Shown here: piece after piece, positions 1 through 64,000 of the stretch | How positions within the stretch are numbered: position 1 is the stretch's first letter | How the letters are laid out: every line of letters starts with the position of its first letter | Source of the DNA: Chloroflexota bacterium | Lineage (GTDB): Bacteria > Chloroflexota > Dehalococcoidia > JACPEP01 | Reading direction: 5' to 3' | NCBI GenBank assembly: GCA_016183425.1 | Contig: JACPEP010000024.1 | Location: 51,939 to 115,938, forward strand | Length of the DNA stretch: 64,000 nt | The notes under the pieces: generated by a model | Database searches by the model: none | What the model saw: the letters and a program-made list of their open reading frames with translations, nothing else | Told to the model about the DNA's origin: nothing | Translations under genes and position numbers: made by a program

Positions 1-181
1 CTTATGGTCTTAAACAAAATAAAGTGACATTATCGTGTCATTCTGAGGGAGTGCGGCTGTGTCATTCTGAGGGAGTCCGCCTAAGGCGGACTCCCTCAGA
101 ATCCGGATTCTTCTCCCCGCCATAGGCGGAGATCAGAATGACAGCGCCGTAGCCCCAGGCTTCAGCCTGGGGTAGCCCATG

Positions 182-344
182 TAGTCGGCGTCGTCTCTGC
201 CCTCGCCTCGGCGAGTCGCCTTCGGAGACCCGACCGTCTGCATCGGGGACGATGCCGACTACCGTCATATTGTCTATACCCCAGGCTTAAGCCTGGGGTA
301 TAGTAAAAGTCTAAGGAATAGTGCTATGGACGAATCACAGCTGG
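182..344. repeat. 163-bp direct repeat, copy 1, upstream of and including the start codon of the pentapeptide-repeat gene
   Basis: Near-identical to 1594-1756 (tagtcggsgtcgtc...gacgaatcacagctgg). Confidence 0.9.
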
Positions 345-1585
345 CGCGGCGGCCCGGGGAGGACATGTGCCTCTTCCACTCTAAAGACGAGAAGAAGCCC
401 GTGGCGGAGTTCCGCGCCGCCCTGGCGGCAAAGAAAGCAAGTGGGGACGGCAACTATGTGGGCTTTGTCTTCCCGGAATGGGCCGACTTCAGCGTGGTCA
501 CCTTCACCGGGGACGCCGACTTCGGGGAGGCCAACTTCACGGGGGCCGCCCACTTCTTCAGGGCCACCTTCACCGGGGACGCCAACTTCGGGGAGGCCAA
601 CTTCACGGGGGCCGCCGACTTCTGGGGGGCCACCTTCACCGGGGACGCCAACTTCTTCAGGGCCACCTTCACCGGGGACGCCGACTTCTGGGGGGCCAAC
701 TTCACGGGGGCCGCCCACTTCTGGGGGGCGCGACTGGACGGCCCGGGGCGGGTGGTTTTCCAGGGTGATGAGGAGAAAACAGTATTCCACGGCCGGGCTG
801 ACTTCAGGGGGGCTTACTTTGGAACGGTGCTCTTTCGCTCGGTGCATCTAAAAGATGCCACCTTCGCCGGCTGCTATGGCCTGGAGAAGGTGGAGTTTGA
901 TAACGTCACCTGGGGGAGCATAGACCAGCCTTGGCGGGACTGGCCCCTGGCGCGCCGGCTGCTGCGCTGGCGGCGGGAGAACGTGGTGGGGGACGAGCTT
1001 GAGGCCCGCAAAACCAGGAAGGAAGGGGATTTCGCGGTGGCAGAGGGAGTGTACTTTACCCCAGGAGCAGAGCAGGGCTTCGCGGCGGCGGAGCGGGTGT
1101 ACCGCATGTTGAGAAAGAGCTATAAAGACCGTGAAGACTACGCCGGGGCCAGGGAGTTCTACTTCGGCCAGATGGAGATGCGGCGGCTAGCGAGGAAAGG
1201 ATGGCGCAAGTGGCTCTCCCTGACCACCGCCTTCTGGCTTCTCAGCGGCTACGGCACCCGGTGGCGGCGGGCGGCGGGGTGGGCAGTCCTCCTCTTGCTT
1301 TTATGGGCACTTCTCTACGCCTTCTCCGGCCTCCGTTTGGCCTCCGACCCTCCCGGAGTAGCGCATACCCTAGCCCTCTGGGGCGGAACGGGCGCCTTCT
1401 TCTGGGACGGGCTGCGTATCATCGGCTACGGCCTCATCCACAGCCTGGAGGCCACCATTGTCCGCACCGATTTCGCCCGCCCGGCGCACAACTGGGGGTG
1501 GCTGTTTCAGACCGTCCAGAACGCCCTGGGGCCCACCATCATCGCCATGCTGGTGCTGGCCATCCGGGAGCAGTTCAAGAAGTGA
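326..1585 (+). CDS. Pentapeptide-repeat protein with C-terminal transmembrane region
   Basis: Repeated A(N/D/H)F(T/W/F)GA pattern (ANFTGAAHFFRATFTGDANFGEANFTG), then hydrophobic segments (WAVLLLLLWALLYAF; TIIAMLVLAI). Confidence 0.85.
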   Translation: MDESQLARRPGEDMCLFHSKDEKKPVAEFRAALAAKKASGDGNYVGFVFPEWADFSVVTFTGDADFGEANFTGAAHFFRATFTGDANFGEANFTGAADFWGATFTGDANFFRATFTGDADFWGANFTGAAHFWGARLDGPGRVVFQGDEEKTVFHGRADFRGAYFGTVLFRSVHLKDATFAGCYGLEKVEFDNVTWGSIDQPWRDWPLARRLLRWRRENVVGDELEARKTRKEGDFAVAEGVYFTPGAEQGFAAAERVYRMLRKSYKDREDYAGAREFYFGQMEMRRLARKGWRKWLSLTTAFWLLSGYGTRWRRAAGWAVLLLLLWALLYAFSGLRLASDPPGVAHTLALWGGTGAFFWDGLRIIGYGLIHSLEATIVRTDFARPAHNWGWLFQTVQNALGPTIIAMLVLAIREQFKK

Positions 1586-1593
1586 GCGCCAAA

Positions 1594-1800
1594 TAGTCGG
1601 GGTCGTCCCTGACCTCGCCTCGGCGAGTCGCCTTCGGAGACCCGACCGTCTGCATCGGGGACGATGCCGACTACCGTCATATTGTCTATACCCCAGGCTT
1701 AAGCCTGGGGTATAGTAAAAGTCTAAGGAATAGTGCTATGGACGAATCACAGCTGGGGTATAGTAAAAGTCTAAGGAATAGTGCTATGGACGAATCACAG
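1594..1800. repeat. Direct repeat copy 2 (1594-1756) plus a 48-bp-period tandem partial copy (1755-1800)
   Basis: Repeats the 182-344 block, then again ggggtatagtaaaagtctaaggaatagtgctatggacgaatcacag. Confidence 0.9.
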
Positions 1801-1894
1801 CATCGTGTCATTCTTCGGTCGTCCCCGCCAAGGCGGGGATCAGAATGACACAGTGATGGTGTAGGGGCGGGTTTGAAACCCGCCCTACAGACTC

Positions 1895-1962
1895 AGGCCC
1901 TTCGACGAGCTCAGGGCGAGCGGCCATCGTTCATGGTGAGCCCGTCGAACCATGAGCAGCTA
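1895..1962. repeat. REP-like dispersed palindromic repeat
   Basis: cccttcgacgagctcagggcgagc...ggtgagcccgtcgaaccatgag; related inverted copy near 11460-11525. Confidence 0.6.
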
Positions 1963-2063
1963 CCACTCCAGGGTGATAGGTAGGGGATGTTCTGAGACCC
2001 CCCACCAATTCCTCCCCCTCTCCTTCTAAGGAGAGGGGGATCGAGGGGGTGAGGTAACGGACT

Positions 2064-2558
2064 ATGACCGAGCCGCGCTTTCTCGCCGATGACAACGTAG
2101 GCCGACTGGCCCGCTGGCTGCGCGTCCTGGGCTACGATACCCTCTACCTGAAGGGGTTACAGGACGAGGAGCTCATCGCCGTGGCGGCCCGGGAGGGCAG
2201 GGTGCTCCTGACCCGGGACCGGCAACTGGTGAGGCGACGCCTGGCGGCGGCCCGAGGGGCGAGAACCTTCCTGGTTGGCCCAGAGGACCTGGAGGGGCAG
2301 CTACGCCAGGTGGCGGAGGCCTTCGGGCTAGACAAAGGGCAGCGGCCCTTCTCCCGATGCCTGGAGTGCAACCTGCCTCTGGTGGACCGAGAGAAGGATG
2401 AGGTGCGGGGGCGGGTGCCCCCTTACGTCTTCCAGACCCAGGGCCAGTTTCGGGAGTGCCCCGGCTGCCACCGCCTCTACTGGCGGGGCACCCACTGGGG
2501 GCATATGATGAAGAAGGTAGATAGCTTGACCCGCCTGGGCGGGGGAGGTGAAGCGTGA
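2064..2558 (+). CDS. Mut7-C RNase domain protein
   Basis: FLADDNVGRLARWLRVLGYDT, LLTRDRQL, and a CLECN...CPGCHRLYWRGTH zinc-binding C-terminus typical of Mut7-C. Confidence 0.85.
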   Translation: MTEPRFLADDNVGRLARWLRVLGYDTLYLKGLQDEELIAVAAREGRVLLTRDRQLVRRRLAAARGARTFLVGPEDLEGQLRQVAEAFGLDKGQRPFSRCLECNLPLVDREKDEVRGRVPPYVFQTQGQFRECPGCHRLYWRGTHWGHMMKKVDSLTRLGGGGEA

Positions 2559-3700
2559 GACAGGCCGCCTTTGTCTACCATGAGAGCCAGTCCAGTCACG
2601 TGCTGAGGGAAGACCACCCCCTGAGGCCCCACCGCCTTGCCTGTACCTACGAGCTTCTGCGCTCCTACGGGGCCTTCGACCTCCCCGGGTCTCGCCTGGT
2701 CAGCCCCCCGCCGGCCACGGAGGAGGAGATACTGGCCGTCCACACCCCGGACTACCTGGCGGCGGTAAAGGCCTTCAGCCGGGGCGATAGACCGGTGAGC
2801 CCCGCCCGCTACAACTTCAGCCAGTGGGGGGACAACCCCATCTTCCCCGGCATGTACGAGGCCTCTGCCCTGGCGGCTGGGGCCTCCCTGACGGCGGCCC
2901 GCCTGGTGGCCAGAGGGGAGGTGGACGTGGCCTTCAACCCCTCCGGCGGCCTGCACCACGCCGGGCCGAACTTCGCCTCCGGCTTCTGCGTCTTCAACGA
3001 CCCCGCCATCGCCATCGCCCACCTGTCCGCCTCTGGCGGACAGGGCCTTCGGGTGGCCTACGTGGACATCGACGCCCACCACGGCGACGGGGTTCAAAAC
3101 GCCTTCTACGATACGAACCAGGTGCTCACCATCTCCCTCCATGAATCGGGCCGCTACCTTTTCCCGGGCACGGGTGGGGTAACCGAAATGGGGCGGGGAC
3201 GGGGATTGGGTTACTCCGTGAACCTGCCCCTGGCCCCCCACACCGGCGACGCGGTATACCTATGGGCCTTCCAGGAGGTGGTGCCGCCTCTGCTGTCCGC
3301 TTTCAAGCCCCATATCGTGGTCACGCAACTGGGGGTGGATGGCTACTTTCGGGACCCCCTGGCCCATCTCGCCTTGACCACTGAAGGCTACTGCCAGTTG
3401 TTTAGAGAGTTTCGGCGGCTGTGTCCATCCTCCGGCGGCCCCCGTTGGGTGGCCCTGGGGGGTGGTGGCTACGACATCGAAGCCGTCGCCCGCCTCTGGA
3501 CCCTGGCCTACGGGGTGATGATGGACCAGGACTGGCCCGACGATATTCCTGTCGACTACCAGGAGCGCTACGGAGTCAAGAAGCTGCTGGATACCTCTCC
3601 ACCGCCCTGGGATGCCGCCGTTCAGGGAGAGGCTCGTGGCTTCGCCCAGGAGAGCGTGGCGGAAATAAAAAGAACCATCTTCCCTATCCATGGCCTCTAG
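2555..3700 (+). CDS. Histone deacetylase / AcuC-family deacetylase
   Basis: HHAGPNFASGFCVFND, YVDIDAHHGDGVQ, SLHESGRYLFPGTG motifs; overlaps the preceding stop (GTGA). Confidence 0.92.
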   Translation: MRQAAFVYHESQSSHVLREDHPLRPHRLACTYELLRSYGAFDLPGSRLVSPPPATEEEILAVHTPDYLAAVKAFSRGDRPVSPARYNFSQWGDNPIFPGMYEASALAAGASLTAARLVARGEVDVAFNPSGGLHHAGPNFASGFCVFNDPAIAIAHLSASGGQGLRVAYVDIDAHHGDGVQNAFYDTNQVLTISLHESGRYLFPGTGGVTEMGRGRGLGYSVNLPLAPHTGDAVYLWAFQEVVPPLLSAFKPHIVVTQLGVDGYFRDPLAHLALTTEGYCQLFREFRRLCPSSGGPRWVALGGGGYDIEAVARLWTLAYGVMMDQDWPDDIPVDYQERYGVKKLLDTSPPPWDAAVQGEARGFAQESVAEIKRTIFPIHGL

Positions 3701-3833
3701 ACTTCCCATTGCATTTCTATGAAAAAATTGTTACACTAACCACGTTTTCATGGGAAAAGGAGGTGTGTCGGGAAACTAATAAGGCTGGTGAACGGTCAAA
3801 AAAGGGAATAACGTTCAGAAAAGGAGGAACATT

Positions 3834-5498
3834 GTGGAAAACAAGGGGAACTATTGGACTGGGGTCTGGAATCGGCGACTATCGCGACGCCAGGCCCTGA
3901 GGGGGGTGGGCAAAGCGGGGATAGGGTTAGCGGGGCTCACCCTTATCGGATGTGCCGCCCCCTCCGCTCCTGCCCCGACCCCCAAATCCACCGCACCTAC
4001 CCCCAAGCCTGCCGGCCCCACCCCGACTCCAGCCCCCACCTACGGCGGCACCCTCATCGGCGCTATGAACGGCTCGCCGGCCTTCGACCCCGGCTGGCAC
4101 TTCGGCGGGTCCACGGACCAGACCCTTTACTATCTGGTGTACAACTCGCTGCTGCATGAAGAGCCCGACTCCAGTCTGGCACCGGAGCTGGCCGAATCCT
4201 GGGAGGTCCCGGATCCTACCACCTTTGTCTTCAAGCTGAAGCGGGGGGTGAAATTCCACGACGGCACCGATTTCAACGCCACCGTGGCCAAGGCTCACTA
4301 CGAGCGCCTGGGAGACGAGGGACACAAAGGGCCCCAGGCCATCGAGCTGCGGAAGAGTTTCAAATCCGCCGAAGCCTTGGACGACTACACCTACAAGATG
4401 ACCATCAAAACGCCCAACTCCAGCTTCCTGTACCAGAATACCCGCTCCTCCGGGCCAGGGATGATCCCCCAGCCCTACGATGCCAAGAAAAAGAACAATG
4501 ACCTCAAGATCAGCGGCATCGGCACCGGTCCCTTTGTGGCCGACGGGTGGCTTATGGATGAACGAGCCTCGGTGAAGAAGTTTTCCGGCTACTGGGAAAA
4601 GGGCGTCCCCTACCTGGACGCCTTCGTCTGGAGGGTCGTCCCCAGCTCGGATGTCCAAGTGACTATGCTCAAAACGGGCGAGATCCAGCTCATCGCAGTA
4701 GCGCAGACGAAAGATCTACCTGTCCTGAAGGCAGACCCGAACATTGTGGTGGCAATCAAACCCGGTGGGAAACGGAAGACCATCCAGTTCAACATGGTGA
4801 ACTCTCCCTTCAAGGAAAAAGCCATCCGGCAGGCGGTGGCCTACGCTATCGATCGGGTAGCCCTGACCCAGGCGGTATGGCAAGGCCTATACACGCCCGG
4901 AGAGGGCCCCTTCCCTCCCGCATCTTGGGCCTATGACCCCGCCCAGAAGGGCTATCCCTTCGACCTCGCCAAGGCCAAGGAAAAGATGGTGGAAGGGGGC
5001 TACCCCAACGGCTTCGAGGCCAAGGTGTCCGCAGCCTCCTCCCGACCCGATGAGGTGACTATGAGCGAGGTCATAAAGGAGATGCTGGCCAAGATCGGCA
5101 TCCGCCTTAACATCGCGGTTACGTCGGATGCCAACTGGACGGTAATCCGGAACACCGATGACAAGGAGCACCAACTATTGGCCTCCAGCTCCGGCACCGC
5201 CGATGACCCAGGCAACCTCATCGAGGTCTACTACTCCTCCAAGATGAAGATCGCCATGGCCAAGGCCAAGAACCCCCAACTAGATTCTCTCCTGGAGAAG
5301 GCCCAGGCCACCTACAACCAGGGGGAGCAGAAGCGGTACTTTCAGGAGTTAGGCAAGCTCATCACCGAGGATGTATGGTCCATCCTGACCATCGCCTACC
5401 CGGTGAACATCATCGCCTATCGCAAAAATGTCCACAGTATTGATGTGGGCCTGAACTACTCCTCCCTCTTTACTCGGAAGACCTGGCTATCAAAGTAA
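3834..5498 (+). CDS. ABC transporter substrate-binding protein, family 5 (Tat/lipoprotein signal)
   Basis: SRRQALRG...LTLIGCAAP lipobox; TPTP linker; GGTLIGAMNGSPAFDP; FKLKRGVKFHDGTDFNA. Confidence 0.9.
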   Translation: MENKGNYWTGVWNRRLSRRQALRGVGKAGIGLAGLTLIGCAAPSAPAPTPKSTAPTPKPAGPTPTPAPTYGGTLIGAMNGSPAFDPGWHFGGSTDQTLYYLVYNSLLHEEPDSSLAPELAESWEVPDPTTFVFKLKRGVKFHDGTDFNATVAKAHYERLGDEGHKGPQAIELRKSFKSAEALDDYTYKMTIKTPNSSFLYQNTRSSGPGMIPQPYDAKKKNNDLKISGIGTGPFVADGWLMDERASVKKFSGYWEKGVPYLDAFVWRVVPSSDVQVTMLKTGEIQLIAVAQTKDLPVLKADPNIVVAIKPGGKRKTIQFNMVNSPFKEKAIRQAVAYAIDRVALTQAVWQGLYTPGEGPFPPASWAYDPAQKGYPFDLAKAKEKMVEGGYPNGFEAKVSAASSRPDEVTMSEVIKEMLAKIGIRLNIAVTSDANWTVIRNTDDKEHQLLASSSGTADDPGNLIEVYYSSKMKIAMAKAKNPQLDSLLEKAQATYNQGEQKRYFQELGKLITEDVWSILTIAYPVNIIAYRKNVHSIDVGLNYSSLFTRKTWLSK

Positions 5499-5589
5499 AA
5501 GGGTCCGAGACTGGGAGATAACCCTCTGAATGTAATGGGGTTTGGCGGGCCCGCCCGCCAAACCCCAGGCAAGAAGGGAGAACAAAGTC

Positions 5590-6723
5590 ATGGTCATGGA
5601 ACGGGAGATGATGCGCGAGGCAGAGGAGGAGCCTCGGGAATACGAATCGCAGCAGACCAATACCTACGTCCCCCGAGATGCCCAGCGCACCCACGTCGCC
5701 TCTCTACCCCGGGTGATCCACGCTAAGGACATCAAAGGGTTCATTCCCGGCGCCAAGGGGGCGGCTAAAGACAAAAAGGGGCAACAGAGCAAGGGGGGCA
5801 AGGCCATCTATCTCTCCTGGCAACATCACAACTGGAAGGAGATGAGGCACCCCATCTATACCATGAGGTGGTTTGGCACCGCGGGGACGCCGGGGGCCGG
5901 CTTTAAGCCCGGGGCCAGCGGCTGCCACCGCCATTGGATGGAGGCCATATTCTACCGCCCCGGCGGTAAGTACGTCGAAGAGCAGGACGGAGTCCTCCAT
6001 GAGTGCGAAGGGGAGGGAGTGGTCTGCATCCCCACCTATTGCATCCATGGCCACTACTTCGTGGAGCCGCCTACCAAAAGGGGCGTGACCATCCTGTCTC
6101 GCATCTTCGAACCCCTGGGCATCGCCGACATGGAGGTCTTCGACGTGGATGAGGACTATGTTCGCCGAGGCTCTCCTCTGGGGGATTTTCACATCTGGGA
6201 GGATACCCAGGAGATGATGTATGCCCGGCGCAATGTCAAGTGGGCCGAGGGAGAGCCCAAGACCATTTACGATCGGTTTGTAAAGATGACCGCTGACGAA
6301 TACCGATGGCGGTTGCAGACGGACCGTTGGATCGCGGCGGACAGCAAGCCCTGGGAACAGACCAGGCAGGGAAAGATCAAGTACCTCATCCACCCCTGGG
6401 ACAACTCCGTCATCCGCACCATAGACTGCTATCTCCAGGAGATTCCTCCCGGAGGATTTTCTGGCAAGCACCGCCACGTCTATGAAGAGGTTTTCTTGGT
6501 CACCGATGGCCGCGGCTACACGATTCAGAACGGCGTCCGCTACGATTGGCAGGAAGACGATATTGTATGTATCCCCATCGGAGTCACCCACCAGCACTTC
6601 AACACCGACCCCCATAACAAGGCCAAGATCTTTGCCGCCTACCCCCGGGCCTACATGTGGGTTGGCCATGGGGGCGTCGAGCACTTGGAGAACGCCTCGG
6701 ACTGGCAGCCGAGCCAGGGTTAG
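5590..6723 (+). CDS. Bicupin-type (double cupin) domain protein
   Basis: Two cupin-like segments (SGCHRHWMEAIFYRPGG; GGFSGKHRHVYEEVFLVTDGRG). ATG at 5590 preceded by a purine-rich RBS. Confidence 0.8.
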   Translation: MVMEREMMREAEEEPREYESQQTNTYVPRDAQRTHVASLPRVIHAKDIKGFIPGAKGAAKDKKGQQSKGGKAIYLSWQHHNWKEMRHPIYTMRWFGTAGTPGAGFKPGASGCHRHWMEAIFYRPGGKYVEEQDGVLHECEGEGVVCIPTYCIHGHYFVEPPTKRGVTILSRIFEPLGIADMEVFDVDEDYVRRGSPLGDFHIWEDTQEMMYARRNVKWAEGEPKTIYDRFVKMTADEYRWRLQTDRWIAADSKPWEQTRQGKIKYLIHPWDNSVIRTIDCYLQEIPPGGFSGKHRHVYEEVFLVTDGRGYTIQNGVRYDWQEDDIVCIPIGVTHQHFNTDPHNKAKIFAAYPRAYMWVGHGGVEHLENASDWQPSQG

Positions 6724-6768
6724 GTCTGCGTTTAAAAACAGCGTCTTCGTGTAGATAAGGAGAGGGCC

Positions 6769-8019
6769 ATGGAGCGAGTGGTCATCATCGGTGGCGGCGT
6801 CGCCGGCTGTGCCGCGGCGGTGGTGGCAGCCAAAGCCGGCGTGGAGGTGGTAGTACTGGAGAGGATGAATCGTCTCTCCGGCCTCTCCCCCTGGTGCGGA
6901 CAGTTGCGGGGGTGGGGAGCTATTCAGGAGGCGAAGCTCCTGGGCGGCGGCGATGTCTTCAAATTGTGGGAATCCCTGGAAAGGCACCGCAAAACGGACT
7001 TTGGCCTCCCCGATGGCAATATCACCTGGGACGTGAGACCCATCGAGGAGCTAACCAGAAAGCTGGTGGACTCCGCAGGGGTGAAAGTCATGCTGCGAGC
7101 TCGGGCAGTGGAGGTGGAGACCAGGGGTAACCGGGTGGAGAGCATCCTCCTGGAAAATGGCACCCGGGTAAAAGGGGATGTCTTTCTGGACACTACCGGA
7201 GCTACTGGTAGCATAGCAGCTTGTACTAAATACGGCCAGGGCTGCGCCCTATGCATGGTGCAGTGCTTCATCTATGGCGAGCGGGTAAGCATCTCCGAGA
7301 AGGCGGGGGTCCCCGATGCTTCGGGGCGGCCCGGTTACCTGGGAAGGAAGCTGGTCCTCTCCCACACCCTGGCCCCTGATCTGAGACACGCCATTGAGGA
7401 GAACCCCGATGGCTATTTCTTGGCCCCCATGCCAGAGGAACTCCAGAAAATGGACTACACTCATATGTGGCCTCACCCCGACCGACCGGTGATGGCCAAG
7501 TGGCGGGGGGGTGCCACCTATGAGGTGGTTGACGTGGGTTTCGCCAAAACTAACCTCCAATTGCCCCTGGAGTACCTGAGACGCGTACCGGGCTGGGAAA
7601 ACGCCTGGTTCTATATGCCTCTTTCCGCCGACGGTCATGTGGTCAGCCTCCGCTCCATCGCCCCCCACGACAATACCATGAAGGTGGAAGGGGTAGACAA
7701 TCTCTTCGTCGGCGGCCTAAGGGCGGGCCACTACAGCTCGGCGGTTCCCTCCATCTTCTCTGCCGAGCTGGCAGCCCACAACGCCGCCCGCAAGGCCCTG
7801 GGGCGGGAGGGGATCCAGCTACCTTTAAACACCATTCAGGGCTGTTTCCTGGCCGAGGTCAACGAAGGAGCACCTCCCAGAGAGTATGGCGGCGAGCCCT
7901 CTTATCCCAAGTTCGTGGAGCATGGCCTAGACGTCCCGCGCATCACCGATTACCGAAGGATACGAGAGTCTATTGCCGAGGCCGGCCTGCTGGGTGTTTA
8001 CGAGAGAAAGCTTACCTAG
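6769..8019 (+). CDS. FAD-dependent oxidoreductase
   Basis: N-terminal VVIIGGGVAGCAAAVVAAKAGVEVVVLER dinucleotide-binding motif; NLFVGGLRAGHYSSA near the C-terminus. Confidence 0.87.
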   Translation: MERVVIIGGGVAGCAAAVVAAKAGVEVVVLERMNRLSGLSPWCGQLRGWGAIQEAKLLGGGDVFKLWESLERHRKTDFGLPDGNITWDVRPIEELTRKLVDSAGVKVMLRARAVEVETRGNRVESILLENGTRVKGDVFLDTTGATGSIAACTKYGQGCALCMVQCFIYGERVSISEKAGVPDASGRPGYLGRKLVLSHTLAPDLRHAIEENPDGYFLAPMPEELQKMDYTHMWPHPDRPVMAKWRGGATYEVVDVGFAKTNLQLPLEYLRRVPGWENAWFYMPLSADGHVVSLRSIAPHDNTMKVEGVDNLFVGGLRAGHYSSAVPSIFSAELAAHNAARKALGREGIQLPLNTIQGCFLAEVNEGAPPREYGGEPSYPKFVEHGLDVPRITDYRRIRESIAEAGLLGVYERKLT

Positions 8020-8162
8020 CGGAGGAGGCCATTTCGACCACAGAGGAGATTGTTAGGAAATTGGGGTATCCAGGCCTCGCCGGGAGCGTTGGCAACCGTC
8101 ACGAAAGGTGATACTAAACACCGCCAAGAGAGGTAATCCACAGGAGAGGAGGAATCACAACC

Positions 8163-9830
8163 ATGAGTCAGGACATCGACTATTGGAGGCCAGGTCTCAG
8201 TCAGCGACTTTCCCGTCGCCGGATGTTGGTCGAGAGCGCGCGGATAGGGCTGGGTGTAGTTGGGCTCTCCCTTTTGGGCTGCGCCACCACCACTACCCCT
8301 CCTACCCCTCCCTCGACTCCTAAGCCCGCTGGCCCGACCCCCACTCCCGTACCCACCTACGGCGGTACCCTCATCGTCTCCCAGCGGGGCACTACCACCC
8401 TAGACCCAGACATAACCTCTGGCGGGCAGGACGCCTTCCAGTTGCGGAACCTGTATAATGGCCTTACGGGCCTGGATGTCAAGGGAAGGCCGGTCCCCGA
8501 GCTGGCCACCTCCTGGGAGTTCCCCGATCCCACTACGGTCATCATGAAGCTCAGAAAGAATGTTAAGTTCCACGATGGGGTAGACTTCAACGCCCAGGTG
8601 GTAAAGGCCAACTACGACCGTACCATGAACCCAGCTACTAAGTCCAAAGAAAAGGCGAAGGTTGATGACGTTATAAAGTCCTATGCGGTGGTGGACGATT
8701 ACACCTTTAGGTTCAATCTTAAGCGACCCAGCGCCTCTTTCCTGTCTGTGGCCACCTCCCGGCAAACTGGTTCCGGTAGCGCGGGCTACATGAAATCCCC
8801 CGAGGCTTTGAAAAAATACAATAACGACCTTCGTGAGCACGGGGTGGGCACCGGGCCTTTTGAATTCGTGGAGTGGCGCCTGGATGATCGCATCACCGTG
8901 AAGAAGTTCCCTGGCTTCTGGGAAAAGGGGGTACCCTATCTAGACCAGATCACCTGGCGGGTGATCCCGGACTCCACGGTAGCGCTAACCATGTTAAAAT
9001 CGGGGGAGGTCCAATTCGACAACTGGTTCGACTTCAAGGACTACGAGATCATAAAAGCCGACCCCAACCTGGTGTTGGTGGCAGAGACTGTTCCCGGCTA
9101 CGTAAGTATCTCCTTTAGCCAGGGGAAACCTCCTTTCAACAACCGAGCCCTGCGCCAGGCCGTGGTCTACGCCATCGACCGAGAGGCCATCTCTAGAGTG
9201 GTCTATAAGGGAATCCAGCCCCCCAGCGAGGGACTTTATGGCCCCGACTCCTGGGCTCACGACCCCAAGATAAAGAGCTACCCCTTGGACCTGGCCAAAG
9301 CCAAGGAGAAGCTAAAGGAGGCGGGCGTCCCCGACAACTTTGAGTTCACCTTGAGCGTCGCCAGCGCTTTCCCCGATTGGGTGCAGCAGGGGGAAATGAT
9401 ACAAAGCATGCTGGCCAAGATCGGGGTGAAAGCCAAGTTGGAGTTGGTGGAGCGGGCAAAGATGAGCACACTGAGGAACGCCGGCGACTTTGAAGCAGAG
9501 TCGGTGGGCTCTTCCGGCGATACTGAGCCCCATCAAGACCTGGTGGGTAAGTTCTATAGCAAAGGCGCTCGCCCCAAGAATTTCGATCCCAACAACCCGG
9601 ATACCAAAAAGGTGGATGCCCTCATCGAAAAAGGGGACAGCGTATACGACATCGAGGAACGGAGGGCCACCTACAGCGAGTTACAGAAGCTTCTCATCGA
9701 TCTGGCCTACGCCTATTTCCCTTTCACCTACCAGACCTCTCGTGTGGCCTACCGTAAAGAGGTCAAGGGCTATGTGCAGTTTCCCGGGACCTACGCCACC
9801 GACTTATGGAGGGTGTGGCGGGCAAAATAG
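8163..9830 (+). CDS. ABC transporter substrate-binding protein, family 5 (paralogue of 3834-5498)
   Basis: SRRRMLVESARIGLGVVGLSLLGCATT lipobox; MKLRKNVKFHDGVDFNAQVVKANYDR. Confidence 0.9.
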   Translation: MSQDIDYWRPGLSQRLSRRRMLVESARIGLGVVGLSLLGCATTTTPPTPPSTPKPAGPTPTPVPTYGGTLIVSQRGTTTLDPDITSGGQDAFQLRNLYNGLTGLDVKGRPVPELATSWEFPDPTTVIMKLRKNVKFHDGVDFNAQVVKANYDRTMNPATKSKEKAKVDDVIKSYAVVDDYTFRFNLKRPSASFLSVATSRQTGSGSAGYMKSPEALKKYNNDLREHGVGTGPFEFVEWRLDDRITVKKFPGFWEKGVPYLDQITWRVIPDSTVALTMLKSGEVQFDNWFDFKDYEIIKADPNLVLVAETVPGYVSISFSQGKPPFNNRALRQAVVYAIDREAISRVVYKGIQPPSEGLYGPDSWAHDPKIKSYPLDLAKAKEKLKEAGVPDNFEFTLSVASAFPDWVQQGEMIQSMLAKIGVKAKLELVERAKMSTLRNAGDFEAESVGSSGDTEPHQDLVGKFYSKGARPKNFDPNNPDTKKVDALIEKGDSVYDIEERRATYSELQKLLIDLAYAYFPFTYQTSRVAYRKEVKGYVQFPGTYATDLWRVWRAK

Positions 9831-9844
9831 ACAGGGGGAATCCA

Positions 9845-10177
9845 ATGCCTTCAATAACCGGGGCCGGGGTTATCCATATCGCCCATTTCACTCTGCGGCC
9901 AGAGCTAACAGAGGAACAAAAGGAGGCGTATTTCCGGACTGCCCAGGCCTTTGACACGGTCCCCGGCATCCTCGGCGTGGATCAGGGCCCCAATATCGAG
10001 GAAAATTCACCCTATATGTACACCCGGATCATCTACTACGCCGACGCCGCCGCTCGGGAAGCGCTCCATCGCCACCCTCTTCACATCAGGTTTGGAGAGA
10101 AATACTCCCAGCCCATGACGGAAAGGCGCATCTCGTATACCATTCAACTATTGAATAAGAATCAGCCCGGTGCATAA
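9845..10177 (+). CDS. Small Dabb/EthD-like alpha-beta barrel protein
   Basis: VIHIAHFTLRPELTEEQKEAYFRTAQAFDTVPGILGVDQGP resembles Dabb (stress-responsive A/B barrel) proteins. Confidence 0.6.
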   Translation: MPSITGAGVIHIAHFTLRPELTEEQKEAYFRTAQAFDTVPGILGVDQGPNIEENSPYMYTRIIYYADAAAREALHRHPLHIRFGEKYSQPMTERRISYTIQLLNKNQPGA

Positions 10178-10289
10178 AGGGGGAAGTAACAGCTCTGATG
10201 GGGGTGTTGATAGAAGACCAAGCCTCAAAGGGGGGCTTCAATGGCCGATAGCTGGATTTTTTTAGCGTGAATAGAAAGGAGGCATCATC

Positions 10290-11426
10290 ATGGTTATGGA
10301 GCGGGAGATGATGCGGGAGAAAGAGGAAGAACCGGAAGAATGGTATCCTCCCGACTATGTCTACATCACCCGAGACGAGCAACATGCCCATATCGCATCC
10401 TTGCCCCGGGTGGTTCATACCGGCGAGGTGACCAAGCGTTACCGCAGCCCCAAGGGCAAAGGGGAGAGGCTCCAGGCCAAAAAGGGGGGCGTCTCCATCT
10501 TCCTACCTTGGCAGCATCACAACTGGAAACAGATGCGGTATCCCATCTACACCATGACCATCTTTGGTCAGGCGGGAAGGGCGGTGGAGGACAGCTTCGC
10601 CGTCGGGGCCAGCGGCTGCCATCGCCACTGGATGGACGCCATCTTCTACCGGCCCGGCGGCACCTATATCGAGGAGCAGGACGGGGTCATGTACGACTGC
10701 CAGGGGGAGGGAGTGCTCCTGGTTCCCACCTACAGCATTCACGGCCACTACTTCAAAGAAGCCCCGAAGAAGAATGGTATAACGGTGCTCCCTCGTATCT
10801 TCGAGTACATCGGCATCGCCGATATGGAAGTCTTCGACTTTGACGAAGAGTACAAGCGCAAGGCGTCGCCCATCGGCACCTTCCACATCATCCAGGATGT
10901 CCAGGACATGATGTACAACCGCCGCGCCATTACCAAATGGAATCCCGATAGCGATGATCAGCAGCCCAAGACGGTATACGACCACTACCTGAAGGACGTG
11001 GTAGATGAGAACCGATGGCGGATGCAGACGGTGCGCTGGGTTCCCGCCGACAGTGTCCCCTGGGAGCAAACCCGTCAGGGGAAGCTGAAGTACCTGGTTC
11101 ATCCCTGGACTAACACGGTGACCCGCACTATGGACTGCTATCTCCAGGAGATTCCCCCCGGGGGGTGTTCCGGCAAGCATCGCCATGTTTATGAAGAGGC
11201 GCACTTCATTTGCGAAGGCACTGGCTATACCGTTCAGAATGGGGTGCGTTACGATTGGAAAGAGGACGACCTGGTCTGCGTTCCCGTCGGGGTGACCCAC
11301 CAGCACTTCAACGCCGATCCTGAGAAAAAAGCGAGGATCTTTGGTGCTCACCCCAGAATCTTCTATCACATTGGCTACGGCGGCATCGAGCAACTGGAGA
11401 ACGCTCCAGACTGGCCAGGGAAGTAG
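10290..11426 (+). CDS. Bicupin-type domain protein (paralogue of 5590-6723)
   Basis: MVMEREMMRE start and SGCHRHWMDAIFYRPGGTY / GGCSGKHRHVYEEAHFICEG shared with the first copy. Confidence 0.8.
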   Translation: MVMEREMMREKEEEPEEWYPPDYVYITRDEQHAHIASLPRVVHTGEVTKRYRSPKGKGERLQAKKGGVSIFLPWQHHNWKQMRYPIYTMTIFGQAGRAVEDSFAVGASGCHRHWMDAIFYRPGGTYIEEQDGVMYDCQGEGVLLVPTYSIHGHYFKEAPKKNGITVLPRIFEYIGIADMEVFDFDEEYKRKASPIGTFHIIQDVQDMMYNRRAITKWNPDSDDQQPKTVYDHYLKDVVDENRWRMQTVRWVPADSVPWEQTRQGKLKYLVHPWTNTVTRTMDCYLQEIPPGGCSGKHRHVYEEAHFICEGTGYTVQNGVRYDWKEDDLVCVPVGVTHQHFNADPEKKARIFGAHPRIFYHIGYGGIEQLENAPDWPGK

Positions 11427-11456
11427 TACTCACCTGCAGAAAAAGGCGGTAACAAC

Positions 11457-11525
11457 AACCGTTCGTGGTGAGCTTGTCGAACCACTGGGCCTCGCCCTTC
11501 GACGGGCTCAGGGTGAATGGTATCG
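11457..11525. repeat. REP-like dispersed palindromic repeat
   Basis: gttcgtggtgagcttgtcgaaccactgggcctcgcccttcgacgggctcagggtgaa; inverted relative to 1895-1962. Confidence 0.6.
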
Positions 11526-11610
11526 TTCCTTGGCCATCCGTGCACTGATTTATGCAACTAGGTAGTAGTGTTGGCGGAGTCTTTTGGGTTAACTCAAGGA
11601 GATATGGAAA

Positions 11611-13794
11611 GTGTCGATTCGATTACAGATTGAGAGGGCGGGCCTGGATCACAGCGGCCGGGGATGGGCTCTCCTGGATGCCCAGGCCATGGAGCGGGAG
11701 CAACTCCAGGAGAACGATGTAGTAGAGCTTCGGGGTCGCTTCAGCCGTAGCACCCTGGCCCGAGTCGGGCCGCCCCTGGCCCCAGAGCAAAGAGGCATCA
11801 TTAGCCTGGACCAGTACCTGCGTCAGGGCCTTAAGGTCCACGTGGGCGAAACGGTGGACGTGCGAAAGGTGGAGGTGGGGCCAGTAAGCAAAGTGCTGCT
11901 AGCGCCTATGGTGGACGTATCCCAGATAAGCGGACTCCCTTCCTACCTGGCCCAGACCTTTGGCGCTCGCCGTCTGCCGGTAGCGGTCAACTCAGTTCTG
12001 TATGCCAGCTTTCCCGGTGCCTCTCTGGGGTGGGCCATGGCCTCCGGCTCCGCCTTCAGAGTCCTGGAGGTAGCTCCGGGGCCAGGGGTTATGACACCAC
12101 AAACGGTGGTGGAGCTAAAGTATATACCTCCCGGCACCGAGGAAGGCGGGGTAACCTTCGAAGACGTGGGAGGGCTGGGGCGAGAGATTCAACTGGTTCG
12201 GGAGCTGGTAGAGATCCCCCTGCGCTTCCCGGAGACATACCGCCGTCTGGGCATCAACCCTCCCCGAGGCATCGTTTTCTACGGTCCCCCCGGCGTGGGC
12301 AAAACCCACCTGGCCCAGGCCATCGCCAACGAGATCGAGGCCAAATTCTGGTACATCAACGGGCCGGAGGTTATCGGCTCCACCTACGGGGAGACGGAGG
12401 CCAATCTGCGCAAGCTCTTTCAGGAGGCGGCTGCCCAGGTTCCCTCCATCATCTTCGTCGATGAGCTGGATGTTATCGGTTTCAAACGGGGAGAGAGTGG
12501 CGCCCATGCCGACACCCGAATGGCCACCCAGTTCCTGGCCCTCCTGGACGGGATAAAGAGCGTGGAAGGCATCATGGTCATCGGCACCACCAACCGTATC
12601 GAAGCCGTGGACATGTCCTTCCGCCGGCCGGGGCGTTTCGATCGGGAGCTGTACTTCGGCCCTCCCGAAGGAGAGGGACGCCTGGAGATCCTGCGTATTC
12701 ACACCCGGGGGATGCCCCTGAGCCCGGAGGCGGAGGGGTATTTGGAGGAGATAGCTCGCGTCACCTTGGGCTTCGTGGGCGCCGACCTCATGGAGTTGTG
12801 TCGGGAGGCGGGATTGAACTCCTTGCGCCGCCAGCTTCTACGGGAGGGCGGAGACAGGGATTTGAGGGAGATGCAGGTCTCCCTGGAGGATCTGGTGGTG
12901 GAAAAGCAGGATTTTGAGCAGGCCCTCACCAAGCTTCGTCCCTCCGCTTTGCGGGAGTCCCTCCTCACCGTGGCCGACATTAGCTGGGAGAATATCGGCG
13001 GTCTCGGTCCGGCCAAGGAGCGGATGCGGCAGGTTCTGGAGCAACCCCTCCTTCACCCGGAGCTCTTTGCGGCCATGAAGCTAAGGCCGCCCAAAGGTGT
13101 CCTCCTCTACGGGCCTCCCGGCACGGGAAAGACCCTCCTGGTACGGGCCATAGCCAAAGAGTGTCGGGTGAACTTCATATCGGTCCGAGGATCGGAGGTC
13201 TTCAGCCAGTGGGTGGGACGCTCTGAAGAGCAGATAAGCCACATCTTCCGGGTGGCCCGCCAGGTGGCGCCCTCCATCGTATTCTTCGATCAGATGGACT
13301 CCATAGCGCCCGCCCGCAGCCCCGATGTCGGCGGCACCCGGGTGGCGGAGCGGGTGGTGAATCAGCTCCTAACAGAGATAGATAGCATCGAACCCTTGAG
13401 CGGGGTAATGATAGTGGGAGCCACCAACCGCATCGACCTTATCGATCCCGCCATCCTTACTCCCTCCCGTCTGGGCGTCCACCTGTACATCCCCCTTCCC
13501 GACGAGGAGACAAGAAAGGAGATACTAGGGATCCACCTCCGCAGCATTCCTTTGGAGGCGCACTTGGATGTGGAAGGGATTCTGGAAACCCTGGCCTGCC
13601 GCACCGAGGGATACTCTGGTGCGGAGCTGGAGGCCATCTGCCAGGAGGCCAAGATGGTGGCTCTTAGCTCGACAAACTTTCAGCGGGCCATCCCCCTGAC
13701 AGAAGAGCACCTCCACCAGGCCTTGCACAATATCATCCGCTCTCGGCTGGCTTACACCAGCACTACCGCCCTTGAGGGGGCCGAGAGAGATTGA
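11611..13794 (+). CDS. CDC48/p97 (VCP)-like double AAA ATPase
   Basis: CDC48-N-like N-terminus; D1 Walker A GPPGVGKTH and Walker B IIFVDELD; D2 Walker A GPPGTGKTL and Walker B IVFFDQMD. GTG start. Confidence 0.93.
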   Translation: MSIRLQIERAGLDHSGRGWALLDAQAMEREQLQENDVVELRGRFSRSTLARVGPPLAPEQRGIISLDQYLRQGLKVHVGETVDVRKVEVGPVSKVLLAPMVDVSQISGLPSYLAQTFGARRLPVAVNSVLYASFPGASLGWAMASGSAFRVLEVAPGPGVMTPQTVVELKYIPPGTEEGGVTFEDVGGLGREIQLVRELVEIPLRFPETYRRLGINPPRGIVFYGPPGVGKTHLAQAIANEIEAKFWYINGPEVIGSTYGETEANLRKLFQEAAAQVPSIIFVDELDVIGFKRGESGAHADTRMATQFLALLDGIKSVEGIMVIGTTNRIEAVDMSFRRPGRFDRELYFGPPEGEGRLEILRIHTRGMPLSPEAEGYLEEIARVTLGFVGADLMELCREAGLNSLRRQLLREGGDRDLREMQVSLEDLVVEKQDFEQALTKLRPSALRESLLTVADISWENIGGLGPAKERMRQVLEQPLLHPELFAAMKLRPPKGVLLYGPPGTGKTLLVRAIAKECRVNFISVRGSEVFSQWVGRSEEQISHIFRVARQVAPSIVFFDQMDSIAPARSPDVGGTRVAERVVNQLLTEIDSIEPLSGVMIVGATNRIDLIDPAILTPSRLGVHLYIPLPDEETRKEILGIHLRSIPLEAHLDVEGILETLACRTEGYSGAELEAICQEAKMVALSSTNFQRAIPLTEEHLHQALHNIIRSRLAYTSTTALEGAERD

Positions 13795-13843
13795 ATCAAG
13801 GATTGGACTGATTACTCCAAATAATTGAGAGGCCGAATGTGCA

Positions 13844-14511
13844 ATGACGCTGATTGTTTGTATGAAGGCGGAACAGGCTATCATCCTTGCGGCGGACAGT
13901 CGAGGAACAATTGGCGACCCCCGGGGACTAACGGCTATCAATGATAACCAGCACAAGCTTTTCTCATTAGGCCGTTGTGGACTCGGTCTGGCTGGAGCCA
14001 GCGAGATGGGTGCCACGCTTTTGGACGAATTGAGGAAAAAGGGGGTTGACCAATTATCTGAGGTAGATACAGTTGTAGCTCGTGTTGCGGAAATATACCA
14101 CCAGCGCAGCGCCCTGCCGTGCTTTTAACGTTGGGAGGTTACCGTTTACCGTCCGAGAAGCAGCCGGAACCGATGATTTATTTGTTAAACAGCCAGTTCA
14201 ATTTTGCCCCTCAATTATTCACAGGTAATAGCCCGTGTATGGCTGGAGTTCCTCAATACGCCGTATACCTAGTGCACCGCTATTACGACCCGGGAATCTC
14301 TCCAGAAAGGGCAAAAGCCTTAGCCGAATATTTGATTGCCGAGACAGCTTCCCAAGACCCTAAGGTTGGTGGGCCTATTCACATAGCTGAGATAACTCCC
14401 TATAATGAATACAGGGAGCTTAGCCAAACTGAGGTGGAAGAAATCCACAAATCAAATGCCGAGTTAAACCAACGACTACGGCAGTTTTTCTTGAAAGGGG
14501 GCTCTCAATGA
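13844..14511 (+). pseudogene. Proteasome beta-like Ntn-hydrolase, split by a -1 frameshift near 14107-14125
   Basis: Frame 1: M-TLIVCMKAEQAIILAADSRGT...HKLFSLGRCGLGLAGAS (Thr after Met, Asp17-like). Continues in another frame as RPAVLLTLGGYR...DPKVGGPIHIAEITP. Confidence 0.7.
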
Positions 14512-14696
14512 AGGTTCAGATGATTGCCGAGGGCGCATACTTCATACCATCGTATTCAGAGCAGACTATCGTAGGATTTCAACTTGGGATTACAAATCAA
14601 ACCGTGGCTATTGCTGAAACTCCTGAAGATGGTGATAAAGCGCCGCCGATAAAAGAAAGGCCTTTTTTTGCCGAAGAAGAGATCGATTTACTTTGA
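14508..14696 (+). CDS. Small conserved-looking ORF coupled to the Ntn-hydrolase
   Basis: ATGA overlap with the previous stop; 62 aa MKVQMIAEGAYFIPSYSEQTIVGFQLG... Confidence 0.5.
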   Translation: MKVQMIAEGAYFIPSYSEQTIVGFQLGITNQTVAIAETPEDGDKAPPIKERPFFAEEEIDLL

Positions 14697-14813
14697 AGGG
14701 GCAAGTACCTGGAGACAATCTGGGAAAGAGTGCTCTGAGCGTTGGTGCCGAGCATTTAAGTTGATTGTAGCGAAAGCCATATTCAAAAGCATAGTGGAAT
14801 TAATCGGCTAATC

Positions 14814-15962
14814 TTATTCCGCGTGTTGGTGTGCCAAGAGCCCGTGGCCGATTATCCTTTTTGCCTCTTCGTTGGAAAGGAAGAGGTCGCCGGCCGTCTG
14901 GGCACCGAGGTGGATGTCATCTTCCCCCTGGGGATAGACCTTCGCCATGGTTGCCGCTGCCACCTGGGTAGCAAAAACCTTGGCCTTCAAACAGTCCACC
15001 GGTGGGGTGAGGGGAGCCTTGTCCCGGGCGAATACGGCCCCCAAAAGAAGAGTCCGGGCAGCGGATAACGCCACATCCATTTCGGCTACGGCTAGCTGGA
15101 CGTCGAGGTCGTGGCCGGCACCTTTCCGATGGTGGAAGGCCTCCGCCATGGCCGCCTCGGCCATTCCTAAGGCCGCCCCCGCCATCCCCAGGGCACCCAG
15201 GCCCCTTATTGGAACTGCCAGTTGGCCATAGGCACCCTCTTCACCCAGGAGATTGCCCCTGGGCACAGAGCACTCCTTATAGATAGCTTTAGTAGGCGCC
15301 ACCCCCCCCATGCCAGCCAGCTCCCCCTCCCTTTGCCAAGAAAGTCCCGCCGCGCCTTTCTCCACCAAAAGCCAGGAGCCTTCTCTCGAACCGTGGCTTA
15401 CCGAGGTAACGTAAATATCGGCTTCGCCCCCCGCCAGCACGGGTGCCCAGGAGCCAGATACCAGATATTCTTCTCCATACCGCCGGGCCTCTAACCCGGA
15501 TGCCCCCGAGCCTCCATCCACCAAGGTAGCCAGAAGCTCCCCCTTGGCCAGCTCTGGGAGACAGTTGGCCTTCAGCCTGGCATTACCCCCCATGACGATG
15601 GCGAGAGTAGCCAGGGTATGATTGACCAGCAGGAGGGCCACCGCCGGACAGATTCGGGCCAACTCCTCCACGCTGAGCACAAAAGTTAGGGTATCGGCGC
15701 CCCGCCCGGCGAAGTAGGCGGAGCCGCCAAAGAGATAAGGTACAACCATCCCCAGGGCACCCATATCGCCCAACTTCCTCAGCCCCTCCCCCGGGAAAAG
15801 GCCCTTCCTTACCGCCTCGGCCACCGGAGCCAACTCACGATGGGCCAACTCCCTCACCGCCTGGCGGATGGCCTCCTGTTGGGAAGTTAGCTCGAAGCCA
15901 AAGGCCACCTTCTCCGTCGGCGCTGAGATCGCCACATGGTCATGGTCATGGTCTACGAACAT
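14814..15962 (-). CDS. Acyl-CoA dehydrogenase
   Basis: LTSQQEAIRQAVRELAHRELAPVAE, VEELARICPAVALLLVNH, and ACAD C-terminal helices. Confidence 0.87.
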   Translation of the reverse strand: MFVDHDHDHVAISAPTEKVAFGFELTSQQEAIRQAVRELAHRELAPVAEAVRKGLFPGEGLRKLGDMGALGMVVPYLFGGSAYFAGRGADTLTFVLSVEELARICPAVALLLVNHTLATLAIVMGGNARLKANCLPELAKGELLATLVDGGSGASGLEARRYGEEYLVSGSWAPVLAGGEADIYVTSVSHGSREGSWLLVEKGAAGLSWQREGELAGMGGVAPTKAIYKECSVPRGNLLGEEGAYGQLAVPIRGLGALGMAGAALGMAEAAMAEAFHHRKGAGHDLDVQLAVAEMDVALSAARTLLLGAVFARDKAPLTPPVDCLKAKVFATQVAAATMAKVYPQGEDDIHLGAQTAGDLFLSNEEAKRIIGHGLLAHQHAE

Positions 15963-15975
15963 GGTTTCACCTCCA

Positions 15976-16767
15976 TCATGGTGTTGGGGTGGCCGTGGGG
16001 GTGGGAGTACGGGTTGGAGTAGGGGTAGGGGTGGCAGTGGGCGTGGCCGTGGGGGTGGGAGTAGGAGTAGCTGTGGGGGTGGGGGTCGGCGTGTTGGTAG
16101 GCGTAGGAGTGGCGGTGGGAACCGGCATCACGTTTACAAAGTTGGTGGTGCATAGCACACTACCGCCGACATAGAAATTAAAATCGTAGCGGCCTACCTC
16201 TCCCGCCCAGACCTGCCATCTCCATTGATACCCAAGACCCCCGGTGCTAATGGCAAGCTCTCCAATCTGCCCCGAGCCGGTGAGCTTCACATCGGTGTGC
16301 CCCTTGGCCGAGGTTACCCAAACATTGATCACATTACCCACCACCGGCGAAGCGGGATCGAAGGTCATCTGCTCGTCTCCCTGGCACGTACCGGTCGGTT
16401 CGGGGGTAGCGGTGGGAGTGGACGTGGGCATCGGGGTGGCGGTGGACTCCGGAGTCGGAGTAGCGGTAGGCTCAGGAGTCTGGGTGGGGATGGGGGTTTG
16501 AGTTGGCTCCGGAGTCGGTGTCCGGGTAGGAACGGGTGTGGGGGGGCGTGGGGTAGGGGTTACCGTAGGCGGTATCGGAGTAGGAGTGACTGGGGGAGGT
16601 AGAGTTGAAGTGGGCGTAGGGAAGGGAGTTTGGGTTGGGGCAGGGGTCGCCGTAGAGGTAGGGATAGTGGTAGGGCTAGGAGTAGGCGTCGGGGCCGCCT
16701 GGAGGCCGACACATGCCAGAGAAAGAAAGAGCACGAATAACGTCACTCCGGCTACTGAAGACCTCAT
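15976..16767 (-). CDS. Secreted/lipoprotein-like protein with two (PT)n low-complexity tracts flanking a small beta-rich domain
   Basis: Signal [40 protein letters not shown]... tract; central ~90-aa domain; C-terminal [11 protein letters not shown] tract to the stop. Confidence 0.65.
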
Positions 16768-16916
16768 ATAACCTTCTCCATTCTTGCCCCCAAGTACCCG
16801 CTCATGTCCCCACAATCAAACTGCTCTGGAAGCCAACCGAGAAAATACCTGGCACAAATGATATGCCCCCATTTCCAGGCTGTCAAGGAGTTTTCCTCGT
16901 CGGTAGTGTAACTTAA

Positions 16917-17021
16917 AGTGGCGTAGGGCAGGTTCCCCAACCTGCCCTCGCAAGGTCGGGTTAGGAAACCCGACCTACGGTTGCTCGGAAATAGTGCAAT
17001 CTATTTGTCGGACACGCCACT
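16917..17021. repeat. 105-bp element with 8-bp terminal inverted repeats and internal hairpins (MITE-like)
   Basis: agtggcgt ... acgccact ends; internal gggcaggttccccaacctgccc and gtcgggttaggaaacccgac hairpins. Confidence 0.5.
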
Positions 17022-17046
17022 AAATACAGTATTTTTAAGATTTGCT

Positions 17047-18384
17047 CTACCGCAAGGCCCCCATGGTGGGAAAGAGGTTGACAAAGAGATAAAGGATGGA
17101 AAGGAGTATTAGAAGGGCTCCGGTGAACCAGCCCACAGCGTTGAATACTGGGCCGTTTCTGTGTTCGCCCATGATCCTGCGATCGCCGACTAGACGCAAC
17201 ATAAAGATGAGGATGAGGGGCAACAATATGCCATTGACCACGTTAGGGATGAACATAACCTGAACCAGAGGAATGCCCGGCCATAAGGCCACTACCGCGC
17301 CCATAAGAATCAGGGCGCTGTAAAGGCCCAAGAAAACAGGCGCCTCCCGAAAGGAGCGGTTGAGCCCCCGCTCCCACCCGAAGGCCTCGCAGGCGGCGTA
17401 GGCAGTGGAGAGGGGCAGTATGGCCGCCCCCAGGATAGAGGCATTGAGAAGACCGATGGCAAAAAGAGCCTCAGCGTAGCTCCCCGCCAGGGGCTCCAGG
17501 GCCAGAGCAGCATCCTGGGCGGTAGCAATAGGGATTCCGCGAACATGCAAGGTAGCGGCGGCGGTCACTATGATGAAAAAGGCCGAGAGCAGGGTAGCGA
17601 AAGCGCCCAAAAAAACGTCCAGCCGCTCATAGGGGTAGGCCTCAGCCGCAATGCCCTTGTCCGCCACCGAGGACTGGAGATAGAACTGCATCCAGGGGGT
17701 AACAGTGGTTCCTACCTGGGCGATGAAGATGCCCACAAAGGGGGCCGTCAATTCAAAGGAAGGGGTGATGGCCTGGGACAGCACCTCCCCCCAGGGAGGC
17801 CGAACCAGGAACCCAGAAAGGACGTAGCTACCATAGAGGATAACTCCTCCCAGAAAAATCCGCTCTATCATGCGGTAGGACCCTCGGATGACCAGGAACC
17901 AAACCATCCCGGCAGCCAGGGGTACCGATATATACTTGCTGACGCCGAAGATCTCCAGGCTAGCGGCAACGCCGGCGAACTCGGCTACCGTGGTAAAGGC
18001 GTTGGCCACCACCAGGGCCACTATGGCCAGTAGCGCTATCTCTACCCCGAAGTTCTCCCGAATAAGGTCGGAAAGTCCCTTCCCGGTCACTACACCCATG
18101 CGAGCCGCTATCTCCTGGATTAGCACCGCGGCCAAGATGCTGAGAAAAAGCGGCCACAACATCCGATAGCCAAAGGTGGCCCCCGCTATGGAATAGGCCG
18201 TAATACCCGTGGCATCGTTGTTGACATTGGCGGTAATGATCCCCGGCCCCATGACGGTGAGGAAAAGGAGCGTCTTGGCCCAAAGGCCCCTTTTTCGCGT
18301 CGGGCGCACTCTGACACGGAGTTTCTCCACCGTGCTTCCCTCCCTGCCCCCAGAGGCGGAAGAATCCAGCCCTGGCCATGGCAA
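17047..18384 (-). CDS. Nramp-family (divergent) divalent metal transporter
   Basis: TVMGPGIITANVNNDATGITAYSIAGATFGY, GVVTGKGLSDLIRE, VGTTVTPWMQFYLQ; multiple TM segments. Confidence 0.82.
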   Translation of the reverse strand: MPWPGLDSSASGGREGSTVEKLRVRVRPTRKRGLWAKTLLFLTVMGPGIITANVNNDATGITAYSIAGATFGYRMLWPLFLSILAAVLIQEIAARMGVVTGKGLSDLIRENFGVEIALLAIVALVVANAFTTVAEFAGVAASLEIFGVSKYISVPLAAGMVWFLVIRGSYRMIERIFLGGVILYGSYVLSGFLVRPPWGEVLSQAITPSFELTAPFVGIFIAQVGTTVTPWMQFYLQSSVADKGIAAEAYPYERLDVFLGAFATLLSAFFIIVTAAATLHVRGIPIATAQDAALALEPLAGSYAEALFAIGLLNASILGAAILPLSTAYAACEAFGWERGLNRSFREAPVFLGLYSALILMGAVVALWPGIPLVQVMFIPNVVNGILLPLILIFMLRLVGDRRIMGEHRNGPVFNAVGWFTGALLILLSILYLFVNLFPTMGALR

Positions 18385-18487
18385 CCCCCAGGGCTAAAGC
18401 GGACATCCGCCTAAGGCCGATCCCTCCTGTCAGGTCCCCCAAGAAGAGGAAGCCGGGAGCAGGAGGAACGGTTTCTATCTCTGGCAG

Positions 18488-21238
18488 CTATTCTCGCCGG
18501 ACGGCGCTTTTGATCATCGCCGGGGTAATGGGCAACTGGAAGAAGCGAACGCCCAGGGCATCCGCCACGGCATTGGCAACGGCGGCGGCAGTGGGAACAG
18601 TGGACATCTCCCCGGCCCCTTTGGCACCGAAGGGCCCCACCGAAGTAGGCTCTTCAATAAACACAGATACTATCTCGGGCACATCCTGGGTGGTGGGTAT
18701 AGAATACTCCTTGAAGCTCTTCATCCCGGGCCGGTAGTTCTCTCTAAGGGCGAAGCCCAGGCCCATGAGGAGCCCCCCCTCCACCTGCCCCACCAAGCCC
18801 AAGGGGTTGAGCACCTTCCCCGCGTCTCCGGCGTGGACGACCCGCCGCACCCGTATCTGGCCGCTCTCCACGTTTACCTCCACCTCCGCCAATTGGGTGG
18901 CATAGGCGTAGAGGTGAGACACAGTCCCCTGGCCCCGCTCCCGGTCCAAGGCTTGAAAGATGCGCGGGCCGGTACTCCCCATGTGCTTCAGAGGGACGCC
19001 CTTCCCCTGACACAAAGCCGCCAGCCGCTCCAGAGAAAGCCTCTGGGTGGGGTCTGCGACAGAGAAGGCATAGCCATCCTCTATCTTTACCTTCTCGGGC
19101 TTCTCCTCCAAGGCCTCTGCGGCGACGGGAAGCAGAGCTCTCTTCAGAGCCAAAGCCGCCTGCTCTACCGCTTTTCCGGAGAGCAGGGTGGTCTTCTGCC
19201 CCGATGTGGAGAGGGAGCTAGGCGTTAGATCGGGGTAGCCGCCGGTGAAGGTAAAGCGCTCCATAGGCGCCCCTAAGGCAGCAGCGGCGATCTGGATCAT
19301 AGTAGTGGCCGTCCCCTGGCCCAGCTCCACCGCCCCGCTGAGGATCTCCACTCGCCCCTCCGGATGAAGCTGCACGAAGGCGTCCACCGATTGATTGGTC
19401 TGACCCCCATAGGCCCGCCAGGTGCAAGCCAGGCCCAACCCCACCCGGATGTCGGCTCGCCACTCTTGGGCAATGCGCTGGCGGGCCTCTTCATAGTAAG
19501 GCTTGATGGCCTCCAGGGTCTTTCGGGCCCCCACATTTTCCAACACCTGCCCCGTGGAGCAAACCGAGCCCTCATCAAAGGCATTGCGAAGACGGATCTC
19601 CAGGGGGTCCAAACCCAACTGGTGAGCCAGTATATCCATCTGCTGCTCAGTGGCGAAGGCCAACTGGGGTCCGCTGAAGCCCCGCAGAGCCCCCGACTTG
19701 GGGCCGTTGGTACAGTAGCCAGCCACCACGGTGTGAACGTTGGGCACCTCATAGGGACCGGTGGCGTGAGAGGCCGCTAGAGTTAACACACCCCCGGGAG
19801 AATAGGTGGAGGGATGGTGGCCGGAGTTGGCGATGATGTCTGCCTCGATAGCCATCAACTTGCCATCCCGGGTAGCTCCGGTGCGATACCTGATATAGAA
19901 GGGATGGCGTTTGGTGGTGGAGAGGAGGGAGTCCGCCCGGCTATAGACCAGCTTCACCGGCTTGTGCGTCCGATGGACGAGAAAGGCGGTGACAAGGGCG
20001 GTGTAGTTTTCGATCTTGCCGCCGAAGCCGCCCCCCATCATAGTGGGAATTATCTGTACCTGGCTGAGATCCAGTTCCAAAAGGACGGCGATGGCGTTGC
20101 GGGTCACGTGGGGAAACTGGAGGGGGGCTTGCACTACCAGCCGCCCCTCCTCGCTAATATAGGCTAGAACCGCCTCCGGCTCCAGGTAGGCGTGCTCCTG
20201 GTAGGGGGTCTGGTAGTTGTTCTCCACAATGACATCGGCCAGAGCGAAACCCTTCTTCCCATCGCCGTAGATAACCCTTTGCTCGTAATCGAAGTTGCCA
20301 TCCTCATGAAGCTGGGGCGCTTCCGGCTTCATAGACTCTCGGGGGTCAAAGACAGAGGGAAGCGGCTCATAATCTACCTGGATCCTGGCCAGAGCCTCCC
20401 CCAGGACATCCTCTTTCTCAGCCACCACCACGGCCACCGCATCCCCCACATAGCGCACCCGGTCCAGGGCCATCAGATGGCGGCCCAACCGCCCCACCAC
20501 CTGCCGCTGAGTCGCCAACCCAGGGGTGGGGAAATCCGCTCCTGTAAAAACGCTCACCACTCCGGCCAACTCCCGGGCCCCCAAGACATCGATGTTTTTG
20601 ATGAGGGCATGGTGGTGAGGGCTGCGCAGAATCTTGGCATGGAGCATCCCGGGCATGAAAAGATCGGCGGCATACTTGGCTTCCCCCGTTACCTTCTCCC
20701 GACCATCCAACCGCAATACATCGCTACCAATCAGACTATCCCCACGCCTTAAGGCCTCTTGCTCCCCCCCTCCCATCAAATGCGCCCCATAAAGCACCGC
20801 ATCGATTACCTTCACATACCCCGTACAGCGGCAAAGATGCCGAGAGAGACGCCGCACCACATCCTCCCGACTAGGATGAGGGTTCCCCCCCAACAACGCC
20901 GCCGCCTCCAATATCATCCCCGGAGTACAAAAACCACACTGAACAGCCCCCTTGGCTATGAAAGCCTCCTGAAGTGGATGAAGCTCGCCCCCCCGAGCCA
21001 GACCCTCGATGGTGACAATGTCCCGACCCTGCGCCCGGAAGACGGGAAGAAGACAGCTCATAGTGGCCCGACCGTCCATAAGAACGGTGCAGGTGCCACA
21101 CTCGCCACCATCACAGCCCTGCTTGGTACCCGTAAGCCCCAAATCCTCCCGCAGCACCTTCAAGAGAAGCCTGTCCGGAGGCACCACCACCTCCCGAAAC
21201 TCCCCATTGACGGTGAACGTGATACGCTGCTTGTCCAA
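18488..21238 (-). CDS. Fused [2Fe-2S]/molybdopterin aldehyde oxidase-xanthine dehydrogenase family protein
   Basis: N-terminal GCDGGECGTCTVLMDG and QCGFCTPGMI...HLCRCTGY; then LRLDGREKVTGEAKYAADL Mo-domain; no FAD domain. Confidence 0.92.
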   Translation of the reverse strand: MDKQRITFTVNGEFREVVVPPDRLLLKVLREDLGLTGTKQGCDGGECGTCTVLMDGRATMSCLLPVFRAQGRDIVTIEGLARGGELHPLQEAFIAKGAVQCGFCTPGMILEAAALLGGNPHPSREDVVRRLSRHLCRCTGYVKVIDAVLYGAHLMGGGEQEALRRGDSLIGSDVLRLDGREKVTGEAKYAADLFMPGMLHAKILRSPHHHALIKNIDVLGARELAGVVSVFTGADFPTPGLATQRQVVGRLGRHLMALDRVRYVGDAVAVVVAEKEDVLGEALARIQVDYEPLPSVFDPRESMKPEAPQLHEDGNFDYEQRVIYGDGKKGFALADVIVENNYQTPYQEHAYLEPEAVLAYISEEGRLVVQAPLQFPHVTRNAIAVLLELDLSQVQIIPTMMGGGFGGKIENYTALVTAFLVHRTHKPVKLVYSRADSLLSTTKRHPFYIRYRTGATRDGKLMAIEADIIANSGHHPSTYSPGGVLTLAASHATGPYEVPNVHTVVAGYCTNGPKSGALRGFSGPQLAFATEQQMDILAHQLGLDPLEIRLRNAFDEGSVCSTGQVLENVGARKTLEAIKPYYEEARQRIAQEWRADIRVGLGLACTWRAYGGQTNQSVDAFVQLHPEGRVEILSGAVELGQGTATTMIQIAAAALGAPMERFTFTGGYPDLTPSSLSTSGQKTTLLSGKAVEQAALALKRALLPVAAEALEEKPEKVKIEDGYAFSVADPTQRLSLERLAALCQGKGVPLKHMGSTGPRIFQALDRERGQGTVSHLYAYATQLAEVEVNVESGQIRVRRVVHAGDAGKVLNPLGLVGQVEGGLLMGLGFALRENYRPGMKSFKEYSIPTTQDVPEIVSVFIEEPTSVGPFGAKGAGEMSTVPTAAAVANAVADALGVRFFQLPITPAMIKSAVRRE

Positions 21239-21268
21239 AAGCTTCCCCCTTCGCTAAACGATGACGGG

Positions 21269-24022
21269 CTATTTCCTATTCAAGGCTTCCAGAACCCGTT
21301 CTGGGGTGGCGGGCAGTCGAAAGATGCGGGCACCGATGGCGTGGGCGACGGCGTTGGCGATGGCCACTGGTGTCCCGGCAATGGGGATCTCGCCGCCCCC
21401 CTTTCCCCCAAAAGGACCGGAGGGAATTAGCTCTCCCGTCCACGCAAACTCCATCTCCGGGACGTCGTAGGTGGTAGGGATAGAATACGTCTTAAAGTTG
21501 CGGCTATGGCCGGGGATAAAGTTCTCTTTAAGGGCAAAACCCAGGCCGGTGACGATAGCTCCCTCCGCCTGACCCTCCAGGTTCATAGGATTAAGCACGC
21601 GGCCCACGTCTCCGGAATGGGTCACCCGCAGCACCTTTATTTTGCCCGTTTGGATGTTCACGTCCACCTCCGCCACCTGGGCCACGTGGCCGTAGAGTTG
21701 GGAGAAGACCCCTTGCCCCGTTTCCGGATCCAGGCCAGTGTAATTGCGCCACCGGAAACTACCCAGGTACTTCAGGGGCACCCCCTTCCCTTGTGCCACG
21801 GCCGCTAAGCGAGAGAGAGGTATGCGCTCTGACGGGTCTTTGAGGGAGAAGGCATAGCCATCCTGGATTTGTACCCTCTCCCCGGGCTCTTCCAGAAGCT
21901 CGCTGGCCACTTTGACGAGAGCCTCTTTAAGCTGCTGGGCAGCGTTAAAGACGGCGCTGCCGACCATAATGGTGGTCTTTTCTCCGGAGGTGGTGAAGGG
22001 GAAGGGGGCTTCCCGGGTGTCGCCACCGATGACGGTGATGGATTCCAGGGGCGCTCCCGCCTCCTGAGCCGTTATCTGAGCGATGGTGGTGTACATGCCG
22101 GCCCCAATCTCCACCGCCCCGCTGCGGACCTGGATGCGCCCGTCGGGGAGCAACTCGGCGGTGGCGTGCACCGGATCGGGGGACTGACCGCCATAGGCTC
22201 GAAAGAGGCAAGCCAAGCCCACCCCTCGCCGTAGGGAGGAGTCGGGACCTCGCCGAGTCATCTCCTCCTGTGCCCTCTGCAATGCTCTGAGATAATGGGG
22301 ATGGATAGCCTCCAGGACATCCTTGGCGCCTGCCCCCTCATCCAGTACGTGGCCCGTGATTGTCTCCGAACCCATAGTTAGCGCATTGCGGCGTCGGAGC
22401 TCCCAGGGGTCTATCCCCAGCTTCTGTGCCAGTTGGTCCATCTGCTGCTCGAAGGCGAAGGCCACCTGAATGACCCCCAGGCCACGAAAGGCCCCCGACT
22501 TGGGGCCGTTAGTGCAAACCCCGTAAGACTGTATCTTTACGTTAGGGATGTGATAGGGGCCCGTGGCCGCCACCGCTGCGTATCGGGGCACCCCGGAAGG
22601 GGTACGTCCCAGATGATGAGCGCCCGTGTTCATGGCGATCATGGCTTCCATGGCCACCAGCTTGCCGTCCCTGGTGGCGCCGGTGCGGAAGGTCATAAAC
22701 GCCGGGTGCCGCTTGACCGTCGAAAGCAGGGACCACTCTCGACTGTAGACCAGCTTTACGGGCTTTCGGATGCGGTGAACCAGGAAGGCATTGATAACCC
22801 AGCAGAACTCCACGTATTTGCCCCCGAAGCCGCCGCCGGTGGGAGTGGCCACGATGCGCACCATATTCTCTGGCAGACCGCAGAGTCGGGCGATGGTTGA
22901 CTGGCAGGCATAGGGGAATTGAGTGCAGGCCTTGACTACCAGGCACCCGTCATCGTCGATATAGGCCAGGGACGCCTCCGGCTCCAGATAGGCGTGCTCC
23001 TGATAAGGGGTCTGATAGCTGTTCTCCACAATAACGTCGGCCAGGGCGAAGCCCTTCTCGGCGTCCCCCTTTATCACCTTTTGCACCAACTGGACATTGC
23101 CATCAGGGTGAAGCTGGGGAGCGTCCTTCTTCATGGCTTTCTGTATATCGTAAACAGGCTCTAGAAGCTCGTAGTCCACCCGGATCTTGGTTAGGGCTTC
23201 GCTGGCTATCTCCTCGGTGGCAGCCACCACCACCGCCACCGGCTCCCCAACATGGCGCACCCGGTCCGTGGCCATAGGCGCTCCCCATCGCAACCCCAAC
23301 TCGCCCAAGGGGGGCACGTCCTGGCCAGTTATCACCGTTTCCACGCCGGGAAGGAGGCGGGCATACGAGACATCGATGCTCTTGATGAGGGCATGGGGAT
23401 AGGGACTGTGGAGGATCCGGGCGTGAAGCATCCCCGGTACGAAAAGATCGGCAGCGTACTTGGTTTCCCCCAGTACCTTGTCCCGACCGTCCAACCGCAA
23501 AACATTGCTCCCAATCAGGCCATCCCCCTGTTTAGCCTCCTCCCGCTCACCCCCACGCCTTAAATGGGCTCCGTAGAGCACCGCATCGATGATCTTCACG
23601 TACCCGGTGCAGCGACAAAGATGCCGAGAGAGACGCCGCACCACATCCTCCCGACTGGGATTGGGGTTCCCCTGCAACAGTGCCTCCGCCTCCAAAATCA
23701 TCCCCGGAGTACAAAAACCACACTGAACAGCCCCCTTGGCTATGAAAGCCTCCTGAAGTGGATGAAGCTCGCCCCCCCGCGCCAGACCCTCGATGGTGAC
23801 AATGTCCCGACCCTGGGCCCGGGAGACGGGAAGAAGACAGCTCATGGTGGCCCGACCGTCCATAAGAACGGTGCAGGTGCCACACTCGCCACCATCACAG
23901 CCCTGCTTGGTGCCCGTAAGCCCCAAATCCTCCCGCAGCACTTTCATCAGAAGCCTGTCCGGAGGCACCATCACCTCCCGAAACTCCCCATTGACGGTGA
24001 ACGTGATACGCTGCTTGTCCAT
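21269..24022 (-). CDS. Fused [2Fe-2S]/molybdopterin aldehyde oxidase-xanthine dehydrogenase family protein (paralogue)
   Basis: Same architecture; MDKQRITFTVNGEFREVMVPPDRLLMKVLREDLGLTGTKQGCDGGECGTC. Confidence 0.92.
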   Translation of the reverse strand: MDKQRITFTVNGEFREVMVPPDRLLMKVLREDLGLTGTKQGCDGGECGTCTVLMDGRATMSCLLPVSRAQGRDIVTIEGLARGGELHPLQEAFIAKGAVQCGFCTPGMILEAEALLQGNPNPSREDVVRRLSRHLCRCTGYVKIIDAVLYGAHLRRGGEREEAKQGDGLIGSNVLRLDGRDKVLGETKYAADLFVPGMLHARILHSPYPHALIKSIDVSYARLLPGVETVITGQDVPPLGELGLRWGAPMATDRVRHVGEPVAVVVAATEEIASEALTKIRVDYELLEPVYDIQKAMKKDAPQLHPDGNVQLVQKVIKGDAEKGFALADVIVENSYQTPYQEHAYLEPEASLAYIDDDGCLVVKACTQFPYACQSTIARLCGLPENMVRIVATPTGGGFGGKYVEFCWVINAFLVHRIRKPVKLVYSREWSLLSTVKRHPAFMTFRTGATRDGKLVAMEAMIAMNTGAHHLGRTPSGVPRYAAVAATGPYHIPNVKIQSYGVCTNGPKSGAFRGLGVIQVAFAFEQQMDQLAQKLGIDPWELRRRNALTMGSETITGHVLDEGAGAKDVLEAIHPHYLRALQRAQEEMTRRGPDSSLRRGVGLACLFRAYGGQSPDPVHATAELLPDGRIQVRSGAVEIGAGMYTTIAQITAQEAGAPLESITVIGGDTREAPFPFTTSGEKTTIMVGSAVFNAAQQLKEALVKVASELLEEPGERVQIQDGYAFSLKDPSERIPLSRLAAVAQGKGVPLKYLGSFRWRNYTGLDPETGQGVFSQLYGHVAQVAEVDVNIQTGKIKVLRVTHSGDVGRVLNPMNLEGQAEGAIVTGLGFALKENFIPGHSRNFKTYSIPTTYDVPEMEFAWTGELIPSGPFGGKGGGEIPIAGTPVAIANAVAHAIGARIFRLPATPERVLEALNRK

Positions 24023-24076
24023 GGTCCATCCTCCTCGCCTCGAGTAAACGGCAAAACAATGACCAGATTGTAACAC

Positions 24077-24116
24077 AAACTACCCCTGCCAGGTTATCCC
24101 CGGCTAGGGGTAGTTT
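24077..24116. promoter_or_regulatory. Perfect 11-bp inverted repeat upstream of the Mo-hydroxylase genes
   Basis: aaactacccct ... aggggtagttt with 18-nt spacer, ~55 bp upstream of ATG 24022 (minus strand). Confidence 0.35.
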
Positions 24117-24282
24117 AGGCACCAAAGAACCGAAATTCAAATGGCCCACCAATTGGATCTTTTGGGTAACGTGGGCCCTTCCCCTATTTATTCTAAGTAG
24201 ACTGGTACCCCCAGATACTAACGCCGCCCTCCTCACTCAATACGAAAGGCGGCCTTGAATCAGGAATGCGGCTTAGAGCTGA

Positions 24283-24558
24283 CTAGAAGGTCCCCGCCAC
24301 CGGCTGCGCGCCGGGGTGCAATCTATACCACTTCTGAAGCAGTTGCTCCTTGGATTCTTTGCGTTTCGGATCGGGCACACAGGCATCAACCGGGCAAACG
24401 GCGGCACAGCGCGGCGACTCGTAGTTGCCAATGCACTCCGTGCACTTGTCAGGGTCGATGACGTAGGTAGCGTCGCCCTCGCTGATGGCGTGGTTAACGT
24501 CACACTCCGGCTCGCAAGCACCGCAATTGATGCACTCGTCGTTAATCATGTAAGCCAT
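24283..24558 (-). CDS. Ferredoxin, 2x[4Fe-4S]
   Basis: MAYMINDECINCGACEPECDVNHAISEG...IDPDKCTECIGNYESPRCAAVCPVDAC. Confidence 0.9.
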   Translation of the reverse strand: MAYMINDECINCGACEPECDVNHAISEGDATYVIDPDKCTECIGNYESPRCAAVCPVDACVPDPKRKESKEQLLQKWYRLHPGAQPVAGTF

Positions 24559-24748
24559 TCCGTAGATCTCCTTTCCATCAAACTAGCTGTGAACCATGGG
24601 TGGGAAAACCCACCCTCTCTTCCTGACCCACCTGCCCCTTTGACCTTCATCGTCCTTCTGAATATCAAAAAGCGTAGCTATTATATCAGTCCGAGCTACG
24701 CAAGTCTAGGAGGGGATGGGGCAAAACCCCTTCGGCCGTTCTTGAGGA

Positions 24749-25555
24749 CTAGACCCGGCGCAGCGTAGCCTCACCAGCCACCAGGTGGACCAGGGTACCA
24801 TCGGAGCGCCGGACAAGAAGATGACCCTCATCGTCCACCGCCTCGGCGACGCCCTCTACCACCCTATTTCCCTCTCTCGCCACCACGCTCTTGCCCACCG
24901 TCTCCAGCCGACGTGCCCACTCTCGCTGTATGGGCTTCCCCAGACGCAGGGCCACGTAGTAATCCTCCATGGAGGCCAAAAGGGCGATCAGCACTGGCAG
25001 GCGCTCCACAGGTCGGCCAAGCTCCCGATATAGGCTGGTGGCGCTATCGGCAATTTCGGGGAAAAAGGCAGGCTCCATGTTGACATTCAGACCTATGCCC
25101 ACCACAGCCCATTCCACCGCCTCCCCTTGGAGCTGGCTATCCACCAACAGGCCGCAGATCTTCCGTCCCGAGATAAGGACATCGTTGGGCCACTTTATGG
25201 CCGCCTCTTGAGTGGCCACCTGACGGATGGCCTGAACTACAGCCAGTGAGGCTACCATAGTGAGACGGGAAAGCTCCCTCAAGGTAGGTCGCAAAATTAT
25301 GGAGAGGGTCAGGTTACCGCCGGGCGGTGACAGCCAGGCCCGACCCAGCCGCCCTCGGCCCTGCCGTTGCTCCTCAGCCAGCACTACGCTGCCCTCGGGA
25401 GCTCCCCCCACAGCCAGGGCTCGGGCCACGTCCATAGTAGAGGTCACCGAGGGAAAATAGTGAAAGGCCTGCCCCACAAACCGGGTGGAGAGATGCCTCT
25501 TCACATTGTCGGGGGATAGGTCTTCGTCCCCAGAGCTCAGGAGGCCCGCTGCCAA
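24749..25555 (-). CDS. birA: Biotin-[acetyl-CoA-carboxylase] ligase
   Basis: VTSTMDVARALAVGGAPEGSVVLAEEQRQGRGRLGRAWLSPPGGNLTLSIILRP; KWPNDVLISGRKICGLLV. Confidence 0.92.
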   Translation of the reverse strand: MAAGLLSSGDEDLSPDNVKRHLSTRFVGQAFHYFPSVTSTMDVARALAVGGAPEGSVVLAEEQRQGRGRLGRAWLSPPGGNLTLSIILRPTLRELSRLTMVASLAVVQAIRQVATQEAAIKWPNDVLISGRKICGLLVDSQLQGEAVEWAVVGIGLNVNMEPAFFPEIADSATSLYRELGRPVERLPVLIALLASMEDYYVALRLGKPIQREWARRLETVGKSVVAREGNRVVEGVAEAVDDEGHLLVRRSDGTLVHLVAGEATLRRV

Positions 25556-26631
25556 CGCCGCCGCTCCATCAAATCCACGAAGGCCTCGATACGGGTGAGG
25601 AACCCCGCCCGCCCCATCTGCTCGTCAAAGATTAGGGACAAAACCGGTATTTGATAGTCATGAGTCACCTTGGGAAAAACGTTTTGGGCCACGATCTCCG
25701 GCAGGCAGGTAAAGGGGAGCACATGAACAATACCATCGTAGTCCTCTTTATGGTGGAGGATGATCTCCCCCACCGATTGCATGGCGTCGCCGGAAACGTC
25801 CCGCTTCAAATAGGGGTTGGCCGCTCGCTTCACTTTGTGCCCGTGGCCCAGGCCCACTGCCTCCAGGAAAAGCCATGCTTTAGCCCAATTCATAAGATAG
25901 GCAGCCCGATTAACCTCTACCCCCCGCTTCCCCAACTCCTCTTCCAGATCCATATTGGAGAAGGGGTCGATGGCCACAAAAAACTCGCCCAAGAGAGCCA
26001 CTTTCAGAGGACGCGCTTCATCGTTCCGGGGCAGGGCGTCCAACTCAGCGAAAAGGTCTTGGCGCACCTTTTTCAGGGATGCCGCATCTCGGGCGGCCGC
26101 TACCCGCCCCGGGGCGGTGCGCCAGATGGCGCTGGCCGCTCCCTTATCCACTTCCCGGGCGCGGACCCAGTGCACCCGCTTCTCCAGCTCGTCCATAAGC
26201 ACCAACTGCCCGAAGAGGCCGAATCTGATGTCGGCAATAACCTGTCGCCAAGGAGTGTGGGGAGCAATGAGGTCACGGATAAACCGGGCCAGGGAAATGA
26301 TGCCTTGCTCTTGCCAATCGAAGACCAGCATCTGAAAATCAAAGCCCATGTTCCGCAGCACAGACTCGTGAAGCTTGGCGTAGTATCCCAACCGGCACAG
26401 GCCCGGTCCCCCCACGTCGATAACGGTATCGGCCCCCAACTCCAACCCCTCGATCATGTTGCCTAAGAGAACCTTGTAAGGGAGGCAAATGCCCTCTGGG
26501 GAGTACTTAACACCCAGAGAAAGGGTGCGCTTGTTGGACTGGGGAGGAACGATGCACTCCACTCCATATTTGCTGAATAGGGTCTCCAGGGCGACCCCGG
26601 TATGACCGAAGTGAGGAAAGGTGATCTTCAC
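25537..26631 (-). CDS. 2-hydroxyacyl-CoA dehydratase / activase-related protein (DUF2229-like)
   Basis: MKITFPHFGHTGVALETLFSKYGVECIVPPQSNKRTLSLGVKYSPEGICLPYKVLLGNMIEGLE; HVLPFTCLPEIVAQNV. Confidence 0.75.
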   Translation of the reverse strand: MKITFPHFGHTGVALETLFSKYGVECIVPPQSNKRTLSLGVKYSPEGICLPYKVLLGNMIEGLELGADTVIDVGGPGLCRLGYYAKLHESVLRNMGFDFQMLVFDWQEQGIISLARFIRDLIAPHTPWRQVIADIRFGLFGQLVLMDELEKRVHWVRAREVDKGAASAIWRTAPGRVAAARDAASLKKVRQDLFAELDALPRNDEARPLKVALLGEFFVAIDPFSNMDLEEELGKRGVEVNRAAYLMNWAKAWLFLEAVGLGHGHKVKRAANPYLKRDVSGDAMQSVGEIILHHKEDYDGIVHVLPFTCLPEIVAQNVFPKVTHDYQIPVLSLIFDEQMGRAGFLTRIEAFVDLMERRRWQRAS

Positions 26632-26636
26632 CCTAG

Positions 26637-28163
26637 CTATCCTCCGCTGTATCCCATCTTTGCCAGGACCTCCCGTACCGCTCTCCGATCATCCCAGGGT
26701 ATTCGCTGGCTGCCCACTATGATGCTGGTTTCATGCCCCTTTCCCGCCACCAGCACCACATCCCCCGGCCGAGCCATAGATAGGGCAAAAACGATCGCCT
26801 CGCGGCGATGGGCTATCTTCCCATAATCGGCTACGGCCTGCCGCCCTGCCTCCTTCAGTCCCACCTCGATGTCCTCAAATATGGCCATGGGGTCTTCCCA
26901 GCGGGGGTCCTCGTTGGTCAGGACGCAGAAATCGGCCAGCCTTCCTACTACCTCTCCCAGGCCCCACCGCCTACCGCGATCTCGCTCCCCGGCGGCGCCG
27001 AAGACGACCAATATCCGCTTCGCCCCCAGGGAGCGCAGCGTCCTCAAGATTGTCTCCATGCCCTGAGGGGTATGGGCGTAATCCACCACCACAGTAAAAG
27101 GCTGTCCGGCGTCCACCACCTCCATCCGCCCCGGCACCGGGGATGCTCTCTCCAAACCCTCGGCGATGGTCGCCAGAGACAGCCCTTGGGAGAGCCCCAA
27201 AGCCAGGGCTGCCAAAGAGTTATAGACGTTATGGATGCCGGGCAGCCTCAGGGAGACGTCCACCTCCCCCAGGGGGGTCACCGCCACGTATCGGCTCCCG
27301 GAAGCGGATAGCTTCACATCCCTGGCCGTCACCGAGGCGGGGGAAGACAGGCCATAGGTTATTACCACCCCATAGGCCATGGGCCGCAAAAAAGCAAAGG
27401 ACTGGTCATCGGCGTTAAGGATAGAGGCCTTGCCCCCGCCTTTGTCCACCGCCTCCTCCAGCATCTCCAGCAGCCGGGCCTTGTCTCGTACATAGGCCTC
27501 CCACGTCTTGTGAAAATCCAGGTGGTCGTGGGAAATATTGGTGAAGACGGCGGCATCATACTCGCAGCCGGTAACCCTCTCCAGAGCCAGACCGTGGGAG
27601 GTTGCCTCCACCACGGCGTACCCAACCCCCTCCTGCACCATCTCTGCCAGCAGGCCCTGGAGCTCCACGGACTCCACAGTCGTCTGACGGGTCTCATTAG
27701 CTTGGAGCCGCTCCCCGATCTTAAAATCCACCGTGGTTAGCCGTCCGGTGCTATATCCCGCCGCCTCCAGCACTGCGCAAATAAGGTAGACGGTGGTGGT
27801 TTTGCCATCGGTGCCGGTGACGCCCACCATGCGAAGACGCCGAGCGGGATACTCATAAAAGGCGGCGGAAAGAAGGGCTAGCGCCCGCCTGGAATCGGGC
27901 ACCAAGATCAGGGGACATGGGTTGTCCCACTTCTCGCGGTCAAACCTATCCCTCTGGGCCACCACCGCCGCTGTCCCACCCGCCAGGGCATGGGAAATGA
28001 ACTGGTGGCCATCGGTATTAAAGCCCGGGATAGCCACGAAAAGGGATCCCTTTTGGATACGGCGGGAATCGTAGCAGATGGCGGCGATGCTTCTCTCATC
28101 ATATCCCACCACCTCCTTTTGGGGCAGTGCCTGCAAAAGGTGAGACAGCCGTTTTTCAACCAT
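26637..28163 (-). CDS. murE: UDP-N-acetylmuramyl-tripeptide synthetase
   Basis: DSRRIQKGSLFVAIPG, GVTGTDGKTTT, EATSHGLALERV, NISHDHLDFH, VVDYAHTPQGME motifs. Confidence 0.93.
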   Translation of the reverse strand: MVEKRLSHLLQALPQKEVVGYDERSIAAICYDSRRIQKGSLFVAIPGFNTDGHQFISHALAGGTAAVVAQRDRFDREKWDNPCPLILVPDSRRALALLSAAFYEYPARRLRMVGVTGTDGKTTTVYLICAVLEAAGYSTGRLTTVDFKIGERLQANETRQTTVESVELQGLLAEMVQEGVGYAVVEATSHGLALERVTGCEYDAAVFTNISHDHLDFHKTWEAYVRDKARLLEMLEEAVDKGGGKASILNADDQSFAFLRPMAYGVVITYGLSSPASVTARDVKLSASGSRYVAVTPLGEVDVSLRLPGIHNVYNSLAALALGLSQGLSLATIAEGLERASPVPGRMEVVDAGQPFTVVVDYAHTPQGMETILRTLRSLGAKRILVVFGAAGERDRGRRWGLGEVVGRLADFCVLTNEDPRWEDPMAIFEDIEVGLKEAGRQAVADYGKIAHRREAIVFALSMARPGDVVLVAGKGHETSIIVGSQRIPWDDRRAVREVLAKMGYSGG

Positions 28164-28202
28164 TTTTGTTTCGCCCCACGGTCAAGCAAAAGGGGGAGCC
28201 AA

Positions 28203-28567
28203 GGCAGCCTATAAGCCGAGTTCTGTGCTCGCCTGAGGCGAGCGGTGACCATCCATCTAGCCCCGATGTTACCATGGGGGTCCAGCGGCCAACCCGAGGA
28301 CAGGCCGGGCGCCTATCGTCCTCCTATTTGGCCTTGCTCCGGGTGGGGTTTGCCCAGCCGCCCCGATCACTCGGAGCGCCGGTGAGCTCTTACCTCACCA
28401 TTTCACCCTTGGTCTCCCCGCCCAAGGCGGGGGGGCCGGTATGTTTCTGTGGTACTTTCCGTAGGGTCGCCCCTCCTGGGTGTTACCCAGCACCCTTGCC
28501 CGGCGGAGCTCGGACTTTCCTCCCCCTCGCCCAAAGCGAGGCGGCGGTCACCCGGCCACCTTAACTC
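28203..28567 (-). ncRNA. rnpB: RNase P RNA (bacterial class A)
   Basis: Minus strand contains GAGGAAAGTCCGAGCTCC near the 5' end and ACAGAACTCGGCTTATAGGC at the 3' end. Exact ends approximate. Confidence 0.92.
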
Positions 28568-28784
28568 CCCGTCCCTAATCTACTTTAGGTAGCCAAGAAA
28601 GTCAATGACCAAGTCTTTGCACAGGAAAGAGGATAACAAGATGGCAATAAGAGAATATAAGCTCCGCTGATTGGACAGCGAGGTACTAATAGACGAACTA
28701 GCGGGAACGAGGGAGAATTCACGAAGGAAAGTAGCAACATCGGGGGACAACTGTCCCATCCCAGTGAGGATTGAGGTGTGAGCC

Positions 28785-29480
28785 CTACCCTACATACAGG
28801 ATGCGGTCACAACTGCTACACTGAACCAGGCTAGACCGAGCCCGCTGTAGCTCCATAGTGGGCAGCGTTATGCGACACCCCTGGCACATCCCCCGCTCCA
28901 CTCGGGCCACCGCCCGACCTTGCTTGGCCTCCTTAAGAATGTCATAAAGCTGAAGGGCAGCGGGAGGGATGGGCTTCGCCATCTCGATCCGCCTCGCCTC
29001 CAGATTGGCCAGGGCCTTCCGCAGCTCCTTCGCCTCAGTCCCCAGTTGCTCCAGAAGCACCTGCCACTCCCGGCTCAGGGTTTCCACCTCACTGCTATGC
29101 TCATCCACGGCCTTTTGGAGCCTTTCCACATCCTCCATGAGCTCAATGATATTATCCTCACGAGCCCGCTTCTGGGCCTTGGAATGTCCCACCTCTTCTT
29201 CCAGCCTGGTAAGCTCTCGAGGGCTTCTCACCGAGCCTCCGTAGAGCCTTTTTTCGGTCTGGGCCATCTTCGCCTGCAGGTCGTCCAGCTCCCACTCGGC
29301 AAAACGCAGCTCTTTTTGCCGCTGTGCCAAAAGCTCCTTCTCTTGAGCCAGGTTTTCCTGGGCGGCAGTCAAGGCAACGTTCTCCGCCATCTGCTCCTCT
29401 ATCTCTCGCAGCCGCTGCCGTTTTTCCTCCGTCTCCAGGTCTATCTCTTGAAGCTGGTATAGCTGTCTCGTCTCGTTCAT
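28785..29480 (-). CDS. Coiled-coil zinc-ribbon protein (COG1579-like)
   Basis: LYQLQEIDLETEEKRQRLREIE...; C-terminal CQGCRITLPTMELQRARSSLVQCSSCDRILY. Confidence 0.85.
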   Translation of the reverse strand: MNETRQLYQLQEIDLETEEKRQRLREIEEQMAENVALTAAQENLAQEKELLAQRQKELRFAEWELDDLQAKMAQTEKRLYGGSVRSPRELTRLEEEVGHSKAQKRAREDNIIELMEDVERLQKAVDEHSSEVETLSREWQVLLEQLGTEAKELRKALANLEARRIEMAKPIPPAALQLYDILKEAKQGRAVARVERGMCQGCRITLPTMELQRARSSLVQCSSCDRILYVG

Positions 29481-29678
29481 TCTCCCCACCAAAGGGTTCC
29501 TATTGCCTACTCAGCCCGTGCCGAATTGTATCCAAGGTCTGATAGGAAGTCAAGGAAGCGGTGGCGACCCTACATGAACGATGGAGCGTCAATAGCCAGG
29601 AAGCCACGATTTTCATCAAAGTTGGGCCATGTTCTTGGTTTATCTCGCCTTTGGTTTTATAATAATCAGGGAAAAAGC

Positions 29679-30794
29679 ATGAGAACGGGAGTGGCCAGCC
29701 TACCCCTTCACTATGGGCGAGCGCCCCGCTGGCTCTTTGAGCGCATGGTGAGGCTGGCGCGCGGGATATCCCAGGCCGTGGCGTCCGAGTACGGCCCCGA
29801 GGAGATGCTGTACCGCCTTTCTGACCCCTTCTGGTTCCAGGCCCTGGGCTGCATCCTGGGTTTCGATTGGCACAGCAGCGGGGTGACCACTACCGTGTGC
29901 GGCGCCCTAAAGGAAGCCTTGAAGGACTCACAGAAGGAAGTGGGGCTGTTCGTTGCTGGGGGGAAGGGAAGGGCGTCTCGCCGCACCCCCACGGAGATTC
30001 GGGCCGTCGCCTCATCTCTTATTAGTATTGAAGGAGAAGACCTGGTCTATGCCAGCCGCATGGCGGCAAAGGTGGACTCGGTGGCCCTCCAGGACGGCTA
30101 CCAGATCTATCATCACACCTTTTTCTTCACCGCCCAGGGCCAGTGGACGGTGGTGCAGCAGGGCATGAACGAAGGGGCGCGGTACGCCCGACGCTACCAC
30201 TGGCTGGGGGAGGGCGTTGCCGACTTCGTGTGCGAGCCCCACGCCGCCATCTGTGCCGAGGCTACCAGCCCAGTGCTCAACCTGGTGGCCCAGGAGAGCG
30301 CCGACAGCCGCCTAGCCGTGGCGCAACTGTCCCAGGAGAAGCCATCTCTCCTCTTGGGGGAGTTGGCGCGCCTGAAGACCCTGGAGCTACCTCCCCGCCA
30401 CTATCTCGCCCTGGAGGACATCGATCCCCGGCGGCTGGAAAGAATTCTCTTACTCACCTACGAAGAGAGGCCCCCGGATTTTGAAGCCCTCATCGGGCTT
30501 CAGGGGGTGGGGCCGAAAACGGTCAGGGCGCTGACCCTCCTTTCCGAGCTGATGTATGGCGCCGCTCCCAGCTTTCGGGACCCGGCCCGATACAGCTTCG
30601 CCCACGGCGGCAAGGACGGCCACCCCTACCCCGTAGACCGCAAGACTTACGACGAAACCATCCAATTTCTGGAAAGGGCCCTCCGCCGAATCCCCTGGGA
30701 AGGGAACGAGGCATCTCAGGCCCTGAAACGCCTGCACCGGATGGTGGACACTGAGCACGATCCTACTTCCACCACCCTCTTTGATATGGAGTAA
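29679..30794 (+). CDS. DUF763 domain protein
   Basis: MRTGVASLPLHYGRAPRWLFERMVRLARGI; LQGVGPKTVRALTLLSELMYG; ATG at 29679 preferred over the 29526 ORF start. Confidence 0.82.
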   Translation: MRTGVASLPLHYGRAPRWLFERMVRLARGISQAVASEYGPEEMLYRLSDPFWFQALGCILGFDWHSSGVTTTVCGALKEALKDSQKEVGLFVAGGKGRASRRTPTEIRAVASSLISIEGEDLVYASRMAAKVDSVALQDGYQIYHHTFFFTAQGQWTVVQQGMNEGARYARRYHWLGEGVADFVCEPHAAICAEATSPVLNLVAQESADSRLAVAQLSQEKPSLLLGELARLKTLELPPRHYLALEDIDPRRLERILLLTYEERPPDFEALIGLQGVGPKTVRALTLLSELMYGAAPSFRDPARYSFAHGGKDGHPYPVDRKTYDETIQFLERALRRIPWEGNEASQALKRLHRMVDTEHDPTSTTLFDME

Positions 30795-30797
30795 GAT

Positions 30798-31601
30798 TTG
30801 CCCGAGCTGCCGGACCTGGAGGCCATAAAAGGGTTCTTGAGACCTCGCCTGGTAGGGGTGGCCATCCAGGAGGTGGTCACCGGGCAGCCGGTGGTGCTTC
30901 GTCAGCCATCGGTGGCGGAGTTCGTGGCCCTGCTGCGGGGCAACGTCTTTGCCGGGGTGGAGCGGCGGGGGAAGTTCCTTCTCTTCCCTATGACATCCGG
31001 CCACGTGTTAGCCATAAACTTCATGCTCACGGGGAGGCTTCAGTATTGCCTGCCCGCCGAGCGGCGTCATGCCAGGACTTGCCTCGAGCTTTCCCTGGAA
31101 GACGGCCACCGACTGCGCTACTTCGACGACCATCTCATGGGCAAGGTCTATCTGGTGGAGCAACTGGATAGCATCCCCCACTACCAGGATATGGGGCCGG
31201 AGGCCACGGACGAGGAGCTAACCTTGGAGGTCTTCCAGAAGAGGTTGCGCCGCCACTTCGGCCAGATAAAGAACATCCTGGTGAACGACACTTTTGTCAC
31301 CGGCATCGGCAACGCCTATGCCGACGAGATCCTTTTCGCCGCCGGCATCAACCCTTATCGCTCCCGATCCCGTTTGTCGCCCCAGGAGGTGGAGAAACTC
31401 TACCAGGCCACCAGGAGGGTGCTCGCGGAGGCCACCGAGACCGTCTGCCAGCGCCTGGGGGAGGAAATCCATCGGGAGATTCGGGACTTCCTCCCGGTTC
31501 ACGGCAAAGGTGGACAGCCCTGCCCTCGCTGCGGCAACACTATATCCCAGATCACGGCCCACTACCGCCTGACCAACTTTTGCCGCCGCTGCCAGGCCTA
31601 G
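30798..31601 (+). CDS. mutM: Formamidopyrimidine-DNA glycosylase family (Fpg/Nei)
   Basis: TTG start giving MPELPDLEAIKGFL; C-terminal CPRCGNTISQITAHYRLTNFCRRCQ zinc finger. Confidence 0.88.
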   Translation: MPELPDLEAIKGFLRPRLVGVAIQEVVTGQPVVLRQPSVAEFVALLRGNVFAGVERRGKFLLFPMTSGHVLAINFMLTGRLQYCLPAERRHARTCLELSLEDGHRLRYFDDHLMGKVYLVEQLDSIPHYQDMGPEATDEELTLEVFQKRLRRHFGQIKNILVNDTFVTGIGNAYADEILFAAGINPYRSRSRLSPQEVEKLYQATRRVLAEATETVCQRLGEEIHREIRDFLPVHGKGGQPCPRCGNTISQITAHYRLTNFCRRCQA

Positions 31602-31607
31602 CCTGGC

Positions 31608-34600
31608 TTACCACGTCACGGGCCCGCTCCGCCCGAAGTTTGTCCCCACCAGCACCAGGTCGTAGATATTCACCACACCGTCGCCGTTGATGTCCGCCCG
31701 GGAGTCGCCTGGTGGCACCGGGAGACTATAGTTGGCTCCTGCCAGCACCAGGTCAAAGATGTCCACATCGTTGTCTCTATCGCCGTCGCCGCCGAGAAGT
31801 CGCAGCCCGGGAAGTCCCGTTCCTACCGCCGCCGCTCGTTGAGCCGAGAGGTAGCCGGGCATGGCGATGGTGACGGTGTAGGTGCCCGTGGGCACGAAGA
31901 GGAAGTAGCCGCCATTGGAGAGGCTGGTGGTGGAGTACACCCCCAAGCTAATGGAGGCCCCAGCGTCGTTGGCCCGCCCCTGAAGATCCACCTGTCCCGA
32001 AAGGGGGCCTTTGGGCACGTCGTCCAATGAGATGTCGATGCCCGTGGGGCTGCTACCGGCCACAGTGACCGGCTTACCGTAGCCGTAGGCCGCCACGGGC
32101 TCGCCGGGGTCAGGGGAGGCACCGCCGGAGTCGTTGGAATCCAAAAAGGCCACAATGTAGTAGGTTCCGTTGGCTACACCGGTAATGGTGTAGGCCCCGG
32201 GCCCGAGGATGGAGGTCATATACTCCGGTGGCTGGCTGGGGTTGGTGGTGGCCCCCAGATAGATGGTATGACTGCCCACTACCCCTCCCGTGTAGCTGAC
32301 GTATCCACTGATGCTATTTCCCCCCCCCGAGGGGGCAGCGGCAGCCGTTCTGGCCAGGAGACCGTAGTCGGTGAAGTGGAATATCTGGAAGCTAACCCGG
32401 TGGTTGACCGTGTCCACGACAACGTTGTCCACCGGCCGCCAGGAGGAGGTGGCATCGTCCCAGTAGCTGGGCACCAAAGCGGTCTCGGTGACCCCCAGGC
32501 GGGCCAACTGCTCCTCGGTGTAGCTGAAAACGATGGTGACGGCGGAGTTGAAGCTGTTTATAGTCTCCCCAGTGTCCTTAGCGGCGGAAAGGCGGTAGCC
32601 CAGGCCCAAGGGTCTCATATCTCGCTCTCGAGGCAGGTTGGCCTTGGGAACCGCTCGCAACGTTACGGTGCCCGTAGGCACCATAGCTCCGGCGGGGATC
32701 TGGATCTGGGTGCCGTCGGAGAGATTGATGATCCTCATCTGGGAGGCGTCGAAGGTGAAGGATTCCGGCGGCGGAAGCGTCCCGGCCACGGTGAGGGTGA
32801 TATTCTGGGTGGCCAACCCAGAGTCGCCCACAACGACCCTCAGGTCCTCGCTGCGGTAGAAGGTGGTACCCTCCTCGGAGTTGGCCCCCAGGTGCCAGAC
32901 ATCGCCCCGGGTGACGCCCAGGGTGAAGGTTCCGCTTTCCGTGGGCATCCAGTTATTGCCCCCGCTCTCGGACCAGGCCCAAACAAAGGCACGATGAGGA
33001 ACCCCATCCAGGGTCACCACGCCGGAGATGACACCGTCGGCAGCGCGGAATCGGAAGTCGATATTGGCGGTGCCCGTCACTCCCAGAGTAGTGCTTACCG
33101 GGTGAGGAGACACCAGGCCCCGCTCCTGGCTGACCCGGGAATCTATCCAGTAAGTGCCGCCCGGCACCCTAAAGCTGTAGCGGCCCAAGACATCCGTCCG
33201 GTCGCCCACGTGGATAGAGCGGCCAGCGCCGACGTTTACCACTTCATGGGCACCCACCCAGGCTCCGGCCAGGGGAGAGCCGCCAGCATCGTAGACGGTG
33301 CCCGAGACGACGGCGCCCGCCCTAACCACGGTGACATCCCACCTCTGGGTCTGACCGCTGTATACGGTTACCCGGTTGTCGGAGCGCTGACGCACTACGT
33401 AGCCAGTCCCCGGCTCTACCCAGGTTCCCATGTTCCAGGTGCCCGAGATAACGTTGAGACGGTAGGCGGCCGTTGCTGGGTCGGAGCGGGTATGCTGCTG
33501 GCCACCCTGGAGGCTCATGGCGTGAATCTCCACCGGCACCCCTGTCTGGGGCGCATCGTTGATGTTGTATATGGTGCCCGTGATAGCGGCATCGTTAGCC
33601 CTGGCTCGTAGCTCCACGGAAACACTGCCACCGGAGGTCACCGTTACCGGCACCGAGCCCATCACGGTATAGCCCACCCCGGGTGGGAAGCCAGCGCTCA
33701 CCCGATAGCTGCCCGCCGGCACGTTGATGGTAAATAAGCCTCTTTCGATGGGAGCGCCGGGGCCGGGCTCGTGTTCCCGCTGGACGAAGGCATACCCGTA
33801 GAGGTCGCTGAGCACGTTCCCAGAGACATCGTCCACCACCCGGCCCAGAATGCGGGCATCGGTGGCGATGACCCGCAGGGTAACTGTCTGTACCCCTCCG
33901 TTAGGGACGGTGACGGTGGTAGGTGGACCGGTGCGAGTATAGGAGGAGTCCGGTGAGGGCTGAGGCTCCACCTGCCAGGTGCCAGAGATGACAGGCAGGA
34001 CAAATACCCCGTTGGTTATGGTTTGAGTGTGGACCCAGCCGCCACCTCCCTGGAGCCAGGCGCTTACCTGCATATCGGCAACGCCCTGGTCGGCGTCGTC
34101 CTTCACCTGGCCCACGATTCGGGCGTTGCGCTCCAGAAGACGGACATCGCCGATGTTGCGGCTCTCACCATCGGCCACGGTGACCCGAAGGTCGCCGGGG
34201 GCGGCATAGGGCCAGTCGCCACGGTAAGCATGTACCTCCATAGCATAGGTGCCGCCCGGCAGAGGGACGCTGAAGGTGCCATCGGTATTGACCTCTCCCC
34301 AATTGCCCAAGCCCTCCGTGTTGTGGAAACTCACACTTACCGAGTGAGGCTCAAAGCTAGTCGCGCCCCTAAAGCTGGCCGTGGCACCAGGCACAACGAG
34401 GCGGCCGTAGACGGAGGCGGTGGCATGAACCACCGTCATGGTGATCGTTTTTGTCTCTTCTGAAGTAGCGCCCAGGTCAAAGGAGACCGACTCGGGTGGG
34501 CCGGAGCGGGCCCAGTTGGGCTGCGGAGCGCCCTCCCGAGGGTCGGGCCCCAGGTTCACCATCCAGGTTCCCGGCGAAAGGTCCATGGTGAAGCTGTAGG

Positions 34601-37454
34601 GGCCGCTGGAGGAGACGAAGGCAGAAGCGAAGCCAGAGCCATCGTTACGGTTGGCGTGCGCCTCGGCGCCGATTACCTGGCTGCCATCGTTGCTGCGCAC
34701 CAGGCCCACCAGGTGCTTGGTGGCGCGCAGGAAGTAGATGGAGCCCACGTCATTGGTGAGCCCGGCGGTCACGGCTACCGAGCGGGCTGGTGGGGGCACG
34801 ATGCCGGACATGCCCCAGGGGACGTACAATTCAAGGGAGTAGATGCCTGAAGACAGATTGGAGATGGCAAACCTGCCGTCCAGGCCGGTGCCTGAGTGGG
34901 CTTCCCGGGAGTAGTCGGAGTTGTGTACCGATACCCCCGCACGAGTAGCTGGTGAACCATCGGGCATGAGCGCCCGGCCCCGAAGGACAGGCACCGTGAG
35001 GGTGAGCACTGTGTTAACCGTGACGTTGGAAATTACATTTAAGGTGACTGCCCCTGACGAGCCATAGAGGCCCGAATCCTCCGATGAAGGAAAGGCCTCC
35101 AACTGATAGGTGCCACTGATAAGCCCCCCGACTTTGAATCTTCCCCCATCATCGGTGCCAGTACCGGGGAAGCGCCTTCCCCCCGAGCTTACACCGATGC
35201 CGGTGTGGGGAGCGGGAGTGCCATCGGGGTGGTTTACGGTGCCCGTGATATTGGCCCGGGTGAGGTAGAGGTTCAGGGTCTGGGTAACACCTGGCGTCAC
35301 CGTCACCGGAACAGAGGCTGATTGAGCGTATGGAGAGGCGGAAGGGGCATAGGCTTCTGCCTCGTAGCTGCCGCCGGGAATGCCGCCCAGGCGGTAGCGG
35401 CCGCTTTCATCGGTGCTGGCTCCCCATTTCTGGCTCCAATCGAAGTTGTGTAGGTTTACCCATGCCCACGGCACCGGGGAAAGACCTGGGTCATATACGA
35501 TGCCCGATATGAGGATGAAGGACAAGGGGATGTCACCGGCGTTCAAGGCCGGCCCCCCGGCGGTGTAGGAGATGAGAACGGACTCCGAATTAGCGTATGC
35601 CTCGAAACCGGAGCGCCGAGGGACATCGGCACGAATTAAGTAGTTCCTGGTAGGTACGCTGCCGAACTTGAATCGGCCATTATCATCGGTTTGGGCATCT
35701 CGACGAATAGCGTCCATGGAACCCGACTCTTCATAGAGGCTGACGTGAGTATCGGAGACAATAGTGACAGCATCGGCTGCCCCTGTCGCACCAGCCGGGA
35801 GCACCACCCGGCCGTAGATGGCCACCAAGGGCAGGGGCACGTCCCCCAGATTGAGGGCCGGGCCGCCGGAGGTATAGCTTATGGGATTGGGAGCCGAGTC
35901 AGCGTAGCTATCGAACCCCGGCCGCTCCGGAACATCCGCTTTGATGAAGTAGTCGCCCGTAGGCTTAGGCCCGAACTTGAATTGGCCGCTGCTGTTGGTT
36001 TGAGTGTGGTCACTGAAGGTGTAGTCGGGGGAGTACAGTGCTACGTGGGTGCTGGTGACGGGAACGGTGGTACCCGTCAGCACCACCCGGCCGTAGATGG
36101 CCACGGGAGATAAGGACACATCCCCCACGTTGAGGGCGGGGCCGCCTGAGGTGTAGGACACGGGAATGGGCACCGAGTCGGCGTAGCTGTCGAACCCCGG
36201 CCGCTCCGGAACATCCGCTTTGATGAAGTAGTTCCCCGTGGGCACCCCACCAAAACCGAAGATGCCATTCCCGTCCACGCTGTCGTATCGATCGAAGCTG
36301 TGGTTTTCGTTGTACAGCGAGACGCCGGTTCCGGTAACGGGCGTCGTGGTGCCGGGCAGCACAACACGACCATAGATGGCCACGATAGATAAGGCCACAT
36401 CCCCCACGTTGAGGGCGGGGCCGCCTGAGGTGTAGGACACGGGAATAGGCACCGAGTCGGCGTAGCTGTCGAAGCCGGGGCGGGAGGGGACGTAAGCCTT
36501 AATAAAGTAGTTGCCGGTGGGCACCCCACCAAAACCGAAGATGCCGTCCGAACCAGTGCTGGTGTTTTGTTGGAACGAGTGGTTTTCGTTGTACAGCGAG
36601 ACGCCGGTTCCGGTAACGGGCGTCGTGGTGCCGGGCAGCACGAGACGACCGTAGATAGCCGCCTGGCCCAGGGGCACGTCTCCCATGTTTAAAACACCTG
36701 AGGTGTAGCTGATGGGCACCGGATCAGAGTCGGCGTAGATGCCGAATCCCGGCCGGTTCGGGGCGTAGGCAACCACCTGGTAGGAGCCCGCCGGCAAATC
36801 ACCCAGGCGGAAAACACCGCCGTTGTCGGTTCTCGAAAGCCTATTAATGGTTCTATCGGCGTTGAAGAGGCTGACATTGGTTCTGGTCACCGGTGTGCTG
36901 GTTCCGGGAAGAACGACCCGCCCTTTCACGGCCAGGAGAGGCATAACAATGGTGCCTACACTCAGGGGAGTCCCGGTGTAGTTTACCGGCATGGCGAAAT
37001 CGGCGTAAGCGCCATAGGTGGTGGTGGGCGTTCTGGGGATGCTGACGAACAGGATATATGAGCCACTGCCAACAGAACCCAAAGCGAAACCCCCCAGGCT
37101 ATCGGTGCTGGTGGTTATCACCACACTCTCTAAGTCGGATTTGAAGAGGATCACCGTGACCGTGGGCACCGGCGTGGTGTCTGTCAGCACCACGGTGCCG
37201 GTGATGCTTACCGTTACCGACAAAGGCAGGGCTACAGCGGTGCCCGTGCTAGGGTCGTAAGGGTAATTGGTCTCGGCCACAAAGGAGGACGGAACTCCTT
37301 GATAGAGGGAAACGTCTTTAGGGATTGAGGCTTCCGCCCGAGTTAAAAAGGCAAGTCCAGCCGCAAATACGAAGAGAGCTAAGACTGAGATGAAAGAGAG
37401 AATGAAACCCAATCGGAGCGATTTCTTGCCAATGAAATGCCCGAGGTCGTCCAT
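31608..37454 (-). CDS. Giant secreted multi-repeat protein (carboxypeptidase-regulatory-like domains) with C-terminal dockerin-like domain
   Basis: N-terminal TM/signal; many GRVVLPGTTTPVTGTGVSLYNENHSF...GFGGVPTGNYFIKA repeats; C-terminal GDGDRDNDVDIFDLVLAGANY...ADINGDGVVNIYDLVLVGTNFG. Confidence 0.88.
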   Translation of the reverse strand: MDDLGHFIGKKSLRLGFILSFISVLALFVFAAGLAFLTRAEASIPKDVSLYQGVPSSFVAETNYPYDPSTGTAVALPLSVTVSITGTVVLTDTTPVPTVTVILFKSDLESVVITTSTDSLGGFALGSVGSGSYILFVSIPRTPTTTYGAYADFAMPVNYTGTPLSVGTIVMPLLAVKGRVVLPGTSTPVTRTNVSLFNADRTINRLSRTDNGGVFRLGDLPAGSYQVVAYAPNRPGFGIYADSDPVPISYTSGVLNMGDVPLGQAAIYGRLVLPGTTTPVTGTGVSLYNENHSFQQNTSTGSDGIFGFGGVPTGNYFIKAYVPSRPGFDSYADSVPIPVSYTSGGPALNVGDVALSIVAIYGRVVLPGTTTPVTGTGVSLYNENHSFDRYDSVDGNGIFGFGGVPTGNYFIKADVPERPGFDSYADSVPIPVSYTSGGPALNVGDVSLSPVAIYGRVVLTGTTVPVTSTHVALYSPDYTFSDHTQTNSSGQFKFGPKPTGDYFIKADVPERPGFDSYADSAPNPISYTSGGPALNLGDVPLPLVAIYGRVVLPAGATGAADAVTIVSDTHVSLYEESGSMDAIRRDAQTDDNGRFKFGSVPTRNYLIRADVPRRSGFEAYANSESVLISYTAGGPALNAGDIPLSFILISGIVYDPGLSPVPWAWVNLHNFDWSQKWGASTDESGRYRLGGIPGGSYEAEAYAPSASPYAQSASVPVTVTPGVTQTLNLYLTRANITGTVNHPDGTPAPHTGIGVSSGGRRFPGTGTDDGGRFKVGGLISGTYQLEAFPSSEDSGLYGSSGAVTLNVISNVTVNTVLTLTVPVLRGRALMPDGSPATRAGVSVHNSDYSREAHSGTGLDGRFAISNLSSGIYSLELYVPWGMSGIVPPPARSVAVTAGLTNDVGSIYFLRATKHLVGLVRSNDGSQVIGAEAHANRNDGSGFASAFVSSSGPYSFTMDLSPGTWMVNLGPDPREGAPQPNWARSGPPESVSFDLGATSEETKTITMTVVHATASVYGRLVVPGATASFRGATSFEPHSVSVSFHNTEGLGNWGEVNTDGTFSVPLPGGTYAMEVHAYRGDWPYAAPGDLRVTVADGESRNIGDVRLLERNARIVGQVKDDADQGVADMQVSAWLQGGGGWVHTQTITNGVFVLPVISGTWQVEPQPSPDSSYTRTGPPTTVTVPNGGVQTVTLRVIATDARILGRVVDDVSGNVLSDLYGYAFVQREHEPGPGAPIERGLFTINVPAGSYRVSAGFPPGVGYTVMGSVPVTVTSGGSVSVELRARANDAAITGTIYNINDAPQTGVPVEIHAMSLQGGQQHTRSDPATAAYRLNVISGTWNMGTWVEPGTGYVVRQRSDNRVTVYSGQTQRWDVTVVRAGAVVSGTVYDAGGSPLAGAWVGAHEVVNVGAGRSIHVGDRTDVLGRYSFRVPGGTYWIDSRVSQERGLVSPHPVSTTLGVTGTANIDFRFRAADGVISGVVTLDGVPHRAFVWAWSESGGNNWMPTESGTFTLGVTRGDVWHLGANSEEGTTFYRSEDLRVVVGDSGLATQNITLTVAGTLPPPESFTFDASQMRIINLSDGTQIQIPAGAMVPTGTVTLRAVPKANLPRERDMRPLGLGYRLSAAKDTGETINSFNSAVTIVFSYTEEQLARLGVTETALVPSYWDDATSSWRPVDNVVVDTVNHRVSFQIFHFTDYGLLARTAAAAPSGGGNSISGYVSYTGGVVGSHTIYLGATTNPSQPPEYMTSILGPGAYTITGVANGTYYIVAFLDSNDSGGASPDPGEPVAAYGYGKPVTVAGSSPTGIDISLDDVPKGPLSGQVDLQGRANDAGASISLGVYSTTSLSNGGYFLFVPTGTYTVTIAMPGYLSAQRAAAVGTGLPGLRLLGGDGDRDNDVDIFDLVLAGANYSLPVPPGDSRADINGDGVVNIYDLVLVGTNFGRSGPVTW

Positions 37455-37499
37455 GATACCTCCTCCTTCGCCTTACCGAATCAAAACCCATGCTCAGAG

Positions 37500-37610
37500 T
37501 CGGTTATCTGGGCTTCCGGCCTCTTGAGCACTGGGCTGCCCTGGCCATCGCCGACAGGCGGTAGGCCCACGGCTTTGCGTCCCCACCTTTCGGAGGGTTT
37601 GCCTTTTCGT
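37500..37610 (-). promoter_or_regulatory. Cyclic di-GMP-I (GEMM) riboswitch upstream of the giant secreted protein
   Basis: Minus strand: GGCAAACCCTCCGAAAGGTGGGGACGCAAAGCCGTGGGCCTACCGCCTGTCGGCGATGGCCAGGGCAGCCCA matches the GEMM-I core; ~50 nt upstream of start 37454. Confidence 0.88.
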
Positions 37611-37899
37611 ACCAGCTTGTGTATTTAAATTTGCGGTGTTTATTATATCACCCATGTCAATAAGTTTATTGTCTATTTCAATAGCATTTAATCTGCATCA
37701 GGTGCCGAAATTTTCCCTTTGCCGGAGGTTGCAACAAAAAAGCACTCCCCCCAATAGCAAGGGGGACACTTAACAAAGACTAGTGCTTAGTTGTTCATAT
37801 CCTTTTGTCGCCGAGGGGAGACTCTTCTCCGCCTCCGGCGGATCAGGGTGACACGGGGAAAAGGGTCAGCTGAGGACTTAGATACCTCCGTGTTTGCCC

Positions 37900-39570
37900 C
37901 TAATAGGTCCTCTCCGCGGGCTGATAGCGAGTTATAGCCACCTCTTTGCGCTCCAAACGGACGCCTTCCGCCGTCTTATAGGCCAGGGTGTGGTGAAGAA
38001 AGCCCTTGTCGTCCCGTTGCGAATAGTCGTTGCGGAAGTGGCCTCCCCGACTCTCCTGGCGTGTCAGGGCGCCGGCCACGATGACCTCGGCCACGGTGAG
38101 CATGTTGCCCAACTCCAGGGCAGAGACCAGCTCGGTGTTGAAGGCGCGGCTCTTATCGTCCACAGACAGCCGAGAGTAGCGATCCTGTAGCTCCCAGATC
38201 TTGTCCTGGGCCTCCCGGAGCCCCTTCTCGTCCCGGAAGACTCCCACCTTATCCCACATAGTGTTCGTTAGCTCCTTGACGATACGACCCATCCGCTCGC
38301 CGCGAGAGCCGTTTTTGATGGCCTCCAGACGTTTTTCCTCCTCTGCCAAGGCAGCTTCCCCAGAGGCGGGCAAATCCCGGTTTTTCACATCCTGAGCTAC
38401 CCGCTGCCCCACGCGGCATCCGAAGACCAGGGTTTCCAGGAGGGCATTACCCCCCAAACGATTGGCGCCCTGGACGCTGACGCAGGCACACTCTCCGGCG
38501 GCATAAAATCCATCCCGGGGCGTGACACCGTCTACATCGGCGGGGATGCCCCCCATAGCGTAGTGCTGGGCCGGCTGGATGGGGATAGGCTCATGGATAG
38601 GGTTCAACCGGGTGAAGTCTTTGGCCAGCTCCAGCACCTGTCCCAGCTTCTCGGTGATCCTCTTCTCCCCTAAATGTCGTAGATCCAAAAGGACGTAGCC
38701 TCCCGGAAAGCCCCGTCCTTCCAGAATCTCTGTCTCAATGGAGCGGGAGACGATGTCCCGGGGAGCCAACTCCATCTTGCCCGGGGCGTATCGGCTCAGA
38801 AAGCGCTCGTTATGCCGGTTCAGAAGGTAAGCCCCTTCGCCGCGACAGGCCTCGGTGACCAAAATGTTAGAGCCAAAGAGGCTGGTGGGGTGAAACTGGA
38901 CGAACTCCATGTCCTGGAGAGGCACCTGGGCCCGATAGGCTACGGCCATGCCATCTCCAGTGTTGCTCAAGCCATTGGTGGTTCGGGCGTAGATGCGGCC
39001 ATAGCCGCCGGTGCAGAAAATGGTCGCTTTTGCCCGGAAAGCCTCCAAGCGGCCGCTGGCGATGTCCATGGCGATTACCCCACAACAGCGCCCCTCCTCT
39101 ACTATTAGGGAAGTAACGAACCATTCCTGGTAAACCTTCAGATTCTGCTTCAGGGCTTGCTCGTACAGAGTGTGGAGGAGCACCTGCCCAGTGCGGTCTC
39201 CGGCGTAGCAAGTGCGGTATTGCTGCTGCCCCCCCGCCGCCCACTGGGCGATGCGGCCGTCTTCAGAGCGACTGAAGGGCGTTCCCAGGTGCTCCATGAA
39301 GAAGACCTCCTCAATGCCCTTCTGACACAGGATCTCCACCGCCGGTTGGTCGTTTAGATAGTCGCCCCCTTTTATGGTATCGAAGGCGTGAATCTCCCAG
39401 CTATCCTCCTGTCCGATGGCGGCATTGATGCCCCCCTGGGCAGCCGCCGAATGGGATCTCAGGGGGTGCACCTTGCTGATGAGGGCGGTATCCGCCACCT
39501 GGCTGGTCTCCACCGCCGCTCTCAGCCCCGCCAACCCCCCTCCCACAATGATTACATCATGGCTTACCAC
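37900..39570 (-). CDS. sdhA: Succinate dehydrogenase/fumarate reductase flavoprotein subunit
   Basis: HDVIIVGGGLAGLRAAVE; HSAAAQGGINAA; GGYGRIYARTTNGLSNTGDGMA; QPAQHYAMGGIPAD; GANRLGGNALLETLVFG. Confidence 0.9.
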   Translation of the reverse strand: MVSHDVIIVGGGLAGLRAAVETSQVADTALISKVHPLRSHSAAAQGGINAAIGQEDSWEIHAFDTIKGGDYLNDQPAVEILCQKGIEEVFFMEHLGTPFSRSEDGRIAQWAAGGQQQYRTCYAGDRTGQVLLHTLYEQALKQNLKVYQEWFVTSLIVEEGRCCGVIAMDIASGRLEAFRAKATIFCTGGYGRIYARTTNGLSNTGDGMAVAYRAQVPLQDMEFVQFHPTSLFGSNILVTEACRGEGAYLLNRHNERFLSRYAPGKMELAPRDIVSRSIETEILEGRGFPGGYVLLDLRHLGEKRITEKLGQVLELAKDFTRLNPIHEPIPIQPAQHYAMGGIPADVDGVTPRDGFYAAGECACVSVQGANRLGGNALLETLVFGCRVGQRVAQDVKNRDLPASGEAALAEEEKRLEAIKNGSRGERMGRIVKELTNTMWDKVGVFRDEKGLREAQDKIWELQDRYSRLSVDDKSRAFNTELVSALELGNMLTVAEVIVAGALTRQESRGGHFRNDYSQRDDKGFLHHTLAYKTAEGVRLERKEVAITRYQPAERTY

Positions 39571-39795
39571 CAGTCCACCGCCTTCCTTTCCCTACCGCAC
39601 GCCAGAAAGTACCAACCGGCCCCCATTCTAACCTCACCTCCCCCTTCGGTCAAGCAATTGGGCAGCATAGTGACGATGCCCAGTCTTCTCTTCTGGTTAG
39701 AAGTACAACGAATATATAAAGATATATAATGAGCAAGAGGCAGCGGCAGCAATCCCACTGGGGATAATAGAAGACAAAGAGACACAGAGGAACGC

Positions 39796-40677
39796 TTGAA
39801 GCTCTCTTTTGGCGATGGGCAAACCACAGAGCCTCCGCACCGGCCGTCTCCCGGGGCGCCACCCTCAAGGGTAGAGACAACCTTGCTGGGAGGGGCCGCC
39901 TTTCTTACTGACGTCATCTTCGGCTACGGGCCTATCTACGCCGGCTTCCTCTTTGCTCTGCTCATCTATGACGAAGTCCTCAAGAACGAGCTGGTTGTAG
40001 AACATGCCACTGAGCTGTTGGGGACAGTGGTGACGTACCTCTTTGTCGTTCGACTCCTTATCGATATATGGATACGTTGGCGATCACCCCGTCCCGTTCA
40101 AGAGAAGCTTCCAGAACCGGACACGAGCGATCGACCTTGGACGAGGCTACTGGACCTTATCGGTATAGCCGCACGGCTCATCGGTCGCCCCCTGGAAGCG
40201 GCCCTCGCCTTTGGGCTTTTCGCTGTGATACAGTGGGCACGCCTAAACACATCTGAAGGCTCTACCGAGTTCTGGCTTGCGTATTCCGTCACATGGGTAG
40301 CCTTCTACCTAGGACCCTGGACGGTGGGATTTTTACAGGTATGGGAAGGCAACGGTCAGACCCTGGGAAGAGCGTTGTTCGGTTTACAGCTTCAGGACAA
40401 CAGCGGTATGCCCGCTGGATTCGTTAGCCTGTTACTACGCGATGGTCTCTTGAGGCCATTCATCTGGATATGTGCCTATTCGGTGTTTGCGCTTCTACTG
40501 GTCATAGAGTTTTACCTTCTTTGGATAGTGGTGCCCCTAATCCTGGTCTTAAAGGGTAATATGAGGCTTCTCTTATATCCCTTTAAGATTATTTGGCTTG
40601 CTTTAGTCGGCGGCGACGATTCAGTAACCTTATACGACCTCTTGCTGGGTATTAGAATAAAGAGGACAAACAATTGA
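39796..40677 (+). CDS. RDD-family-like membrane protein
   Basis: Multiple TM segments; GNGQTLGRALFGLQLQDNSG resembles RDD-family motifs. Confidence 0.6.
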   Translation: MKLSFGDGQTTEPPHRPSPGAPPSRVETTLLGGAAFLTDVIFGYGPIYAGFLFALLIYDEVLKNELVVEHATELLGTVVTYLFVVRLLIDIWIRWRSPRPVQEKLPEPDTSDRPWTRLLDLIGIAARLIGRPLEAALAFGLFAVIQWARLNTSEGSTEFWLAYSVTWVAFYLGPWTVGFLQVWEGNGQTLGRALFGLQLQDNSGMPAGFVSLLLRDGLLRPFIWICAYSVFALLLVIEFYLLWIVVPLILVLKGNMRLLLYPFKIIWLALVGGDDSVTLYDLLLGIRIKRTNN

Positions 40678-40782
40678 AAGCAGGCGGATGACCAGACATA
40701 TTTGCTTCCGTCATCTACTCCGGAATCGAATCACCCACCGATGACTGCCGAGACATCGAAAGGGGGCATGCATCGGATTTGT

Positions 40783-41352
40783 TCAACTGCCTGCCGGGGC
40801 CGGCACGGGGTGCACCGCAGCCTCCAAAATGCGCTCCGCCAGTTGCTTAACGCGACGTATGTTCTCTTCGCGGTCCATGGCCTCACCGGGGTGGCGGCCA
40901 GTGCAAACAATGCCCCGTATTGTGATCATGTTATGGAGTTTGAAAAACTCCATGAGGCTATGTTCCGCCATCAAGCCCCCTTCGCCGCTATTGGTGACCA
41001 ATGAGGTGCCCATCTTTCCTTTGAGAAGCCTCTGGTAATAGATGGGCAGGGTGCGGTCGATAAAGTCCTTGGCCAGGCCGCTGACATTGCTGAAATAGAC
41101 GGGAGAGCCAAAAACGATGAGGTCGGCTCCTGCCAAGCGTTCACAGAGCATGGCCATGTCATCCTTCTTCTCCTGGCAACACTGCTTCCGCTCACGACAT
41201 GTCTGGTCACCCAGGCACCGTAAGACGCGATATTGCATCAGGTCAAGAAACTCTCCCTGAAAGTGTGCCGCCAGTTCCTCGGCCAAGGCACGAGTTAGAT
41301 GGTGAGTATTGGCGTTTTTCCTCGGACTGGCATTGATGAAAACGGCCTTCAT
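40783..41352 (-). CDS. Flavodoxin/NADPH-dependent FMN reductase family
   Basis: MKAVFINASPRKNANTHHLTRALAEEL; ADLIVFGSPVYFSNVSGLAKDFIDR. Confidence 0.85.
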   Translation of the reverse strand: MKAVFINASPRKNANTHHLTRALAEELAAHFQGEFLDLMQYRVLRCLGDQTCRERKQCCQEKKDDMAMLCERLAGADLIVFGSPVYFSNVSGLAKDFIDRTLPIYYQRLLKGKMGTSLVTNSGEGGLMAEHSLMEFFKLHNMITIRGIVCTGRHPGEAMDREENIRRVKQLAERILEAAVHPVPAPAGS

Positions 41353-41532
41353 TTTATTTACCTCCCTCTGCGTCGCACCGAACAATGTTACCATACCAGC
41401 CCATTGTAGCGACTCACCGTCGCCCTTTCAACAAAAAGTACTCTAGGCTGGCCTATAACGGCGAAATGCAATAAAATAGAGAGGACATAGGTACTCGCCC
41501 GTATAGAGCGACGGAGAAAAATAGGGAGTGAT

Positions 41533-42693
41533 GTGAGCCGAATTATCTTATACACCGGTAAGGGGGGCGTCGGGAAAACCAGCGTTGCCGCTGCCACCGC
41601 CATGCGTTGCGCTGAGCTGGGCTACCGAACGGTGGTGCTGAGCACTGACGCTGCTCACAGCCTGGCCGATTCTTTTGACCGCCCCCTGGGGCCGGAGCCA
41701 GTGGCCATAGCACCCAACTTGTGGGGGCAAGAGACAGACATCGTACACAATATCCAGAAATATTGGGGCCGGGTGCGAGACTGGTTAGCCGCCCTCCTGG
41801 CCTGGCGGGGCGTGGAAGAGATGGTGGCTGAAGAGCTAGCCATACTGCCCGGCATGGAGGAGTTGGCCAACCTCCTCTGGATTAACCATCATCACGACAG
41901 TGGCGACTACGATGTCATCATTGTGGACTGCGCCCCCACCGGGGAGGCCCTGCGGCTGCTCACCTTTCCCGAAATGGCCCGCTGGTGGCTGGAAAAGATG
42001 CTCCCCATCCAACGCCGTCTGAGCCAACTGATCAATCCCGTTATTCAGCGCTTCATAGACATGCCCCTGCCCGACGAGCAGGTTCTGGCCGGGGTGGAGG
42101 ACATCTTTCGGGAGCTGGCTCGGCTGCGCACCTTGCTCACCATGGATACCACCACCGTGCGCCTCGTCCTCAATCCAGAGAAGATGGTCATCAAAGAGGC
42201 GCAGCGTACCTTCACCTATCTCAACCTTTATGGCTACGCCACGGATGCAGTAGTATGCAATCGCATTCTTCCCGAGACCGTGAACGACCCTTACTTTAAG
42301 CTATGGCAGGAGACACAAAAGCGTTACATGCAGCTTGTGGAGGAATGCTTTTCCCCCTTGCCCATTCTCAAAGCGCCCCTTTTCGGGGCCGAGGTGGTGG
42401 GTCTGGAAGCCCTCAAGAGCATGGCCCACTCCATCTTTGATCAACAGGACCCGGCCCAGGTCCTTTTCTCGGGAGTGACCCAGAGGATCGAAAGGGAGAA
42501 TGGCGACTACCTTCTCAAGCTGCCCCTTCCCTTTGCCACTCGGGAAAGCGTCTCCCTCCTCCAGTCCGGCGACGAGTTGGTGGTACGCATCGGCAACCAG
42601 AAACGGAATATCCTTCTTCCGCACACCTTGCAAGGCCGGGAGGCGAAAGAGGCCCTTATCAAGGGAAAAGACCTGGAAATCCGTTTCTCCTAG
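41533..42693 (+). CDS. ArsA/GET3-family ATPase
   Basis: IILYTGKGGVGKTSVAAATAMRCAELGYRTVVLSTDAAHSLADSF; VDCAPTGEALRLLTFPE. Confidence 0.9.
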   Translation: MSRIILYTGKGGVGKTSVAAATAMRCAELGYRTVVLSTDAAHSLADSFDRPLGPEPVAIAPNLWGQETDIVHNIQKYWGRVRDWLAALLAWRGVEEMVAEELAILPGMEELANLLWINHHHDSGDYDVIIVDCAPTGEALRLLTFPEMARWWLEKMLPIQRRLSQLINPVIQRFIDMPLPDEQVLAGVEDIFRELARLRTLLTMDTTTVRLVLNPEKMVIKEAQRTFTYLNLYGYATDAVVCNRILPETVNDPYFKLWQETQKRYMQLVEECFSPLPILKAPLFGAEVVGLEALKSMAHSIFDQQDPAQVLFSGVTQRIERENGDYLLKLPLPFATRESVSLLQSGDELVVRIGNQKRNILLPHTLQGREAKEALIKGKDLEIRFS

Positions 42694-43568
42694 CTAATGC
42701 CTTCTCGGCGGGCCAGCGCCTCTGCCAAACGTAGCAGCCGCTCCGCCCTTCGGGCGACAGGGGTATCCACCAGCCTTCCCCTCACCGCGATGGCCGCCGA
42801 GCCCCGGGCCTGGGCGGCGGCAAAGGCGCTCACCATCTCCCTCGCCTCCTCGATCTCCTCCGCCGAAGGGCGAAAAACATCGTTCACCGGCTGGATCTGG
42901 CTGGGGTGGATGACAAACTTGCCCTGAAAACCCAGCTTCCGAACTAGAGTGGCCTCGGCCACCAGCCCTTCAGGGTCGGTGTGAGCGATATAAGGGCTGT
43001 CCAGGGCCAGGATATCGGCGGCCCTTGCCGCCACGGCCACCTTTGCCCGAGGATACATGAGGCCCTCCGGAGTGGGCAGCATGCCCATATCCAGGCTAAA
43101 ATCGTCGGCGCCAAAGGCCAGGCCCACCACCCGAGGGGAAGCGGTGGCTATCTCCTCCGCCCTTATGATGGCCCGTGCCAACTCCACCCAGGGGATGATG
43201 CCCAGACGCCCCACCTCCAGGCCCCGCTCCCTCTCCAGGGCCTCTATCTCCTTCGCCACCAACTGGATGTCGGAAGCACCCTCCACCTTGGGCAAGCTAA
43301 TACCGTGGATGTGGGGGCCCACCACGGCCTCCAGCTCCGCCATAGTCAGGCCCGTGGCCAGAGAGTTGACCCGCACCCACACCTGCTGTCCCCGCAGAGC
43401 CAGGTGGGGCAGGCGTTGCGCCACCACCTCCCTGGCCTTTTCCTTCTCTGAGAGGGGCACCGAGTCTTCCAGGTCCAGCACCAGGGCATCGGCGAGCAGG
43501 GAGCGAGCCTTCTCTATCATGTCCGGACGGTTGCCGGGAACAAAAAGAAGGCTACGCAAAAGTTCCAT
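42690..43568 (-). CDS. HpcH/HpaI aldolase / citrate lyase beta-like (CitE family)
   Basis: LLRSLLFVPGNRPDMIEKA; DALVLDLEDSVPLSEKEKARE; GFQGKFVIHPSQI. Confidence 0.88.
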   Translation of the reverse strand: MELLRSLLFVPGNRPDMIEKARSLLADALVLDLEDSVPLSEKEKAREVVAQRLPHLALRGQQVWVRVNSLATGLTMAELEAVVGPHIHGISLPKVEGASDIQLVAKEIEALERERGLEVGRLGIIPWVELARAIIRAEEIATASPRVVGLAFGADDFSLDMGMLPTPEGLMYPRAKVAVAARAADILALDSPYIAHTDPEGLVAEATLVRKLGFQGKFVIHPSQIQPVNDVFRPSAEEIEEAREMVSAFAAAQARGSAAIAVRGRLVDTPVARRAERLLRLAEALARREGIS

Positions 43569-43593
43569 CACCGCTTCCCCTTGAATCACTACG

Positions 43594-43737
43594 TTACTTT
43601 ATCCGCCGCATTCCTTCTAACCAGGGACCATAACGCCAGTAATGGATAACGCAATACTTCCTGGTGATTATGTTCTGTTGCAAACAATGTGGGCATACAT
43701 CTTTCGGTATGCGCACGCCGGGCTGTAATTTACCCAT
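43594..43737 (-). CDS. Possible small zinc-finger-like protein
   Basis: MGKLQPGVRIPKDVCPHCLQQNIITRKYCVIHYW; CxxC plus C-x3-H; start uncertain. Confidence 0.35.
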   Translation of the reverse strand: MGKLQPGVRIPKDVCPHCLQQNIITRKYCVIHYWRYGPWLEGMRRIK

Positions 43738-43922
43738 TTTTACCTCCATATTCAACGATTGTCTTATTAATGTCATAATCAAAGAGTACTCGCTGCCGCT
43801 AACTACTTCCACACCTTTTGATTCTACCTCGCTGAACCTGCTTGCCGCAACACAAAGCTTTTATTCTCTTGACGACATATGTATAATAGTATAAGCAAGT
43901 GCTATCACAAGGACTATCACTT

Positions 43923-44138
43923 ATGATAACGAAAGGGTCATCGAAATCCCCGATCACCCACAGGGTCAAAGCCACGCTCGCAACCGAGCCGGGGCTGAGT
44001 GTCAAGGATCTGGCAGAGCGGCTGAAGGTGAACCGCCAGTTTATGGCGGGTTTTCTGGCCGCCCTTGAGGAGATGGGCCTAGTCATGCACAGACAGGTTG
44101 GGCCTGCCCGCACGTACTTCAGTGTCGACAGGAGATGA
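43923..44138 (+). CDS. Small winged-HTH regulator
   Basis: ITHRVKATLATEPGLSVKDLAERLKVNRQFMAGFLAALEEMGLVMHRQVGPARTYFSV. Confidence 0.6.
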   Translation: MITKGSSKSPITHRVKATLATEPGLSVKDLAERLKVNRQFMAGFLAALEEMGLVMHRQVGPARTYFSVDRR

Positions 44139-44206
44139 TAGCATGGACTGCCCAGCGAGCCACACAACAGAGTTGCGTGGGGCTAGAGGGACAACAGGTG
44201 GTTAGC

Positions 44207-45532
44207 ATGTGCTTCGTCGATCTTTTTGCGGGTCTGGGTGGATTTCATCTGGCTCTAAGAAAGCTCGGTCACACGTGCGTGTTCGCCTCTGAGATCGACG
44301 AGACGCTGCGTGACGTCTACGAGAAAAACTTCGGAATGAGGCCGGAAGGAGACATTCGCAACGTGCATGCGAGTGAGATTCCCCCTCATGAGATTCTCTG
44401 TGCTGGGTTCCCATGCCAGCCGTTCTCCAAGGCTGGGAGCCAGGAGGGTTTTGATGACCCTGAGCTTGGCGGGCTCTACAAGGACATCCTACGAATTATC
44501 CGGCATCACAGGCCTCGCTATGTCATCCTTGAGAACGTGCCTAACTTGCAGAACCATGACGAGGGCAAGACATGGGAAATTATAGAAGGGCGTCTTCGCA
44601 GAGAGGACTACGACGTTCAGCTTAAGAGGCTATCGCCACATCACTTCGGGATACCACAAATCCGTGAACGTATATACATCGTAGGCAGCACTCGGCTGCT
44701 CGACGGCTTCGCCTGGCCCGAACACGTGCCGGCCAACACGCAAATCTCGATTAGGTCTGTCCTCGATTCTAAACCTCCTGAGGCGCGGCCTCTCCCAGAG
44801 CAGGTAAAGCGATGCCTTGAGGTATGGCAGGAGTTCGTAAATCGAATCCCGAAAGACGAGAAGATCCCACACCCACTCTGGTCCATGGAGTTCGGCGCGA
44901 CGTATCCATACGAGGACACCACACCCAGCGCTCTCTCGACAGACGAGTTGCGACGGTACCGCGGCTCACATGGGCTCCCACTTCGAGAAGCGACGGACCG
45001 AGAGGAGATATTCAATCTGCTTCCATCCCATGCAATAACGAAACAGGCCAGCTTCCCTAGCTGGAAGGTGCAGTTCATCAGACGCAACAGGGAGTTCTAC
45101 CAGCGTCACAAGACCTGGGTTGACAGATGGCTACCAAAGATTGTGGAGTTTCCCTCTAGCTTTCAGAAGCTTGAGTGGAACTGCCAAGGCGAGAGCATCC
45201 GACGGCTGGACAGATACGTGGTACAGCTAAGAGCCTCGGGAGTCCGAGTAAAGCGTCCGACGACAGCACCATCTCTCGTGGCTATGACTGCAACCCAGGT
45301 TCCCATCATCACCTGGGAGAGCCGCTACATGACGCCGACAGAGTGCAAGCGACTTCAGAGCATGCAGGACCTTCGGTGGCTACCAGAGAGCCCCACAAAG
45401 GCATACGAGGCGCTTGGAAACGCGGTCAATGTTGAGGTTGCTCGTCATGTGGCAGCGGAGCTTGTCGGTCAGGCTACCGGCCTGCGTGCGCTGCTTGAGC
45501 CGATAGCTGCGTATCTGCCACTAAAGAGATAA
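44207..45532 (+). CDS. DNA (cytosine-5) methyltransferase
   Basis: FVDLFAGLGGFHLALRKLGH (I), AGFPCQPFSKAG (IV), VILENVPNL (VI), QIRERIYIVG (VIII), EALGNAVNVEVARHVA (X). Start may instead be 44135. Confidence 0.95.
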   Translation: MCFVDLFAGLGGFHLALRKLGHTCVFASEIDETLRDVYEKNFGMRPEGDIRNVHASEIPPHEILCAGFPCQPFSKAGSQEGFDDPELGGLYKDILRIIRHHRPRYVILENVPNLQNHDEGKTWEIIEGRLRREDYDVQLKRLSPHHFGIPQIRERIYIVGSTRLLDGFAWPEHVPANTQISIRSVLDSKPPEARPLPEQVKRCLEVWQEFVNRIPKDEKIPHPLWSMEFGATYPYEDTTPSALSTDELRRYRGSHGLPLREATDREEIFNLLPSHAITKQASFPSWKVQFIRRNREFYQRHKTWVDRWLPKIVEFPSSFQKLEWNCQGESIRRLDRYVVQLRASGVRVKRPTTAPSLVAMTATQVPIITWESRYMTPTECKRLQSMQDLRWLPESPTKAYEALGNAVNVEVARHVAAELVGQATGLRALLEPIAAYLPLKR

Positions 45533-45566
45533 GAAGATTTCGAGCAATATGTGATAAGGGGATAGC

Positions 45567-47132
45567 ATGGTTCGCAGTCGTACTCAGCAGACGATAAACA
45601 TTCGCCCTGCTGTTAGCGTATACGCGACCTATAGGCGGCTCAGCTATACGCCTTGGTATGCTATTGCTGAGTTTGTGGACAACTCAACCCAGAACTACTA
45701 CGACCATAGAGGAAAGCTCCTTCAAGCGTATAGGAGGGACAGCAACCCTGGACGGCTGCGCGTTGAGGTCTCCTACGACAGCGAGAGAAACACCCTAACC
45801 ATTAGAGACAACGCCAACGGGATGAACATTGAGGAACTCGCAAGAGCAGTCGTGCTTGACAAGCCTCCTCCAAACACCTCCGGACGATGTGAGTATTGTA
45901 TGGGCCTAAAGACTGCTGCGTGCTGGTTTGGTACGACATGGACTATCCGAACCACACGGCTTGGTGTAGCTAAGGAGTATACCGCAACTGTTCATGTTCC
46001 TGAGTTGGTAGAGCGGCAGACGGAGGAGATTGTGGTAGTCGAGCGGCCGATGCAGCGAGGAGAGCACTTTACTGTTATCACTATAGAGGGGCTCTACAAG
46101 CCCATTCGAGGACGGACGCCTGCTCGCATTCGAGACCAACTCGGTAGCATGTACCGCCAAGACCTGCGCTCTGGTGAGGTCGAAATTATCTGGAATGGCC
46201 AGCCTGTTCAGTTCGAAGAGCCTCCTATCCTCATCGAGGAGTCGGACGGCATACGGACGACCTGGAAAAAGAAGGTCTCGTTTGAGGTTCCCTGGGATCC
46301 TGCGGGTCGGCCGTTTCCAGTAAGAGGATGGATCGGCATTCGGATACCAGCAAGCCAGCGCGATGCAGGCTTTGCGCTGCTTCGCCGAGGTAGGGTCGTT
46401 GTTGGAGGACCTGCTGAGGGCTACAAACCTGTGGAGATCTTTGGGCAGGGTAACACCTTTCGCTCGCAGAGGCTTATAGGCGAGCTTCGTATGGATGATT
46501 GGCCGGTGACTCAGGCGAAGGACGCCTTCGACTGGTCCGGCGGGCTTGAGGACGCCTTTATTGAGGAGCTAAGGAGAGCCTGTCAGGACTACATGGATAA
46601 GGCGGAGGGCTATCGCCAGCCTGGTCGCCGAATCGTACAGTCCGAAATGCAACTTGTGTCGGAGAGAACACGACAGGTCTTCGCTGACCAGCGATTCGGC
46701 ACAGCGGTGACACAGGAACTGGCTCTCCCAGAGCCACCTAAGACCGAGGAGCAAGAGTGGTCTGACACTGCTAAGCTGCGGTCGGTTAGCGATGGGCCAG
46801 TCGTGTATAGGGTTCCCGTTGGGGCCGACCAGTGGATCTTTCATCTACATTGGCAGGACCAACTCAGCGACGCCCACTGGATGAGCGTGAGCTACCCAGA
46901 GGATACTGTAACTGATATCTTCCTAAACATGGCGCACCCGTTTTTTGCACGATACATGGACAACGCTGATTTCCTTGAGTTGCTCCAGAAGTTCGTGCTT
47001 GCACTGGCGCTGGCGGAGCGCATGGCTCGCCAGACATCCAGAAATGGGCTTGTCTCGCCAGGAGATTTCCGCAACTATATGAATAGGGTGCTCCGATATA
47101 CGGCAGAGATAGAGGCTGAGAATAGTGTCTAG
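45567..47132 (+). CDS. GHKL ATPase of MORC/MutL-like R-M type
   Basis: N-box AIAEFVDNSTQNYYD, G1 IRDNANGMN, G2 EYCMGLKTAACWFG; encoded with MTase/Z1/DUF4420. Confidence 0.85.
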   Translation: MVRSRTQQTINIRPAVSVYATYRRLSYTPWYAIAEFVDNSTQNYYDHRGKLLQAYRRDSNPGRLRVEVSYDSERNTLTIRDNANGMNIEELARAVVLDKPPPNTSGRCEYCMGLKTAACWFGTTWTIRTTRLGVAKEYTATVHVPELVERQTEEIVVVERPMQRGEHFTVITIEGLYKPIRGRTPARIRDQLGSMYRQDLRSGEVEIIWNGQPVQFEEPPILIEESDGIRTTWKKKVSFEVPWDPAGRPFPVRGWIGIRIPASQRDAGFALLRRGRVVVGGPAEGYKPVEIFGQGNTFRSQRLIGELRMDDWPVTQAKDAFDWSGGLEDAFIEELRRACQDYMDKAEGYRQPGRRIVQSEMQLVSERTRQVFADQRFGTAVTQELALPEPPKTEEQEWSDTAKLRSVSDGPVVYRVPVGADQWIFHLHWQDQLSDAHWMSVSYPEDTVTDIFLNMAHPFFARYMDNADFLELLQKFVLALALAERMARQTSRNGLVSPGDFRNYMNRVLRYTAEIEAENSV

Positions 47133-49290
47133 ACCTATAGGGATAGATCCGGCTAGCGATACTGGCTCGCTGCGCTCCATATCCATTGATGGGTCAGAGA
47201 TTCAGCGGCTAGCGGCTCGATACCGAGAGCAAGACCAGATATCTGAGGAAGAGTGGGATGATGTTATCGCTACCGCAGCAAGAGCGCTGTCACAGTGCCC
47301 AGACCCCGCCGGGCAACCTAGGCGAGGAACTGGTCTGGCTCTTGGCAAGGTCCAGAGCGGTAAGACGCTGTCCTACACCGCGCTGATTGCTCTAGCTGCT
47401 GACAATGGCTACCGAATCACTGTTGTTCTAGCAGGCACGAAGAATCCGCTGCTAGAGCAGACGTATACACGTCTAAGCTATGACCTTGACGCTCGCCGGC
47501 GAACTGTGGTCGTGTTCAAGAACCCTCTGCCACAGGACGCTGATGTTGTCCTCAGCGTTCTCCATGGCGGGGGGCACGCGCTTGTTGTTGCTCTCAAGCA
47601 CAGGAAACGCATTGACGATGTAAGGAGGCTGCTTGCGGCGCCTGAGCTAAAAGTGTTCCCAACCCTTGTCATTGATGACGAGGGTGACGAGGCATCGCTG
47701 AACACACAGTTTCGCAGTGGCAGGCTCTCGGCTACATATAGGAGCATACTTAGCCTAAGAGACGCCCTCCCTTTGCACGCCTACATGGCCTACACAGCTA
47801 CTCCGCAGGCAAATCTTCTCATAGATGGTATAGACGCGCTCTCCCCAGACTTCGCAGTTCTTGTGGAGCCTGGGTCAGGCTACTGTGGAGGCTCTGTGTT
47901 CTTTGGAGAGCACAGCAATAGCTGCGTCCGCCAAATTCCAGCCGGAGACGGCGACCCTGAGTCTGCGGCCAAGGTGACTGGCGGACTAAGACAGGCGATA
48001 GCCACATTTCTCGTGGGTGCAGCTATCCGCTTCACTCGGGGAGACCACTCAGGACACTCAATGCTCGTCCACACCAGCCATCTAAGAGCAGATCATGAGA
48101 GTCTTCAGAGGGCTGTTAGGAACCTCATCCTCAAGTGGCGAGAGACGGTCAAGCTCAGAGACGATGATCCAGAGGTGGGGGGGCTCCTGACGCTAGCCCG
48201 TGGTGCCTATGATGACCTGTGCACAACAGTTGAAAGCCCGCCGCCATGGAGTGACGTGCGAGCGCAGCTACGCGACGAGGTGTGGCTGACCGAGGTGTGG
48301 ATGGTGAACAGTCTCCCTCTTGGAAGAGACCCTATCGAGACCCCGTTCAGGCTGAGGAACAACATTCTGATCGGTGGCAACATGCTTGGTCGAGGCGTAA
48401 CCATCCCCCAGCTTGCAGTGACGTACATTACCCGCGAGGCTCAGCAGGACACGAATGCAGACACGCTAGAGCAGCGGGCAAGATGGTTCGGCTATAAGCA
48501 GGCGTACTGTGACCTCTGCCGCATTTTTCTGACGAGCCATCTACGAGACCGATACACAGAGCTCCTCAGGCATGAGGATGACTTCTGGGAGGCGCTTCGG
48601 AGAAATGAGAGGCAGCGGCTATTAGTAAGGGACTGGCCCCGCATGTTCAGGCTGGACATGCGGGGCTGGCAGCTTCGGCCGACTAGACCCAGCGTTGCCA
48701 ACTACAGGCAGTTCCGGGGAGGTGGATGGGATATCCAAAACCGGCTGGTTGAAGACCTCGAGGGAGCCTCATGCAACGTGAGGGTGGTAACAGACTTCTT
48801 TAGGCAGCACACCACCGAGGTCCGGCGCTACGGTAATGTCGAGCATCTTGTAATACCAGCCTGCCAAACTGATGCCGTTATCTCTGAGCTTCTTGCTCAG
48901 CTAGAGACACAGGGCACGGACTGGGAGAGCACCTACACGATTGAGTATCTTACACGCCTGCTTCTGGGAGGTCGCCTCCCTGCCATTGAAGTGCTGCGGA
49001 TGACGGAGGGACAGCCAGGAGATCTTCGACCACGAGTGCGAACTAAGCGCGATGGTCGCGTCAACCCGATGCAGGGTCGCTCCCCAGAGCGGGAGCCGAC
49101 GGACCCCATGTTCTATCCAGGGGATGAGAACATTCATAGCAACCAGCCTCAGTTGCAGGTGCATCTTATAAGGGCTCAAGGTGACGAGATCCCACAGCCA
49201 GTGGATACAACAGCTCTCGCTCTGTATATACCGAAAGACGATCCCCTGTACGATCTTAGGGCAGTGGTTAGAGGAGAGGAGAGGCCATGA
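47125..49290 (+). CDS. Z1-domain helicase-like ATPase
   Basis: LGKVQSGKTLSYTALIALA; LVIDDEGDEASLN; MAYTATPQANLLIDG; NILIGGNMLGRGVTIPQLAVTY. Confidence 0.9.
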   Translation: MSRPIGIDPASDTGSLRSISIDGSEIQRLAARYREQDQISEEEWDDVIATAARALSQCPDPAGQPRRGTGLALGKVQSGKTLSYTALIALAADNGYRITVVLAGTKNPLLEQTYTRLSYDLDARRRTVVVFKNPLPQDADVVLSVLHGGGHALVVALKHRKRIDDVRRLLAAPELKVFPTLVIDDEGDEASLNTQFRSGRLSATYRSILSLRDALPLHAYMAYTATPQANLLIDGIDALSPDFAVLVEPGSGYCGGSVFFGEHSNSCVRQIPAGDGDPESAAKVTGGLRQAIATFLVGAAIRFTRGDHSGHSMLVHTSHLRADHESLQRAVRNLILKWRETVKLRDDDPEVGGLLTLARGAYDDLCTTVESPPPWSDVRAQLRDEVWLTEVWMVNSLPLGRDPIETPFRLRNNILIGGNMLGRGVTIPQLAVTYITREAQQDTNADTLEQRARWFGYKQAYCDLCRIFLTSHLRDRYTELLRHEDDFWEALRRNERQRLLVRDWPRMFRLDMRGWQLRPTRPSVANYRQFRGGGWDIQNRLVEDLEGASCNVRVVTDFFRQHTTEVRRYGNVEHLVIPACQTDAVISELLAQLETQGTDWESTYTIEYLTRLLLGGRLPAIEVLRMTEGQPGDLRPRVRTKRDGRVNPMQGRSPEREPTDPMFYPGDENIHSNQPQLQVHLIRAQGDEIPQPVDTTALALYIPKDDPLYDLRAVVRGEERP

Positions 49291-50288
49291 GAGTCGCCGA
49301 CCTTTTCCAGCAGGTAAAACATAGCTCCTCTGGTCACACGTTCACGGCTGCTCACGTACCTAAGCATCAAGAGGCATATATAGCGTCTGATACCTCCGGC
49401 CGCCCAATCCTGTTCGTCAGGGCTGAAGAGTGGATGCCAGGTTCGCCACTACGCACTGCCCACGTCTCCCTCCGGCCTAGCCAGACATACCGCCTGACTC
49501 TCGCCGACGGGTCCCAAACAGCGGCCCTGTTCCATGCTCTGTGCTGCGAGACAGCAGAGCGCTCTGATGTAGACACGTTTCTTGTGCTCGTGGAGGCGTT
49601 CCTAGCTCGGTACGAGGGACAGGCAATCACTGGTGAGTCGCTCGTGTCCTTCTTCAGGTCTGTGGTTCGCCTCTTCGCTGTTGGCCACGCGAGGGACATC
49701 GAGGCCGAGCGTCTAGGCCTCTGGGGCGAACTCTTCGTAATGAGCCGCGTCCGAGGGCTTCAGTTCTGGGCACCGTTCTGGCATAGCGAGACAACCCGAA
49801 GGTTTGACTTTTCGGCAGCCAGACGCCGGGTTGAGGTGAAGACCACTATAGGAGCACAGCGCATCCACCATTTCTCCCATCGCCAGATCTACGCAGAGAG
49901 TGGGGAGGAGATAGTTATTGCCTCGCTCCTTGTGCGAGAGGATGACGCAGGGCTTAGCTTGCGAGAGCTAGTCCTCCAGTGTCGGCAGGCGCTTCTCGGC
50001 ACACCCCACATCATTAAGCTCGAGAGAGCTGTGCGCAGTGCAGGAATGGAGGACCCCTCAGAGACAGGACCAGCCTTCGACCCCACAGAGGCCGAGAGGG
50101 AGCTTGCGTGGTTTCGGTCTACGGAAGCTCCACACTTTCGAATGCCCGAGCCTCCGGGGGTTTCTGAGACTCGGTACAAGGTAGACCTCTCGACGGCGCC
50201 TCAGTTGGTCCCAGACGAGGTCGAGGAGTGGCTAGACTCCTGGGTGACGGAGAGACCGCAGCTAGCTGTCAGTCGACAAGAGTGGTGA
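49287..50288 (+). CDS. PD-(D/E)XK motif protein (DUF4420-like)
   Basis: ERLGLWGELFVMSRVRGLQFW...RRFDFSAARRRVEVKTTIGAQRIHHFSHRQ; coupled to the Z1 gene by ATGA overlap. Confidence 0.87.
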   Translation: MRVADLFQQVKHSSSGHTFTAAHVPKHQEAYIASDTSGRPILFVRAEEWMPGSPLRTAHVSLRPSQTYRLTLADGSQTAALFHALCCETAERSDVDTFLVLVEAFLARYEGQAITGESLVSFFRSVVRLFAVGHARDIEAERLGLWGELFVMSRVRGLQFWAPFWHSETTRRFDFSAARRRVEVKTTIGAQRIHHFSHRQIYAESGEEIVIASLLVREDDAGLSLRELVLQCRQALLGTPHIIKLERAVRSAGMEDPSETGPAFDPTEAERELAWFRSTEAPHFRMPEPPGVSETRYKVDLSTAPQLVPDEVEEWLDSWVTERPQLAVSRQEW

Positions 50289-50293
50289 ACTAA

Positions 50294-51058
50294 GTGGCAA
50301 GGCAGGTAAGTCCAGATCGGGCGCTAGCGACAAACCACTTCCGGCGGTTCGCTTACAGGCTATCCAAGAAGGTCGTAGAGTGGTTTCGCTGCAACGGAAG
50401 AGAGTTCCCCTGGCGTACCACGTCCAACCCGTTCCATTTGCTGATTGCTGAGGCTCTGCTTCGTCAGACGCAGGCAGAGCGAGTTGTCGAGCCATATCTG
50501 GACTTAGTCAGCAAGTACCCAAATCCAGAGGCTCTTGCAGAGGCAGATGTCAATGAACTTCGCCAGTGGTTCAAGCCTTTTGGTCTGGTCAGGCGGGCCG
50601 ACCGCCTAATCCAGTGCGCTCGGATACTGATCAGCGAATACAGAGGTAGCATGCCCAATGACCTAAATGCTATAGAGGCGCTCCCCGGCCTCGGCAGGTA
50701 CAACTCCCGTGCCATTCTGTGCTTGGGTTTCGGCATACCTGCCCCTATGATCGATGAAGGGAGTGGTCGCGTTCTTCGAAGGGTGCTCGGGCACGAGGCT
50801 AAAGGCCCTGCCTACTCAGACAAATGCCTCATGAGCATAGCTGAGCGCATTATACCTACCAAGTCAGCGAGGGAATTCAACTTTGGTCTCATAGATGTTG
50901 CCGCAGCGTTTTGCCACCCTAAGGAGCCGGATTGTGCTCGTTGTCCACTAGCCAGACTTTGCAACTACGCAACCGAAAGCGGAAGACAAGGATGCGCCTC
51001 CTTAAGTGACCTCAAGCAACGACAAGCAGCATCGGTCAAATCGGTGAACAACCAATAA
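50294..51058 (+). CDS. HhH-GPD DNA glycosylase with [4Fe-4S] cluster, Mig (mismatch G:T)-like
   Basis: EFPWRTTSNPFHLLIAEALLRQTQAERV; LPGLGRYNSRAILCLGFGIPAPMIDEGSGRVLRR; C-x6-C-x2-C-x5-C. Confidence 0.87.
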   Translation: MARQVSPDRALATNHFRRFAYRLSKKVVEWFRCNGREFPWRTTSNPFHLLIAEALLRQTQAERVVEPYLDLVSKYPNPEALAEADVNELRQWFKPFGLVRRADRLIQCARILISEYRGSMPNDLNAIEALPGLGRYNSRAILCLGFGIPAPMIDEGSGRVLRRVLGHEAKGPAYSDKCLMSIAERIIPTKSAREFNFGLIDVAAAFCHPKEPDCARCPLARLCNYATESGRQGCASLSDLKQRQAASVKSVNNQ

Positions 51059-51084
51059 ATGAGGTAGAGAGCCTTTTCCCATAT

Positions 51085-51534
51085 GTGTCCCTCTTTCGCC
51101 TCAGAGAGCTATGGAAGCTCGCCAAACTAGGCCAGATGGACAAGGATCCTCTGACCTACGAGACTCTCTTAGCAACAGCGCTCTTCCCTTCTGCAATTGT
51201 AATCCCGTTTCAGGCTTCGCCCGGCCGCAACCAACTCATTCTGGGCTTCCAGCAAGGTGACAAACCAGTAGGCGTTTCTGAGGAAGCGCTTAACCGTCAT
51301 ATCGTAGTGGCAGGTGCCACAGGCGTAGGCAAGACAAACTGGCTCAACTTCTTTGCGTCGCAATTGCTGGGAGTCGGCAAGACCGCTATCTGGCTTGACC
51401 TCAAGAATGAGGCAAGGCATCTAGTCCGCGCCTTTCCGGACCTGTGGGTCTTCCCTATGGAGGACTTCCGCTGGAACCCTCTTGAGGTGCCGGCCGGCGT
51501 GCGGCCAAAGCAAAGTCGGGGCGAGTGGATTTGA
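51085..51534 (+). pseudogene. 3'-truncated HerA/VirD4-like ATPase
   Basis: NRHIVVAGATGVGKTNWLNFFASQLLGVGKTAIWLDLKNEARHLVRAFPDLWVFPMEDFRWNPLEVP, then runs into the tRNA-Pro copy and stops. Confidence 0.7.
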
Positions 51535-51588
51535 ACCACCGACCTCAGCGTCCCGAACGCTGCGCGCTAACCGGACTGCGCTACGCCC
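51515..51588 (-). repeat. Truncated tRNA-Pro(CGG) copy (att-like direct repeat)
   Basis: 74 bp identical to 53711-53784; lacks the first acceptor-stem bases (mismatched ACGGGCG). Confidence 0.9.
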
Positions 51589-51655
51589 GTGCTGAGGCAT
51601 TCGCTCCCGTTTTTTCTTGCTAGAATAGAGTGTTGACGGCGTTAGAAAACAAGAA

Positions 51656-52063
51656 TCACATTGCCCAAAGCACAAAGGGTACAATAAGAGCTATCAGACC
51701 GGTAAAAAGCACAGCGAGCAGAAACAGATTGTATCTGGTCCGGTAATCACCCAAGAGTGATGGGTCATAGTAACCTTCCACACCCTGGTCTTTGTACATC
51801 TTAATGACACCGTTGAGGAGCTTCGTTCTGGTTTGCCGGCCTCTTATCAGCCCGATTTCGGCAACCAGATTGACCACTATCAAGAGAGCAACGAAGGTGA
51901 ACATAATAATCGTTGTCTTACCGTCTCCTCCCCCCGACGCAATGCCAGAATTAATGCCGAGAGTTAGCAGGTTGAGGATAATCGCGGTGAGAACAAAAAT
52001 TGTGTCTGTGCGTGTGTTTACCCCAAGCTCACTGATAATATGCTCATGAACTCGCTCAATCAT
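51656..52063 (-). CDS. Small integral membrane protein, unknown function
   Basis: TDTIFVLTAIILNLLTLGI; TTIIMFTFVALLIVVNLVAEIGLI; LFLLAVLFTGLIALIVPFVLW. Confidence 0.6.
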   Translation of the reverse strand: MIERVHEHIISELGVNTRTDTIFVLTAIILNLLTLGINSGIASGGGDGKTTIIMFTFVALLIVVNLVAEIGLIRGRQTRTKLLNGVIKMYKDQGVEGYYDPSLLGDYRTRYNLFLLAVLFTGLIALIVPFVLWAM

Positions 52064-52195
52064 ATTAACCTCCTTGCCTTATCGTTTAGTCATCTCTCTA
52101 TCAAGGGAAGCTACTTTAGGTGCTTGATTGTTGTCGACCAAAACGCCAATAAATGAGAATAAAGCCCACGAGAATTAAATAACCTCAGTGCTCCT

Positions 52196-52855
52196 TTACT
52201 TCAAAATTCGAAAACTCCTGACTATGGCGTCAAAGTCCTTTGCCCAACTGGCAAAATCTTCCCGTGCCAAACACGTTACTTGCCAAGAGTTCTCACCGAC
52301 AAGTATAACCATTACTAATTGATGAGCATACACCTTTTCTTGTCCTAGAACAAAAGTTCCTTCGAAGTCCACAATCGTCGCTTCTCTGCCACCAATGGTG
52401 GTCTTTACCCTAGAGAACTCACGATAGCTTTCTTTGAGGACGCGTTTACTTGCTCCAATTATTGTCTCAATCGAATAAGGGACGGTTCTTCCCAAAATGG
52501 AATAGGGCGGTAAAAACTGGACAGATACAGCAGGCGCGTATCCCCTTAAAGCCGGTATTCCAGCGAAAAAAAGTTGGCCGCCCACTTTGGCAGGAAGGCC
52601 TGACTCAAGACTACTAATAATCCCTTTCGCGGTTTCCTCATGTTGTTTAATCAGAGAAAGATTCGTCTGCCATTCTGGTGGATAAGAGATACTGAAGAGC
52701 TTCGCTTCATCCGTATAGGTGGTATAGTGTGCCGGAATATCTGGTTCAGATACAGGCGCTGGCACCTTCGCTGGTTCAGATACAGGCACCGGTGCCCGAC
52801 AAGCGCTTAACAAGAGAAGCCCGATAGCTAGGGTTGATAATAATGTTCATTTCAT
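52196..52855 (-). pseudogene. Lipoprotein with in-frame TGA at codon 3 (ATG AAA TGA ACA TTA TTA TCA...)
   Basis: Strong RBS (ggagggaggag) before ATG 52855; ORF resumes as TLLSTLAIGLLLLSACRAP (lipobox). Otherwise only the TTG 52813 start. Confidence 0.6.
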
Positions 52856-52890
52856 TCTAATCTCCTCCCTCCTGTCCGGTATGTGTTTAA

Positions 52891-53427
52891 TTATCGCCTG
52901 CCGAAGCGCATATAAATGCTAACAAAGGCGCCAATGACTACGAGCACTACCCCAGCCCCAACCCATAGCCACAATGACGCTGTCTTCACTGTCACCCAAA
53001 ACTTTTCCACTTTTCGTATTTCATTTGCCTCAGCAATAATATTGACTCCATGTTTCCCTCTACCCACATTCCAGGATGGCCTGATGTTGACATCAACCGT
53101 CTGGAGACTGCCAGGGCCAAGATAATCTATGTTACCCGGCTTAAAGTCGATAACCCATCCCTCAGCTTTATCTGAGGATAGCTTTATATCTGTAATGGCC
53201 TTACTACCGATGTTATTAATCTCCAAGAAGAAGATATTATCCTTCCCAGCTATTGCTTCGATGTAAGACCAATGGGAGACCAGTCTCAAGGTCAGGTCTG
53301 TTTGTCTTTCTTGTGCCAGGGCCAGTTGGGGCAATAGTAGGATGGTAATCAAAGCCGCCGTGAACCAAAAAAGCCAGCAGGCTTTGTTGTTGATTTTCCA
53401 TCTACTTGGTCCTGAAAAACTATTCAC
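52891..53427 (-). CDS. Secreted/membrane-anchored NEW3-like domain protein
   Basis: Signal peptide, beta-rich domain DNIFFLEINNIGSKAITDIKLSSDKAEGWVIDFKPGNIDYLGPGS, C-terminal TM LWLWVGAGVVLVVIGAFVSIYMRFGRR. Confidence 0.65.
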   Translation of the reverse strand: MNSFSGPSRWKINNKACWLFWFTAALITILLLPQLALAQERQTDLTLRLVSHWSYIEAIAGKDNIFFLEINNIGSKAITDIKLSSDKAEGWVIDFKPGNIDYLGPGSLQTVDVNIRPSWNVGRGKHGVNIIAEANEIRKVEKFWVTVKTASLWLWVGAGVVLVVIGAFVSIYMRFGRR

Positions 53428-53539
53428 TAGATTTTTTCCAATACATCTACATCAAAAACATCTTTAATACAAACCGCACCCTCATACGGATGACACACTG
53501 CTTATAGCGCCGTTCCTACTGTTTGTCAACATTTCCCCC

Positions 53540-53635
53540 TCACCCTAGCGCCTCGAGGATGGCATCCCTGTATATTCTCGCCAGCCCTTTGCCATGCTTG
53601 GGCATTTGCTCCCGCTTTTTCTTGAGCTGTTTCAA
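53540..53635 (-). pseudogene. Gene remnant ending LKQLKKKREQMPKHGKGLARIYRDAILEALG*
   Basis: Open frame to a TGA stop; similar peptide KKKRERMPQHG encoded at ~51590-51632 abutting the truncated tRNA. Confidence 0.4.
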
Positions 53636-53711
53636 TCTTCACCCGCCCCCTAAGACGGGTGCTACCCACCAAACAATCCCATTCCCAGAGCTTTGGGAAT
53701 TCGTAAGCTGG

Positions 53712-53786
53712 TCGGGGCGAGTGGATTTGAACCACCGACCTCAGCGTCCCGAACGCTGCGCGCTAACCGGACTGCGCTACGCCCCG
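53712..53786 (-). tRNA. tRNA-Pro (anticodon CGG)
   Basis: CGGGGCGTAGCGCAGTCCGGTTAGCGCGCAGCGTTCGGGACGCTGAGGTCGGTGGTTCAAATCCACTCGCCCCGA; complete cloverleaf. Confidence 0.95.
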
Positions 53787-53909
53787 ACAGGCTCCATTAT
53801 ACTATACTATCGCCCGAATTTTGGCTAATTTCCATCGCCGGGCACTTAAGGTACAGCCCCTTCTCTCCCTATTATGTTATAATCTACCCAGGATGGCTCC
53901 AGGAAAGAC

Positions 53910-54572
53910 ATGGAAAGCCGAGACCGCATCCTAGACTTCCTCCAACGCCGCCGACAGGCCACCGCCGAAGAGCTAGCGGCGCTGTTAGGTTTGGCCGCCA
54001 GCACCGTTCGCCGGCACCTGACAGTGCTCCAGCGGGACAAGGCAGTGACCTTCCATATTCTCTACAAAAAGCGGGGACGGCCCAATTTCGTCTACTTCCT
54101 CACCCAGCAGGGCCAAGATAGGTTGCCCAAAGACTATTACCGCCTCACTCACACCATCCTTCATGAGATCTCTCGCCTCTCAAATCTGGACCTGAGGCAG
54201 CAAGATGGCCACAGCCTCCTGGACCTGATCCTCGGCCGAATCGCGCAGCGACTAGTGAGTCACTACGCACCCCGGGTGTCCGCCCCTACCCTCAAAGAGC
54301 GGGTGCAACGGCTGGCGAACCTCCTCTCAGAAGAGGGCTTCCTGGCCGAGTACGAGGAGACGGAAGACGGCTTCGAGCTGCGCTGCTTCAACTGTCCCTA
54401 TCACAACGTCGCTCAAGGCTGCCCGGAGCTGTGCGAGATGGACTTGCTTTGGTTCCAGGGTGTGCTACAGGCGTCAGTAACTCTAGAGTGCTCTTTGGTG
54501 GCCGGCAAAGAGGCTTGCCTCTATCGGGTGGCCGCAGAAGCGGAGAAAAGGGTTGCCACGGGACGAAACTGA
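53910..54572 (+). CDS. SufR/ArsR-like HTH regulator with C-terminal Cys motif
   Basis: RDRILDFLQRRRQATAEELAALLGLAASTVRRHLTVLQRDKAV; FELRCFNCPYHNVAQGCPELCEMD. Confidence 0.78.
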   Translation: MESRDRILDFLQRRRQATAEELAALLGLAASTVRRHLTVLQRDKAVTFHILYKKRGRPNFVYFLTQQGQDRLPKDYYRLTHTILHEISRLSNLDLRQQDGHSLLDLILGRIAQRLVSHYAPRVSAPTLKERVQRLANLLSEEGFLAEYEETEDGFELRCFNCPYHNVAQGCPELCEMDLLWFQGVLQASVTLECSLVAGKEACLYRVAAEAEKRVATGRN

Positions 54573-55149
54573 ACCAAAGGGGAATGGGGACGCATCCGTA
54601 GCCGAGCTAATCGAAATTGGGCGGGACCTCTTCCTCAGCCGGCTGGTCTCTTCCCATAGCGGCAACATGAGCCTCAGACAAGGAGAAAAACTGCTCATCA
54701 CACGTCGGGGGAGTATGCTGGGTCGCCTGCGAAGGGATGACCTGGTAGTTACCGGCATCTTCAAGGATGACGAGGCAACACCCCTGGCCTCCCGAGAGCT
54801 GGCGGTGCACCGGGCCATCTACCAGCATACGGAGGCGGGGGCAGTCATCCACGCTCACCCCCCTCACGCCATTGCCCTCTCATTGGTGAGGGAGGAGATC
54901 CAGCCCCTGGACAGGGAAGGAAAGATACTTCTGGCAGCGGTGCCCGTTCTGTCACCACCCCCCGATGAGGTACCCCTTTCGGTTTCCCTGGCCCTCAAAG
55001 AGCATCCCATTGTGATGGTCAAGGGCCACGGCTCCTTCGCCGCCGGCAGCCGGCTTCAGGATGCCTTACTTTGGACGTCGGCCCTGGAGGCAAGCTGCCA
55101 AGTCATATGTGTGGCCAGGGACATGGGACTATCTCATCAACAATTATGA
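54553..55149 (+). CDS. Class II aldolase/adducin family protein
   Basis: ELIEIGRDLFLSRLVSSHSGNMSLR; LAVHRAIYQHTEAGAVIHAHPPHA; KGHGSFAAGSRLQDAL. Confidence 0.87.
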   Translation: MPRDETEPKGNGDASVAELIEIGRDLFLSRLVSSHSGNMSLRQGEKLLITRRGSMLGRLRRDDLVVTGIFKDDEATPLASRELAVHRAIYQHTEAGAVIHAHPPHAIALSLVREEIQPLDREGKILLAAVPVLSPPPDEVPLSVSLALKEHPIVMVKGHGSFAAGSRLQDALLWTSALEASCQVICVARDMGLSHQQL

Positions 55150-55204
55150 GCACTAGAAGACGGCCCGTCTCGCGCCGCAGGTAGCTCTTTATAAAGGACC
55201 GTGG

Positions 55205-55348
55205 CTAATCGGAGGAGGGGAGGGGCTTGGGGGCCTGGAGCTTCATCTCCTGGTCGCAGCAGTGAATAGTACCCTCCCCTGACTTGATGCATAGGGTTTC
55301 AGTGCCACAGACCTCGCAGACAAAGCGTTTACCCAGCAGATTGCTCAC
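55205..55348 (-). CDS. Desulforedoxin-like small protein (47 aa; not in the ORF track)
   Basis: GTG start: MSNLLGKRFVCEVCGTETLCIKSGEGTIHCCDQEMKLQAPKPLPSSD; CxxC...CC motif. Confidence 0.65.
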   Translation of the reverse strand: MSNLLGKRFVCEVCGTETLCIKSGEGTIHCCDQEMKLQAPKPLPSSD

Positions 55349-55358
55349 CGCAGTCCTC

Positions 55359-55478
55359 CTAGCCTTTTGGGGTCATGGGTTGGCCACAACAGGAGAGGTT
55401 TCCCTTTCCGCCTTTGGTAACAATCATCTCAGAGCCGCAGTTAGCACATGAGTATCGTTTTCCCGTTTCATTGGCCAT
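55359..55478 (-). CDS. Desulforedoxin-like small protein (39 aa)
   Basis: MANETGKRYSCANCGSEMIVTKGGKGNLSCCGQPMTPKG; CxxC...CC motif. Confidence 0.65.
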   Translation of the reverse strand: MANETGKRYSCANCGSEMIVTKGGKGNLSCCGQPMTPKG

Positions 55479-55701
55479 TCTACCCAACCTCTCAATCCAG
55501 CCGACCAATCTTGTACGCCTCTGGCGTAATTTGCCACTATCAAGTATAGTGACCTCCCCATCCCCAGTCAACGCCCCGCAGAGAAAGAGACTGATTAATA
55601 TCGCCTTGAAATCACCCCTCTCTTGTCACCCGTTTACAGGTGACCGCTACCCCCCTATAATTGGCTCAGAAAGGGGAGCCACGAAGGAAGAAAAAGGGGG
55701 G

Positions 55702-56223
55702 ATGAGAATCCTGGGGGTGGATCCGGGGCTGGTTGTCACCGGCTACGGCGTTATCCAGGCCTCCCGGGAGGGGCTTTCCGTGGTAGAGGCCGGTGTGGTG
55801 CGGGGCGGCCCCCAAGAGCAACCCCTGGAAGGGCGACTGGGGGCCATATACCAGGGAGTGCTGGAGGTGCTGGACAGATTTTTTCCGGACGCCATGGCCC
55901 TGGAGGAGCTTTACTCTCATTACGCCCACCCTACCACCGCTATCCTCATGGGCCACGCCCGGGGGGTCATCTGTCTTGCTGCAACGCAAAAGGGCGTGCC
56001 TGTGTTCAGCTACTCCAACACTCAGATCAAGATGTCGGTGGTGGGGGAGGGTGGGGCTACCAAGGAGCAGGTACAGAAGATGGTTCGCTCCCGACTGGGG
56101 AAACTATCCGGCCCTTACGACGTGACCGATGCCCTGGCGGCGGCCCTGTGCCACTATAGCGTGGTCAACAGCCCACTAGCCCACCTGCCCAAATCCCCCA
56201 AGGTTCTCACCCCGAAGCCATGA
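55702..56223 (+). CDS. ruvC: Holliday junction resolvase RuvC
   Basis: MRILGVDPGLVVTGYGVI; ALEELYSHYAHPTTAILMGHARGV; DVTDALAAALCH. Confidence 0.95.
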   Translation: MRILGVDPGLVVTGYGVIQASREGLSVVEAGVVRGGPQEQPLEGRLGAIYQGVLEVLDRFFPDAMALEELYSHYAHPTTAILMGHARGVICLAATQKGVPVFSYSNTQIKMSVVGEGGATKEQVQKMVRSRLGKLSGPYDVTDALAAALCHYSVVNSPLAHLPKSPKVLTPKP

Positions 56224-56867
56224 TTGCACGCCTTTCGGGCCGGCTGATGAGGAAGCGGCGGGATGACCTGCGGGTGGTGGTAGAGGTGAACGGTGTGGGG
56301 TATCAAGTGCTGTTACCTTTTTTTGTGCGCCGTAGCCTGGATGACGTAGCGGAGGGGGAGGGGGTGGAGTTGGAGATCTACTATCACACGGCGGAGAGAC
56401 AACCAGGTCCCGTTCTCATCGGCTTCCGCCGTGAGCATGAGCGTACTTTTTTTGAGAAGCTCATCAAGGTCAAGAACGTTGGCCCCACTACCGCCGCCGC
56501 TGCCATGATATTCTCTGTCTCCACCATGGCCCGGGCAATCGAAGAGGAGAATGTAGACCTTCTGCGGCGCATGCCAGGTATTGGCGAGAGGACGGCCCGG
56601 AACATCGTGGCTGAGCTGAAGGGCAAGGTGGCCCAGTGGGCCCTTCTTCAGGACGAGGGTTATTCCTCGGTGCCAACACCGTCCTTGGATATGGAGGGGG
56701 TGAAGGAGGAGGTGGTGGAGCTTTTGGTGGGGCTGGGCCACCGGCGGGCCGAGGCCAGGGCCAAGGTGGACGATGTTATGAGGCGCAATCCCAGGGCCTG
56801 GGGGGTGGAAGAGATGGTGCGAGAGGTGTTCCGCAGCCCGCCTGTGGCGGGGGGTAAGCAACCTTAG
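56220..56867 (+). CDS. ruvA: Holliday junction DNA helicase RuvA
   Basis: MIARLSGRL...VEVNGVGYQVLLP; KVKNVGPTTAAAAM; MPGIGERTARNIVAELKGK. Confidence 0.95.
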   Translation: MIARLSGRLMRKRRDDLRVVVEVNGVGYQVLLPFFVRRSLDDVAEGEGVELEIYYHTAERQPGPVLIGFRREHERTFFEKLIKVKNVGPTTAAAAMIFSVSTMARAIEEENVDLLRRMPGIGERTARNIVAELKGKVAQWALLQDEGYSSVPTPSLDMEGVKEEVVELLVGLGHRRAEARAKVDDVMRRNPRAWGVEEMVREVFRSPPVAGGKQP

Positions 56868-56881
56868 TTCGAGAGGGAGAG

Positions 56882-57907
56882 GTGTCGCCAGAAAAGGGTC
56901 AGGGGAAGGAGGCGGCGGAGAAAGAGGAACGCCGTTTCGTGTGGAACCTGCGGCCCCGGACCCTGAACGAGTACATCGGCCAGGGGAGGATGGTGGAAAA
57001 CCTGGGCATCGCCGTGTCTGCCGCTAGGGAGCGGGGGGAACCCCTGGACCATATACTGTTCCACGGCCCGCCGGGGCTGGGGAAAACTACCCTGGCCCAC
57101 ATTCTGGCCTCGGAAATGGGGACCCGGATTACCCACACCTCCGGGCCCGCTCTGGAGAAGCCGGTAGATATGGTGGGCATCCTATCCAACCTGGATTTCG
57201 GCGAGGTCTTCTTCATCGACGAGGTTCACCGCTTGCCCCACGCTGTGGAGGAGTACCTTTACTCCGCCATGGAGGATTTCCAGGTGGACTTCGTTTACGG
57301 GAAAGGGGCCTATGCCAAGACCCTTCCCTATCAGCTTAAGCCCTTCACCCTTATCGGGGCCACCACCCGGGCGGGCCTTCTTTCAGCGCCCTTGCGCGAC
57401 CGCTTTGGTATGGTCTATTACCTGGACTACTACTCCCTGGAAGAGCTAACCCAGGTGGTCCAACGCTCCGCTTCTCTTTTGGGGGTGACGGTGCCGGAGG
57501 AGGGGGCGGCGGAGATCGCCCGGCGCTCCCGGGGAACGCCCCGCATCGCCAACCGTCTCCTGCGCCGGGTGCGGGACTATGCCCAGGTGAAAGAAGGGGG
57601 AGTCATCACCCTGGACATAGCGCGGGAGGCTTTGACCCGGGAAGGGGTGGACGGGGCGGGGCTGGACCGCTTAGACCGCCTCTACTTGAACGTGGTGGTG
57701 GAAAGGTATGGCGGCGGGCCGGTAGGCATCGAGGCCCTGGCCGCTACCCTGAACGAAGAGGTGGACACCCTGGCGGACGTGGTGGAGCCCTTTCTTCTCA
57801 AGATGGGCTACATAGTACGCACGCCGGGGGGGAGAAGAATTGGGGAAGTCGCTCTGAGGCATCTGGGGCTGCGCCCGGATGAGGCGGGACAGGGAAGGTT
57901 GATGTGA
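56882..57907 (+). CDS. ruvB: Holliday junction DNA helicase RuvB
   Basis: LRPRTLNEYIGQ; LDHILFHGPPGLGKTTLAHILASEMG; FIDEVHRLPHAVEEYLYSAMEDF. Confidence 0.96.
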   Translation: MSPEKGQGKEAAEKEERRFVWNLRPRTLNEYIGQGRMVENLGIAVSAARERGEPLDHILFHGPPGLGKTTLAHILASEMGTRITHTSGPALEKPVDMVGILSNLDFGEVFFIDEVHRLPHAVEEYLYSAMEDFQVDFVYGKGAYAKTLPYQLKPFTLIGATTRAGLLSAPLRDRFGMVYYLDYYSLEELTQVVQRSASLLGVTVPEEGAAEIARRSRGTPRIANRLLRRVRDYAQVKEGGVITLDIAREALTREGVDGAGLDRLDRLYLNVVVERYGGGPVGIEALAATLNEEVDTLADVVEPFLLKMGYIVRTPGGRRIGEVALRHLGLRPDEAGQGRLM

Positions 57908-57940
57908 GAAGTATGTTGCTAGACGCCCTCGAGAAAGGGC

Positions 57941-58738
57941 CTAACGCTCCACAAAAAGCACCAGACACTTGGCGCTGCCCCCGGCCTTGATGAACTCGGA
58001 CAGGTCTACCTCATACACTGTGTAGCCCATGCCCTCCAACTCACCTTTGATTTGCGGACAGCCACTGTTTAAAATCACCTTTTTGCCCACTACTATGGCA
58101 TTAGCGGCGAACCTTAGGGCTTCCGGGGAGGATAGCTCCCGCCGTAGTGGTATATGTTCCTGGATCACCCGCCGGCCATAGACATCAAAGGCGTTGGGGT
58201 AGTACATTATCGCTCCTTCTCCCAAAGGGCAGAAGCAGGTATCCAGGTGATAGAATCGGGGGTCCACTAGCTCCAGTGAAAACACCCGCCGAGAAAGGAT
58301 GCTGCCCACCGTCAGGTGGGAGCGGACATCGGAGCGGAAGCGGTATCCGGCGAAGAGCTCGTCGCCCAGCGGTAAAATATCGCCCTCCCCCTCAAAGTAC
58401 TGGCCGGAGGGCAGGGCCACTACTTTAAATCCTCGTTTCTGGAACCAGCCCTGAAAATAGGGTGCCTCCCGGGCCCGCACCGAATAGCGGAAGTTGCTGA
58501 CGATAAAGGTATCGCCCCCCACAAAGCCGCCATTGGCGGTGAACACCAGATCCGGCAGGCCGGGCACGGGGGTTAAGAGCTCCACAGAGGCCGTTAGTTC
58601 CTGAATGATGGTGTGATAGAGGGCTTCCCACTGGTCCCGGGCTTGCCGGGTGTCTGCCGGGCGCCGCCGGTCCATCCACGGGTTTATTTCATATTCGATA
58701 CCGTAGTAGTCCGGGGGGCACATGAGGAGGGTGGGCAC
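57941..58738 (-). CDS. Amidinotransferase/dimethylargininase (guanidino-modifying) family
   Basis: PDLVFTANGGFVGGDTFIVSNF; FEGEGDILPLGDELFAGYRFRSD; FYHLDTCFCPLGEG; AGGSAKCLVL. Confidence 0.88.
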   Translation of the reverse strand: MPTLLMCPPDYYGIEYEINPWMDRRRPADTRQARDQWEALYHTIIQELTASVELLTPVPGLPDLVFTANGGFVGGDTFIVSNFRYSVRAREAPYFQGWFQKRGFKVVALPSGQYFEGEGDILPLGDELFAGYRFRSDVRSHLTVGSILSRRVFSLELVDPRFYHLDTCFCPLGEGAIMYYPNAFDVYGRRVIQEHIPLRRELSSPEALRFAANAIVVGKKVILNSGCPQIKGELEGMGYTVYEVDLSEFIKAGGSAKCLVLFVER

Positions 58739-58747
58739 GGCCCTTTC

Positions 58748-58999
58748 TCAGGGGGCCGCCGGGTCTTCTGTTACCACCTCGGCTCCCTGGTCTCGAAGAT
58801 GGAGCAGTATCTGGGCCAGTTCGCTTCGCTTGTGGGCGAGGATTCTGAGGCGGGCATAGCTGGGGTCGGCTCCCCGTTGCCCTACCTCCAGGCGCAGTAT
58901 CTGGAAGCTGCCCCCCTGGGCGACTACCTCATCCAGCACCTTGGAGAGAAGCAGGGAGTCCAGGATGTGTCCCCGAAACTCCACGGTCTGACTGAACAT
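58748..58999 (-). CDS. LOR/SDH-like conserved domain as a stand-alone protein
   Basis: FSQTVEFRGHILDSLLLSKVLDEVVAQGGSFQILRLEVGQRGADPSYARLRILAHKRSELAQILLHLRDQGAEV. Confidence 0.7.
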   Translation of the reverse strand: MFSQTVEFRGHILDSLLLSKVLDEVVAQGGSFQILRLEVGQRGADPSYARLRILAHKRSELAQILLHLRDQGAEVVTEDPAAP

Positions 59000-59003
59000 G
59001 ACT

Positions 59004-60494
59004 CTAGACCGCAGCACTCAGGCCCTGGGCCATCTTTATCTCAGTGGCGTTGTTAACCGTCCAGGCGACACGATGGGTTACCGCATCGATGAGGGTGCTG
59101 GCCGAGGGCAATCCCGTGCCGCTTTTCTTCAGGCCCCCGAAGGGCAGGTGAACCTCCGCCCCGATGGAGGGCAGGTTCACATAGCCCACGCCGTATTCGC
59201 ACTCCTCCCGAAGGGTCCTGGCCTTCCGATAGTCCTCGGTGATGACGGACATGGCGAGGCCATACTCCACATCGTTATGGATGTGGATGGCCTCCTCCAG
59301 GGTGCGGAAAGGAACGATGGCCACATGAGGGCCGAAGACCTCCTCCCGCAGCACCCGAGGGCGGGAGTCGTACTTCATGCGGTAGATGAAAGGAGACATG
59401 AAGTAGCCCTGGCGGTAACCCTCTCCATCAAGGCGTCCCCCTTTCAGAAGTATCTCTGCCCCCTCTTCCCGGGCCAGGTTGTTGTAGAAGGTGATCTTAT
59501 CCACCGCCTTCTGGTTGATGACGGGTCCCATAAACACCTTCTCATCCACGGGGTCGCCGATGACTATTCGCTTGGCGGTCTCCACAAAGGCCTTGCTGAA
59601 GGCATCGATTACCTTCTCGTGGACGATAAGGCGCGAGGCGGAGACGCAGCGCTGGCCGGAGGTCTTGAAGGCACTGAGGATGGCGGCATTGACGGCCAAC
59701 TCTAGGTTGGCGTCGTCACAGACGATGATAGCGTTTTTGCCGCCCATCTCACAAGCGGCCATCTTCCGATAGTCGGCGGCGCAGACCTTCTTGATCTCTG
59801 CCCCCACCGGGGCGGAGCCGACGAAGAGCACCACATCCACATCGGGGTGGGTCACCAGGGGCCATCCCGCCTGGGGACCGTGGCCCTGGATCAGATTAAA
59901 CACCCCTGCGGGCAGCCCGACGCGGTGGAAATACTCCGCTATCTTGTGGGCCATGAGGGGGGTTTCCTCAGAGGGCTTGAAAATCACTGTGTTACCCTCC
60001 AGAAGAGAGGGCATGATGAGCCAGGTGGGGATGGCGAAGGGGAAGTTCCAGGGACTTATGGCAGCTATCACGCCCTTGGGCCGCCGCAGCATGTAGGCGT
60101 CCTTCTCGCCAATCTCAGAGGCCACCACATCCCCATAGGGGGTTCGGGAGCGGCCGAACATGAACTGGGTCATGTGGATGCCTTCCACCACATCGGCCCT
60201 ACACTCGTTGATGGCTTTGCCACATTCCTTGGCCATAAGGTAGGCCAGTTCCTCAGCCTCGGCTTTGACCAATTGAACGAAGTTGTCTAGATACTCACCC
60301 CTTTTGATACGGGACAGGCGCCGCCAGGTAGAGTAGGCCTCTCGAGCCACCTTGACCGCTTCCTCCACGTCCTTCTGGTTGGACTTGGGAAAGACGCCCA
60401 CCACCTCCTGGGTATTGGCCGGATTGATGTCCTCGAAGGTCTCTCCCCAGGGCGAGCTTACCCATTCTCCTCCAATGTAGTTCTTACCTTGCAT
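59004..60494 (-). CDS. Aldehyde dehydrogenase family protein
   Basis: ISPWNFPFAIPTWLIMPSLLEGNTVIFKPSEETP; CEMGGKNAIIV; KTSGQRCVSASRLIV; EEVFGPHVAIVPF. Confidence 0.92.
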   Translation of the reverse strand: MQGKNYIGGEWVSSPWGETFEDINPANTQEVVGVFPKSNQKDVEEAVKVAREAYSTWRRLSRIKRGEYLDNFVQLVKAEAEELAYLMAKECGKAINECRADVVEGIHMTQFMFGRSRTPYGDVVASEIGEKDAYMLRRPKGVIAAISPWNFPFAIPTWLIMPSLLEGNTVIFKPSEETPLMAHKIAEYFHRVGLPAGVFNLIQGHGPQAGWPLVTHPDVDVVLFVGSAPVGAEIKKVCAADYRKMAACEMGGKNAIIVCDDANLELAVNAAILSAFKTSGQRCVSASRLIVHEKVIDAFSKAFVETAKRIVIGDPVDEKVFMGPVINQKAVDKITFYNNLAREEGAEILLKGGRLDGEGYRQGYFMSPFIYRMKYDSRPRVLREEVFGPHVAIVPFRTLEEAIHIHNDVEYGLAMSVITEDYRKARTLREECEYGVGYVNLPSIGAEVHLPFGGLKKSGTGLPSASTLIDAVTHRVAWTVNNATEIKMAQGLSAAV

Positions 60495-60914
60495 CTTTAT
60501 TACCTCCTTGCTGGCTGCCCAGACAGGACTGTTCTCTTTCTAGCATATGCCTCTACTACCTTATAGTCAACTCACTCGGAGTGGGTTGTCTTTTGCCCAT
60601 CCGCCCACCCTTTGCGTCGGTAGAACATCTCCCGACCCCATCAAGAGGGCGTAAGTCCTCATGGAAAAGCAGGATGGAGCCTCTTAACGGGGGGACAGAT
60701 CCCCCCTCCCCCTTGACGGGGAGGGCTGGGGTGCACAGTGGGACTCCTCAACATGGGGGGCACACCGCCCTCGTCAACCTGTCCCCCTCTGGAGGAAGGG
60801 GACAAAGCCCCTTTGTACCCCCCTCTACTAAACGGTCCTAATGGGCGCATTGACAGGTCAATACGGCAAAGGTACAATGAGGCAGGTATCTAGGTGGGGC
60901 ACCGCAGCTAGAGG

Positions 60915-61493
60915 GTGGGTGCCCCCGGGGAGGCAAGGGTGCGCTTAGGACTAACCACCGACAAAAAGACACGCCAGGAGCAGTTGGCCCGAGACATTGT
61001 GCGTAGCTCCTTCCTAGTGGGAGATTTCATCCTCAGCTCCGGCAAGAAGAGCCAATACTACTTCGATAAGTATCTCTTCGAAACCAAACCCTACATCCTG
61101 AGGCCCCTGGCCCGGCTTCTGGCAGAGTTCATCCCCCCCGCGGCCGATCGACTGGCCGGCCCCGAGCTGGGAGGGGTTAGCCTGGCTACCGCCGTGTCTC
61201 TGGAAACCGGCATTCCTTTTGTCATCATCAAAAAGAAGGAAAAGGAGTACGCCACCGCCAAAAGCCTCGAAGGGGAACTATACCCCGGAGAACGGGTGGT
61301 TGTACTGGAGGACGTGATAACTACCGGTGCCCAGGCCATTCGAGCGGCCCAGGAGATTCAAGCCGTGGGGGCCGAGGTTCTTTTCATCTTGGGAGTTTTG
61401 GATCGGGAGGAAGGAGCTCAGGAGAACATGGCCGCCGCTGGATTCCAGATGAAGGCCCTCTTTACACGCATGGCTCTGGAAGCTCATATGTAA
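60915..61493 (+). CDS. pyrE: Orotate phosphoribosyltransferase-like
   Basis: FILSSGKKSQYYFDKYLFETKPYIL; GVSLATAVSLETGIPFVIIKKKEKEYATAK; VVVLEDVITTGAQAIRA. Confidence 0.85.
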   Translation: MGAPGEARVRLGLTTDKKTRQEQLARDIVRSSFLVGDFILSSGKKSQYYFDKYLFETKPYILRPLARLLAEFIPPAADRLAGPELGGVSLATAVSLETGIPFVIIKKKEKEYATAKSLEGELYPGERVVVLEDVITTGAQAIRAAQEIQAVGAEVLFILGVLDREEGAQENMAAAGFQMKALFTRMALEAHM

Positions 61494-61580
61494 CGAGGGG
61501 CGCGGCAACCGTTTCTGGTGGCGGGCTGCGCAAACCAGAAAACCGTATGTCCTGGCCAGCGGGCCTCCGGGAAAGGCAAA

Positions 61581-62144
61581 ATGAACGACCAAGTAATTCT
61601 AGAGCGATTGGAACAGGGGGGGGCTCTCTCCTACGGACACTTCGTCCGAAGGAAGAACCTCCACACCGATATTCAGGTACACAAGTACATGGGGCTGCAC
61701 CATCCGCGCGCCACGGACGACTTGTGCGCCGAGCTACTGCAAAGATTTGAGGGGGAGAGTTTCCACGTAGTGGTGGTACGAGCCATTGTAGAGGACATCA
61801 TCCTGGGCTATACCTGTGGGCGCATACTGGGCACCTCTACCGTGTGCGTCGCCAACCACGAGGGCTTGGTGAGCCTCATTCCCCCCACCGGCCTTACGCC
61901 GGGAGCCCGAGCCTTGGTGGTGGCCGACGTATTGTCCAACAAGGGCTACTTGCAGGAGATTATGGCCGCCATTGAGAGCCGCCAAGGAGTAGTGGGCGGT
62001 ATCGCCTTATTGATCGACGAGGGCATCGAGGCGCTGTCCTCCACCGTAAGAGTAGAGTCCCTCCTCTCTCTCAAAGAGCATAACTACCCCCTCAACTCCT
62101 GCCCCATGTGCTTCCAGGGGATGCCCTTGAGCGGCGGCTCTTAG
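61581..62144 (+). CDS. PRTase-fold protein, divergent orotate PRTase-like
   Basis: RRKNLHTDIQVHKYMGLHHPRATDDLCAELLQRF; ALVVADVLSNKGYLQEIMAAIESRQGVVGGIALLID. Confidence 0.6.
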   Translation: MNDQVILERLEQGGALSYGHFVRRKNLHTDIQVHKYMGLHHPRATDDLCAELLQRFEGESFHVVVVRAIVEDIILGYTCGRILGTSTVCVANHEGLVSLIPPTGLTPGARALVVADVLSNKGYLQEIMAAIESRQGVVGGIALLIDEGIEALSSTVRVESLLSLKEHNYPLNSCPMCFQGMPLSGGS

Positions 62145-62164
62145 AAGGGAAACCCAGGTGAAGG

Positions 62165-63478
62165 ATGCATTGGCCAGTTGAGGCAGCAACAGAAGTGCTC
62201 CCTCTTCCTGAGGTAAACCAGCGGCGTCTGGCTCAGGACCTGCGTATGTTGGCCCACATCGGCGCCTCGCCCGGTGGTGGTATCAACCGCCTTGCCTTCA
62301 CCGCCGAGGAGCGGGAGGCACACAGCTACGTGGCCGCCAGAATGAGGGAGGCGGGGTTGACTGTTCGCGGGGATGCCATTGGCAACACTTTCGGTTGTCG
62401 CCCCGGCGGCAGGGAAGGCCTGCCCGCTATTGTTCTGGGCTCCCACCTGGACAGCATCTATGAGGGGGGACAATTCGATGGCACGGTGGGCGTGGTGGGC
62501 GCCCTGGAAGCGGTACGGGCCCTGAATGAGCAGAATATTGCCACGCTTCACCCCATAATAGCGGTTGCCTTTGCTGCCGAGGAAGGCGCGCGCTTCGGAG
62601 CCAGCAATCTGGGGAGCCGCGCCCTGGTGGGCGACCTCCCTCAGGAGGAGTTGCGGCGCTTGCACGACGGCAACGGCACCAGCGTAGCGGTGGCCATTCA
62701 GCAACTGGGCTTCCCCCTCAAAGAGATACCCACCTGCCGTTGGGACTCAAGACAGGTGGGGGCTTTCGTGGAATTGCACATCGAGCAATCAGCGGGCCTG
62801 GAGACCTTGAGGAAGCCCGTGGGCATCGTAGACGCCATCGGTGCCGCCACCCGTTTGCGCATCAACCTGATAGGCCGCCCGGACCACTCCGGCGCCACGT
62901 CTATGTCCCTGAGGCGGGACGCTCTGGCGGCGGCCGCCGAGATCGTCCTCAATGTTGAGCGCATTGCACGAGAGACGGCTGGGCGCAATACGGTGGCCAC
63001 CGTAGGCAAGCTGAACGTCAAGCCAGGGGTCATCACTGTCGTCCCCGGCGAGGTGGAGATGGACATCGATATTCGGGATATTGACGCCGATATGAAGGAT
63101 ATCGCTACATCGGCCATGGAGGCCATGGTTCACGAGGTGGCCCGCCGCCGCGGTATTCAGGAACGTATCGAGCTGCTCACCCACCAGCTACCCTCCACCC
63201 TAGCCATGTGGACCAGAGAGGCCATCCGAGGGGTTTGTCAGGAGATGGGGGTGGACTACCGGGTGCTGCCCAGCGGCGCCGGTCACGACGCTCGGGTCAT
63301 GGCCGACCTGGCTCCGGCGGCCATGATCTTGGTGCGCAACAAGAGCGGTATAAGCCACAGCCCCGCCGAGTGGGTGGAGATGTCAGATATAGTGCTGGGA
63401 GTTCAAGTCCTTACCAACACCGTCCTCAAGCTGGATGACGCCTTGGCCCAGCGCCGCGGCGAGGGAAAACACCCCTAG
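62165..63478 (+). CDS. M20-family Zn hydrolase (N-carbamoylase/allantoate amidohydrolase-like)
   Basis: GGINRLAFTAEEREAHSYVAARMREAGLTVRGDAIGNTFG; VLGSHLDSIYEGGQFDGTVGVVGALE; SGAGHDARVMADLAP. Confidence 0.9.
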   Translation: MHWPVEAATEVLPLPEVNQRRLAQDLRMLAHIGASPGGGINRLAFTAEEREAHSYVAARMREAGLTVRGDAIGNTFGCRPGGREGLPAIVLGSHLDSIYEGGQFDGTVGVVGALEAVRALNEQNIATLHPIIAVAFAAEEGARFGASNLGSRALVGDLPQEELRRLHDGNGTSVAVAIQQLGFPLKEIPTCRWDSRQVGAFVELHIEQSAGLETLRKPVGIVDAIGAATRLRINLIGRPDHSGATSMSLRRDALAAAAEIVLNVERIARETAGRNTVATVGKLNVKPGVITVVPGEVEMDIDIRDIDADMKDIATSAMEAMVHEVARRRGIQERIELLTHQLPSTLAMWTREAIRGVCQEMGVDYRVLPSGAGHDARVMADLAPAAMILVRNKSGISHSPAEWVEMSDIVLGVQVLTNTVLKLDDALAQRRGEGKHP

Positions 63479-63886
63479 CCACATAAAAAGACCCGACCCT
63501 TGGGCTTGTGAAGACGGGACTCTCCGCTGGAAGATGAGGGGACAGGTGCGGTATACCTCCAGGGGAGGGGCACCTCTTCTTATGAATGGCCTCGCACGTC
63601 TGCTGGGCTGCCGTCGTGATCGAGTTGGTATCAACCCCACCCCCGTGGACTCGATGAGCACGATTCTTGCCCCCTGGGGAGGGGGTCTCCTTCCTCTCCC
63701 GCCTCTGGCGGGGACGTGCATCAGATTCCTGGCGCTATCACTAGGTATATTGCTCCTGATATTATAACAGAGAGAGAAGCCTTGCTGAGTTGATGAGGTA
63801 GTCTCCCCCTTTTTGTCCCTTAGATCGCGCCCCCCGAAACTGTTGGGTAGCCTTTTCCCGAGGTCTTGTCAATAGGTGTGTAAATG

Positions 63887-64000
63887 TCAGGCAACGGTGA
63901 GCACCTCTTCCCGTTTGACTTCTGTTTCTTCTCGTAATTCTCGGACGCCAAATCCCAAGTAGACTTGCATCAACTTCTCCGGCGCGTTCAACCTCCGAAA
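63887..64000 (-). CDS. C-terminal end of a gene running off the window, possibly a transposase
   Basis: Open minus-strand frame FRRLNAPEKLMQVYLGFGVRELREETEVKREEVLTVA*; family uncertain. Confidence 0.3.
   Translation of the reverse strand, partial: FRRLNAPEKLMQVYLGFGVRELREETEVKREEVLTVA

What the first reader, a model, noticed from the sequence alone, without database searches (positions are those of the whole stretch)
50294..51058. Mig-like glycosylase as a built-in 5mC-deamination repair arm of the R-M operon
At the position of EndoIII Lys120 and MutY Ser120, this protein has Tyr (LPGLGRYNSRAI), as in the G:T-mismatch glycosylase Mig.Mth (GKY), and it keeps the catalytic Asp (MIDEGSGRVLRR) and the C-x6-C-x2-C-x5-C cluster. 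Established: Mig.Mth is plasmid-encoded beside a C5 methyltransferase and corrects T:G from 5mC deamination; Vsr does this in other systems. Inference: this gene is the system's own mismatch-repair guard.
Basis: partly seen in the sequence, partly recalled or inferred. Interest (0 to 1): 0.72.

Follow-up and report, generated by a model that had tools for sequence, protein, structure and literature searches.

The report
Restriction operon carries own mismatch-repair glycosylase
A bacterial DNA-defence operon that marks its own DNA with 5-methylcytosine also carries a relative of the archaeal enzyme Mig, which probably repairs the mutations that such marks cause, and sister operons elsewhere carry the unrelated repair enzyme Vsr instead.

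Summary
The gene, its coordinates and the motifs are real. It is the fifth gene of an intact operon: C5 methyltransferase, MutL-like GHKL ATPase, Z1 helicase, DUF4420 PD-(D/E)XK nuclease, then this 254-aa HhH glycosylase. The conclusion still stands on better evidence. The best PDB match is Mig.Mth by sequence and by fold. The substrate pocket has Phe and Phe where MutY has Leu and Gln. A supported tree excludes it from MutY. At least 14 of 19 Mig-type genes found in 400 same-phylum genomes have a C5 methyltransferase nearby, against 0 of 12 MutY-type genes. The host has one detected C5 methyltransferase and no detected Vsr, MutY or TDG/Mug. Among 33 Z1 + C5-methyltransferase systems, 17 carry Vsr, 4 carry Mig-type, none both. 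Mig-type genes entered such systems from at least two, probably three, lineages. In the closest relative the methyltransferase has been swapped while Mig stayed with the restriction genes. Best reading: a base-excision substitute for Vsr, guarding against 5mC deamination. Activity is untested. Mig beside a C5 methyltransferase is known; its use as the Vsr alternative in MORC/Z1 operons appears unreported in the papers searched.

The parts
44135..45532 (+). C5 DNA methyltransferase, 465 aa, motifs FAGLGG, PCQPFS, ENV, RERIYIVG, GNAV intact; the only PF00145 match in the host assembly
   Evidence: PF00145 E=2.3e-65; motifs; own-genome search
45567..47132 (+). GHKL (MORC/MutL-like) ATPase, 521 aa, with EFVDNS and DNANGM motifs
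   Evidence: PF13589 E=6.4e-12; motifs
47125..49290 (+). Z1 superfamily-II helicase, 721 aa; Walker A GKVQSGKT, and DTLEQRARWFG matching the published DThhQXuRhFG motif; overlaps the gene before it by 8 nt
   Evidence: PF10593 E=1.4e-41; motifs
49287..50288 (+). PD-(D/E)XK (DUF4420) nuclease, 333 aa, FDFSAARRRVEVKT; overlaps the Z1 gene by 4 nt
   Evidence: PF14390 E=8.8e-20; motif
50294..51058 (+). Mig-type HhH-GPD glycosylase, 254 aa, GTG start 5 nt after the nuclease stop; F38, E53, A61, Y136, D154, F197 pocket; no MutY C-terminal domain found
50912..50962 (+). codons of the four cluster cysteines C207, C214, C217, C223 (predicted [4Fe-4S])

Best explanation
The gene encodes a monofunctional, predicted [4Fe-4S] HhH glycosylase of the Mig type. 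It recognises G:T (and probably G:U) mispairs that arise when 5-methylcytosine made by the operon's methyltransferase deaminates, and removes the thymine using Asp154, leaving an AP site. Host AP endonuclease, polymerase and ligase then restore C, and the methyltransferase re-marks the site. It does the job that the Vsr nicking endonuclease does in sister operons, by base excision instead of nicking, and probably without Vsr's dependence on one target sequence. Shown here: gene, operon, pocket residues, phylogeny, association with C5 methyltransferases, alternation with Vsr. Inferred: substrate, activity, sequence independence.
For: PDB best hit Mig.Mth 1kea 148 bits, next MutY 114; best fold match 1kea, TM 0.88 on the target. 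Pocket: F38 and F197 (Mig F27/L187 positions) against L and Q/H in MutY. Tree: 18 Mig-type rows one clade 96/99; in a wider tree MutY is a clade 100/99 that excludes it. Fails the NCBIfam mutY (155.5 of 286.5 bits) and nth (89.5 of 211.7) cut-offs; only HhH-GPD found by Pfam. C5 methyltransferase near at least 14 of 19 Mig-type genes in the phylum, 0 of 12 MutY-type with long flanks, Fisher p=4e-5. Same pairing on plasmids of Methanothermobacter, Caldicellulosiruptor, Thermus and haloarchaea. Z1 + C5 systems: 17 Vsr, 4 Mig, 0 both, 12 neither. Two Z1-type relatives in one class have Vsr (G020) or Mig (G057) directly after the methyltransferase. Host: one C5 methyltransferase, no Vsr, no MutY, and a UDG that reads as family 4.
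Against: No activity data. Mig Arg47 is Gln here and Leu187 is Phe, so the pocket is not identical to Mig.Mth; MutY also has Gln at the first of these. In this operon the gene is 4.8 kb from the methyltransferase, at the far end after the nuclease, and has stayed with the restriction module while the methyltransferase was swapped, so a tie to the effector rather than to methylation cannot be excluded. Five of 19 Mig-type genes have no C5 methyltransferase in view (one at a contig edge, three of them similar loci in related genomes). Twelve of 33 systems have neither gene in the region seen, so the repair arm is optional.
Confidence: 0.78

Rival explanations
1. It is a MutY: the host's adenine glycosylase for A:8-oxoG, by chance next to the R-M genes.
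For: MutY superfamily fold; the host assembly has no other MutY; NCBIfam's top name is mutY, below cut-off; Tyr136 and Gln58 also occur in MutY.
Against: Outside the MutY clade (100/99); MutY's Gln182 position is Phe; no C-terminal 8-oxoG-recognition domain found; co-directional, 5 nt after the preceding gene; the 55% orthologue in G149 sits in the same operon, and that genome also has a separate MutY-type gene.
Confidence: 0.08
2. It is a restriction effector: the glycosylase attacks modified or mispaired bases in phage DNA, like Brig1 or the R.PabI restriction glycosylases, rather than repairing host DNA.
For: It stays with the GHKL-Z1-nuclease module while the methyltransferase is swapped. 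DNA glycosylases in defence are established (PMC11078745, PMC10273834).
Against: Brig1 belongs to the UDG superfamily and R.PabI to a different enzyme family; the Mig pocket is kept; many Mig-type genes pair with a C5 methyltransferase outside Z1 systems, e.g. L067, L068, L074, L107-L110; Vsr alternates with it.
Confidence: 0.09
3. It is a 5mC demethylase-type glycosylase that removes intact 5mC, as plant ROS1/DME do, thereby regulating methylation.
For: Same HhH-GPD superfamily (ROS1 appears among the PDB relatives of the host EndoIII); linked to a C5 methyltransferase.
Against: Tyr stands at the position of the lyase Lys, its nearest kin is a T:G enzyme, and removing the protective mark would expose the host to the operon's own nuclease.
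Confidence: 0.02

Closest known systems
Mig.MthI (plasmid pFV1, Methanothermobacter thermautotrophicus), T/G-U/G mismatch glycosylase, PDB 1kea
   Same: 33-36% identity, nearest solved relative by sequence and fold, same HhH-FeS domain and size class, Phe27/Ala50/Tyr126/Asp144 kept, linked to a C5 methyltransferase and a restriction nuclease
   Different: R47 is Gln and L187 is Phe here; host system is a five-gene GHKL-Z1-DUF4420 operon, not the NgoPII-type pair on pFV1; the gene sits at the restriction end, not beside the methyltransferase
Vsr very-short-patch repair endonuclease (PF03852)
   Same: Same presumed task (T:G from 5mC deamination) and same operon company: 17 of 33 Z1 + C5 systems examined
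   Different: Unrelated RE-fold nicking enzyme; usually directly beside the methyltransferase (15 of 17, 0-56 bp); never in the same locus as a Mig-type gene in my sample
MORC/paraMORC - SFII helicase - RE-fold R-M operons (Iyer, Abhiman and Aravind 2008, PMC2292703)
   Same: GHKL ATPase, helicase with the DThhQXuRhFG motif, PD-(D/E)XK nuclease, C5 methyltransferase
   Different: The paper lists Vsr as the frequent repair gene; the word glycosylase does not occur in it
MutY A/G-specific adenine glycosylase
   Same: Same superfamily; Tyr and the FeS ligands shared
   Different: Clade, pocket (Leu/Gln versus Phe/Phe), missing C-terminal domain, operon context

Membership tests
Mig-type T:G mismatch glycosylase | HhH-GPD domain with catalytic Asp and four-Cys FeS loop | tested here: met
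Mig-type T:G mismatch glycosylase | Phylogeny: with Mig.MthI, outside MutY and Nth | tested here: met
   Mig-type clade 96/99; MutY clade 100/99 excludes it (there the Mig-type rows are a grade or a clade depending on the root)
Mig-type T:G mismatch glycosylase | Tyr126 (needed by Mig.MthI for T:G; PMC2714593) | tested here: met
   Y136, but shared with most MutY, so not diagnostic
Mig-type T:G mismatch glycosylase | Thymine pocket: F27, hydrophobic 187, A50, R47 | tested here: inconclusive
   F38, F197 and A61 agree; R47 is Gln. A50 also occurs in MutYs of this phylum. F/Y27 plus non-Gln187 separated all Mig-type from all MutY rows
Mig-type T:G mismatch glycosylase | Excises T (and U) opposite G | not testable with these tools
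   needs purified protein
MutY | Gln182-equivalent, C-terminal 8-oxoG domain, place in MutY clade | tested here: not met
   Phe197; only HhH-GPD found; below mutY cut-off; outside clade
Endonuclease III (Nth) | Lysine nucleophile at the Tyr position | tested here: not met
   Y136; 89.5 bits against a cut-off of 211.7
MORC/paraMORC-Z1 R-M operon | GHKL ATPase + SFII helicase with DThhQXuRhFG + RE-fold nuclease with E-D-ExK + methyltransferase | tested here: met
   assignment to MORC or to one paraMORC family was not tested
Vsr (PF03852) | RE-fold Vsr domain | tested here: not met
   no Vsr anywhere in the host assembly

The most novel reading that the evidence does not exclude
In this lineage the T:G repair arm belongs to the restriction module, not to the methyltransferase: the glycosylase works with the MutL-like GHKL ATPase and Z1 helicase of its operon, so any C5 methyltransferase can be swapped in without losing protection, a base-excision counterpart of MutL-assisted very-short-patch repair.
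Probability: 0.15. Interest if true: 0.75.

Novelty: new variant of a known kind. Interest (0 to 1): 0.5.

Why it matters
C5 methylation makes every protected site a mutation hot spot, and how mobile restriction systems avoid harming their hosts is an open question. Repeated use of two unrelated enzymes, Vsr or a Mig-type glycosylase, in the same kind of operon suggests that selection asks for T:G repair as such. It makes direct tests possible: exchange the two and measure C-to-T rates at the methylated sites. It also flags a naming problem: Mig-type genes are called adenine glycosylase, nicking endonuclease or hypothetical protein in public annotation.

Tried and rejected
Tyr as the diagnostic residue: rejected. 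Ala50 alone as diagnostic: rejected, because many MutYs of the same phylum have it. Reading the gene as host MutY: rejected by clade and pocket. Viral contigs: no relatives found with the window protein or with Mig.MthI as query; the alignment was too diverse for that scan. The genome-contig scan with the single protein found only MutY and Nth relatives plus one short partial match. DUF4420 on plasmids gave one record. Several paper look-ups failed on term rules or on holdings. Mutual exclusion of Vsr and Mig is only weakly significant by itself (p=0.044 with 4 Mig systems) and the systems are not independent.

Full report
WHAT IS THERE. The reading frame at 50294-51058 (+) is intact, 254 aa, with a GTG start 5 nt after the stop of the gene before it. 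Pfam finds one domain, HhH-GPD, E=1.3e-13. Upstream and co-directional lie a C5 methyltransferase (44135-45532), a GHKL ATPase (45567-47132), a Z1 helicase (47125-49290) and a DUF4420 PD-(D/E)XK nuclease (49287-50288). The last three overlap one another by 8 and 4 nt, so co-transcription is likely. Catalytic motifs of all four are intact, and the Z1 protein has DTLEQRARWFG, the DThhQXuRhFG motif that defines the third operon type of Iyer et al. 2008. PMC2292703 states that such operons often carry cytosine methylases and Vsr.

PMC2714593 notes that B. stearothermophilus MutY has the same Tyr, and describes a Tyr at that position in T. thermophilus MutY (Y112), without their being ordinary T:G enzymes. 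My table confirms it: every MutY-type protein sampled has Tyr there except E. coli, which has Ser. Ala50, also quoted as Mig-specific, is common in MutYs of this phylum. Two positions do separate the groups: Mig 27 (Phe or Tyr versus Leu; one MutY, L019, has Phe) and Mig 187 (Leu, Phe, Trp or Tyr versus Gln or His). All 18 Mig-type rows and the further ones follow this. The window protein has Phe38 and Phe197. Arg47 of Mig is Gln here.

FAMILY. The best PDB match is Mig.Mth (1kea, 148 bits), ahead of MutY (114 bits) and EndoIII (70 bits). An AlphaFold2 model from a shallow alignment (pLDDT 77, residues 225-254 low confidence) matches 1kea best (TM 0.88 on the target, 2.8 A), but MutY cores are close behind (0.83), so the fold alone does not decide. 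In a 47-row IQ-TREE tree the 18 Mig-type rows form one clade, 96/99. With more rows, MutY is a clade at 100/99 that leaves out the window protein; whether the Mig-type rows are then one clade or a grade depends on the root. The protein fails the mutY and nth equivalog cut-offs. PADLOC's only hit files it as a type II nicking endonuclease.

COMPANY. The published Mig.Mth gene lies near a C5 methyltransferase and an NgoPII-type nuclease on pFV1. The same pairing appears on plasmids of Caldicellulosiruptor, Thermus and five haloarchaeal genera; the Mig-type gene on a Gloeothece plasmid has no C5 methyltransferase within 9 kb. In 400 genomes of the host's phylum, ranked by a Mig-type profile, I found at least 19 Mig-type genes. 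The result list was cut and lower-scoring candidates were picked by short frame, so 19 is a minimum. Fourteen have a C5 methyltransferase in the fetched region; the other five are three similar loci (G358, G346 and, by score, G364; two of them read, next to a response regulator), one in a defence-like neighbourhood (G013) and one at a contig edge (G243). None of 12 MutY-type loci with long flanks has one (Fisher p=4e-5). I infer that the phylum is Chloroflexota, since Thermomicrobium roseum MutY groups with it.

VSR OR MIG. I collected 33 loci with a Z1 helicase and a C5 methyltransferase from three sources: the host's phylum, the phyla of a Pseudomonas and of a Lachnospiraceae genome, and plasmids. 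Seventeen have Vsr, four have a Mig-type gene (the window, G149, G057, G823), none has both, twelve have neither in the region seen. G020 and G057, of one class and with the same long type of Z1 protein, have respectively Vsr and Mig directly after the methyltransferase. In the tree the window/G149 pair, G057 and G823 lie on different Mig-type branches, the latter two nearer to Mig-type genes of non-Z1 loci. Recruitment has therefore happened at least twice, probably three times.

THE METHYLTRANSFERASE WAS SWAPPED, MIG WAS NOT. Between the window and its nearest relative G149 the GHKL, Z1, nuclease and Mig proteins are 66, 65, 59 and about 53% identical, far above any other system (about 22-34% for the first three). 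Their methyltransferases are only 42% identical: the window's is 55-57% identical to those of G229, G321 and G334, and G149's groups with those of G348 and G247 (split 100/99). Vsr, by contrast, lies within 56 bp of the methyltransferase in 15 of 17 loci. I infer that a Mig-type enzyme need not match the methyltransferase's target sequence, as Vsr does in E. coli. The same fact fits a restriction-effector role, which I keep as a rival.

HOST. The assembly is about 95% complete. It holds one PF00145 methyltransferase (this one), no Vsr, three HhH-GPD proteins (an EndoIII by PDB match, a second whose motifs I read as EndoIII-like, and this one) and one UDG with motifs that I read as family 4. 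Within that limit, this gene is the only dedicated T:G candidate beside general mismatch repair, which I did not search for.

VERDICT. The inference is supported; the stated reason is not. Mig beside a C5 methyltransferase is known. What appears new is the place: the repair slot of GHKL-Z1-DUF4420 operons, alternating with Vsr. No paper in the searched library joined Mig.MthI and Vsr in my searches, but the library lacks most subscription journals and REBASE could not be consulted, so novelty is provisional.

Noticed in passing
51515-51590 and 53709-53786 (-); 51085-51534 (+): Two tRNA-Pro(CGG) copies share 74 identical bases; the first has mismatches at the acceptor end, and a HerA/FtsK-like ATPase fragment of 149 aa runs into it. 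This looks like an integration scar at the right edge of the R-M operon.
   Followed up: partly
L112 7315-9222; L114 7874-9069: Mig-type genes without a C5 methyltransferase in view, beside a response-regulator gene (and a RadC-like gene in L112) in related genomes: perhaps a housekeeping T:G or U:G enzyme.
   Followed up: partly
L037, L040, L044 (haloarchaeal plasmids): Mig-type gene + C5 methyltransferase + ATP-binding protein, with SprT-like and DUF6339 genes nearby, on two haloarchaeal plasmids; L044 has DUF6339 genes near its Mig/methyltransferase pair too. Possibly a further R-M type.
   Followed up: no
31608-37454 (-): A 1948-aa secreted-looking protein with many repeats of about 80 residues (carboxypeptidase-regulatory-like) and a dockerin-like C-terminus, by eye only.
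   Followed up: no
plasmid collection hits H9, H10, H34, H38-H40: Several records labelled as plasmids are chromosome-sized (2-5 Mb) and carry chromosomal mutY matches; counts from that collection are inflated accordingly.
   Followed up: no
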